Part shown: in pieces, positions 1 to 37,394 of the stretch
Layout: each line of letters begins with the position of its first letter
How positions within the stretch are numbered: the stretch's first letter is position 1
DNA from: Flavobacteriales bacterium
Lineage (GTDB): Bacteria > Bacteroidota > Bacteroidia > Flavobacteriales_D > Crocinitomicaceae
Assembly: GCA_013373595.1 (NCBI GenBank)
Contig: JABXHO010000128.1
Span: forward strand, 1-37,394
Direction: 5' to 3'
Length of the DNA stretch: 37,394 nt
Notes under the pieces: generated by a model
Database searches by the model: none
The model's input: only the letters and a program-made list of their open reading frames with translations
Told to the model about the DNA's origin: nothing
Translations under genes and position numbers: made by a program

Positions 1-846
1 GTGACCGGCACCAACGGCAATAAAGGTTGATTTTTCGGAAATCATCTCTTCAATCATTGGAATCCATCGTTTATTTCGATTCGTTAGCAATAAATCGTTC
101 ATTTCCTTGTCCATTTCTGAATCCTCGGCGATAAGTTGATAGAGTCCATCAACATGTTGTTCATCATACAGACTCATCATTTTTTCCAATTCCTCAATAG
201 GCTCGTTGCCAGTTCCACGAACGGTAGACATCACCATTTCCACTTGCTGTTCGTCGGTAAAAGAGTCGAAATAACTCATTTGCTCCGCTACGGTTTCAAA
301 TCCTTTTAGTTCCAATTCAGCCTCTTTCGCAATCGCTTCGAGTTCTCGTTCATAGGATTCCTTGTTCGCAAAACTTCCGCCAGGGTTGTTTTTATTCATT
401 TCCGTCAGCAATTGAGAAACAACAAAAGGTTTCATTTTGTTTGCGATCATTTCAAAGGCCTTGGGCGTTAAGTCGGTATTATTTTCTACCCAAACCAAAA
501 TGGAATCTTTTTGTTCACCTGAGAAGAGATCAAAGAAGGTTCCTTCCTCCAATTGCGAAAGTTTCATGGCTTCTGCGGGATCTGGAAGTCCGGCAATTTC
601 CATCGTTAAAACCTCAGACTTTCCGACGATTTTTCGCAATTTCTTCGGGAAATAAAAGTGCTCTTTTTCAACCAAGTGAACTGTTCCGAAGAGATACGAT
701 TTAGTAGAGACACCGTTTCCTTCAATCTTCCAAAGAATGGCTCTGTCGTCCATTGGGTAGGGACGAACAACCGTGTCTTGTGCCCATGAATTGTGCTCAA
801 AAATGAATAAGAAGAGGAAATGTAAGAGGAATAAAAATTTGTTCAT
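1..846 (-). CDS. TraB/GumN family protein, exported (3' end cut by window edge)
   Basis: The minus-strand frame is open from an ATG at 846 to base 1, giving 282 codons without a stop; the C-terminus lies outside the window. The N-terminus is a signal peptide with a Phe/Leu-rich core ending near NSWAQ, so the protein is exported. A GTVH motif in the context YLFGTVHLV follows at about residue 57, and the last visible residues are FIAVGAGH. These paired N- and C-terminal GxxH-type motifs mark the TraB/PrgY/GumN (TIKI-like) family, some members of which are metal-dependent proteases. The substrate here is unknown. The start lies 7 bp downstream of the methyltransferase stop, so it is probably the last visible gene of the cca operon. 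The family call is good; the activity is inferred. Confidence 0.8.
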   Translation of the reverse strand, partial: MNKFLFLLHFLFLFIFEHNSWAQDTVVRPYPMDDRAILWKIEGNGVSTKSYLFGTVHLVEKEHFYFPKKLRKIVGKSEVLTMEIAGLPDPAEAMKLSQLEEGTFFDLFSGEQKDSILVWVENNTDLTPKAFEMIANKMKPFVVSQLLTEMNKNNPGGSFANKESYERELEAIAKEAELELKGFETVAEQMSYFDSFTDEQQVEMVMSTVRGTGNEPIEELEKMMSLYDEQHVDGLYQLIAEDSEMDKEMNDLLLTNRNKRWIPMIEEMISEKSTFIAVGAGH

Positions 847-853
847 GTATTAT

Positions 854-1561
854 TCAATTTGCAGTGATTCTAGCTAAGAATTGGTATTCTTCTTCGTAGA
901 GCTTCTCTACCTTTAGATTCAACTTGTTGGCGGTTTTTTGAAGGGTGTCAAAGTCAATGTACAACCACTCGAACCAGTCAGTTGATTGATCATCGTAGTG
1001 CATTTTAAAATTGAAATTCCCATAATATTCGGTATTCAAATCAACCCAAAAACTACCATCTTCGTCCATGTAAAGGTATTTAATGTCGGTTGAGTCGAAG
1101 AGGAGCTGTCCATCCTGCCGCATCATTTTGCTTGCTTGAAGCAAAGTACGTTCCAAATTTTCCAGATTCCCAGCAATGCCAATTCCGTTCATCATCATGA
1201 GCAGGGTATCATACTGCTCTTCAACAGCGTAGAAGTCTTTCACTTCGGCTTTCAAACCTTGAGATTTCATGAATTCCACTGCGCCTTTACTGATGTCAAT
1301 TGCTTCAACATCAAATCCCTTTTCTTGGAGGTATAGAGCATGCATTCCTGCTCCTGCACCGATGTCGAGGACTTTTCCTTTGCAGTGATTGAGTGCGATT
1401 TGCTCCATCCGAGGCATTTCTTCGTAAGAGCGAAAGAGGTAGGAAGCGGGAATAAAGTCGTCTTCACATAAATCTGATTCGACGGTAATTTGTCGTTCGA
1501 CGTTATCGGAATTGTAATCCAGTATAATTCGACCCAGTGGGTCTTTTCCGTTGGAGCTCAT
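854..1561 (-). CDS. class I SAM-dependent methyltransferase
   Basis: The 235-aa protein has a Rossmann-type SAM-binding motif I, VLDIGAGAGMHA, at about residues 65-76, followed by the acidic strand VEAIDIS that binds the SAM ribose. A motif IV-like segment, LLMMMNGIGIAG, follows. This is the class I methyltransferase fold; neither the sequence nor the neighbours identify the substrate. The ATG overlaps the TAA stop of the upstream pRiA4b ORF-3-like gene by one base, which suggests translational coupling. It has no signal peptide and should be cytosolic. The C-terminal half is rich in aromatic and acidic residues, as in several uncharacterised small-molecule methyltransferases. Confidence 0.85.
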   Translation of the reverse strand: MSSNGKDPLGRIILDYNSDNVERQITVESDLCEDDFIPASYLFRSYEEMPRMEQIALNHCKGKVLDIGAGAGMHALYLQEKGFDVEAIDISKGAVEFMKSQGLKAEVKDFYAVEEQYDTLLMMMNGIGIAGNLENLERTLLQASKMMRQDGQLLFDSTDIKYLYMDEDGSFWVDLNTEYYGNFNFKMHYDDQSTDWFEWLYIDFDTLQKTANKLNLKVEKLYEEEYQFLARITAN

Positions 1562-2079
1562 TAATAATCGTATTGATCTTCGAAATCGTTGAATCCAAAT
1601 TCGTCTTCATCGTCCTCAAAATCTGTTGTTTCGGTATCAAATTGCAATTCGTCGCTGCTTTTTGATTCTTCTGCAGGAGCATTTCCTACAGAAAGTTTGA
1701 CAGAAGGACGTTCTGGTGTTGCTTCTTCGTAGCCGATTAGCTCAATTAAGAAGATCCACATACGCATAAAGTCATGCACGAGGATGAATTTCTGATCCTT
1801 CGCTTCGATAAAATCTCGAATAATTGAAGTACTCATCACTTGTGGTGTGTCTTGGTCACTTTCTCCGAATGACATGTCGAAAAGGGCAATTTCAGGTCCT
1901 TTTACCCATTCGTCGTTTGAAACGTAGAATGACGCCATTTGCTCTTGAGAGAATTGATATGCATCCACCACGGCGCGGTATAGATTCTCAAAATTGTCAG
2001 AATCCGCAATTAAAATATCGCGAAAAACTTCTGATTTATCTTGGGAATCGAGAAGTACTCTGAATTTAAGACCTGCCAT
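1561..2079 (-). CDS. plasmid pRiA4b ORF-3-like (IS1096 TnpR-type) family protein
   Basis: The 172-aa protein has an N-terminal domain with the order LKFRVLLDSQ, FENLYRAVVDAYQFS, MASFYVSNDEWVKG, then FILVHDFMRMWIFLIELIG. This matches the pRiA4b ORF-3-like fold (PF07929), in which a beta-rich N-terminus is followed by an aspartate/tryptophan segment. The last ~40 residues are a strongly acidic, probably disordered tail ending in DQYDY. Database names for this family mention IS1096 or TnpR, but it is a stand-alone chromosomal family common in Bacteroidota, and no transposon structure surrounds it here. Its function is unknown. It sits between cca (53 bp upstream) and the methyltransferase (1-bp overlap), probably in one transcript. 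Confidence 0.75.
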   Translation of the reverse strand: MAGLKFRVLLDSQDKSEVFRDILIADSDNFENLYRAVVDAYQFSQEQMASFYVSNDEWVKGPEIALFDMSFGESDQDTPQVMSTSIIRDFIEAKDQKFILVHDFMRMWIFLIELIGYEEATPERPSVKLSVGNAPAEESKSSDELQFDTETTDFEDDEDEFGFNDFEDQYDY

Positions 2080-2132
2080 TGACTGAAATTTATTGCAAAA
2101 TTACGTTATTCTATTGAGTCCTACGAAGGTTC

Positions 2133-3551
2133 TTAGGAGTTTGTTTCAAGTCCGAGTTCCTTCGCAATTTTCAACATGTATTGAAATGCTTCTTCGTGAT
2201 TGTTTTGAATTTCCCCTTCCAAAATCGCTTCCTTAATCTGCTTTTTGATCGTCCCAACCTCTGAACAAGGCTTGATGTTGAAGGTTTTCATGATTTCTTC
2301 ACCGTTAACTGGTGGTTGGAAGTTTCGTATGCGATCTTTTTCCTCTACATCTCTAAGTTTTTGCAGCACAATTTGAAAGTTCTTTTTGAACTTTTTCACC
2401 TTCAATTCATTTTTTGAAGTGATGTCGGCATTGCAAAGAGTCATGAGATCGTCCACATCATCATTCGCTTCGGAAAGTAATCGGCGTACGGCTGAATCCG
2501 TCACATGTCCTTTCACCAAAGCGATAGGGCGAAGGTGCAATCGAACTAATTTCTTGACGTATTTCATCTTTGCGTCCAAGGGCAATTTCAATCGCTTGAA
2601 AATCTTAGGAACCATGCGTGATCCCATTTCTTCGTGCCCATGAAATGTCCATCCGGCAACAGGGTGAAAACGCTTTGTGGGAGGCTTGGCAATATCGTGC
2701 ATGATTGCCGCCCAACGTAACCACAAATTATCCGTGTTTTCAGAAATATTGTCCAATACTTCCAAGGTGTGATAAAAATTGTCTTTGTGCGTTTTTCCTT
2801 TTCGTTTCTCCACACCATAGAGCGCAACCATTTCGGGAAAGAATTCGTGCAATAATTTCGTAGAGAACAAGAGTTTGAAACCACGTGAAGGTTCTTTGCT
2901 GAGGATGATTTTATTCAATTCATCCGTGATGCGTTCTTGAGAGATGATCTCCAAACGGTGCGCATTCTTGGCAATCGACTCCAAACACTTTGACTCAATT
3001 TTAAAGTTGAGTTGCGTAGCAAAACGAATCGCGCGCATCATACGAAGTGGGTCGTCACTAAAGGTTGTATCAGGATCGAGAGGTGTTTTGATGATGCCTT
3101 TTTCGAGATCGGCTAATCCATCGAATGGATCAATGATATCTCCAAATGAATCGGCATGCAAGCTCAATGCAAGTGCATTTATCGTGAAATCTCGACGATT
3201 TTGGTCGTCTTCCAAGCTTCCGTCTTCTACAATCGGCTTACGAGAATCTCGCTGATACGATTCTTTACGAGCACCTACAAACTCCACTTCCAAATCTTTG
3301 TACATGAATTGAGCTGTTCCAAAGTTCTTGAAGTAGGATACTTTTTTTACACGTAATTTCTCGGCACATTTTTTTGCGAGATCCATTCCATTTCCGACGA
3401 CCACAATATCGATGTCTTTCGATGGGCGATCCAAAATCAAGTCACGTACGAATCCTCCGATAACATAGGCTTCGAGCTCGTTTTCGGTAACAACTTGACG
3501 GGCTACTTTGAAAACCGGGTGAGTGAGATATTCGCTGTAATTTTTGCGCAT
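2133..3551 (-). CDS. cca: CCA tRNA nucleotidyltransferase with HD domain
   Basis: The 472-aa protein belongs to the class II CCA-adding/poly(A) polymerase family, which completes or repairs the 3' CCA of tRNAs. The N-terminal head has YVIGGFVRDLIL (about residues 30-41) and the catalytic DID in SKDIDIVVVG. It continues through RRDFTINALA and a template-like region, FSDDPLRMMRAIRFATQL, whose RxxR-type residues help select CTP and ATP. The C-terminal half carries an HD phosphohydrolase signature, RWAAIMHDIAKPPTKRF and HGHEEMGSRM. The length is normal for the Bacteroidota HD-containing type. A perfect TATCTTTG box (reverse strand, 3560-3567) ends only 8 bases before the ATG, so the mRNA leader would be almost absent. 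It probably leads the operon running to base 1. Confidence 0.93.
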   Translation of the reverse strand: MRKNYSEYLTHPVFKVARQVVTENELEAYVIGGFVRDLILDRPSKDIDIVVVGNGMDLAKKCAEKLRVKKVSYFKNFGTAQFMYKDLEVEFVGARKESYQRDSRKPIVEDGSLEDDQNRRDFTINALALSLHADSFGDIIDPFDGLADLEKGIIKTPLDPDTTFSDDPLRMMRAIRFATQLNFKIESKCLESIAKNAHRLEIISQERITDELNKIILSKEPSRGFKLLFSTKLLHEFFPEMVALYGVEKRKGKTHKDNFYHTLEVLDNISENTDNLWLRWAAIMHDIAKPPTKRFHPVAGWTFHGHEEMGSRMVPKIFKRLKLPLDAKMKYVKKLVRLHLRPIALVKGHVTDSAVRRLLSEANDDVDDLMTLCNADITSKNELKVKKFKKNFQIVLQKLRDVEEKDRIRNFQPPVNGEEIMKTFNIKPCSEVGTIKKQIKEAILEGEIQNNHEEAFQYMLKIAKELGLETNS

Positions 3552-3559
3552 AGAGCATG

Positions 3560-3567
3560 CAAAGATA
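3560..3567 (-). promoter_or_regulatory. Bacteroidota -7 promoter box for cca
   Basis: On the minus strand the bases read TATCTTTG, a perfect match to the Bacteroidota primary-sigma -7 consensus TAnnTTTG. The cca ATG begins 8 bases later. No convincing -33 TTG is seen at the expected 19-21 bp spacing. If transcription starts a few bases after the box, the transcript is nearly leaderless. Confidence 0.6.
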
Positions 3568-3661
3568 AACGATTCGATACAATCAAGTGTAAAATGATCC
3601 GTCTATACGAGAATTTTGTCCTTATTTTCGTAAAATCAACCGAAACGCTTATTTACAAAAC

Positions 3662-4558
3662 GTGGGAATTATTGCTAACATATCGTATTCCATCGCGAAT
3701 CGTTACATCGATGGAAAATTTCGTAGAGCCAATATGAAACGTCGATTCCATGACTCGGATCGCTATTATATCGAGTACTGGGACAATGAAACGGAAGGGA
3801 AACCTGTCTTTTTGATTGTGCATGGATTGGGAGCAAAAACGAAGTACCAATGGTTTGATCAGCTCAAAGTGATAAAGGACGATTTCCGGATCATTATTCC
3901 AAATCTGCTTCACTTCGGTGAAACACGACCAAAGGATGCGAAGCATGGAGTGCAAGATCAGGTCGATATGTTGCAGTTCTTGATGAACGAGCTTGGTGTT
4001 TCAACCTACCATTTGATGGGAGCTTCTTACGGTGGACTCATTTCGGGAGAGATTGCCAATAATTATCCTGATCAAGTTGAAGAACTATTCTTGGTGGATG
4101 CGGCGATCAAATATGTTTATGAAAGTGATACGGAACGCATAAAAAAACTGTTCAATGTTCCGAGTGTTCCTGAGTTTTTTGTTCCAGATTCTTACCATGG
4201 TTTGAAGAAGCTCGTTGCGGCATCATTGGGAAAAAAGGGAATTGTTCCGCCAGCTTTTACGATGCCTAAGTTTCACGAAGAGTTGTACGCGAAGAATTTT
4301 GAAGATAAACGACAAATCGTGAAATCTTTAATGAGTATTCGCGAGGAGTACGAGCAGCATGAATACAGTTTCAAGATGCCTGTTCATTTGTTTTGGGGCG
4401 AACACGATCAGTTAATTCCTCCCGATCGTGGAAAACGTTTTTGGGAACATTTGGACCAAAAAGCGACGTTGGATATCATCGATGGGGGAGGACACATGCC
4501 CAACATGAACAAAGCAAGAGAGTTTAACCGCTTACTGAAAGGATATTTGGGGATATAA
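3662..4558 (+). CDS. alpha/beta hydrolase
   Basis: The protein has a standard alpha/beta-hydrolase order. An oxyanion-hole strand PVFLIVHGLGAKTKYQW lies at about residues 49-65. The nucleophile elbow is MGASYGGLISG, with the serine in GxSxG at about residue 122. An acid loop, HLFWGEHDQLIPP, and a terminal histidine in DGGGHMPN complete the triad. The 298-aa version uses a GTG start; a shorter start at the ATG at 3734 would remove 24 residues, and the choice is uncertain. It has no signal peptide. It is divergent from cca and convergent with tsaC, with only 6 bp between the stops, so it is probably transcribed alone. The substrate cannot be told; the long lid region favours ester or lipid-like substrates. 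Confidence 0.85.
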   Translation: MGIIANISYSIANRYIDGKFRRANMKRRFHDSDRYYIEYWDNETEGKPVFLIVHGLGAKTKYQWFDQLKVIKDDFRIIIPNLLHFGETRPKDAKHGVQDQVDMLQFLMNELGVSTYHLMGASYGGLISGEIANNYPDQVEELFLVDAAIKYVYESDTERIKKLFNVPSVPEFFVPDSYHGLKKLVAASLGKKGIVPPAFTMPKFHEELYAKNFEDKRQIVKSLMSIREEYEQHEYSFKMPVHLFWGEHDQLIPPDRGKRFWEHLDQKATLDIIDGGGHMPNMNKAREFNRLLKGYLGI

Positions 4559-4564
4559 CCGTGG

Positions 4565-5122
4565 TTACTTGCGGATGATTTTCACTTCACCTCCCAAACC
4601 AATTTTAATAATCTGCGACGCCTTCAAACGTTTTTCTGTCAAGCGATCCTCAACAATGCTGTCGACACCTTCCTTTATTTTGGAATGAATATCAGCAAAC
4701 TCTGTAGGAGAAGGTTCTCCCGTTAAGTTAGCCGACGTGCTTACCAAAGGCTTGCGGATAGATCGAATCAACTTCAAGCAGACTGGATCAGTCGTGATTC
4801 GGATTCCTACAGAGCCGTCGTTTGCCAAAACGGACGGAGCAAGGTCTTTCGCATTGGGATAAATGATTGTAAGCGGCTTGGTGGCAAAATCAGCGAGATC
4901 GTAACACACTTCAGGAAACTCTGGAATATAGCGCTCGATCATTGGAAATCCATCGGCGAGTAGGACAAAACTCTTATCGTCGGAACGACCTTTTAGTTCA
5001 GTAATACGCTGACACGCTTCATCATTAGTCGCATCACAACCAATTCCCCAAATGGTATCCGTAGGATAAAGTAAGACTCCTCCGTTTCTTAAGATTTCAA
5101 TTTGTTTCGTTAAATCAATCAT
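4565..5122 (-). CDS. tsaC: L-threonylcarbamoyladenylate synthase (YrdC/Sua5 domain)
   Basis: The 185-aa protein is a single YrdC domain. This enzyme makes threonylcarbamoyl-AMP from threonine, bicarbonate and ATP, the first step of the tRNA t6A37 modification. Visible motifs are LLYPTDTIWGIGCDA (residues about 17-31), the basic LKGRSDDKSFVLL that contacts nucleotide and carbonate, and the serine/asparagine loop STSANLTGEPSP. It lacks the extra C-terminal Sua5 domain, so it is the short TsaC type. It lies 97 bp downstream of trmD on the same strand, with a hairpin repeat in the gap. The pairing of two tRNA-modification genes supports the call. Confidence 0.9.
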   Translation of the reverse strand: MIDLTKQIEILRNGGVLLYPTDTIWGIGCDATNDEACQRITELKGRSDDKSFVLLADGFPMIERYIPEFPEVCYDLADFATKPLTIIYPNAKDLAPSVLANDGSVGIRITTDPVCLKLIRSIRKPLVSTSANLTGEPSPTEFADIHSKIKEGVDSIVEDRLTEKRLKASQIIKIGLGGEVKIIRK

Positions 5123-5178
5123 CCTTCCTTTAATTTATTTCATTTAGTAATCGGTGGCCGAACTAAAGTGTATTTTAT

Positions 5179-5212
5179 CACCGTTGGCTGAGCGGAGCCG
5201 AAGCCAATGGTG
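5179..5212. repeat. hairpin repeat between trmD and tsaC
   Basis: An imperfect inverted repeat has arms CACCGTTGGCT (5179-5189) and AGCCAATGGTG (5202-5212), with one mismatch across 11 pairs. The loop holds the purine-rich core GAGCGGAGCCGA. From general knowledge, hairpins with a GGCTGAGCGGAG..CGAAGCC core recur between genes in many Bacteroidota genomes. No T-run follows on either strand, so a simple intrinsic terminator is unlikely. It may be a REP-like element or an mRNA-stabilising structure. Confidence 0.6.
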
Positions 5213-5219
5213 TTTTCAT

Positions 5220-5900
5220 TTACTCATCTTTCAACAAGTCAGGTCGACGTTGTTTTGTTCGTTCCAACGATTGCTCGTATCGCCACTCTTCAATCTTTCC
5301 AAAATCTCCTGATAGTAAAACCTCTGGAACCTTCATTCCGTTGAATTCAGCAGGGCGTGAATAGACAGGAGGAGCTAACAAATCATCTTGAAAACTATCT
5401 GTCAATGCAGATGTTTCATCGTTAAGGACACCGGGTATCAAGCGCACAACACTATCGACCAAAACTGCTGCGCCCAATTCTCCACCAGACAACACGTACG
5501 ACCCAATCGAAATTTCTTTTGTGATGTAATGCTCGCGAATTCGTTCATCAACTCCTTTGTAGTGTCCGCACAAAATCATCAAGTTTCCTTTTAAGCTGAG
5601 GTCATTGCAAATAGACTGCTCCAATACTACACCATCGGGTGTCATGTAGATGATTTCGTCGTAGGTTCGCTCTGCTTTTAACTTTTCAATGAGAATCGAA
5701 ATGGGTTCAATTAACATCACCATTCCTGCACCACCACCGTATTGGTAATCGTCCACATTCTTCTGCTTGGAAGTTGAGTAGTCACGAATGTTATGAAGGT
5801 GGAGTTCCAAGTGCCCTTTTTCCTGAGCTCGTTTCATGATCGAATCTGAAAACGGTCCTTGAAGCAAGTCGGGTAAGATGGTTAAAATATCAATTCTCAT
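5220..5900 (-). CDS. trmD: tRNA (guanine(37)-N1)-methyltransferase
   Basis: The 226-aa protein is TrmD, which uses SAM to methylate G37 next to the anticodon and so prevents frameshifting. The start [17 protein letters not shown] is typical, followed by [24 protein letters not shown]. The SPOUT trefoil-knot segments [12 protein letters not shown] and [17 protein letters not shown] (about residues 111-150) bind SAM and contain the conserved glycines. The length is normal. A TAATTTTG promoter box lies just upstream on the same strand. It is divergent from the M14 peptidase gene across 42 bp and is followed by tsaC. Confidence 0.95.
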
Positions 5901-5904
5901 AGGG

Positions 5905-5912
5905 CAAAATTA
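5905..5912 (-). promoter_or_regulatory. -7 promoter box for trmD
   Basis: The minus strand reads TAATTTTG, matching TAnnTTTG, with its end four bases before the trmD ATG. A TTG lies upstream but only 15 bp away, shorter than the usual 19-21 bp, so the -33 assignment is weak. Confidence 0.45.
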
Positions 5913-5942
5913 GCTAATTTAGACGTTCAATAAGTCGACTTT

Positions 5943-7691
5943 ATGAGAATACATCTCCATTTATTTATCCTATCCGTTTGTTTGAGTTTTGTGTCTTCCG
6001 CTCAGTTGAGCAAGCCGCCTTTTCCTAATTTAAAGGGAAATGAGACGCCCACCTATGAACAATTGATCATTAAGTATCAGGAATTAGCCAATCAGCACGA
6101 TGAAATTGAATTGTATTCGATGGGCGAATCGGATTACGGCTTACCGATATATGTGTGTGTGTTAAATGGCGCTCAAGATTCGATTCAAACCTTCGAGAAG
6201 GCGCGAAATTCGACAACTTTGTTGATCAACAATGGAATTCATCCTGGAGAGCCCGACGGAATCAATGCGTGTCTCATTTGGATTGAAGATTGGATAAACG
6301 CAGGGAAAAACACTAAAAATATGCCTGTAATCGGAATTATTCCGGCCTATAATGTTGGTGGAATGATCAATCGAAGCTCTTCGAGTCGTGCTAATCAAGA
6401 AGGTCCAGAGGAGTACGGTTTTCGAGGAAATGCTCAAAATTTAGATTTGAATCGGGATTTCATCAAAATGGATTCGAAAAACATGTTTGCTTTTGCGAAA
6501 ATTTTCCATGGTCTCGATCCTGATGTTTTCATTGATACGCATGTCTCAAATGGAGCCGATTATCAGTATACGTTGACGTACATCGCCTCAGTAAAAGAAC
6601 GAATGGCACCGTCAATGGCGAAAATTACACACGATGAGTTTCTTCCTTTCTTAACGAAAAGTTTGGAGAAGAAAGATGTCGATATGATCTCATATGTGAA
6701 CCTAAAAGAAGATGTTCCCGAGAAAGGTATGTCCATTTTCAATGATTTACCACGCTACGCGATGGGATATGGAGCACTTTTTAACACGATGAGCTTTACC
6801 ATAGAAACGCATATGCTCAAGGCATTTCAAGATCGAACACAGGCCACACTTGATTTCCTGAAATGTACCATTGTTTGGATGAGCGAGCATTCGAAAAATC
6901 TAGAGAAAGCTCGAAAGGATGCATTTTCCTATGATGCAGCAACGTTAAAGTTTCCGTTCAATTACGAGTTAACGGGTAAAGTGGATTCAATTCCCTTCAA
7001 AGGTTACGAACACACCTACCCAATCAGTGAAGTCACTGGTTTGAAGCGTTTGAAATATCACCGCGATCGTCCGTTCGAAAAGAACATTCCGTTTTATCAG
7101 ACCTATGTAGCAAAAGATACGGTTACCATTCCTGATTATTATGTAATTGGTCAGCAATGCACAGATGTAATTGAGCGCTTGAAGGCGAATGGGGTAGAGA
7201 TGAATGTTCTCAACGGGGATTTCGAAACGTATCAGATTGATCAATTTCGCGTAGTAACGTTTAAAAGCTTAGAAAAACCATATGAAGGACATTTTCTTCA
7301 TTCGAAGATAAGTGTGGAGAAAGTGCCAATTGTTGAGCAATTCCAACCGATGTTGAAGGCGGGCGATATACTCGTTTCTACCAATCAACCTGCGCGCCGC
7401 TTTATTGTCTCCGTTTTGGAACCTGAAATGCCAGATAGCTACTTCGCATGGAACTTTTTTGACTCTTACGTTCAGCAAAAAGAGTATTTCTCGAGCTATG
7501 TGTTCGAGGACAAAGCGGTGGAAATATTGGAAAGCGATCCAGAACTCAAGAAGCAATTCGAAAAGAAAAAGGAAGAAGATCAAACGTTCCGAGAAAATGC
7601 TTGGGCTCAACTTTATTATATCTACCAACACTCCGAGTTCTACGAACCCACGCATAATCGTCTCCCAGTTTTTACAATGATGGATCTTTAG
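5943..7691 (+). CDS. exported M14 family zinc carboxypeptidase
   Basis: The 582-aa protein starts with a signal peptide ending near VSSAQ, so it acts in the periplasm or outside. The M14 zinc site is visible as HPGE (His100, Glu103) and the third ligand His200 in DVFIDTHVSNG. NLDLNRDF (Asn170-Arg171) fits the carboxylate-binding pair, and SFTIETHML carries the likely catalytic glutamate, Glu288. The C-terminal ~280 residues form an accessory region I do not recognise; it shares no T9SS tail. Family members trim C-terminal or cell-wall peptide residues; the substrate here is not visible. A separate promoter is likely in the 42-bp gap to trmD. The gene is followed after 83 bp by a large secreted protein. 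Confidence 0.87.
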   Translation: MRIHLHLFILSVCLSFVSSAQLSKPPFPNLKGNETPTYEQLIIKYQELANQHDEIELYSMGESDYGLPIYVCVLNGAQDSIQTFEKARNSTTLLINNGIHPGEPDGINACLIWIEDWINAGKNTKNMPVIGIIPAYNVGGMINRSSSSRANQEGPEEYGFRGNAQNLDLNRDFIKMDSKNMFAFAKIFHGLDPDVFIDTHVSNGADYQYTLTYIASVKERMAPSMAKITHDEFLPFLTKSLEKKDVDMISYVNLKEDVPEKGMSIFNDLPRYAMGYGALFNTMSFTIETHMLKAFQDRTQATLDFLKCTIVWMSEHSKNLEKARKDAFSYDAATLKFPFNYELTGKVDSIPFKGYEHTYPISEVTGLKRLKYHRDRPFEKNIPFYQTYVAKDTVTIPDYYVIGQQCTDVIERLKANGVEMNVLNGDFETYQIDQFRVVTFKSLEKPYEGHFLHSKISVEKVPIVEQFQPMLKAGDILVSTNQPARRFIVSVLEPEMPDSYFAWNFFDSYVQQKEYFSSYVFEDKAVEILESDPELKKQFEKKKEEDQTFRENAWAQLYYIYQHSEFYEPTHNRLPVFTMMDL

Positions 7692-7774
7692 GATTGTAAT
7701 AGAGGCTCAGAATTGTGTCGAAATCGTAAGAATAGAAGAGGGCTAAATCGTTATATTAGCAGCAAAATTATCTT

Positions 7775-10700
7775 ATGAGAGCTAAATTACTCGTCCTATT
7801 CATGGTCGTTTCTACTTCCATGTCTTTTGCACAGGATACAACATGGGTTCAAACCTTCACCTTTGACTCTATTTCAACGCGTCGCGGTGAGTTCGTGTTT
7901 CCGCCCGAATTGAATGACATGCGTTTCGAAAAAGTATTGATGTACTACAAATTGAAATGTAGTCCTTTGACACCGTGGGATCAATTCAATTGTGGTGAAT
8001 GGGATTATTTGGCGTACACGCGCATTTTTGATCATACCGGACAATTGGATTCTATTCAAGTGGACAGTGTTCAATTTTTGAATAATTATCAATCATCATC
8101 AACGTATAACTTTGATTTGTTCACGGGGAACCGAGTAGATACGTATGTTCGTCCAGAACAAATGCGCACAGGAACAACAGCAGGAACATCCTCTTTATTC
8201 TCGTCTGCGGCTTCTTCGAATTTACCCTTCGATTTGTCAAACAACGGAGGACGTGTACAGGTGTTGGTGACTGCCGCAGAATTAGCAAATGCAGGAATTG
8301 TAGCTGGAGACCTTCAATCGTTGAGCTTATTCGTTCCTACGGGAGGTGTAACTGGAAATGGAGATTTGGATTACCCATCGATTTCTTTGAAAGCTACGAC
8401 AGATACAGACATCTCTTCTTTCCACACAGCTGGATTCACCGAAGTATACAACTTAACAAGAGGAAGCTTGAGTACAGCTCCAGCATTAGCTGATGGTGAA
8501 AACGAGTTGTTATTTTACCAACCATTTAACTGGAATGGAACGGATAACATCGTGATAGAATTCCAATTTGAGCGCTCTGTACCTGCTGTAAATTCTATTT
8601 CTTTTCAAAACGAAGCAACGTCTGGAAACATGGCCGTAAATTATTCGGGTAGAAATGGGGTGTTGAATTTTTCAGGAAGCGAGCATGCTCTACTAGAAAT
8701 GTCTGATATAGAATTGGGAAGTGATCTTACTATTTCTTTTTGGGCAAAAGGTGCTATGAATAGCGGAGAAAAGTCATCGGTTATCGAAGGATATGATACG
8801 TTGAATAATCGTGTAATCAATATTCATTTCCCATGGGAAAATGGTCTGTTGTACTGGGACATTGGAGAAGGAAATGGTTACGACCGTATTACGAAATCGG
8901 TTTCGGTTGGTGAAATAAACGATGAGTGGCACCACTGGGCATTTGTGAAAAACCAAGTTACAGGGGAACTCAAAGTGTTCAAAGATGGTATTTTATGGAA
9001 CAGTGGGACAGGTTTTACTCGCGATGTTGGTAACCTACACCGATTGGTAATTGGGGCAAACCGAAATTTGGGAGATAATTGGAAAGGAAAAATCGATGAA
9101 TTCCAAATTTTTGATGTTCCAGTAGATGATGCTACAATCGCAGCATGGTACAACCAACCTACGACCGCTTCACACCCCAACTGGGCCAACCTAAAAGTTT
9201 ATTATAATTTCGATGAAAAAGAATGGGCAGAAGATCTTTCAGGAAACGATTATTTGTTGATGCCTTCGACCACAGGCCTATTCGATTTTTCTGAGTATCC
9301 AAATGTTGGTATTGAAACAGGAATCGATCGTCCACAAATTGCATTTGGACAAGGAGCAATCGCGGGAACGGCCTCTCCAGTAGAAACGGATTGGCTCGAA
9401 GTTAAAGAACCAGAAGTCGTTTTTGAATTTGCTCAAGTAGATCATCACGTTGAAATTGTAGATGCGTTCTTGGCAACGCCAGATGCATCTGAAGATGTGT
9501 ATGATGCTACAAATACAGTTGTTTCTTCAGTGCCATTTTCAGGAACTGAAACATATTCAAATTCAACAATTACTTACTACGAAGCTCCATTTGAGGTTAT
9601 TCACGATGTGGAAATTGGTCGTTTCATCACACCTTATGGAATTCAATTCGACCTTGGAACAAATGGTTTCGAGTGGATTTACGATGTGACGGATTACCAA
9701 ATGTACTTGAAAGATGTCGTTGACTTGGCGGCACACAACACGCAAGAGTTGATCGACCTTCGTTTTGCATTTATTGAAGGGATTCCTCCACGCGACGTAC
9801 ATGCGCGTCAACCGATTTGGAACGAGTGGAGAAGCTACACTTATTCGAGCCTAGATGATGATGTGAACTTGGTTTCAACTCCAGTAACCTTGTCGGATAC
9901 TTCTAGCATGTTCAAAATCAAAACACGCTTTACTGGACACGGACACAACGGAAGTGTGAATTGCTGCGAATGGGATTCCAAAGATCACATGATTAGCGTG
10001 GATGGAGTAGAGCGCTTCAACTGGGAAATCTGGGAGGAAACAGCCTGTGGAGATAATCCAAATATCAGCCAAGGTGGAACGTGGCCGTACGCGCGCGAAG
10101 GATGGTGTCCTGGAGATCTTGTGAAAGAATATGATCATGATTTGACACCTTTTGTTACGCCCGGAGCAACAGTAACATTGGACTATGATATTGAAGATGT
10201 CCCTGCGAGTGATACAGCTCAAGGAAATGGAAATTACGTAGCTGCACTTGATTTGATCTCGTATTCGGCGCCAAACTTCCAACATGATGCGGCAATTATC
10301 GACGTGCTCAACCCAAACAAATGGGAATACTACAGAAAATGGAATCCAAGTTGTCAAAACCCTCGCGTTATTCTTCAAAATACAGGAGAACAAGATTTGA
10401 CATCGTGTACAATTAAAATTTGGGTGAGTTACGGAACTTCTGTTGAGTACGATTGGACAGGAAACCTTGCTTTCCTGGAGAAAGAAGTAGTTGAAATTCC
10501 CGTAAATGATCCAGGGTTCTGGAGCGATTACAACGGTCTGCATACATTTACAGCACAAGTTTGGAACATTCAAGGAGATCCAGGATTGGATGAGTACGCC
10601 CAAAATGATGTAAAAACAGTGCCATTTGAAGCACCTGAAAGCATCAATGGACCGTTTTACGTTCGCTTCCAAACAAATAACAAAGCCTTTGAGAACCAAT

Positions 10701-11251
10701 GGCGCTTAGAGGATGAAAGCGGAAATGTCATCTTCGAACGAACGAACTTAACGAACTCTACGTTGTATCAAGATACATTTGATTTGGCTCCAGGATGTTA
10801 TAGTATTATTCTGGAAGATTCGGACAACGATGGAATCGGATTCTGGTATTCGTCTCAAGTTGAAGGGGAAACGACGGGAACTTTCCGCTTGCGCTTAGTA
10901 GGAGGAACATGGATTGAATTTTTCCCAGCTGACTTTGGAAATTTCCACCGATACAATTTTTCAGTAGGTTTTACCGTTGATACAGAAGAACAAGAATTGG
11001 ATCACGAGATTGTGATTTTCCCGAATCCGAATCGTGGAGCGTTTGACATTGAGTTGAGTGGATACGTCGGAAGTGATGCGGAACTGCAAATTGTTGATTT
11101 GATGGGACGCGAAATACTTCGAGAAAAAATGAATGCACAATCGAATTTTGCTAGTTCGAAAGTCGAATTATTAGATACTCCCGCAGGTCATTACCTGGTA
11201 AAAATAGTAACAGCCAACGGAGTATACACGGAAGAATTCGTGATTCAATAA
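7775..11251 (+). CDS. secreted peptide-N-glycosidase F-like protein with inserted LamG domain and T9SS tail
   Basis: The 1158-aa protein begins with a signal peptide (to about MSFAQ). Residues 38-92 resemble the start of Elizabethkingia PNGase F, including CGEWDYLAY. A ~500-residue insertion follows, containing a LamG/concanavalin-like domain at about 280-480 (LTISFWAKGA, DEWHHWAFVKNQ, IDEFQIFDVPV). PNGase F similarity resumes at IGRFITPYG and YDVTDY (613 onward) and continues through GHGHNGSVNCCEWDSK and GTWPYAREGWCPGD. The counterparts of PNGase F catalytic D60, E118 and E206 appear as Asp77, Glu668 and Glu732. A C-terminal T9SS type A sorting domain (IVIFPNPNRGAFDI ... EEFVIQ) follows. The likely role is release of N-glycans from glycoproteins outside the cell; this is inferred. 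A TATATTAG box at 7752-7759 may be its promoter, and a strong terminator follows. Confidence 0.78.
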   Translation: MRAKLLVLFMVVSTSMSFAQDTTWVQTFTFDSISTRRGEFVFPPELNDMRFEKVLMYYKLKCSPLTPWDQFNCGEWDYLAYTRIFDHTGQLDSIQVDSVQFLNNYQSSSTYNFDLFTGNRVDTYVRPEQMRTGTTAGTSSLFSSAASSNLPFDLSNNGGRVQVLVTAAELANAGIVAGDLQSLSLFVPTGGVTGNGDLDYPSISLKATTDTDISSFHTAGFTEVYNLTRGSLSTAPALADGENELLFYQPFNWNGTDNIVIEFQFERSVPAVNSISFQNEATSGNMAVNYSGRNGVLNFSGSEHALLEMSDIELGSDLTISFWAKGAMNSGEKSSVIEGYDTLNNRVINIHFPWENGLLYWDIGEGNGYDRITKSVSVGEINDEWHHWAFVKNQVTGELKVFKDGILWNSGTGFTRDVGNLHRLVIGANRNLGDNWKGKIDEFQIFDVPVDDATIAAWYNQPTTASHPNWANLKVYYNFDEKEWAEDLSGNDYLLMPSTTGLFDFSEYPNVGIETGIDRPQIAFGQGAIAGTASPVETDWLEVKEPEVVFEFAQVDHHVEIVDAFLATPDASEDVYDATNTVVSSVPFSGTETYSNSTITYYEAPFEVIHDVEIGRFITPYGIQFDLGTNGFEWIYDVTDYQMYLKDVVDLAAHNTQELIDLRFAFIEGIPPRDVHARQPIWNEWRSYTYSSLDDDVNLVSTPVTLSDTSSMFKIKTRFTGHGHNGSVNCCEWDSKDHMISVDGVERFNWEIWEETACGDNPNISQGGTWPYAREGWCPGDLVKEYDHDLTPFVTPGATVTLDYDIEDVPASDTAQGNGNYVAALDLISYSAPNFQHDAAIIDVLNPNKWEYYRKWNPSCQNPRVILQNTGEQDLTSCTIKIWVSYGTSVEYDWTGNLAFLEKEVVEIPVNDPGFWSDYNGLHTFTAQVWNIQGDPGLDEYAQNDVKTVPFEAPESINGPFYVRFQTNNKAFENQWRLEDESGNVIFERTNLTNSTLYQDTFDLAPGCYSIILEDSDNDGIGFWYSSQVEGETTGTFRLRLVGGTWIEFFPADFGNFHRYNFSVGFTVDTEEQELDHEIVIFPNPNRGAFDIELSGYVGSDAELQIVDLMGREILREKMNAQSNFASSKVELLDTPAGHYLVKIVTANGVYTEEFVIQ

Positions 11252-11274
11252 TAAGTTTTAATCAATTTCACAAG

Positions 11275-11305
11275 CACCTCGGTCGATTCGATCGGGGTGT
11301 TTTTT
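11275..11305 (+). terminator. intrinsic terminator after the PNGase F-like gene
   Basis: The arms CACCTCGGTCG (11275-11285) and CGATCGGGGTG (11289-11299) form an 11-bp stem with two G-T wobbles and a 3-base loop. Six T residues follow at once (11300-11305). It lies 24 bases after the TAA stop. Confidence 0.88.
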
Positions 11306-11386
11306 GTTTATGCAGATTTTAGGAACCAAAATTTCTAACACAATCACACCAATCGTTCAATCGCTTCAATCCTTCACACAAAACAC

Positions 11387-11394
11387 TATCTTTG
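11387..11394 (+). promoter_or_regulatory. -7 promoter box for lhgO
   Basis: The bases TATCTTTG match the Bacteroidota -7 consensus exactly and are followed by CA. The box overlaps a possible TTG start codon at 11392, which rules out that start and points to the ATG at 11419. Confidence 0.65.
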
Positions 11395-11418
11395 CACAAC
11401 GTTTTTGAAACAAATATC

Positions 11419-12633
11419 ATGACATACGACATCGCAATTATTGGAGGAGGAATTGTTGGAGCGGCAACTTTGTATAAAATGCAAACACGCTATCCTGATC
11501 TAAAAATCGCTTTAATTGAGAAGGAAGAGCTTCTAGCGGATCATCAAACAGGACACAACTCTGGTGTGATTCACTCAGGTCTTTACTACAAACCAGGATC
11601 GCTAAAGGCAAAGAATTGCATTCAAGGTCGTCATGAGTTAGTAGCTTTCGCAAAAGAGCATGGAATTGCGCATGACGTATGCGGAAAAGTGGTCGTTGCA
11701 ACTGATCCCGAGGAAATCCCGCGAATGGAGAAAATCTTCCAGACAGGACTGGAAAACGGAATCGAAGGAATCAAAATGCTAACTGCAGATGAGGTGAAGG
11801 AAATCGAGCCTTTCTGTGAAAGTGTAGGAGGAATTCACGTTCCATGTACTGGAATTATTGATTTTCGTGGAGCCACAGCTAAAATGGTTGAATTGGCGTT
11901 GAATCTTCAGAAGGATAGTAAGCTATTCTTAGGTTACGAAGTAACAGATATTGAGAAGAAAAAAGATACTTCAGTGGTGGTTACCACAAAAAATAAAATT
12001 GAAGCCAAACACCTAATTTTCTGCGCTGGACTGGAAGCTGATCGCCTGGCAAAGAAGGACGGAGTAAAGCTGAAAGAAAAAGTAGTTGGTTTCCGCGGAG
12101 ATTACTACGAGTTAACTGAACAAGGGAAACACAAAATCAAAAACTTGATTTACCCAGTTCCAAATCCGGACTTCCCATTCTTAGGTGTACACTTTACACG
12201 TATGACCGACGGAGAAATTGAATGTGGACCAAATGCCGTGTTTACGTTTAAACGCGAAGGCTACGGAAAAACGGATTTCTCATGGCGTGATACATGGGAT
12301 GCATTAACGTACAAAGGAACGTGGAAATTATTCTTTAAGAACATGAAGTTCGGAATCAATGAATACCGAAGAGCTTTCTCGAAAAAATTGTTCTTGAAAA
12401 CACTTCAACGTATGGTGCCAAGCTTAACAATGGACGACATTAAGCCAGGTCGATCTGGAGTTAGAGCCTTGTTGCTTCGTCAGGATGGTGATACACGCGA
12501 CGATTTCCGCATCGAATACCACGGAAATGCCATTCACGTGTTAAATGCTCCTTCTCCTGCGGCTACCGCATCATTGGCCATTGGAGGTTACGTGACGGAT
12601 ATCGCTGAGGAGCGATTCGGGTTGAAATCATGA
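11419..12633 (+). CDS. lhgO: L-2-hydroxyglutarate oxidase
   Basis: The 404-aa FAD enzyme oxidises L-2-hydroxyglutarate to 2-oxoglutarate, a metabolite-repair reaction that passes electrons to the membrane quinone pool in characterised relatives. The dinucleotide-binding motif YDIAIIGGGIVGAA is at the very N-terminus. The LhgO-type signature HNSGVIHSGLYYKPGSLKA follows near residue 45, and the C-terminal FAD motif is KPGRSGVRALLLRQDG. The in-frame TTG 27 bases upstream lies inside the promoter box, so I place the start at ATG 11419. It is the first gene of a four-gene plus-strand cluster; the next three are small membrane-associated genes with no evident link to 2-hydroxyglutarate. Confidence 0.9.
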   Translation: MTYDIAIIGGGIVGAATLYKMQTRYPDLKIALIEKEELLADHQTGHNSGVIHSGLYYKPGSLKAKNCIQGRHELVAFAKEHGIAHDVCGKVVVATDPEEIPRMEKIFQTGLENGIEGIKMLTADEVKEIEPFCESVGGIHVPCTGIIDFRGATAKMVELALNLQKDSKLFLGYEVTDIEKKKDTSVVVTTKNKIEAKHLIFCAGLEADRLAKKDGVKLKEKVVGFRGDYYELTEQGKHKIKNLIYPVPNPDFPFLGVHFTRMTDGEIECGPNAVFTFKREGYGKTDFSWRDTWDALTYKGTWKLFFKNMKFGINEYRRAFSKKLFLKTLQRMVPSLTMDDIKPGRSGVRALLLRQDGDTRDDFRIEYHGNAIHVLNAPSPAATASLAIGGYVTDIAEERFGLKS

Positions 12634-12643
12634 GACAAGTAAA

Positions 12644-13135
12644 ATGAACAGAGCACTCTTAATTACACTAATTACTGTCGGGGTTCTTTTTCTAGGCGGA
12701 ATAATTGCTTTAACTTATATTGGATCAAAAACTCCTGAAACGTTCATTTATAAAAAAGATGAGATCCCAGCTGCTTACAGGGCACAAATGAGGGAGTTAA
12801 ATCTGATCTCTGAAAATGAAGAGTTGCTTTATTTTTATTCAGATGGATTACTTGATTTAACAGATGGTATGTACGCGCTGACTGATCAACATTTAATTCT
12901 ATACAGCATACAGTGGTCAGAGCCAGAAACAATTATTGCTTTTGAAGATATTAGTTCTCTCGGGATCAATTATGATGCTTCATTTTTTGTTGATAGCTAC
13001 GTAAGAGTTGAAACGGTGTATGGAATGGAAGTAGAGTTTCCTCTTTCAAGTGAGCGAGGTAGAGACAAAGAGTTTTATGAATTGCTTTCCAAGAGAGTGG
13101 AAGAAGCGAGTGAGATGTCTTCTTCGTTGGAATAG
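12644..13135 (+). CDS. uncharacterised membrane-anchored protein, possibly PH-like
   Basis: The 163-aa protein is not recognised with confidence. Residues 5-27 form one hydrophobic transmembrane helix (LLITLITVGVLFLGGIIALT). The remainder is a soluble domain with GLLDLTDGMYALTDQHLILYS. In bacterial PH-like (YokE/bPH) proteins a similar 'tr..l.lTd.rli.y' strand pattern occurs, so a PH-like fold is possible but not established. The C-terminal segment is charged and helical. It starts 10 bp after the lhgO stop and ends 18 bp before the MscS-like gene, which suggests co-transcription. Confidence 0.65.
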   Translation: MNRALLITLITVGVLFLGGIIALTYIGSKTPETFIYKKDEIPAAYRAQMRELNLISENEELLYFYSDGLLDLTDGMYALTDQHLILYSIQWSEPETIIAFEDISSLGINYDASFFVDSYVRVETVYGMEVEFPLSSERGRDKEFYELLSKRVEEASEMSSSLE

Positions 13136-13153
13136 ATAGTTGAAAAGTGATAT

Positions 13154-13714
13154 ATGGATGATTTCGTTAAAATGTTAGAAGGTCAATCCTTGAGGATTGT
13201 TGAAACGGCAGTCGTAATTATTCTGTACATTTTTCTTCGTTGGTTGTTCTCTAAGATCGTGAAAAGCCATCTGAGCCGAAGATTACTCCATGAAACCCGA
13301 GGAATGGCGGTGCGAAAGATCTTCCGCCTAGTTTTATTGATAATCAGTATTGTTTTCATTCTCATTATTTGGGGCGTCAATCAAACGGATTTAGCACTGT
13401 TCCTTGGTTCTGCATTAGCAGTTGTCGGTGTGGCGTTCTTCGCTCAATGGTCGATTTTATCGAATGTAACGTCGAGCATAATTCTGTTCTTTGGACATCC
13501 TGTGAAATTGAATGATGAAATCGTAATTCTCGAAGCAAAGGATTATGAAATTGAAGGGAAAGTAAAAGACATCGGTTTGTTCTTTATCACTTTGGAAACA
13601 CCAGACGGTGAAGATGTCACGCTACCCAATAATATTTTCATTTCGAAGAGTATAAAAAGTAAGGCTCAAGAGAATGTTGATGAGATCTCAAGTGAGGAAG
13701 AGCACCATGACTAG
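13154..13714 (+). CDS. small MscS-like mechanosensitive ion channel
   Basis: The 186-aa protein has two N-terminal hydrophobic segments (about residues 14-33 and 55-76). The MscS pore-lining helix and its hinge follow: FLGSALAVVGVAFFAQWSI, with the small Gly/Ala residues that pack the pore, then NVTSSIILFFGHPVKLNDEI. The beta domain that follows (GKVKDIGLFFITLETPDGEDVTLPNN) is the start of the MscS cytoplasmic vestibule. The protein ends soon afterwards, lacking the alpha/beta C-terminal domain of E. coli MscS (286 aa), so it is a minimal form. The last 8 bases overlap the next gene. Confidence 0.85.
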   Translation: MDDFVKMLEGQSLRIVETAVVIILYIFLRWLFSKIVKSHLSRRLLHETRGMAVRKIFRLVLLIISIVFILIIWGVNQTDLALFLGSALAVVGVAFFAQWSILSNVTSSIILFFGHPVKLNDEIVILEAKDYEIEGKVKDIGLFFITLETPDGEDVTLPNNIFISKSIKSKAQENVDEISSEEEHHD

Positions 13715-14066
13715 GCGATATAAGTGGCAGATTTTTCTCTACCTGTTTATTACAGTATCACTCATCATAACGAATTGCATTTTGGATTACCACAACTATG
13801 CATCAAACAGTAAGTTCCACGATTTAACGTACTTTCAACGAAATGCCGTTCGGGTTTCAGGATTGACAGAAGTTATTCTTTCGCCATTTCAAATAATCAG
13901 CTCTCTGTTCTTTAATATTGGTAATGTCCGCGATCATCAAAACATGAATGTTTTCATCTTTAAAATGATTTCCTTGCCCTTTTCCTTTTTGTGGTATTTT
14001 AAAACGATCAGGCTACAGCTGTTCGCGTTGCTCAGAAGGAAATTGATGAAACGAGAGAACGCTTGA
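13707..14066 (+). CDS. uncharacterised small membrane protein
   Basis: The 119-aa product is not recognised. It has an N-terminal transmembrane helix (WQIFLYLFITVSLIITNCIL, about residues 7-26) and a second hydrophobic stretch near the C-terminus (MISLPFSFLWYF), followed by a basic tail ending in RRKLMKRENA. I chose the ATG at 13707, which overlaps the end of the MscS-like gene by 8 bases; a TTG start further upstream would extend it by 11 residues into that gene. The overlap suggests translational coupling and perhaps a partner role for the channel, but this is inference. Confidence 0.6.
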   Translation: MTRRYKWQIFLYLFITVSLIITNCILDYHNYASNSKFHDLTYFQRNAVRVSGLTEVILSPFQIISSLFFNIGNVRDHQNMNVFIFKMISLPFSFLWYFKTIRLQLFALLRRKLMKRENA

Positions 14067-14068
14067 AA

Positions 14069-14095
14069 GTGAGCATGCTGTTGAAACATGCTCAC
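14069..14095. terminator. hairpin between convergent genes
   Basis: The arms GTGAGCATG (14069-14077) and CATGCTCAC (14087-14095) are perfectly complementary over 9 bp with a 9-base loop. The hairpin lies between the stops of two convergent genes (14066 and 14107). T-runs are short on both sides, so termination is likely but not strong. Confidence 0.55.
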
Positions 14096-14106
14096 ATCAG
14101 TTTGAT

Positions 14107-14292
14107 TCATTCATTGAATCGCATTAAGAGGTGATCAATAGCGAGTATCACCGATCGAATTTCATCCCGTTGATCATACGCACAATGCTCCGATTGAAAA
14201 TCGGCAAGTTCACACTGCAACGCAAAGAGCTTTTTCGCAAGCCCTTTCACTTTCAAGTCACGTAACTGATCATCTGTCATAACTGTTTCCAT
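14107..14292 (-). CDS. 61-aa uncharacterised helical protein
   Basis: The small frame encodes a soluble, helix-prone protein with Leu/Lys and acidic residues (DLKVKGLAKKLFALQCELAD), two cysteines and no signal peptide. I do not recognise it. Support for its being real comes from its 5' region: an AGGA motif lies next to the first ATG, and the whole promoter-leader, through ATGGAAACA, is repeated in the array to its right. An alternative start is the ATG four codons in (MTDDQLRDL). A degenerate -7 box, TACGTAGC, sits at 14308-14315 on the same strand with a TTG 22 bp upstream. It is convergent with the MscS cluster and transcribed away from the array. Confidence 0.55.
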   Translation of the reverse strand: METVMTDDQLRDLKVKGLAKKLFALQCELADFQSEHCAYDQRDEIRSVILAIDHLLMRFNE

Positions 14293-14426
14293 ATTCCTGT
14301 TTTTTAGGCTACGTAAATGTCGCCTGATGGATCAAAACAAGACCTGCGTAGCAGTTTATACAGTCTTGTCAGTGATACATCTTGTGACATAAGTTTGCCT
14401 CAGAAAAACAGGAATATGGAAACATG
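14285..14426. repeat. inverted repeat of a promoter-leader unit
   Basis: The left arm (about 14285-14345, minus strand) is the promoter and start region of the 61-aa gene. The right arm (about 14361-14426, plus strand) is the first unit of the tandem array. Read 5' to 3', both run GTCTTG, GAT-CATC, GACAT, GCCT, then an identical 21-base block ending in ATATGGAAACA. About 15 bases separate the arms. The result is two divergent, back-to-back promoters of common origin. Confidence 0.8.
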
Positions 14427-14787
14427 AATGAGTCATGATTGAATAAGTTGAAAAGGGAAGTGGCGTAAATTGATTCTGTCGCGTGATTATTAGTAGGATA
14501 AATCAATGCACTTTATACAGTCCTTTCAGTGATACATCTGGTGGCATATGTTTGTCTCAGAAAATGGGAATATGGAAACATGAATGCATCATGATTGAGT
14601 AAGTTGAAAATGGAAGTGGCGCAAATTGATTGTGTCGCGTGATTATTAGTAGGATAGTTCAAAGCACTATGTGAAGCGATTCATACTACCCTGTCAATTA
14701 TACACCTTGTGACATACGTTTGCCTCAGAAAAACGGGAATATGGAAACATGAATGCGTCATGATTGAGTAAGTTGAAAAGGGAAGTG
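14351..14787 (+). repeat. tandem 157-bp repeat array, about 2.8 units, each with a promoter box
   Basis: Units begin at 14351, 14508 and 14664, so the period is 156-157 bp; the third has a ~12-base insertion near its start and ends at 14787. Each holds GTGACAT-type sequence, a perfect TAnnTTTG box (14390-14397 TAAGTTTG, 14547-14554 TATGTTTG, 14715-14722 TACGTTTG), a CTCAG-A-rich leader, GGAATATGGAAACATGAATG and ATGATTGA.TAAGTTGAAAA. The first two also share CGCGTGATTATTAGTAGGAT. In unit 1 a TTG (14366-14368) lies exactly 21 bp before the box. All ATGs after the leader meet stops within three to five codons, so no protein is encoded. Apart from this array, the 14293-14865 gap shows only a 22-codon frame at 14793-14861 that I do not accept as a gene. 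Confidence 0.85.
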
Positions 14788-14865
14788 ATTCGATGTTAAC
14801 GAATCAATCTCTTGAAAATATGAGAATAGCGGAAGTGAAATTGCCTGTGGGAAATCAGTAGCTCT

Positions 14866-15783
14866 TCATTCTATAATTAACTTTTGAAGACCTACTTTAC
14901 CACCTACTTCAACCTTTACGAAGTAAATGCCGGAAGAGATTGCCGAAACATCAATGGAATTAGAAGGCTGATTAACCGACTTTTTCAGAATAACTTGTCC
15001 AAAACTGTTGATGATTTCTATCTCCAATGAATATCCCGACTCGGATTCAATTGTCAGATAAGCATTAGTAGGATTTGGATAAATAGCTAGGTCTAGCTGA
15101 CCTTTTTCAATCGATAGGTTCATATCACAATTAATTCCGTTAGGGTAAATTGTAGTTCCATTCTCTTTATAGCACAGCATGTTAGATTCGCAGCTAATGT
15201 TGATGTTCATAGAATGAAAAACTCCTGTAGAAGCTCCAATTCCTTCAATAACAGTCGTGGGAATGCCATTTATTTCGGGTAAAAAATACCTCTTTCTATA
15301 TGAGTTGTTAATGAGTATAGAATCAATGGATTCAATAATGCGATACTCCCCTCCGAAACCAAAGCCAGAAGGATTCGGCATTGTGTCACCAGTTGTCAGG
15401 TTAAAATCGTAAATGAGGTACTCCGTGCTGCTTATTGGATCGAAAAAATACAGATGTTTACTGTTTTCCCGAATTCCTCCGAAGAAATATGTGCTGTAGT
15501 TGATTGACGAAGGGCAGTTTACTTGTCCAGAAATTCCAGACGTAAGCCAATGCTTTTCGGTCGTCGTGATTTTTACATAGTTTATTGAATTGATTGAAGT
15601 ATCACCTGTAATGCTGTAAACATTTTGATAATGTTCAAGACAATTGTTTCCTCCACTATTACTACAAGAAATATAGTCCATCCATTGATCACTAGAATCT
15701 GCTGTGCTAATGAAAGAAACATAGGTTTGACTGAAAGAGATTTTCGTCAGAACCATGAATAGTGTAATTAAGAATGATCTCAT
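14866..15783 (-). CDS. T9SS-secreted protein, type A sorting domain
   Basis: The 305-aa protein has a signal peptide (LITLFMVLTKISFSQ) and a C-terminal type A T9SS sorting domain of about 75 residues (LAIYPNPTNAYLTIE ... GLQKLIIE). The domain should direct export through the type IX system and cleavage at the surface. The middle region has paired cysteines and no family I recognise (e.g. DYISCSNSGGNNCLEHY, INISCESNMLCYKENG). Its ATG overlaps the TGA of the upstream 485-aa gene by four bases, so the two are co-translated. The sorting domain is nearly identical to that of the upstream gene at the DNA level, which points to recent duplication or gene conversion. Confidence 0.8.
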   Translation of the reverse strand: MRSFLITLFMVLTKISFSQTYVSFISTADSSDQWMDYISCSNSGGNNCLEHYQNVYSITGDTSINSINYVKITTTEKHWLTSGISGQVNCPSSINYSTYFFGGIRENSKHLYFFDPISSTEYLIYDFNLTTGDTMPNPSGFGFGGEYRIIESIDSILINNSYRKRYFLPEINGIPTTVIEGIGASTGVFHSMNINISCESNMLCYKENGTTIYPNGINCDMNLSIEKGQLDLAIYPNPTNAYLTIESESGYSLEIEIINSFGQVILKKSVNQPSNSIDVSAISSGIYFVKVEVGGKVGLQKLIIE

Positions 15784-17237
15784 TCTATAATTAATTTTTG
15801 AAGGCCTACTTTGCCATCTACTTCAACCTTTACGAAGTAAATGCCGGAAGAGATTGCCGAAACATCAATGGCATTAGAAGGTTGATTAACCGACTTTTTC
15901 AGAATAACCTGTCCAAAACTGTTGATGATTTCAATTTCTAAATCGGAACCTGACTCTGATTTGATCATCAAATAATCTTCTGCTGGATTCGGGTAGATAT
16001 CGATTCCTAGAGAAACTGCGGTTTCATCGATCCCAACCAATTGCTCCAGATTGTGGGGGGCCAGGCAGTAAGGAAATGAATCATTCGGACCAATTTTTAC
16101 CACGCATACATGATGATAGCCCAAGTCGACACTGTTTGTTCCTCCAATGCCAATTACACCTCCATCACTTGTTGGGATAAGTTGATTCAAAAAATCGGGT
16201 TCATAATGTGCAATAGTCGCAGCAGTCTGCTCCCAATATAACGTGTCCGAGAAACGCGCAATACCAATATCGTTGAAGCCATCAGGATACGACCATATAT
16301 CAGCCAAACTGTAGGCAATGTAGTATTTGTTGGGTGTTTCGTAGGGCGAAATAGCAATGGCTTTTCGTTCTCCCGATGAACCAGAGTACCGTTCGCGAAT
16401 AATGCCTCCATTCAAATCGAGGCGGAAATAAAATTCAAAAAGTAAGGTGTCGTTGTATTTGTCCGTGTATCCCACTCCTGCAATTTCGGAGTTCACTACG
16501 TGAATGTCGTTGATGTAGGTGTTTCCTTTGTACCCGTACTGCTTTGTCCACTCGATGGAGCCATCGTCGTATAGTTTCATAACGCAGCCCTTGATGTTCA
16601 GCGAATCTGTGGAATACATTGATCCAGCCAAGAAATACGTCGAGTCGTCAAGTGGATGAATGCTTGTGAGCATGTCGTCGTAGTCTGTACCGATTTGCTT
16701 GGTCCATAGGGTATCACCGTTTTTGTCTGCTCGAACGATGTACATGTCTTTGTTGTTGTTGAAGGTTGAATTCGTTTCTCCAACCATCAAAATCCCCGTA
16801 TCAGCTGTCATCACAGCATCATATACGCGTTCCCATCCGAAATCGCCATAACTCTTTTCCCATTCTAAATTTCCCGCTTCATCCGTTTTGACAAGATAGA
16901 AGTCGTAGGCGCCATTTCCATAAGAATTCGAGTGCCCTGCAATATAGAATCCGACGTTTTGCTTGTACAGCACGCGTCGACCGACATCCGTTTCTGGGCC
17001 GCCGTAATGATTCGACCATTGATAGGTACCAACGCTGTCAATCTTTAGTAAAAATGCTTCTGCACCTGCGCCAAAAAAACTACTCGACGAACCCGTAATC
17101 ACATAGCTGCTGTCCTCCAATTGGACAATTCCTTCTCCGTAATCATCTCCATTATCAGAATACAACTTAAAAAAGTTGATCTGACCAAAGCTGGATTGTG
17201 CAAGGAGCAAAAAAATAAAGATGCGGATGATTGGCAT
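15780..17237 (-). CDS. T9SS-secreted beta-propeller-like protein
   Basis: The 485-aa protein has a signal peptide (IFIFLLLAQSSFGQ). About six degenerate ~50-residue repeats follow, of the type FLLKIDSVGTYQWSNHYGG, then GxxxDV and a strand ending in GxSNS. Later copies read YLVKTDEAGNLEWEKSYG and YIVRADKNGDTLWTKQIG. This pattern fits SBBP/delta-60-type beta-propeller blades, common in secreted Bacteroidota proteins. The C-terminus is a type A T9SS sorting domain (IDIYPNPAEDYLMIK ... GLQKLIIE). It is the first gene of a two-gene operon with the 305-aa protein. The function is unknown; a surface binding or adhesion role is plausible. Confidence 0.82.
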   Translation of the reverse strand: MPIIRIFIFLLLAQSSFGQINFFKLYSDNGDDYGEGIVQLEDSSYVITGSSSSFFGAGAEAFLLKIDSVGTYQWSNHYGGPETDVGRRVLYKQNVGFYIAGHSNSYGNGAYDFYLVKTDEAGNLEWEKSYGDFGWERVYDAVMTADTGILMVGETNSTFNNNKDMYIVRADKNGDTLWTKQIGTDYDDMLTSIHPLDDSTYFLAGSMYSTDSLNIKGCVMKLYDDGSIEWTKQYGYKGNTYINDIHVVNSEIAGVGYTDKYNDTLLFEFYFRLDLNGGIIRERYSGSSGERKAIAISPYETPNKYYIAYSLADIWSYPDGFNDIGIARFSDTLYWEQTAATIAHYEPDFLNQLIPTSDGGVIGIGGTNSVDLGYHHVCVVKIGPNDSFPYCLAPHNLEQLVGIDETAVSLGIDIYPNPAEDYLMIKSESGSDLEIEIINSFGQVILKKSVNQPSNAIDVSAISSGIYFVKVEVDGKVGLQKLIIE

Positions 17238-17412
17238 TGACTCTTGAACGTTTTCGAGGTTAAATCGGTTGGTGACTACTTGAAACGAAGGTAATTAATT
17301 TTGATCAGAAATAATCTACGATTCATTCTTCCAAGGATTTGAGTATCGGATAGTGTGTTTGGGAAATCAGAAAGAGGAGTGACCGGATCATCAATAAATC
17401 CAACCGTGGAAC

Positions 17413-18462
17413 CTACAATTTTCCTTTCTCAGAGAGTAGAATGGCAACCTTACGCGTATTGGGAAATTGAGCCATCACAATAATCATGGCAACCGTAATC
17501 GGAACACTCAAAAGCATTCCAGTGATTCCCCATAAACTTCCCCAAACGGCTAATGCAACAATCCCAAAAAGTGGACTGATATTTAAGGTGTTTCCCATAA
17601 TACGTGGCTCCAAATAGTTTCCAATTGCCACTTGAAATGCACCAATTACGAAGAGAATAATCAAAAACGGAATGAACTCTGCGAATTGAATCAATGAGAA
17701 AATAGCAGGGAGCGTGGTTCCCAAAATAGGTCCAATTGAAGGAATAAATGAGAAGAAAAAGATGAGGGCAGCCCAGAAAAAAGGACTGTCTATTCCTACA
17801 GAATACAACACAATGTAGGCAATAGAAGCGGTCACAAAATTGATCAACGACTTAAGGACGATGTATCGCGAAAGCATTTTATCAATCTTTGAGAAAATCG
17901 ATGAAACACGTTCGTATTTTTCATCAGTTGATACAATCAAACGAATTTTGTTTGTAAACAGGCCTTCCTCGATAAAAAGGAAAATCGTGTAGAAAACAAT
18001 CATCATCATGTTGCCCAAAATCCCTGAAATCGAGGAGAATAACGAACTTAAATAATCGATATTGATAATACTACTAATCGAATCGGTAATGGTTGTTTTA
18101 GTGGTTGTTACGTCAACACCAAACAAGTCATTAATCAGGAAACTTATTTTGTGGGAGATGATTTCGATGTTCTCGCTATACGAGTCTGCAGAGAGAATCA
18201 GTTGTTCAATATTTGTGGTTAAAACTCTTCCAACAAACATCACAACAGAAAACACGAGTAAAGAGGCCAAAAACGTTTTGATCCACTTTGGAATGTATTT
18301 GTGTATAAACTCAATCTTGTCGAGTGAGTTGCGTGTTTTCTTAACAACAAACCAAATCAGCAACGATACGATAAATGGAATGAAGATAGATTGCGCTACA
18401 CTCAACGCGAAAACGACGAGGGTTACTGTGATTAACCAAGAGGCAATGCGATCAACTTTCAT
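17413..18462 (-). CDS. AI-2E family transporter (PerM/TqsA-like permease)
   Basis: The 349-aa inner-membrane protein has paired N-terminal helices (LITVTLVVFALSVAQSIFIP and IVSLLIWFVV), a third near residue 65, an amphipathic ~100-residue middle section and a cluster of C-terminal helices. Conserved AI-2E-family features are PFFWAALIFFFSFIPSIGPILG (about residues 231-252), LEPRIMGNTLNISPLFGIVALAVWGSLWGITG and the ending LLSVPITVAMIIVM. The family includes TqsA and sodium/proton antiporters, so the autoinducer name should not be taken as proof of substrate. It lies between the T9SS pair and a small membrane protein on the same strand. Confidence 0.88.
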   Translation of the reverse strand: MKVDRIASWLITVTLVVFALSVAQSIFIPFIVSLLIWFVVKKTRNSLDKIEFIHKYIPKWIKTFLASLLVFSVVMFVGRVLTTNIEQLILSADSYSENIEIISHKISFLINDLFGVDVTTTKTTITDSISSIINIDYLSSLFSSISGILGNMMMIVFYTIFLFIEEGLFTNKIRLIVSTDEKYERVSSIFSKIDKMLSRYIVLKSLINFVTASIAYIVLYSVGIDSPFFWAALIFFFSFIPSIGPILGTTLPAIFSLIQFAEFIPFLIILFVIGAFQVAIGNYLEPRIMGNTLNISPLFGIVALAVWGSLWGITGMLLSVPITVAMIIVMAQFPNTRKVAILLSEKGKL

Positions 18463-18505
18463 GATTTAAAAGTAAGCAACTTTTTAGAGCTAACGACGAA
18501 GTGGT

Positions 18506-18913
18506 CTAATTTGAACCAATAAAACGGTAATTGAGGGTTAAATTTCCTTTCGCATTTCCATCTGTAGAGATGTCCATGAAACAAGTATCGGACGACCAAT
18601 TTAGGAAGTTTACGTGTTCGATTTCTCCTTTTTTGATCGTTACACGTTGAATGTTTTTCTGGGCAGAATCATACGTTAAAATGGAGACATTTTGGTTCGA
18701 TTCACCGATGATTTCAAATTCTAAACTGGAGATATTTTTTTGCTTTTCAGTAGGGACTAATATCAGTTTATGGTCCTTTTTTAAGTCAATTTCCTTCGTT
18801 TGCTCCGAATTATTTAAGTAAAAAGGAACGATGTAATTGGTATAGGCAAAATAGCCCAGAACAATGATTATTGCCGTGATTATGAGTGTTACGGGGGTTA
18901 GCTTTGACTTCAT
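18506..18913 (-). CDS. uncharacterised single-pass membrane protein
   Basis: The 135-aa protein has one N-terminal membrane helix (VTLIITAIIIVLGYFAYTNY, about residues 8-27) and a soluble region rich in beta strands (KDHKLILVPTEKQKNISSLEFEI, ending LTLNYRFIG). I do not recognise a family; the strand pattern resembles small extracytoplasmic beta domains. It lies 43 bp upstream of the AI-2E gene on the same strand and may share its transcript. Its start is 3 bases from a plus-strand ATG that belongs to the riboswitch leader region and is not a gene. Confidence 0.6.
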   Translation of the reverse strand: MKSKLTPVTLIITAIIIVLGYFAYTNYIVPFYLNNSEQTKEIDLKKDHKLILVPTEKQKNISSLEFEIIGESNQNVSILTYDSAQKNIQRVTIKKGEIEHVNFLNWSSDTCFMDISTDGNAKGNLTLNYRFIGSN

Positions 18914-18950
18914 GAAATGGAAAAAAGTTTTGAAATATCCTCGATTTCTC

Positions 18951-18982
18951 TTGCAAGAATCAAAACAAAATTAAGACATTTG
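18951..18982 (+). promoter_or_regulatory. probable promoter of the methionine operon
   Basis: A TTG at 18951-18953 is followed after exactly 21 bp by GACATTTG (18975-18982), which differs from TAnnTTTG at one fixed position. The spacing fits the Bacteroidota -33/-7 layout. Transcription from here would start about 25 bases before the riboswitch. Confidence 0.5.
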
Positions 18983-19012
18983 TGGCATCATATCCATAAC
19001 GATGGAATAATG

Positions 19013-19141
19013 ATTTATACAGAAGAGGGTAGAGACAGGCTCGATGATCCTCTGGCAACCAACTTTAAGTGCGTCTTCGACGTATTGGAAAACCGGTGCC
19101 AATTCCTGATTCCTCTCAATGGTGAGTGGAAGAATATAAAT
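19013..19141 (+). promoter_or_regulatory. SAM-I (S-box) riboswitch controlling the methionine operon
   Basis: The leader carries the S-box core in order: AGAGGGTAGAGACAGGC (from about 19024), GATCCTCTGGCAACC (with GGCAACC at 19054-19060) and GGTGCCAATTCC (19095-19106). The closing P1 helix is ATTTATA (19013-19019) pairing with TATAAAT (19135-19141). This is the SAM-I aptamer, which binds S-adenosylmethionine and lowers expression when it is plentiful. A 115-codon frame over this region is incidental. Below it lie metX, hom, an OsmC-family gene and metZ, so the operon should be switched off by SAM. Confidence 0.92.
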
Positions 19142-19240
19142 TTAATTGGTATGAAAAACGTACAACAATTCTTCGTCGTCCAGCTTGGACACCCGTCACT
19201 CTCTCAACAGAGAAAATCAATCATCTTATTTTTTGAAATG

Positions 19241-19287
19241 AACCGCGCCTGCCGTATGGCATAGTGTCAATTTCCCTCCGGTTTTTT
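19241..19287 (+). terminator. possible riboswitch expression-platform terminator
   Basis: AACCG (19241-19245) pairs with CGGTT (19279-19283), and T residues continue to 19287. The stem is only 5 bp with a large loop that holds a small GCC/GGC hairpin, so this is a weak candidate. A TATCATTG box at 19297-19304 (one mismatch to TAnnTTTG) could be a second promoter just after it. Confidence 0.3.
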
Positions 19288-19330
19288 AGCGCAATTTATC
19301 ATTGTGCCTCATCCTTTTATTTCAAAAAAA

Positions 19331-20401
19331 ATGTATTCAATTCAATTAACGACACCGTTCCAGTTGGAATCTGGTGAACAAATCGAAAACCTCGAAATCG
19401 GGTTTAATATCTATGGAAAACTTAATCCAGCGAGAGATAATGTTGTGTGGGTATGCCATGCGTTAACAGCAAATAGCGATGTCTTTTCGTGGTGGGAAGG
19501 ACTCTTTGGAGAAAATAAATTGTTCAATGCAGAAGATCATTTCATCGTATGTGTAAATGCGCTCGGATCATGCTACGGAACAACAGGTCCGAACTCTCCT
19601 TCAATCAACAAACGTCCATTGTTAGACGAATTCCCATTCATCACAACCCGTGATATGGCTCGGATTAATGAAGAGCTTCGTTTCATCTTGGGTATTGAAA
19701 AAATAGCACTTCTGATAGGAGCGTCACTGGGTGGACAACAAGCACTTGAGTGGGCCATTCAAGCACCGAACCTACATGAAAAACTGGCTTTGATTGCCAC
19801 AAATGCGCGCCATTCTGCCTACGGAATTGCCTTCAACGAAAGTCAACGTTTGGCGATTTTCTCAGATCCAACTTATGGTAATGGGAGAATTGACGGCGGT
19901 CGACAAGGCTTGATTGCCGCAAGAAGCATTGCCATGCTGAGCTATCGAACCTACAGTTCTTATGTGAAAACACAAACCAATCCCGGAAATCATGTCGTTG
20001 AATCTTTTTTGGCGAGTAGCTATCAAGAATATCAAGGAAGGAAACTCGCGGACCGTTTTAGCGCATATTCGTATGTCACGCTTTCTCGTGCTATGGACGC
20101 TCACAATGTGGGACGAAATCGGGAGTCAGTGGAGGCCGCGCTTTCATCAATTACTCCGAAAACCTTGGTGGTTGGAATTACAACGGATCAATTGTTTCCT
20201 GTTTCGGAACAACGCTTTTTAGCCAAACACATCGGTAATGCAAGTTATGCGGAAATCCAATCTGAATACGGTCACGACGGCTTTTTAATCGAATACAACC
20301 AACTCGAGAAACTACTCGATGCTTTTCTCACAAATCAACCTCCTGAAAACTACTCAGAAGTAATACAAAACAATCAAACACAATTTAAACTAGTAAAATG
20401 A
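19331..20401 (+). CDS. metX: homoserine O-acetyltransferase
   Basis: The 356-aa enzyme transfers an acetyl group from acetyl-CoA to homoserine, the committing step of methionine synthesis in this branch. It is an alpha/beta hydrolase-fold acyltransferase. The nucleophile elbow GASLGGQQALEWA carries Ser132, and the segments VCVNALGSCYGTTGP and PFITTRDMARINEELRF are diagnostic of MetX. The acid lies in ITTDQLFPV and the histidine in YGHDGFLIE. An in-frame GTG at 19304 would add nine residues but overlaps a possible promoter box, so I use ATG 19331. The stop overlaps the hom ATG (ATGA). Some MetX relatives use succinyl-CoA; this cannot be excluded by eye. Confidence 0.92.
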   Translation: MYSIQLTTPFQLESGEQIENLEIGFNIYGKLNPARDNVVWVCHALTANSDVFSWWEGLFGENKLFNAEDHFIVCVNALGSCYGTTGPNSPSINKRPLLDEFPFITTRDMARINEELRFILGIEKIALLIGASLGGQQALEWAIQAPNLHEKLALIATNARHSAYGIAFNESQRLAIFSDPTYGNGRIDGGRQGLIAARSIAMLSYRTYSSYVKTQTNPGNHVVESFLASSYQEYQGRKLADRFSAYSYVTLSRAMDAHNVGRNRESVEAALSSITPKTLVVGITTDQLFPVSEQRFLAKHIGNASYAEIQSEYGHDGFLIEYNQLEKLLDAFLTNQPPENYSEVIQNNQTQFKLVK

Positions 20402-21642
20402 AAAAGGAACTAACCATTGGATTAATTGGCTTCGGGTGCGTGGGGTTCGGTCTTTATGAAATACTGAACCAATCGAGGTTGATTGACGCAAGAATTAAAC
20501 GAATTGTAGTGAAAGATCGCTACAAGCGAAGAGAAATTGGACAGGAAAATTTTTCGTTCAGTGTGAGTGATATTCTCGAAGATGAGGAGATAAATGTTGT
20601 GGTTGAGCTCATCGATGATAGTGAGCAGGCATTCGAAATGGTGAAAAAAGCCTTCGCTGCAGGTAAAGATGTTGTTTCAGCAAACAAAAAGATGATCGCG
20701 GAACATTTGGATGAATTACTGGAACTAGCGGAAGAAAACGAGGTGTCTTTCTTGTATGAAGGAGCCGTAGGTGGATCTATTCCTATTCTCAGAAACTTGG
20801 AAGAATACTACAACAACGACACACTCACATCCTTGGAAGGAATTGTGAATGGAACAACCAATTATATCCTCACAAAATCCAACAGTGGAATTGGCTACGA
20901 TGAAGCTCTGGCGGAAGCTCAAAAGTTAGGCTTTGCAGAGTCAAATCCCACGCTAGACGTGGATGGCTATGATTCGAAGTACAAACTCTCGATTCTTCTT
21001 AAGCATGCATTTGGGTTAACGGTACAGCCGAAAAGCTTGTTTAATCTTGGTATTCGCCACGTTTCTGATCACGCAGTTTCTTACGCAAGAGAAAAAGGAT
21101 ACCGTATCAAATTGTTTTCCCGAGCAGAAAAACTGGGAGATAAGGTTGTTGGGTTTGTGGCGCCTCACTTTGTGAAATCAGATCATTTTGCATTTGGAGT
21201 GAATGATGAATTCAACGCAGTTGTTTTGCAAGGTTTGTTTTCAGATCAACAACTTTTCCTCGGGAAAGGTGCTGGAAGTCATCCAACGGCAAGTGCAGTA
21301 CTTTCGGATATTTCTGCGCTCAAATTCAATTACAAATACGAATACAGAAAATCGGAATCGAATGGAGAGGTGGAGTTTTCAAATGATTTCTTCGTCAAAA
21401 TCTACTTGGAATCTAAATACATTGAAGCGATCAATGAAGTACCTTTTTATCACGTGGATGAACTGTTTCAAAGTGATCACATCAATTACCAAACGGGTTG
21501 GGTAAAGTTTAGTGAACTAAAAACTTTCGACTTTAATCACAAGGAGGAGGTGTCGCTCGTGGTATTGCCCGAGCCGTTAAGAGAATCCATTCCTTCAAAT
21601 AAAATGGCCAACAGACCTTTGCTTGAAAATTTATACACGTAA
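20398..21642 (+). CDS. hom: homoserine dehydrogenase
   Basis: The 414-aa enzyme reduces aspartate semialdehyde to homoserine, the substrate of metX. The nucleotide-binding motif GLIGFGCVGFGLYEIL is at residues about 8-23. The catalytic domain shows EGAVGGSIPILRNLEEYY, GIVNGTTNYILT and LGFAESNPTLDVDGYDSKYK, with the conserved glutamate, aspartate and lysine of the active site. The C-terminal region after residue 320 corresponds to the usual ACT regulatory position but is divergent; feedback control may be weak, with the riboswitch taking over. It is monofunctional, without an aspartokinase domain. The ATG overlaps the metX stop, showing tight coupling. Confidence 0.92.
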   Translation: MKKELTIGLIGFGCVGFGLYEILNQSRLIDARIKRIVVKDRYKRREIGQENFSFSVSDILEDEEINVVVELIDDSEQAFEMVKKAFAAGKDVVSANKKMIAEHLDELLELAEENEVSFLYEGAVGGSIPILRNLEEYYNNDTLTSLEGIVNGTTNYILTKSNSGIGYDEALAEAQKLGFAESNPTLDVDGYDSKYKLSILLKHAFGLTVQPKSLFNLGIRHVSDHAVSYAREKGYRIKLFSRAEKLGDKVVGFVAPHFVKSDHFAFGVNDEFNAVVLQGLFSDQQLFLGKGAGSHPTASAVLSDISALKFNYKYEYRKSESNGEVEFSNDFFVKIYLESKYIEAINEVPFYHVDELFQSDHINYQTGWVKFSELKTFDFNHKEEVSLVVLPEPLRESIPSNKMANRPLLENLYT

Positions 21643-21708
21643 ATAACTGTACATAGTAATGCAGGGCAACGGCATTGTTGTATGGAGTTCGTTTAAGAAA
21701 TTATCGAT

Positions 21709-22125
21709 ATGAAATTAGAATTAGAAAGAATAGAAGAACCATTTGTGTTCAAAGTTGAAAATGAAGCAGGATGGTCCTGTCAGATAGATGCAAGTGAAGC
21801 AATTGGAGGTAAGCAGAAAGGAATGCGTCCGATGGAGTTGTTAGCGGCTTCTTTAGCGGGTTGTGCATCCATCGATATTACGCGCATTTTGACAAAAAAA
21901 CGGATTCCAACGAGTCAGTTTTCCATTTCGATTGAAGCAAAGCGATCGGATAGCTTGCCGTCGCCATTTGAATGGATAATTCTCAATATTCACTTGGATG
22001 AAACGATTGATCAAGAGGTGGTGAAACAAGTGGTCGAACTCACGCTGAATAAATATTGTTCGGTGGCGGCTTCTTTGAAGAAATCCATCACCATTCGTTA
22101 CACCATTAATGACAAATCGCTATGA
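21709..22125 (+). CDS. OsmC family protein in the methionine operon
   Basis: The 138-aa protein is an OsmC/YhfA-type small domain. The two conserved cysteines that reduce organic hydroperoxides are present: Cys52 in AASLAGCASID and Cys117 in NKYCSVAASLKK. The MRPMELLAASLAGC start of the central helix is typical. It lies between hom (66-bp gap) and metZ (4-bp overlap), inside a SAM-riboswitch operon, so it is likely made under methionine limitation. It could protect thiol intermediates or handle a sulfur compound; the substrate is unknown. Confidence 0.85.
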   Translation: MKLELERIEEPFVFKVENEAGWSCQIDASEAIGGKQKGMRPMELLAASLAGCASIDITRILTKKRIPTSQFSISIEAKRSDSLPSPFEWIILNIHLDETIDQEVVKQVVELTLNKYCSVAASLKKSITIRYTINDKSL

Positions 22126-23297
22126 AAAATTTGGAGACAATAGCCATTCGAACCCAATACGAGCGAACCGATTCCAGTGAGCATTCGGTGCCGTTGTATT
22201 TAACAAGTAGTTATGTGTTTGAAGACGCGGAAGACATGCGTAGTCAGTTTGCGGAGGAGAAAGAAGGGCATATTTATTCGCGCTATGCCAATCCGAATGT
22301 CGAGGAATTCATCGAGAAGTTAAGGTTGATGGAAGGAGCGGAAGCGGGTTGGGCAACGGCAACGGGAATGGCGGCTGTTTTCTCATGCTTTGCTGGATTA
22401 TTAAAAAGTGGAGATCACATTGTTTCGTCTCGATCTGTTTTCGGGTCAACACACAAGTTGTTCACGGAAATTCTTCCAAAGTGGGGCATCGAAACGACCT
22501 ACGTGGATGCGCAGGACCTAAATGGATTTCAATCGGCGATTCGTCCTGAAACGAAAATCCTATACGCAGAAACACCGAGCAATCCTGCATTGGAAATCTT
22601 GGATCTCGAAGCGATTGGAGCGATCTGCAAAAAGAACAATATTCTATTCGCAATTGATAACTGTTTTGCGACGCCAATTTTACAGCGCCCAATCGAATTA
22701 GGAGCGGATATCGTCATTCACTCCGCTACCAAATACATTGATGGTCAAGGGAGAACGCTGGGAGGCGCGATTCTTTCTTCGAAAGAAGTGATCGGTCAAA
22801 TTAAAGGCTTCGCACGACACTCAGGACCAGCGCTCAGTCCATTCAATGCATGGGTGTTGTCGAAATCCATCGAAACCTTGTCTTTGCGGATGGAGCGTCA
22901 CAGCGATAATGCGCTGAAAATTGCCGAACTTCTGGAAAAACATGAAGGTGTTCAATCTGTACGTTATCCATTTTTAGCTTCTCATCCGAATCATACTTTA
23001 GCAAAGAAACAAATGTCCTTGGGAGGCGGCATTGTGACTTTTGAGATAAAAGGTGGAATTGAAGCCGGAAAACAATTTTTGGATCATTTGAAAATGTTCT
23101 CACTTACGGCCAATTTAGGAGATACCCGAAGCATTGCGACACACCCAGCGTCAACTACCCATTCGAAATTACACCCTGAAGAAAGGGCTGAAGTGGGAAT
23201 CACAGATGGATTGGTTCGACTTTCCATTGGCTTAGAGAACTGGAAAGACATTTGGGAAGATATCGATCAAGCATTGAGATTCTTACGTCCGAAATAG
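22122..23297 (+). CDS. metZ: O-succinyl/O-acetylhomoserine sulfhydrylase
   Basis: The 391-aa PLP enzyme of the Cys/Met metabolism family combines an activated homoserine with sulfide to give homocysteine. The PLP lysine is Lys204 in SATKYIDGQGRTLGGAIL; the DGQGR-LGG sequence is characteristic of MetZ. Other motifs are YSRYANPNVEEFIEKL, GMAAVF, YAETPSNPALEI and the DNCFATP phosphate-site region. Because metX is the partner gene, the natural substrate is probably O-acetylhomoserine even though MetZ is named for the succinyl ester. It is the last gene of the operon. Confidence 0.88.
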   Translation: MKNLETIAIRTQYERTDSSEHSVPLYLTSSYVFEDAEDMRSQFAEEKEGHIYSRYANPNVEEFIEKLRLMEGAEAGWATATGMAAVFSCFAGLLKSGDHIVSSRSVFGSTHKLFTEILPKWGIETTYVDAQDLNGFQSAIRPETKILYAETPSNPALEILDLEAIGAICKKNNILFAIDNCFATPILQRPIELGADIVIHSATKYIDGQGRTLGGAILSSKEVIGQIKGFARHSGPALSPFNAWVLSKSIETLSLRMERHSDNALKIAELLEKHEGVQSVRYPFLASHPNHTLAKKQMSLGGGIVTFEIKGGIEAGKQFLDHLKMFSLTANLGDTRSIATHPASTTHSKLHPEERAEVGITDGLVRLSIGLENWKDIWEDIDQALRFLRPK

Positions 23298-23318
23298 CCT
23301 AAAACTCGGCTTTAACCT

Positions 23319-23326
23319 TATCTTTG
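23319..23326 (+). promoter_or_regulatory. -7 promoter box for the FKBP gene pair
   Basis: A perfect TATCTTTG ends 16 bases before the ATG at 23343. It lies just after the metZ stop and separates the isomerase genes from the methionine operon. No clear -33 element was seen. Confidence 0.55.
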
Positions 23327-23342
23327 CTCAAAATAAGTTTGA

Positions 23343-23942
23343 ATGACAGATGAAATAAAAGCAGTAAGTTACTGCATAGGAATGAGTGTTGCAGGAAGTT
23401 TAAAGCAACAAAACTTAGGAGACATCTCACCAGAGGTAATTGGTGAAGCGATCAAAGATATCTTTGAAGGAAATGAATTGAAGTACTCGCAAGAAGAAGC
23501 GGATGGAATCATTCAAAAGTACCTTCAAGGAGTAATGGAAAAGAAATTTGAGGTAAATAAAGAAGTAGGAGAGGCATTCCTCGCTGAAAACGCAAAGCGT
23601 GATGAGGTAACAACTACAGCTTCTGGTTTACAATATGAAGTAATGGAAGAAGGTAGCGGAGACAAGCCTTCTGAAACGAGTAACGTGACAGTACACTACC
23701 ACGGAACCTTGATTAACGGAACAGTATTCGATAGTTCAATGGAACGCGGACAGCCTGCTTCTTTCGGAGTAAATCAAGTGATTAAAGGATGGACAGAAGC
23801 GCTTCAGTTGATGAGCCCAGGTGCAAAATACCGTTTGTTTATCCCACAAGATTTGGCCTACGGAGCAAATCCTCACCCAGGTGGAGCGATTGAGCCATAC
23901 ATGGCATTGATTTTTGATGTTGAATTATTAGAAGTTGCATAA
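23343..23942 (+). CDS. FKBP-type peptidyl-prolyl cis-trans isomerase (FklB-like)
   Basis: The 199-aa protein has an N-terminal helical dimerisation domain (VSYCIGMSVAGSLKQQ ... EEADGIIQKYLQGVMEKK) and a C-terminal FKBP domain from about residue 95. The domain keeps the catalytic pocket: VTVHYHGTLINGTVFDSS, with Tyr, Phe and Asp, VIKGWTEALQLM with the floor tryptophan, YRLFIPQDLAYG and the final FDVELLEV. It has no signal peptide, so it is the cytosolic FklB/FKBP22 type. It acts as a prolyl isomerase and chaperone. The gene ends one base before the start of the lipoprotein FKBP gene. Confidence 0.9.
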   Translation: MTDEIKAVSYCIGMSVAGSLKQQNLGDISPEVIGEAIKDIFEGNELKYSQEEADGIIQKYLQGVMEKKFEVNKEVGEAFLAENAKRDEVTTTASGLQYEVMEEGSGDKPSETSNVTVHYHGTLINGTVFDSSMERGQPASFGVNQVIKGWTEALQLMSPGAKYRLFIPQDLAYGANPHPGGAIEPYMALIFDVELLEVA

Positions 23943-23943
23943 G

Positions 23944-24882
23944 ATGAGAAATTTTGTGTTTATCGCCTTAATCCCTGCATTGTTAATCGGTTTTACCGCG
24001 TGTGGTGACGATGCTGAGGACGTTGAAGTAGAAAAGATTGAATTCAAAACTACAAAAGAGAAATTGTCATACGCAATGGGAGCTGAAAATGCGGCAAACC
24101 TTTTGAAAGAAAGCCGATTCGATGCTTTGGACAAGGAAATGGTGATCGAAGGATACACAGGAAACTTGTCGATGACGCCACCAAACGAGTGTGATGCAAT
24201 TTTGGATAAGTTTCTCGGTGAGCGAGGAATGGATTTCGATACAACGTACTTGAAAGATGGTTCGAAATGTATCGGTCGTTACCTCGGTTTCCAGATGTTT
24301 TCGCAAATGACCCAAATCGGAAAGGCTGATGACATCGACTTGGAATTGGTCAAAAAGGGATTCGAACAAGGATTGTACGGTCAAGATACGGTTAACATGA
24401 CCTTGGTTGAAAGAACGAAAGTGATGACCGACTTCGGAAATCAGTTGCAAGAAGAATTCTTCGCTGAAATCGATGAGAAAGACCAAGTCTTTTGGGAAGA
24501 TGTGTTGAGCAAGCCACAAATCGAGCAAATCGGAGAAACTGGTGTTTACATCGAAACGATCAAGCCTGGAACAGGAGGAAGTCCTGAACCAACAAGTGAT
24601 TTCGAAGCAAACTATATCCTTACGAATGCACTTGGTGATACCTTGGAAAGTTCATACGATGCCGGAGCACCGTTAAAAATGAACCTACAAAATGTCATTC
24701 AAGGATGGCAAATTGGTTTCCCTGCAATGAAAAAAGGTGGGAAATACCGCATTTTTGTACCGTACGAAAAAGCCTACAAAAACGGAAACCCACAAGCACC
24801 ACAAGGAGCATTGTGTTTCTATGTAGAGTTGATTGATTTTGGACCAGCAGGTTCTATTGCAAAACCAAGATCACCGTATTAA
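23944..24882 (+). CDS. FKBP-type lipoprotein with degenerate active site
   Basis: The 312-aa protein has a lipoprotein signal sequence with lipobox IGFTAC (Cys20 becomes lipidated). An N-terminal helical domain related to the FKBP dimerisation region follows (KLSYAMGAENAANLLKE), with a C-terminal FKBP fold. In the fold, the V-x-Y-x-G / GxVFDSS pocket of the neighbour is replaced by EANYILTNALGDTLESSY, losing the Phe-Asp pair, while VIQGWQIG and YRIFVPYEKAY stay. It is therefore probably a chaperone or binding protein rather than a strong isomerase. I use ATG 23944 rather than the TTG nine bases upstream inside the previous gene. A strong terminator follows. Confidence 0.82.
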   Translation: MRNFVFIALIPALLIGFTACGDDAEDVEVEKIEFKTTKEKLSYAMGAENAANLLKESRFDALDKEMVIEGYTGNLSMTPPNECDAILDKFLGERGMDFDTTYLKDGSKCIGRYLGFQMFSQMTQIGKADDIDLELVKKGFEQGLYGQDTVNMTLVERTKVMTDFGNQLQEEFFAEIDEKDQVFWEDVLSKPQIEQIGETGVYIETIKPGTGGSPEPTSDFEANYILTNALGDTLESSYDAGAPLKMNLQNVIQGWQIGFPAMKKGGKYRIFVPYEKAYKNGNPQAPQGALCFYVELIDFGPAGSIAKPRSPY

Positions 24883-24965
24883 ACGTTGAAAGCTTTTCAT
24901 GAAATAAGCTTCCTGTTATGTATGCGCTTCACCTAGGAGCAAGTGTACAAACAGAAGAAAATAAT

Positions 24966-24997
24966 AAGGCTGTCCTCGTTGGAGGATGGCCTTTTTT
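24966..24997 (+). terminator. intrinsic terminator after the FKBP genes
   Basis: A 12-bp stem, AAGGCTGTCCTC (24966-24977) with GAGGATGGCCTT (24982-24993), has two G-T wobbles and a GTTG loop. T residues run on to 24997. It lies 84 bp after the stop of the FKBP lipoprotein gene. Confidence 0.85.
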
Positions 24998-25049
24998 GTT
25001 CTTAGAATCGAAATCGTTCTTGTGGAAGTTGATCTTAAAATCGAGCCAG

Positions 25050-25613
25050 TTAAGAAAGCACAAAGAAAAACGTAATGCGGTAGATCAAAGGAATCAATAT
25101 ATTGTTTGAATTTCGCATGAAATATCCTTGTCGAAACGGACTATTTGGACGGTTAAGCACATCATACATAACACCAACGTTAAGTCGAAATGATTCATTA
25201 AATTCTTGCGAATAACCTCCTCCTAAGAACAAAGCAGGCGTCCAAACAGGACCTGTTGAGTAGCCCGTTCCCGTTGAGGTAGCAAACGGAGAACGCATCA
25301 ATTCAAATTCTGCTCCTGCGAAAAGTACATTTCCGAATCGCGCATGACCGAATGCTCCTAAACCGAAGATAGTATACGAACTTTTAATACCCGTTAAGTT
25401 ATTATTACTCCAATTCCGTTGAATACGTAGTGACGGACCCGCAATGAATTTTTCCTGAAACTTGAACCCGTATTTTGTTCCAAGTGAAAAACTTCCCCCA
25501 ATAGTGGAAGCACCAAAATAACCATCCACACCAAATTCGGTACCTTCAATTTCTTGAGCAAATGAGGCATTCAGCATAAACACACATAAAAATCCTGTCA
25601 ATAACTTTTTCAT
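25050..25613 (-). CDS. small outer-membrane beta-barrel-like protein
   Basis: The 187-aa protein has a signal peptide (LLTGFLCVFMLNASFAQ) followed by alternating polar/hydrophobic strands such as VDGYFGASTIGGSFSLGTKYG, LGAFGHARFGNVLFAGAEFE and RLNVGVMYDVL. The glycine/aromatic pattern and the short length suggest an 8-stranded OmpW/OmpX-like barrel, as in the PF13568-like proteins of Bacteroidota. The C-terminus YRITFFFVLS ends in a hydrophobic strand, as expected for barrel insertion. It is divergent from folD across 99 bp. The function is not known. Confidence 0.7.
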   Translation of the reverse strand: MKKLLTGFLCVFMLNASFAQEIEGTEFGVDGYFGASTIGGSFSLGTKYGFKFQEKFIAGPSLRIQRNWSNNNLTGIKSSYTIFGLGAFGHARFGNVLFAGAEFELMRSPFATSTGTGYSTGPVWTPALFLGGGYSQEFNESFRLNVGVMYDVLNRPNSPFRQGYFMRNSNNILIPLIYRITFFFVLS

Positions 25614-25688
25614 ATCCGTTTCCTGTTAATTTCGTTCAAATATAGGAAATGATCGGTGACTCGAAACCCTAGTTCGATGCAGAGTATG

Positions 25689-25696
25689 TATCTTTG
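25689..25696 (+). promoter_or_regulatory. -7 promoter box for folD
   Basis: A perfect TATCTTTG ends 16 bases before the folD ATG. No clear TTG is seen 19-21 bp upstream. The same box-to-ATG distance is seen for the FKBP gene. Confidence 0.55.
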
Positions 25697-25712
25697 AAGC
25701 AAAAAAGTCAAA

Positions 25713-26591
25713 ATGAAGTTACTCGACGGTAAAGCAGCCGCAGCAGAAATTAAAGTTGAATTGCGCGAAGCGGTTCAAAAGCGAAAAGAAGAAGGTAAGA
25801 AAATCCCTCATCTGGCAGCGGTACTCGTTGGAAGCGATGGTGGCTCAATGACATACGTAAACGCAAAAGTGAAAGCATGTGACGAAATCGGATTTGAAAG
25901 CACGCTTATTCGCTACGACGAAAGTGTGTCTGAGGAAATTCTACTTCGAAAAATTCAATCCTTGAATGAAGACTCGAGTATCGACGGGTTTATTGTGCAA
26001 TTGCCACTTCCAAAACACATCGACGAACTGAAAGTAACTCAAGCCATTGATCCGCGCAAAGATGTAGACGGATTTCACCCAGTTAACTTGGGGAACATGG
26101 TATTGGATTTACCCGGATTTTTACCTGCAACACCTGCTGGAATTGTTGAATTGTTGAAGCGAAACGACGTGGAAACGGAAGGGAAATCATGTGTGATTAT
26201 CGGACGAAGTAACATTGTTGGAACGCCATTGAGTATCATGCTCGGTCGAAACAAGAAACCGGGGAACTGTACAGTGACTTTGGCTCACAGTAGAACAAAG
26301 AATTTAAAGGAAATTACCTCTTCAGCGGATATCGTTGTGGCAGCAATCGGTCAACCAGAGTTCTTAACCGCAGACATGGTCAAGAAAGGTGCAGTTGTAG
26401 TAGACGTCGGAACAACACGTGTTGAAGATGCTTCTAAAAAACGCGGATGGGCATTGAAAGGCGATGTGAACTTCGACGAAGTTGCACCAAAATGTTCGTA
26501 TATTTCACCTGTTCCTGGTGGAGTAGGACCAATGACCATCGCGTCATTGATGATCAATACGCTCCGAGCAATGGAATTAAAAGGCAAATAG
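25713..26591 (+). CDS. folD: bifunctional methylenetetrahydrofolate dehydrogenase/cyclohydrolase
   Basis: The 292-aa enzyme interconverts 5,10-methylene-, methenyl- and 10-formyl-tetrahydrofolate using NADP. It shows the catalytic tyrosine-lysine pair in [13 protein letters not shown], the folate-site [24 protein letters not shown] (alanine in place of the more common PCTP cysteine), the dinucleotide motif [14 protein letters not shown] and the signature [13 protein letters not shown]. The length is normal. A promoter box lies close upstream. One-carbon units from this pathway feed methionine synthesis, but the gene is outside the riboswitch operon. Confidence 0.95.
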
Positions 26592-26631
26592 TCAAACCAA
26601 TATAAAAGTAGTGCAACCAAAAAACACAATT

Positions 26632-27303
26632 ATGAGAAAATTATCTATTATTAGTTTGATCGCATTGTTAGCGATTGTAGTAACATCATGTGGTTCTTCG
26701 AACAACGTTGTAAACAACGGAATCATCTCAAAAAGAAAATACACAAAGGGATTTTTCTTGAATCGTAAATCGAACCTGAAAACAGCTCAAAATAATACGA
26801 AGGAAGCTGACTTGAAAGAGGAAAAAGCGATCGCGAAGGCGGAGAGAGTGGAAGCACGTAAAGAAAGAAAATTACGTAAAGTTGTTGCTGAGGAACAAGC
26901 AGTGGCGAGTGTTGAAAAAAATGAGGTAATGGAGTCGATAGAGTCGACAAATGCACCTTCTGAAGCTTCTGTTCAAAGCGAAACGTCATCTTCAAGCTTT
27001 TCTGAAGATGGATTGGCCTGGGATGTTGTGGAAGAACAACCAATAGAAACAAAAGAGTCGGAAGAAGTGGTGTTTGAAAGCAACAAGGATGCTGTCCATA
27101 AGAAGTCTCAAAAGAATCAAAATTCGAATTCAGATGCGATGTTCATTTTGGCGGTTATCTTCGCTTTCTTCATTCCACCGTTGGGAGTGGCTATTTACAC
27201 AAACATTGACTGGGTAAAGGTATTAATCGCATTTTTATTGACATTGTTAGGTTGGCTGCCAGGAGTAATTTACGCTTTCTTGGTTGTTTTTGATGTAATC
27301 TAA
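26632..27303 (+). CDS. lipoprotein with C-terminal YqaE/Pmp3 domain
   Basis: The 223-aa protein begins with a lipoprotein signal sequence whose lipobox is VVTSC (Cys20). It continues through a Lys/Glu-rich middle (EERKLRK-type, about residues 50-90) and a Ser/Glu-rich, likely disordered segment. It ends in a Pmp3/YqaE domain of two membrane helices: MFILAVIFAFFIPPLGVAIY and VKVLIAFLLTLLGWLPGVIY, with the conserved PPLGV and LPG motifs. Most Pmp3 proteins are ~55 aa alone; fusion to a lipidated linker is typical of some Bacteroidota but functionally unexplained. I use ATG 26632; a GTG 21 bases upstream would break the lipoprotein signal. A terminator follows. Confidence 0.85.
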   Translation: MRKLSIISLIALLAIVVTSCGSSNNVVNNGIISKRKYTKGFFLNRKSNLKTAQNNTKEADLKEEKAIAKAERVEARKERKLRKVVAEEQAVASVEKNEVMESIESTNAPSEASVQSETSSSSFSEDGLAWDVVEEQPIETKESEEVVFESNKDAVHKKSQKNQNSNSDAMFILAVIFAFFIPPLGVAIYTNIDWVKVLIAFLLTLLGWLPGVIYAFLVVFDVI

Positions 27304-27324
27304 GGAATTCACCAAAAAACATTG

Positions 27325-27362
27325 AGACCCATATTGGCAATTGTCGATATGGGTCTTTTTTT
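27325..27362 (+). terminator. intrinsic terminator after the YqaE lipoprotein gene
   Basis: A perfect 10-bp stem, AGACCCATAT (27325-27334) with ATATGGGTCT (27347-27356), is followed by a run of T to 27362. It starts 22 bases after the stop codon. Confidence 0.9.
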
Positions 27363-27363
27363 G

Positions 27364-27438
27364 GCGTTCAAGCAGGCTATCCGTTATATCTCTGCCGTCC
27401 ATAGGATCGTCAGAGGATGCCACTCCTATCCTTAACGC
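27364..27438. repeat. structured intergenic element
   Basis: Nested inverted repeats are visible: GCGTT (27364-27368) with AACGC (27434-27438), GGC-ATCC from 27374 with GGATGCC near 27414, and an inner CTCTG/CAGAG. From memory, the frame of the sequence (AGGCTATCCGTTATATCT ... GGATGCCACTCCTATCC) resembles a repeat family found between genes in many Flavobacteriia. A search of the genome would settle this. The rest of the gap, 27439-27601, shows nothing I can name. Confidence 0.5.
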
Positions 27439-27601
27439 AGACAAAGCGCTTTATTCAAACAACGAATAAGTGCAATGCAGCTCCAAAAATCAATAATGAT
27501 CTGAATAGGTACGTCGTCCATTGCTTTCTAGTGGTAAACTACGACTCCCGATTGGTGCGCTGAGGATCTCCAAGTTGTATCCAAGCAAAGAATCCAAAAA
27601 A

Positions 27602-29092
27602 CTACAAACGCTCCAACGGTGTTTTCTTGCCGTCTACTAGCGAGTAACAGGCCAATTTGTCCTTGAATACAGACGATTTAAAAATAGACTTGTTCAAGAG
27701 CATTCGAACACACTCTTGAATTCCCTCAACAATGGATGGATGAGGATGAACCAATTCCGATAAAACCTCGATAGGCGCATGTGTCTTGATCAGTAATCCC
27801 ACCGCTTGGATCGCAGTAGAAGCATGTTCCCCAACCACACGCATTCCAAGAATGCGCATTTCATCATCATTCGAAACGATAATCTTAAAGAACCCCTGTG
27901 TCTTACGCATTGCTATCGCTCGGGCAATTACAGAGTAATCCACCTTCACAATTTTTACGGGGATATTTTGGTCAATACACTGACTTTCATTCAGTCCAAC
28001 AGCTGCCACCTCAGGCTTCAAGAACATAATGGTACACACATTATCGTATGATAAACGTTCTACCGAATCACTGAATGCTTTCTCTACCGCATGACGCGCT
28101 TCAATTTCGCCCATGTTAACAAGCGCAATCCTTCCAGATAAATCACCTACAGCGTAGATATTAGGAATGTTCGTTTGCGTATCGTCATCACCAATGTGTC
28201 TACCGCGTTTCGACATCGCAACACCAGCGTTTTCAATATTTAACGATTCAATATTAGGTACACGACCAATCGATAGCAAAGCTTTTTCAACTTGAATGAC
28301 TTCGCTAACGCCATCTTCATATTTCAATTCATATTCAATTTGACCGTCTTTATGTTCGAGACGCTCCAAATTGGCATTATGATGAATCACAACGCCCTGA
28401 TCTTCCAAGTTTTTGGCAACCAGTTTACTAATGTCAGGATCTTCAAATGGTAGAATTCGATCTTGACGATCAATCAAATACACCTTCGTTTTTCCAAAAT
28501 TTGAGAAAATGGTCGCGTACTCACAACCAATAACTCCAGCTCCAACAATCACAAGACTTTCAGGATAATCGTCAATGTTGTCGATGCCGTCACTTGTTAG
28601 AATATTTACTTCGTCAATATCAATATTGGGAATCGTTCTTGGTCGACTTCCCGTTGCCAAAACAATGTTTTCACCATGAATAATTTTCTCGCTTCCATCG
28701 TGCGAAATCATTACCTCATTCTTCGAAACCAAAGATCCGCGTCCTCGTTCGTAATGAAGCAACCGATTCATAGTTTCAGTTTGAAGCAATTTAATATGAC
28801 ACGAATATTGAAATTTTCGTTCGAAAGTCGCTTCGTCCAATGTTCTGCGGACATCCGACCAGGGCATGTCGATAGGAGATCGACCACACGACCTTAAGGT
28901 GGCATTCATATCCGCTACGCGATTAGACAACTCCCACAGCGTCTTCGATGTAAGGGCACCGTTATACACTCCCGCACCTCCCACACGATCCATTTCGATT
29001 AAGCATACTTTCTTTCCGAAATCAATTCCACGCATTGCGGCTGCATACCCTGCAGGTCCTCCACCAATAACAATAAGGTCAAAATTCTCCAT
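27602..29092 (-). CDS. FAD-dependent oxidoreductase of the dihydrolipoamide dehydrogenase/transhydrogenase family, redox cysteines absent
   Basis: The 496-aa protein has the class I pyridine nucleotide-disulfide oxidoreductase layout. The FAD motif is LIVIGGGPAGYAAA at the N-terminus, followed by the ATGSRPRTIP motif, the NAD(P) motif VIVGAGVIGCEYATIFSNFG and the second FAD motif IYAVGDLSG. The dimerisation domain ends with HPHPSIVEGIQECV. The segment that normally reads GGTCxNxGCxPSK is GGAGVYNGALTSK (residues 38-50), with Gly41 and Ala46 in place of both cysteines. A disulfide-based lipoamide or glutathione reaction is therefore not possible. Proteins of this kind resemble SthA-like transhydrogenases or quinone reductases; the electron acceptor is unknown. 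A TATCTTTA box lies at 29112-29119 on this strand. Confidence 0.87.
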   Translation of the reverse strand: MENFDLIVIGGGPAGYAAAMRGIDFGKKVCLIEMDRVGGAGVYNGALTSKTLWELSNRVADMNATLRSCGRSPIDMPWSDVRRTLDEATFERKFQYSCHIKLLQTETMNRLLHYERGRGSLVSKNEVMISHDGSEKIIHGENIVLATGSRPRTIPNIDIDEVNILTSDGIDNIDDYPESLVIVGAGVIGCEYATIFSNFGKTKVYLIDRQDRILPFEDPDISKLVAKNLEDQGVVIHHNANLERLEHKDGQIEYELKYEDGVSEVIQVEKALLSIGRVPNIESLNIENAGVAMSKRGRHIGDDDTQTNIPNIYAVGDLSGRIALVNMGEIEARHAVEKAFSDSVERLSYDNVCTIMFLKPEVAAVGLNESQCIDQNIPVKIVKVDYSVIARAIAMRKTQGFFKIIVSNDDEMRILGMRVVGEHASTAIQAVGLLIKTHAPIEVLSELVHPHPSIVEGIQECVRMLLNKSIFKSSVFKDKLACYSLVDGKKTPLERL

Positions 29093-29140
29093 GTTTCATT
29101 AAATTGCGCCTTAAAGATAAGAAAGCGATCCAAAAAGAAA

Positions 29141-29626
29141 ATGAAGTACGAACAAGATCTCACAAATGCAGCGGAACACCAAAAGGAACTGGAAGATTTC
29201 CTCCAAAAAGTAGTGAAAAAGAAACCGAAGAACCTCGATGATAAGTTTCAGACGGCTCACGAAAATGCGTTCAATCAAATTGACTGTTTGGAATGTGGTA
29301 ATTGCTGCAAAACAACAAGCCCAATATTTCGTGACATCGATGTGAAACGAATTGCAAAGAAAATGAAACGCTCAACGCGCGAATTCGAAAATGAATACCT
29401 GCGTAGAGATGAGGATGGTGACCTTGTTTTGAAATCTTCACCATGTACATTTCTCAATGAAGACAATACGTGTTCCATTTACGATATGCGCCCTCAAGCT
29501 TGCCGTGAATACCCGCATACAGATCGCAAACGAGTGGTTCAAGTGATGAACTTGACAAAAAAGAATATGCTTATTTGTCCTGCTGTCAGCAAGATAGTCT
29601 TTGAAGTGAAAAAAGATTTGTTTTAA
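29141..29626 (+). CDS. YkgJ-type cysteine-cluster protein
   Basis: The 161-aa protein has the CxxCxxCC motif CLECGNCCKTTS near residue 48, and then CTFLNEDNTCSIYDMRPQACREYPHT and a final CPAV. These eight cysteines match the YkgJ/UPF0153 family (PF03692), thought to bind zinc or an Fe-S cluster. The N-terminus is a charged helix with no signal peptide. It is divergent from the flavoprotein gene across 48 bp and may share a control region with it. The function of the family is not established. Confidence 0.85.
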   Translation: MKYEQDLTNAAEHQKELEDFLQKVVKKKPKNLDDKFQTAHENAFNQIDCLECGNCCKTTSPIFRDIDVKRIAKKMKRSTREFENEYLRRDEDGDLVLKSSPCTFLNEDNTCSIYDMRPQACREYPHTDRKRVVQVMNLTKKNMLICPAVSKIVFEVKKDLF

Positions 29627-29661
29627 TATCAACCCTTTTTTGTTTATTTTCGTCTATATAA

Positions 29662-29680
29662 TCGAAACTGTACAGTTCGA
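29662..29680. promoter_or_regulatory. palindrome immediately before the giant surface-protein gene
   Basis: A perfect 12-bp palindrome AACTGTACAGTT (29666-29677) is extended by TCG (29662-29664) and CGA (29678-29680) with one unpaired A. It ends three bases before the ATG at 29684. It could be a repressor operator or an RNA hairpin that masks the start site; no T-run follows. Confidence 0.5.
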
Positions 29681-29683
29681 ACT

Positions 29684-32600
29684 ATGAAACTTCCAAAACT
29701 GATCGCTCTAGCGATAATACTTTCTCTATATACCTACTCTGCACAAGCGCAACGAGGTAAAGAAGGCGATGTTACCATTAGTGGTAATGTTACTGTGAAC
29801 ACCTTTACATATCTCACTGCCGATGCAGGAGCCGGGTCAACCTCAATTCAGGTAAACAACAATACGATGTCTGGTGGAGCTTTTGCTTCCAACCTTGCTG
29901 CTGGTGATCTCATCATGATCATGCAAATGCAAGGAGCATCGATGGATATCAATACCACTCCAACTGTTGTTTGGGGAGGGAATTATACCGTGCCTGATGA
30001 TTATATCACAGGGACATTTGGTGCAAACCCGCACTTTTGGGGGAGAATTACCAACTTCGGACAAGCCGGAATCTACGAGAGAGTGGAGGTGTTGAGTGTT
30101 TCGGGGAGTGGAACCATCAATTTGAATTGTGCCCTCACGAAAAATTTCGTCGCAAACGGTCATGTTCAGGTGGTGCGTATTCCACGTTACAACAACTTAA
30201 CTGTCCCAGGAGGAAATTCAATTACTACCACAAACTGGAATGGAAACAACGGTGGTGTGGTGGCACTCGAAGTAAATGGGAATTTATCACTGAATGGAAC
30301 AATATCAGCCACAGGAAACGGATTCCGTGGAGGAGCTTTGGATCCAAATAGCTACACAGCAGCCGGTGCGCCAACAGAAATTCGCGTTCTTGGTTCGTTC
30401 GATAACTTGGAAGGATCAGAAAAAGGTGAAGGAATTGGTGGTTTTTACACAGAATATGACGCTTTATTTTCACGCTACGGAATTGGAGCTCCAGCCAACG
30501 GTGGTGGAGGTGGAGGATACCAAAACGCTGGTGGTGGAGGTGGTTCCAACGTAGTTGTTGGAGGTTCTTACACAGGAAAAGGAAACCCGCAAGGATATAC
30601 CGCTGTTTGGGACTTAGAATCTGCCGGATTTGGTGGTTCAACATCTGCGGGTGGAGGTCGCGGTGGATACGCCATTTCTGACGTCGATCAAAATGAATTA
30701 GTCGTAGGGCCTGCCAACGCAGCATGGGGAGGTGACGACAGAAAAGTAACTGGAGGATTTGGAGGACATGAACTTCCATTCGTTGCAGACCGTCTCTTCG
30801 CAGGAGGAGGTGGAGGTGCTGGTGACCAAGATAGTGGTGAAGGCGGTGCCGGAGGTCGCGGTGGTGGTATCGTAGTGATCCAGGTATATGGAACAACTAC
30901 GGGATCTGGAACCATTGAAGCAAGAGGTTTAGCAGGACAAAATACAAATCCAAATAATGTTTCTCCGTCGAGCGGAACGCCGCGACGTGGTGTAGATGGT
31001 GCTGGAGGTGGTGGAGCCGGAGGTTCTGTGAGTATCGAAAATATTTCAGCAATTCCATCGTCAATTACAATCAACGTGAGCGGAGGAGATGGAGGAAATC
31101 AAAATATTACTCTACTCAACGTTTCTCCATTACCACCCTTGTCAACAGAAGCAGGAGGTCCTGGAGGATCAGGTGCAGGTGGTTTGATCCGAGTTGGATC
31201 AGGGGCACCAACAAAGATTGCTGCGGCAGGAGCACAAGGGGTAACGAACTCCTCACACATGGTGAATTTCCCGCCAAATGGCGCTACAGCAGGTTCTGAT
31301 GGATTCTGTTGTTATCCGAATAATCCAACATACAACATTTTAACATCGGATCAGTCAATTTGTTCTGGAGCATCAATAACACTTACTGCAACGAGACCAA
31401 GTGTTGGCTCGCCTGTGCCGAGTACCGCTTCCTTTGTTTGGTACGATGCCATGGTAGGTGGAACTCAAGTTGGAACAGGATCAAGTTTTACAACGCCTGC
31501 GTTAACGGCAACTACAACGTATTGGGTTGGAATCTGTCCAGGAACGTTCAGAACACCTGTTACAGTAACGATTCTCCCGCCTGATGATGCAACATTCTCT
31601 TATGCAGGATCACCTTACTGTTCGAATGGAACTGATCCTACGCCTACAGTTACGGGACTTGCAGGTGGAACATTCTCGAGCACAGCAGGTTTGTCAATCA
31701 ATAGCTCTACTGGAACGATTGATTTGAGTGCTTCCACACCAGGAACCTACACTGTAACTTACACGACTTCTGGACCATGTCCAAATTCAAGTACGCAATC
31801 AATAACAATCAATGCTTTAGACGATGCTACATTCTCGTATGCATCTGCTTCGTATTGTGTGGGTGAACCTGATCCAACCCCAACCATAACAGGCGTAGCG
31901 GGAGGTACGTTCTCAAGTACAGCAGGGTTGTCGATTAATGCTTCTTCTGGAGTAATTGACTTGAGTGCATCCACACCAGGATCATATACAATTACGTATA
32001 CAACTTCAGGTTCGTGTTCTAATTCCTCGACATTTGCGATGACCATTACAACGCTAGAGGATGCGAGTTTTAGTTACAGTGCGGCATCTTACTGTGTGGC
32101 AAATACAGATCCAACGCCAACCGTAACGGGTGTGGCTGGTGGAACGTTCTCAAGTACCGCAGGATTGTCAATTGACGCTTCTACGGGAACAATCGATTTG
32201 AGTGCTTCAACACCAGGAACCTATACGGTAACGTATACAACATCAGGGGCATGTTCTAACTCAAGTACACAATCGGTAACAATTACCTCTCTTGATGATG
32301 CTTCCTTTAACTATTCGGCAGCAGCATATTGCGCAAACGATACCGACCCAATTCCAACAATCACGGGAGTAGCAGGGGGAGCATTCTCAAGTACAGCGGG
32401 ATTATCGATTAACGCTTCTACTGGAGCAATTGATGTAAGTACATCAACTCCTGGAACGTATACAGTTACGTACACAACTTCTGGAGCATGTGCAAATTCA
32501 TCAAATGTTTCTGTGACCATCAACGCATTAGACGATGCATCTTTTAGTTATTCTGCTGCAGCCTACTGTGCAAATGATACAGATCCAACTCCAACTGTTA

Positions 32601-35600
32601 CAGGTTTGGCAGGAGGAACATTCTCAAGCACGGCTGGTTTATCAATTAATGTATCAACAGGAGTGGTTGACTTGAGTGCTTCCACACCGGGAACCTACAC
32701 AATAACATACACGACAAGTGGAACATGTTCCAATTCGAGCAACGTTAGTATGACAGTGAATGCATTAGATGATGCTTCATTCAGTTATTCATCACCAAGT
32801 TATTGTTTAGCTCAAGCTGATCCAACACCTACGGTTACAGGCTTAGGCGGAGGATCGTTCTCGAGTTCAGCTGGTTTGGTAATTAACGCCTCAACGGGGA
32901 CAATTGATGTGAGTGCTTCTACGCCGGGTTCATATGTTGTGACGTACGCAACAGCAGGACCTTGTCCAAATAGTGCCACGTTCAATGTGTCAATTACAGC
33001 ACTTGATGATGCAAGCTTCAATTATTCAGCAGCGGCATATTGTTTAGACGCAGCAGACCCAACTCCAACAATTACGGGTGTTTCTGGGGGAGCATTCTCT
33101 AGCACAGCTGGTTTAGTGATTAATACATCAACGGGTGCCATTGATGTAAGTACATCAACGCCTGGAACGTATACAGTAACCTATGCAACATCTGGATCAT
33201 GTGCGAATTCAACGAATGTTTCAGTCACGATCAATGCGTTGGATGATGCAAGCTTTAGCTATTCAGCGGCAGCGTACTGTGCAATAGATACCGATCCAAC
33301 TCCAACGGTTACAGGATTAGCAGGAGGAACATTCTCAAGTGCAGCTGGATTGTCAATTGATGCATCGACAGGAGTTGTCGATTTAAGCGCATCAACACCA
33401 GGAACGTACACAGTGACGTATACGACTTCAGGTACGTGTCCAAATTCAAGTAATGTTAGTTTGACAGTGAACGCAACAGATGATGCATCGTTCAGTTATG
33501 GAGCAGCGTCATATTGTTCGAATGATACAGACCCTACACCAACGGTTACAGGATTGGCAGGAGGTTCATTCTCAAGTACAGCAGGTTTATCAATCAATGC
33601 ATCAACAGGTGTAATTGATTTGAGTGCATCGACCACAGGGTCATACGTCGTAACGTATACAACTTCAGGTTCATGTCCGAACTCAAGTACAGTGAATGTT
33701 ACCGTGAATGCAATGGATGATGCATCGTTTGCTTACGGAGCGGCTTCTTACTGCGCAGACGCAACAGATCCAACTCCAACAGTTACTGGTTTGGCAGGGG
33801 GAACGTTCTCTAGTACAGCAGGACTTTCCATCAATGCGTCGACAGGTGTAATTGATGTGAGTGCAAGCACTCCTGGAGCTTATGTTGTTACGTATACTAC
33901 TTCGGGATCATGTCCGAATACGAGCACTGTCAATGTTACGATTAATGCATTGGACGATGCTACGTTTAGTTATGGAGCAGCTTCTTACTGTACGAATGCA
34001 ACAGACCCAACACCAACCGTATCTGGCTTGGCTGGAGGAACATTCTCAAGCACTGCAGGTTTATCATTGGATACTTCAACGGGAGCGATTGATGTGAGTG
34101 CATCAACAGCAGGAACGTACACGATTACCTATACGACCTCTGGTGCTTGTCCAAATTCAAGCACGGCAACGGTCACAATTAACACGATGGATGATGCATC
34201 ATTCTCGTATGCTTCAACAAGCTACTGTGTGTCTGGAACAGACCCAAGTCCAACAGTTACAGGATTGTCAGGTGGAACCTTTACCTCAACGGCAGGATTG
34301 GTCATTGACGCAACGACTGGACAAATCGATGTAAGTGCATCCACGATTGGATCATATACCGTTACCTACACGACAGCAGGAGCTTGTCCAAATACAGCAA
34401 CAGCACCTATTACAATTCTTTCTGCTGACGATGCTGCATTCACAATGACAGCAACATGTGATGGAGGAACGGCATCTGTGCCTGGAACAACAGGTGGAGT
34501 ATTCTCATTGGTGGGAACACCTGCGGGAGTAACAATTGATCCAGCAACGGGGACTGTAACAGGAGGTACTTCAGGAGCAACTTATACGGTTCAGTATGCA
34601 ACATCAGGAGCATGTGCCGCGAGTTCAACAGCATCCGTAACCGTACTCACAAGTCCAGTAATTGATCCAATTGCGGACATTACAGCATGTGATCAGGCGA
34701 ACTTACCTACAATTACTGGAACTGGTTTCAGTGGAGATGAGGCCTTCTATAATGACTTACAATCAAATGGAGGTGTTCAAATCACAGGACCAGTGACAAG
34801 TTCACAAACCGTTTATGTGTACGCAACGAACTCAGGGTGTTCAGATGAAATTAGTTTCAATGTAACCATTAACACAACGGATGATCCGACGTTCTCACTC
34901 ACGAATTTCTGTGAAGGTGCTGCTAACTCCGCATCGATTTCAGGAACAACTGGAGGAACCTTCGATTTCAATCCTGCGGTAACGGATGGAGCAACAATTG
35001 ATGCAACAACTGGAGAAATTTCGAATGGTGTGGCAGGAACAATTTATTCTGTTGAGTACACAACAACTGGAGCTTGTCCTGCTAGTGCGGTAGAAACAGT
35101 AGAAGTATATGCTATTCCAGTTGCACCTACGGTGAGTTCGGATCAAACGTATTGCTCGGGTGATGTTTTGGCGCCAATGACGGCCTCTACACCAAGTGGA
35201 ACATTGACATGGTATGATGATTTCGGATTAACAAATGTAATCGGAACTGGTTCTAGTCAATCACCATACTCGTTTGATGGAACTACAACATATTACGTGA
35301 CAGTCACAAATAACGGCTGTGAAAGTCCTGAAAGCACAATCGCAATCACCATTGAAGATTGTGATATTATTGTTCCAACTGCGTTCACACCAGATAACGA
35401 CGGAGCGAACGATGATTGGGAATTGGTCAACATAGATGTAATCTATCCGAATAATATCGTTAGAGTATACAACCGATGGGGGAACTTAGTGTTTGAGTCT
35501 CCAGAAGGTGACTATGACAACAATCGTTGGAATGGAACGTTTAATGGAGAGATGCTCCCTGTTGGATCGTATTATTACATCATCGAACCAAACCAAGAAG

Positions 35601-35647
35601 GAGTAGAATCGAAATCTGGAAGTGTTTCGATCATTTTAGGAAATTAA
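29684..35647 (+). CDS. giant T9SS-secreted surface protein with twelve 79-aa repeats
   Basis: The 1987-aa protein has a signal peptide (IALAIILSLYTYSAQAQ) and an N-terminal beta-rich domain. A glycine-rich region follows at about residues 274-505 (runs such as GGGGGGYQNAGGGGGSN), then an Ig-like module near 549-632. Twelve 79-residue repeats cover 634-1581. Each has DDA(S/T)F, YC, a conserved PTPT(V/I)TG, GG(T/A)FSS(T)AGL, S(T)G, YTVTY and SG-C, so two cysteines per repeat could form one disulfide. Two degenerate copies and another Ig-like module lead to a type B T9SS (gliding-motility-associated) C-terminus, VPTAFTPDNDGANDDW ... NRWGNLVFES. It is likely a surface adhesin or filament. A SiaB-like and a HDAC-family gene follow within 14 and 3 bp. 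Confidence 0.88.
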   Translation: MKLPKLIALAIILSLYTYSAQAQRGKEGDVTISGNVTVNTFTYLTADAGAGSTSIQVNNNTMSGGAFASNLAAGDLIMIMQMQGASMDINTTPTVVWGGNYTVPDDYITGTFGANPHFWGRITNFGQAGIYERVEVLSVSGSGTINLNCALTKNFVANGHVQVVRIPRYNNLTVPGGNSITTTNWNGNNGGVVALEVNGNLSLNGTISATGNGFRGGALDPNSYTAAGAPTEIRVLGSFDNLEGSEKGEGIGGFYTEYDALFSRYGIGAPANGGGGGGYQNAGGGGGSNVVVGGSYTGKGNPQGYTAVWDLESAGFGGSTSAGGGRGGYAISDVDQNELVVGPANAAWGGDDRKVTGGFGGHELPFVADRLFAGGGGGAGDQDSGEGGAGGRGGGIVVIQVYGTTTGSGTIEARGLAGQNTNPNNVSPSSGTPRRGVDGAGGGGAGGSVSIENISAIPSSITINVSGGDGGNQNITLLNVSPLPPLSTEAGGPGGSGAGGLIRVGSGAPTKIAAAGAQGVTNSSHMVNFPPNGATAGSDGFCCYPNNPTYNILTSDQSICSGASITLTATRPSVGSPVPSTASFVWYDAMVGGTQVGTGSSFTTPALTATTTYWVGICPGTFRTPVTVTILPPDDATFSYAGSPYCSNGTDPTPTVTGLAGGTFSSTAGLSINSSTGTIDLSASTPGTYTVTYTTSGPCPNSSTQSITINALDDATFSYASASYCVGEPDPTPTITGVAGGTFSSTAGLSINASSGVIDLSASTPGSYTITYTTSGSCSNSSTFAMTITTLEDASFSYSAASYCVANTDPTPTVTGVAGGTFSSTAGLSIDASTGTIDLSASTPGTYTVTYTTSGACSNSSTQSVTITSLDDASFNYSAAAYCANDTDPIPTITGVAGGAFSSTAGLSINASTGAIDVSTSTPGTYTVTYTTSGACANSSNVSVTINALDDASFSYSAAAYCANDTDPTPTVTGLAGGTFSSTAGLSINVSTGVVDLSASTPGTYTITYTTSGTCSNSSNVSMTVNALDDASFSYSSPSYCLAQADPTPTVTGLGGGSFSSSAGLVINASTGTIDVSASTPGSYVVTYATAGPCPNSATFNVSITALDDASFNYSAAAYCLDAADPTPTITGVSGGAFSSTAGLVINTSTGAIDVSTSTPGTYTVTYATSGSCANSTNVSVTINALDDASFSYSAAAYCAIDTDPTPTVTGLAGGTFSSAAGLSIDASTGVVDLSASTPGTYTVTYTTSGTCPNSSNVSLTVNATDDASFSYGAASYCSNDTDPTPTVTGLAGGSFSSTAGLSINASTGVIDLSASTTGSYVVTYTTSGSCPNSSTVNVTVNAMDDASFAYGAASYCADATDPTPTVTGLAGGTFSSTAGLSINASTGVIDVSASTPGAYVVTYTTSGSCPNTSTVNVTINALDDATFSYGAASYCTNATDPTPTVSGLAGGTFSSTAGLSLDTSTGAIDVSASTAGTYTITYTTSGACPNSSTATVTINTMDDASFSYASTSYCVSGTDPSPTVTGLSGGTFTSTAGLVIDATTGQIDVSASTIGSYTVTYTTAGACPNTATAPITILSADDAAFTMTATCDGGTASVPGTTGGVFSLVGTPAGVTIDPATGTVTGGTSGATYTVQYATSGACAASSTASVTVLTSPVIDPIADITACDQANLPTITGTGFSGDEAFYNDLQSNGGVQITGPVTSSQTVYVYATNSGCSDEISFNVTINTTDDPTFSLTNFCEGAANSASISGTTGGTFDFNPAVTDGATIDATTGEISNGVAGTIYSVEYTTTGACPASAVETVEVYAIPVAPTVSSDQTYCSGDVLAPMTASTPSGTLTWYDDFGLTNVIGTGSSQSPYSFDGTTTYYVTVTNNGCESPESTIAITIEDCDIIVPTAFTPDNDGANDDWELVNIDVIYPNNIVRVYNRWGNLVFESPEGDYDNNRWNGTFNGEMLPVGSYYYIIEPNQEGVESKSGSVSIILGN
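31583..34426 (+). repeat. twelve exact 237-bp coding repeats
   Basis: The repeat start DDA/EDA recurs at 31583, 31820, 32057, 32294 and so on to 34427, so twelve units fill 2844 bp with no insertion or deletion. Neighbouring units differ by many synonymous codon changes (for example GATGAT against GACGAT), while the key residues stay. The array is thus old and under protein-level selection rather than freshly expanded. Confidence 0.92.
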
Positions 35648-35661
35648 GAGGTGATTAGTTA

Positions 35662-36240
35662 ATGACAGAAGAAACAAACACGGAGACAACAACGGTAATT
35701 CGAACTGTTTTTCAGGAACAGTCTGATTCGTTGATGCGAAAAGGCCAAAATGTATTGGTCTCTCATTTCGGTGTCTTCTCCCAAAACTTGGTGTCGAGTC
35801 TAACGGAGAGTGTTGAGAACTTGATTGTTTCGATTGGAGATAAACGTATTGTAATCAAACGTATGTTCTCCATCCTGATTGAAGGTTTGCAAAATTTGCG
35901 ACTTCATGGAGAACTGGATAGTCAAGGAGTGCAATCTGGATTTCTCATTCTGTCAAATGACGATCAACACTACAACCTGATTCTATCTAATATCATCAAG
36001 AACAAGGATATTCATACGATTTCAAGTTACATCGACAAGATTAACAGTTGTACAAAAGAGGAGCTCAAACAGAAGTACACCTCTGTTTTATCCAATGAGT
36101 TTATTTCTGAAAAAGGTGGAGCTGGATTAGGGTTGATTACAACGCGTATTAAATCGGGCAATCCACTGGAATTTGAAATCCTTACGCTTTCCGAAGAGCA
36201 AAGTTTGTTTGTTTTGAAGATAACGTTGGATCGCGTCTAG
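35662..36240 (+). CDS. SiaB-like / DUF6272 family protein
   Basis: The 192-aa protein resembles the SiaB family, which is related to GHKL ATPase-type kinases. A helix SILIEGLQNLRLHGEL (about residues 70-85) looks like the N-box, and GGAGLGLITTRI (about 151-162) like the G-box. SiaB in Pseudomonas acts in a phosphatase/kinase switch controlling aggregation; any such role here is inference, and no SiaC-like partner is visible. It lies 14 bp after the giant surface-protein gene and 3 bp before the deacetylase-family gene, consistent with one operon. Confidence 0.7.
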   Translation: MTEETNTETTTVIRTVFQEQSDSLMRKGQNVLVSHFGVFSQNLVSSLTESVENLIVSIGDKRIVIKRMFSILIEGLQNLRLHGELDSQGVQSGFLILSNDDQHYNLILSNIIKNKDIHTISSYIDKINSCTKEELKQKYTSVLSNEFISEKGGAGLGLITTRIKSGNPLEFEILTLSEEQSLFVLKITLDRV

Positions 36241-36243
36241 CTC

Positions 36244-37146
36244 ATGTTACACGTTGCGTTTCATCCAGATTACGTTCATCCTATTCCCAAGGGACATAAG
36301 TTTCCCATGGAGAAATACCAGCTGCTACCTGAACAGTTGATCTACGAGGGAACACTAGAAAATACGAATTTTTTCGAACCTGATATATGCGAGGATCAAC
36401 ACCTGCTTCGAACACATGATGCGGATTACCTGAGTCGTCTGGAGCAATTACAGTTAACCCCGAGGGAACAACGCGTTTCTGGTTTCGTGCACTCCGAACA
36501 ATTGATTCAGCGAGAGAAGCGGATCATGGAAGGAACACGTCTGTGTGCGGAAAAAGCATTGACGTCAGGTGCAGCGATGAATATTGCAGGTGGTACACAT
36601 CATGCCTATTCCAACAAAGGAGAAGGTTTTTGTTTACTGAACGATCAAGCGGTTGCTGCGAACTGGTTGCTCGATGAAAAGCTAGTATCACGCATATTAA
36701 TTGTCGATTTAGATGTGCATCAGGGGAATGGAACAGCCGAATTGTTTCAAGATAGAGATGAAGTGTTTACGTTCAGTATGCATGGAAAGAACAATTATCC
36801 TTTGAAAAAAGAGGTGTCAGATCGAGATGTGGAGTTGATGGATGGCACGTCAGATCGCGAGTATTTGAGGCAATTAGAACGCAATCTAGGAGAGGTGTTG
36901 GAAACGTTTCAACCCGATTTTATGTTCTACCAATGCGGCGTAGATGTTCTAGAAACAGATAAACTTGGACGTTTGTCGCTTTCAATGAACGGTTGTAAAC
37001 AGCGAGATGAATATGTATTTGAACAGGTAGCAGAGCTAGGAATTCCAGTCGTTTGCACAATGGGAGGCGGCTACAGCAAAGAGATCAAGTACATCGTTGA
37101 GGCCCATGCAAATACCTTTCGAACAATTCAAAGTGTTCTTTTTTGA
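36244..37146 (+). CDS. histone deacetylase family protein (AcuC/class IV-like)
   Basis: The 300-aa protein has the arginase/deacetylase fold of bacterial acetoin utilization deacetylases. The active-site histidines are in GGTHHAYSNKGEGFCLLND (about residues 117-135). The zinc ligands Asp and His are in VDLDVHQGNGTAEL, and the third zinc aspartate with the tyrosine region in YQCGVDVLETDKLGRL. The motif GGGYSKE near the C-terminus completes the site. The enzyme probably removes acetyl groups from lysine or a small amide; the substrate is not visible. It follows the SiaB-like gene by 3 bp. Confidence 0.9.
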   Translation: MLHVAFHPDYVHPIPKGHKFPMEKYQLLPEQLIYEGTLENTNFFEPDICEDQHLLRTHDADYLSRLEQLQLTPREQRVSGFVHSEQLIQREKRIMEGTRLCAEKALTSGAAMNIAGGTHHAYSNKGEGFCLLNDQAVAANWLLDEKLVSRILIVDLDVHQGNGTAELFQDRDEVFTFSMHGKNNYPLKKEVSDRDVELMDGTSDREYLRQLERNLGEVLETFQPDFMFYQCGVDVLETDKLGRLSLSMNGCKQRDEYVFEQVAELGIPVVCTMGGGYSKEIKYIVEAHANTFRTIQSVLF

Positions 37147-37195
37147 TGAGATTTCAATTGAAATACTTATTTTTGTTTAGATTAATTCTAAATAG

Positions 37196-37327
37196 ATGCA
37201 AAAAGACGCATTTACAAACGCTCAGGTTCTTCCCAATTTTGATTGCTCCGTGGTGTGCAAAAAGAAGAAATGCTGTAAGAAATACAAGAAGAAAGGCAAT
37301 CACTGTAAGAAATGCCCAAAGCTGTAG
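37196..37327 (+). CDS. 43-aa Cys/Lys-rich mini-protein
   Basis: A short plus-strand frame encodes 43 residues, with an N-terminal MQKDAFTNAQVLPNFDC and a tail of CKKKKCCKKYKKKGNHCKKC. Six cysteines and fifteen lysines fall in the last 27 residues (DCSVVC, KKCCKKY, HCKKC). The paired cysteines suggest metal binding, possibly zinc. I do not recognise a named family but similar Lys/Cys-rich small proteins occur in Flavobacteriia as far as I recall. It starts 49 bp after the deacetylase stop and ends one base before the next start. A 78-aa antisense frame over it is not accepted. Confidence 0.6.
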   Translation: MQKDAFTNAQVLPNFDCSVVCKKKKCCKKYKKKGNHCKKCPKL

Positions 37328-37328
37328 C

Positions 37329-37394
37329 GTGAGATTTTCCCTCATCATTTTATGTGTGCTTTGCTCGTTAAATGCCAATGCGCAAAGCATTGAA
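37329..37394 (+). CDS. start of an exported protein (cut by window edge)
   Basis: From a GTG at 37329 the frame is open to the window end (22 codons). The 22 residues form a clear signal peptide: a basic start (MRFS), a hydrophobic core (LIILCVLCSL) and NANAQ at the cleavage site, which is the usual Bacteroidota form. The mature protein lies outside the window. The start is one base after the stop of the mini-protein gene, so the two may be translated together. No Shine-Dalgarno motif is obvious. Confidence 0.6.
   Translation, partial: MRFSLIILCVLCSLNANAQSIE

Follow-up and report, generated by a model that had tools for sequence, protein, structure and literature searches.

A hairpin and small-gene cassette in Flavobacteriales genomes as a putative fold-back promoter

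Promoters that work from single-stranded DNA have been described for genes that enter cells on conjugative plasmids. As set out in excerpts of three reports (PMC9849209, PMC11541004, PMC8708921), Frpo of plasmid F is a single-stranded DNA stem-loop containing -10 and -35 boxes, which drives genes of the leading region before the second strand is synthesised. Our literature search, which lay mostly outside subscription papers, found nothing joining Frpo and Bacteroidota, or single-stranded DNA promoters and natural transformation, nor, among the titles listed, a chromosomal single-stranded DNA promoter. Bacteroidota promoters have boxes of their own, TAnnTTTG at -7 and TTTG near -33, and the excerpted text of the same source gives the -33 motif as absent from the Flavobacterium johnsoniae data (PMC7366714). 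Here we describe a locus from a Flavobacteriales contig in which the start of a 61-aa gene pairs with a repeat unit beside it (U1), forming a long imperfect hairpin with boxes of this type. The window, meaning the whole stretch of DNA that was analysed, is 37,394 nucleotides long, and the features of the locus are given in Table 1.

Table 1 Features of the hairpin locus in the window
Feature	Position	Strand	Remark
Terminator-like inverted repeat GTGAGCATG / CATGCTCAC	14069-14095	-	Directly 3' of the 61-aa gene; judged by eye
61-aa gene	14107-14292	-	Predicted two-helix protein; family of 59-83 aa proteins behind the hairpin
Proximal arm	14270-14343	+	Would be the template arm upon + strand folding; antisense of gene leader and first codons; from folds and arm alignment
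U1	14340-14496	+	Full direct unit
Apical stem CTGC-GTA-GCAG	14344-14354	+	Conserved in cassette alignment A5
Bulge TTTATACA	14355-14362	+	Immediately upstream of -33; diverged from consensus TTCATTTTA, 3/9 matches
U1 distal arm	14363-14440	+	Putative non-template arm; partner of 14270-14343; from inverted-repeat search and folds
U1 -33 TTG	14366-14368	+	On distal arm
U1 -7 box TAAGTTTG	14390-14397	+	Perfect TAnnTTTG; spacer 21 nt
U2	14497-14664	+	Full direct unit; tandem extra copy of hairpin distal arm; -33 degraded
U2 -7 box TATGTTTG	14547-14554	+	Perfect TAnnTTTG
U3	14665 to about 14787	+	Partial direct unit; extra distal-arm copy; -33 degraded
U3 -7 box TACGTTTG	14715-14722	+	Perfect TAnnTTTG

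An earlier note on this DNA had read the locus as an array of about 2.8 direct promoter-leader units to the right of the gene, with one further unit inverted at the gene start, and this layout was recovered. Two full units and one partial unit were found, with start-to-start distances of about 157 and 168 bp and identities of 81-90% over the best-matching segments (64% where the U3 comparison overruns the end of the copy). The inverted copy, at the beginning of the 61-aa gene, is more diverged and has a best local alignment score of 80, against a mean of 30 and a maximum of 60 in 500 first-order Markov shuffles; it lacks TAnnTTTG. The box is exact in all three direct units, which also retain the leader ATGGAAACATGAATG and run into stop codons soon after it, again as had been described. 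The -33 TTG is kept in U1 only, the aligned place reading CTT in U2 and CTG in U3.

The window hairpin is centred near 14349, with z -7.7 for the gene strand folded as RNA and z -8.1 for the opposite strand with DNA parameters, and U2 and U3 are extra distal arms. The leader is repeated in the units because its sequence there is complementary to the leader and start codon of the real gene. The repeats are real, but they are not free-standing promoter-leader or small-RNA units. That promoters and leaders were retained without a reading frame stands as an observation; the meaning drawn from it, a tandem small-RNA family or decoy leaders, is not supported, because what the ~50 related copies conserve is a pairing hairpin at whose base a small gene begins. 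The small-RNA family was dropped since the unit has no second genomic copy and is conserved as a partner of the gene start. Searched without the gene and the second arm, the 157-bp unit had no further match within its own genome, whereas relatives carry the hairpin together with the gene. The note had also staked its reading on conservation of the box, and a TAnnTTTG-like box is indeed conserved in related genomes; covariance folding, which it had proposed, gave a strongly covarying stem, but as a hairpin of gene start and U1.

The wider family was reached through L004, a weak protein relative of the 61-aa protein that also has the sequence upstream of the start codon in common with it. Searching with a word from upstream of the L004 start codon gave five loci in the own genome, each a module of 117-136 nt ending at the start-codon region of a 61-67 aa ORF, with a terminator-like repeat after the stop at each (by eye). 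The L004 locus adjoins a gene that we take to be gyrB, and the genes neighbouring the window locus, L004 and L095 look like ordinary chromosomal genes. A covariance model built from the five copies had convincing matches in 4/34 genomes of the genus (G000, G020, G022, G047); weak matches in G013 and G048 (L112, L113), without the ORF family and the bulge, were rejected and stand outside all counts. G044, where the hairpin is weaker (z -1.7), was added by a protein profile with which 240 genomes of the family were searched. The second covariance model reached a second genus (G090, G092), matching six of the 240 genomes in all, and the third gave 31 matches in 7/9 second-genus genomes, from which 30 copies were parsed. 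Altogether, the hairpin and small-gene cassette occurs in 12 genomes of two genera in one family, carried by 5/34 genomes of the first genus (G044 weakly) and 7/9 of the second. When close relatives were searched by protein sequence alone, no family members beyond the own genome came up; the covariance model did detect them.

An ORF lies at the stem base in 18/22 first-genus copies (absent from L116, L120, L121 and L129) and in 27/30 parsed second-genus copies (absent from L446, L454 and L461). In L116, L120, L121, L129, L446 and L454 the small ORF is lost or broken with the hairpin still present, so the hairpin appears to outlive the gene for some time. The copy counts do not include matches that echo the palindrome on the opposite strand (e.g. 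L131, L133) or tandem extras (L132, L134), and neither copies from one genome nor those from sister species can be taken as independent.

Read on the strand opposite the gene, the distal arm has a TTG-like box at -33 and a TAnnTTTG-like box at -7, separated by 18-21 nt (within the range searched). The -7 box matches at 5/6 positions or better on the distal arm of 44/49 parsed copies, compared to 3/49 on the gene-strand arm. These 49 are 51 copies minus L123 (box misplaced in parsing) and L441 (second arm not found); L110, whose box was likewise misplaced, is counted among them as a miss and L461 is not in the set. First-genus exceptions, with box or distances off, are L117, L121, L125, L143 and partly L111 (G020, G044). 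The apex is 10-55 nt long across copies, and the gene-strand -33 lies 49-55 nt upstream of the start codon in 22/26 copies and 42-66 nt in all. Just upstream of -33, a bulge matching TTCATTTTA at 7/9 positions or better occurs in 41/51 copies, the window bulge being an exception, and the largest length changes also fall upstream of -33, at the bulge position. The -7 bubble is modest: the first three positions of the -7 are 45-59% unpaired, but 55-64% is reached just after -33 as well, in a profile with the spacer fixed at 21 (first genus) or 19 (second), which blurs columns by one or two.

Taken together, the sequences and predicted folds suggest that the hairpin is probably a fold-back promoter, working in the manner of Frpo and driving the small gene. 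If the + strand became single-stranded, or were extruded as a cruciform, the proximal arm would pair with the U1 distal arm, and the folded stem would constitute a Bacteroidota-type promoter, in which the distal arm, bearing the -33 TTG and the -7 TAAGTTTG, would be the non-template strand and the proximal arm the template, with the bulge just upstream of -33. RNA polymerase running from apex to base would exit the stem into the antisense of the 61-aa gene, so that the gene would be transcribed from the folded single strand, giving an mRNA whose leader is short and A-rich. In duplex DNA the boxes would face away from the gene, whose own strand has a poor -7 only, and the small gene would therefore be mostly quiet. 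U2 and U3, as tandem duplicates of the promoter arm, could pair with this template arm too. We infer the use of the stem by RNA polymerase, its triggering by single-stranded (or extruded) DNA and the role of the protein.

Pairing is maintained through sequence change. In the five own-genome copies, aligned with MAFFT without structure and given the RNAalifold stem, 13/29 pairs had changed on both sides, compared to 1-5 double-changed pairs when partners were slid by 1-3 columns. Across 22 copies the figures were 22/29 against 10-14 slid, in a model-fitted alignment that leans to the model. The spacer stems of L123, L128 and L117 have little sequence in common between loci and are still paired. 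Such strong covariation would also fit an RNA-level structure, either a 5' leader in which the 61-aa mRNA hides its start codon or a hairpin RNA transcribed antisense, from the + strand, and pairing with that leader; the stem does extend through the start codon. Folds of the gene strand as RNA also reach z -3.3 to -7.7 in 4/5 own-genome loci, with L100 as the exception (z +0.88). We nevertheless regard a structure acting in RNA, though the chief rival reading, as unlikely. The leader version, our initial assumption, lost ground because the wobbles (first genus), the folding energies and the promoter boxes all favoured the opposite strand. In 21 first-genus copies, 80 arm mismatches would be G.T wobbles on the strand opposite the gene versus 29 on the gene strand, and 24 versus 4 in the inner non-coding stem, whereas 18 second-genus copies had no strand lean (40 to 39). 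With DNA energies, the opposite strand folded more stably in 24/26 copies (exceptions L123 and L128) and in 25/30 of the second-genus set, the two sets having four copies in common. Against this strand argument, the F plasmid Frpo2 fold has no strand preference, at -66.3 for the gene strand versus -66.1 for the opposite strand. An RNA-level structure would also leave the TTG/TAnnTTTG pair on the opposite strand of the stem unexplained. Upstream on the gene strand, promoter-like matches are scattered, with none at a fixed place, no antisense-RNA promoter inside the small gene is conserved among the copies, and the hairpin had no match in Rfam 15 at gathering score.

The box pattern also bears on a promoter acting in duplex DNA. 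Back-to-back promoters, one gene-ward and one outward, could lie in an inverted repeat whose arms are homogenised by palindrome correction, and this would account for the CTTG-like -33 kept on both arms and for the consensus -7 of the outward arm. However, the gene-side -7 is poor, with a mean match of 3.2 of 6 versus 5.0 of 6 on the outward arm, the window contains no ORF in the outward direction, and the bulge, the apex and the paired, sequence-free spacer would have no role. We consider such a divergent arrangement quite improbable.

It is more improbable still that the cassette is a decaying, functionless duplication, in which a gene start happened to be copied in inverted and tandem form. 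U2 and U3 do lack both the -33 and an ORF, and L433 and some other copies look decayed, but hairpin, box and gene are retained in ~50 copies from 12 genomes, and double changes preserve the pairs. For U2 and U3 themselves the decay reading may well hold. Their predicted pairing with the proximal arm (-30.3 kcal/mol for U2 and -32.6 for U3, with -38.0 for U1) lies far from the shuffle averages of -9.3 to -10.0, and the loss of the -33 TTG favours decay; they may be alternative arms or, just as likely, decaying copies. Extra tandem copies were noticed in passing at two loci among the ~50 related copies, the window and contig C155 of G047 (L128, contig positions 3000-3600). The latter has three ~150 bp units before a working gene, and its extras include more of the second arm than those of the window. 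Least credible is an invertible promoter, of the kind known from Bacteroides (PMC4747536, PMC8748976), in which the segment between the arms would flip in phase variation and switch the gene on: inverted repeats do flank a promoter now facing away from the gene, but comparison across loci did not reveal both orientations, the box arm pointing away in 44/49 copies and towards the gene in only 3/49, all of which also have the outward box, and the pairing extends inside the segment, where inversion has no need of it.

The putative fold-back promoter is followed by a family of small proteins. The AlphaFold model of the 61-aa protein is a two-helix hairpin (mean pLDDT 84.3, pTM 0.63). Searches of Pfam, NCBIfam, PADLOC, PHROG and PDB sequences gave no convincing known family: the best Pfam match among 17 members had E 0.016, two members had no NCBIfam match, PADLOC matched 1/17 members weakly (0.0032), PHROG weakly matched one (0.0067), and the best PDB sequence for the family profile (A6) was ribosomal protein uL29, also weak (E 0.016). 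The latter is likewise a two-helix hairpin, of about 62 residues, a resemblance that we take as a lead only. Estimates of dN/dS were uninformative, with 4/7 pairs at 0.15-0.51 at high divergence and three saturated. On the structural model and these searches, we conclude that the small proteins probably form an undescribed helical-hairpin family.

Three other features of the window were observed alongside. A 130-aa ORF (13674-14066, +) without Pfam or NCBIfam match converges on the 61-aa gene. A SAM riboswitch (RF00162, 62.2 bits, 19012-19142, +) is the only Rfam match in the window; the ORF downstream of it (19304-20401) resembles what we take to be a homoserine O-acetyltransferase, presumably an ordinary arrangement. 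A 1987-aa ORF (29684-35647, +) has many near-identical repeats around the words TVTGLAGGTFSSTAGLSI and resembles a secreted adhesin.

We also searched beyond the cassette models with a blind pattern of bulge, -33 and -7, without structure, using the reversed pattern as control. Among 399 genomes of the order this gave five sites versus none for the reversed pattern. One site was already known, three of the four new ones (L284, L286, L288) have a hairpin and a small ORF, and the fourth (L285) does not. Within the own genome, loose bulge matches were not in excess (295 versus 337 for the reversed pattern), and the best 30 of the 295 contained a hairpin in three cases, all known loci. A phylum-wide pattern in 395 genomes had three matches versus one in the control, none convincing: L434, inside a coding gene, and L435, an ordinary promoter, are taken as chance, and L433 may be a decayed cassette copy.

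In viral contigs, each of two patterns matched at least 120 stretches, mostly by chance. The first gave at least one strong hairpin, in 110 testable sites among the matches listed. The second pattern, in both scans, gave at least five hairpins with z below -4 in the 114 testable matches listed (L243, L376, L317, L325 and L398, with L317 and L325 the same sequence), and the clear cases among the matches listed combine a canonical-type promoter with the same bulge. An ORF stands at the expected place behind a Shine-Dalgarno-like leader in L243 (780-960), and L317 has an 80-aa ORF, but in L398 no clear gene stands there. At the hairpin base of L376 is a 521-aa ORF, which we take to be a serine recombinase. 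The contigs of L243, L376, L317/L325 and L398/L399 are viral or mobile-element contigs with a bulged hairpin. Fold-back promoters are possibly a wide class.

More tentatively, and with some doubt, chromosomes may carry dispersed fold-back promoters that are activated by single-stranded DNA and marked by a bulge T[TG]CATTTYA before -35/-33, and that would serve as genome-encoded sensors of single-stranded DNA. The bulge signature would then be common to the F plasmid and a few phage or mobile-element contigs, and the multicopy small helical proteins would be on only when their locus is single-stranded or extruded, for instance in incoming transforming DNA or at gaps in damaged forks. If this is true, single-stranded DNA itself would be a gene switch outside conjugation, present in multiple copies on apparent chromosomes of two genera. 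The ~50 natural variants would make the rules of such promoters (spacer, bubble, bulge) readable, and the common bulge would suggest that something, perhaps RNA polymerase or SSB, contacts it specifically.

Several known systems have features in common with the cassette. Type I toxin-antitoxin loci are multicopy small genes with a structured upstream region, encoding a hydrophobic peptide, whereas the cassette protein, from its model and sequence, is a charged two-helix hairpin. 6S RNA is a long hairpin whose bubble mimics an open promoter and whose families are in Rfam; unlike it, the cassette had no Rfam match, occurs in several copies per genome and has a gene at a nearly fixed distance. 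The invertible promoters of Bacteroidales also lie within inverted repeats, but in the cassette the pairing runs through the promoter spacer and the orientation is practically constant. The closest likeness is to the Frpo/ssi elements of F and ColIb-P9, which in the excerpted descriptions are long imperfect hairpins with -35/-10 type boxes within the stem and a gene read from the folded strand as template. Correspondingly, the cassette has an inverted repeat predicted to form a single-stranded DNA stem-loop (DNA folds, covariation), boxes that would be reconstituted on the non-template arm, of Bacteroidota type (44/49 copies), and a gene downstream for which the folded strand would be the template (18/22 and 27/30 copies). 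It differs from Frpo/ssi in its TTG and TAnnTTTG boxes and in being apparently chromosomal and multicopy within a genome, every copy preceding a single small gene. In sequence, the two were compared at bulge and box only, using F Frpo stretches shortened in the distal arm: a bulge T[TG]CATTT.. stands directly before -35/-33 in both, the F plasmid bulges TTCATTTA (Frpo2) and TGCATTTCA (Frpo1) directly preceding CCCTGGAC or CCCCTGGAC. In the F Frpo fold, the position of ssb relative to the hairpin is that of the small gene in the cassette, on the same side. Without claiming membership, we therefore liken the cassette to the plasmid Frpo group in how it would work.
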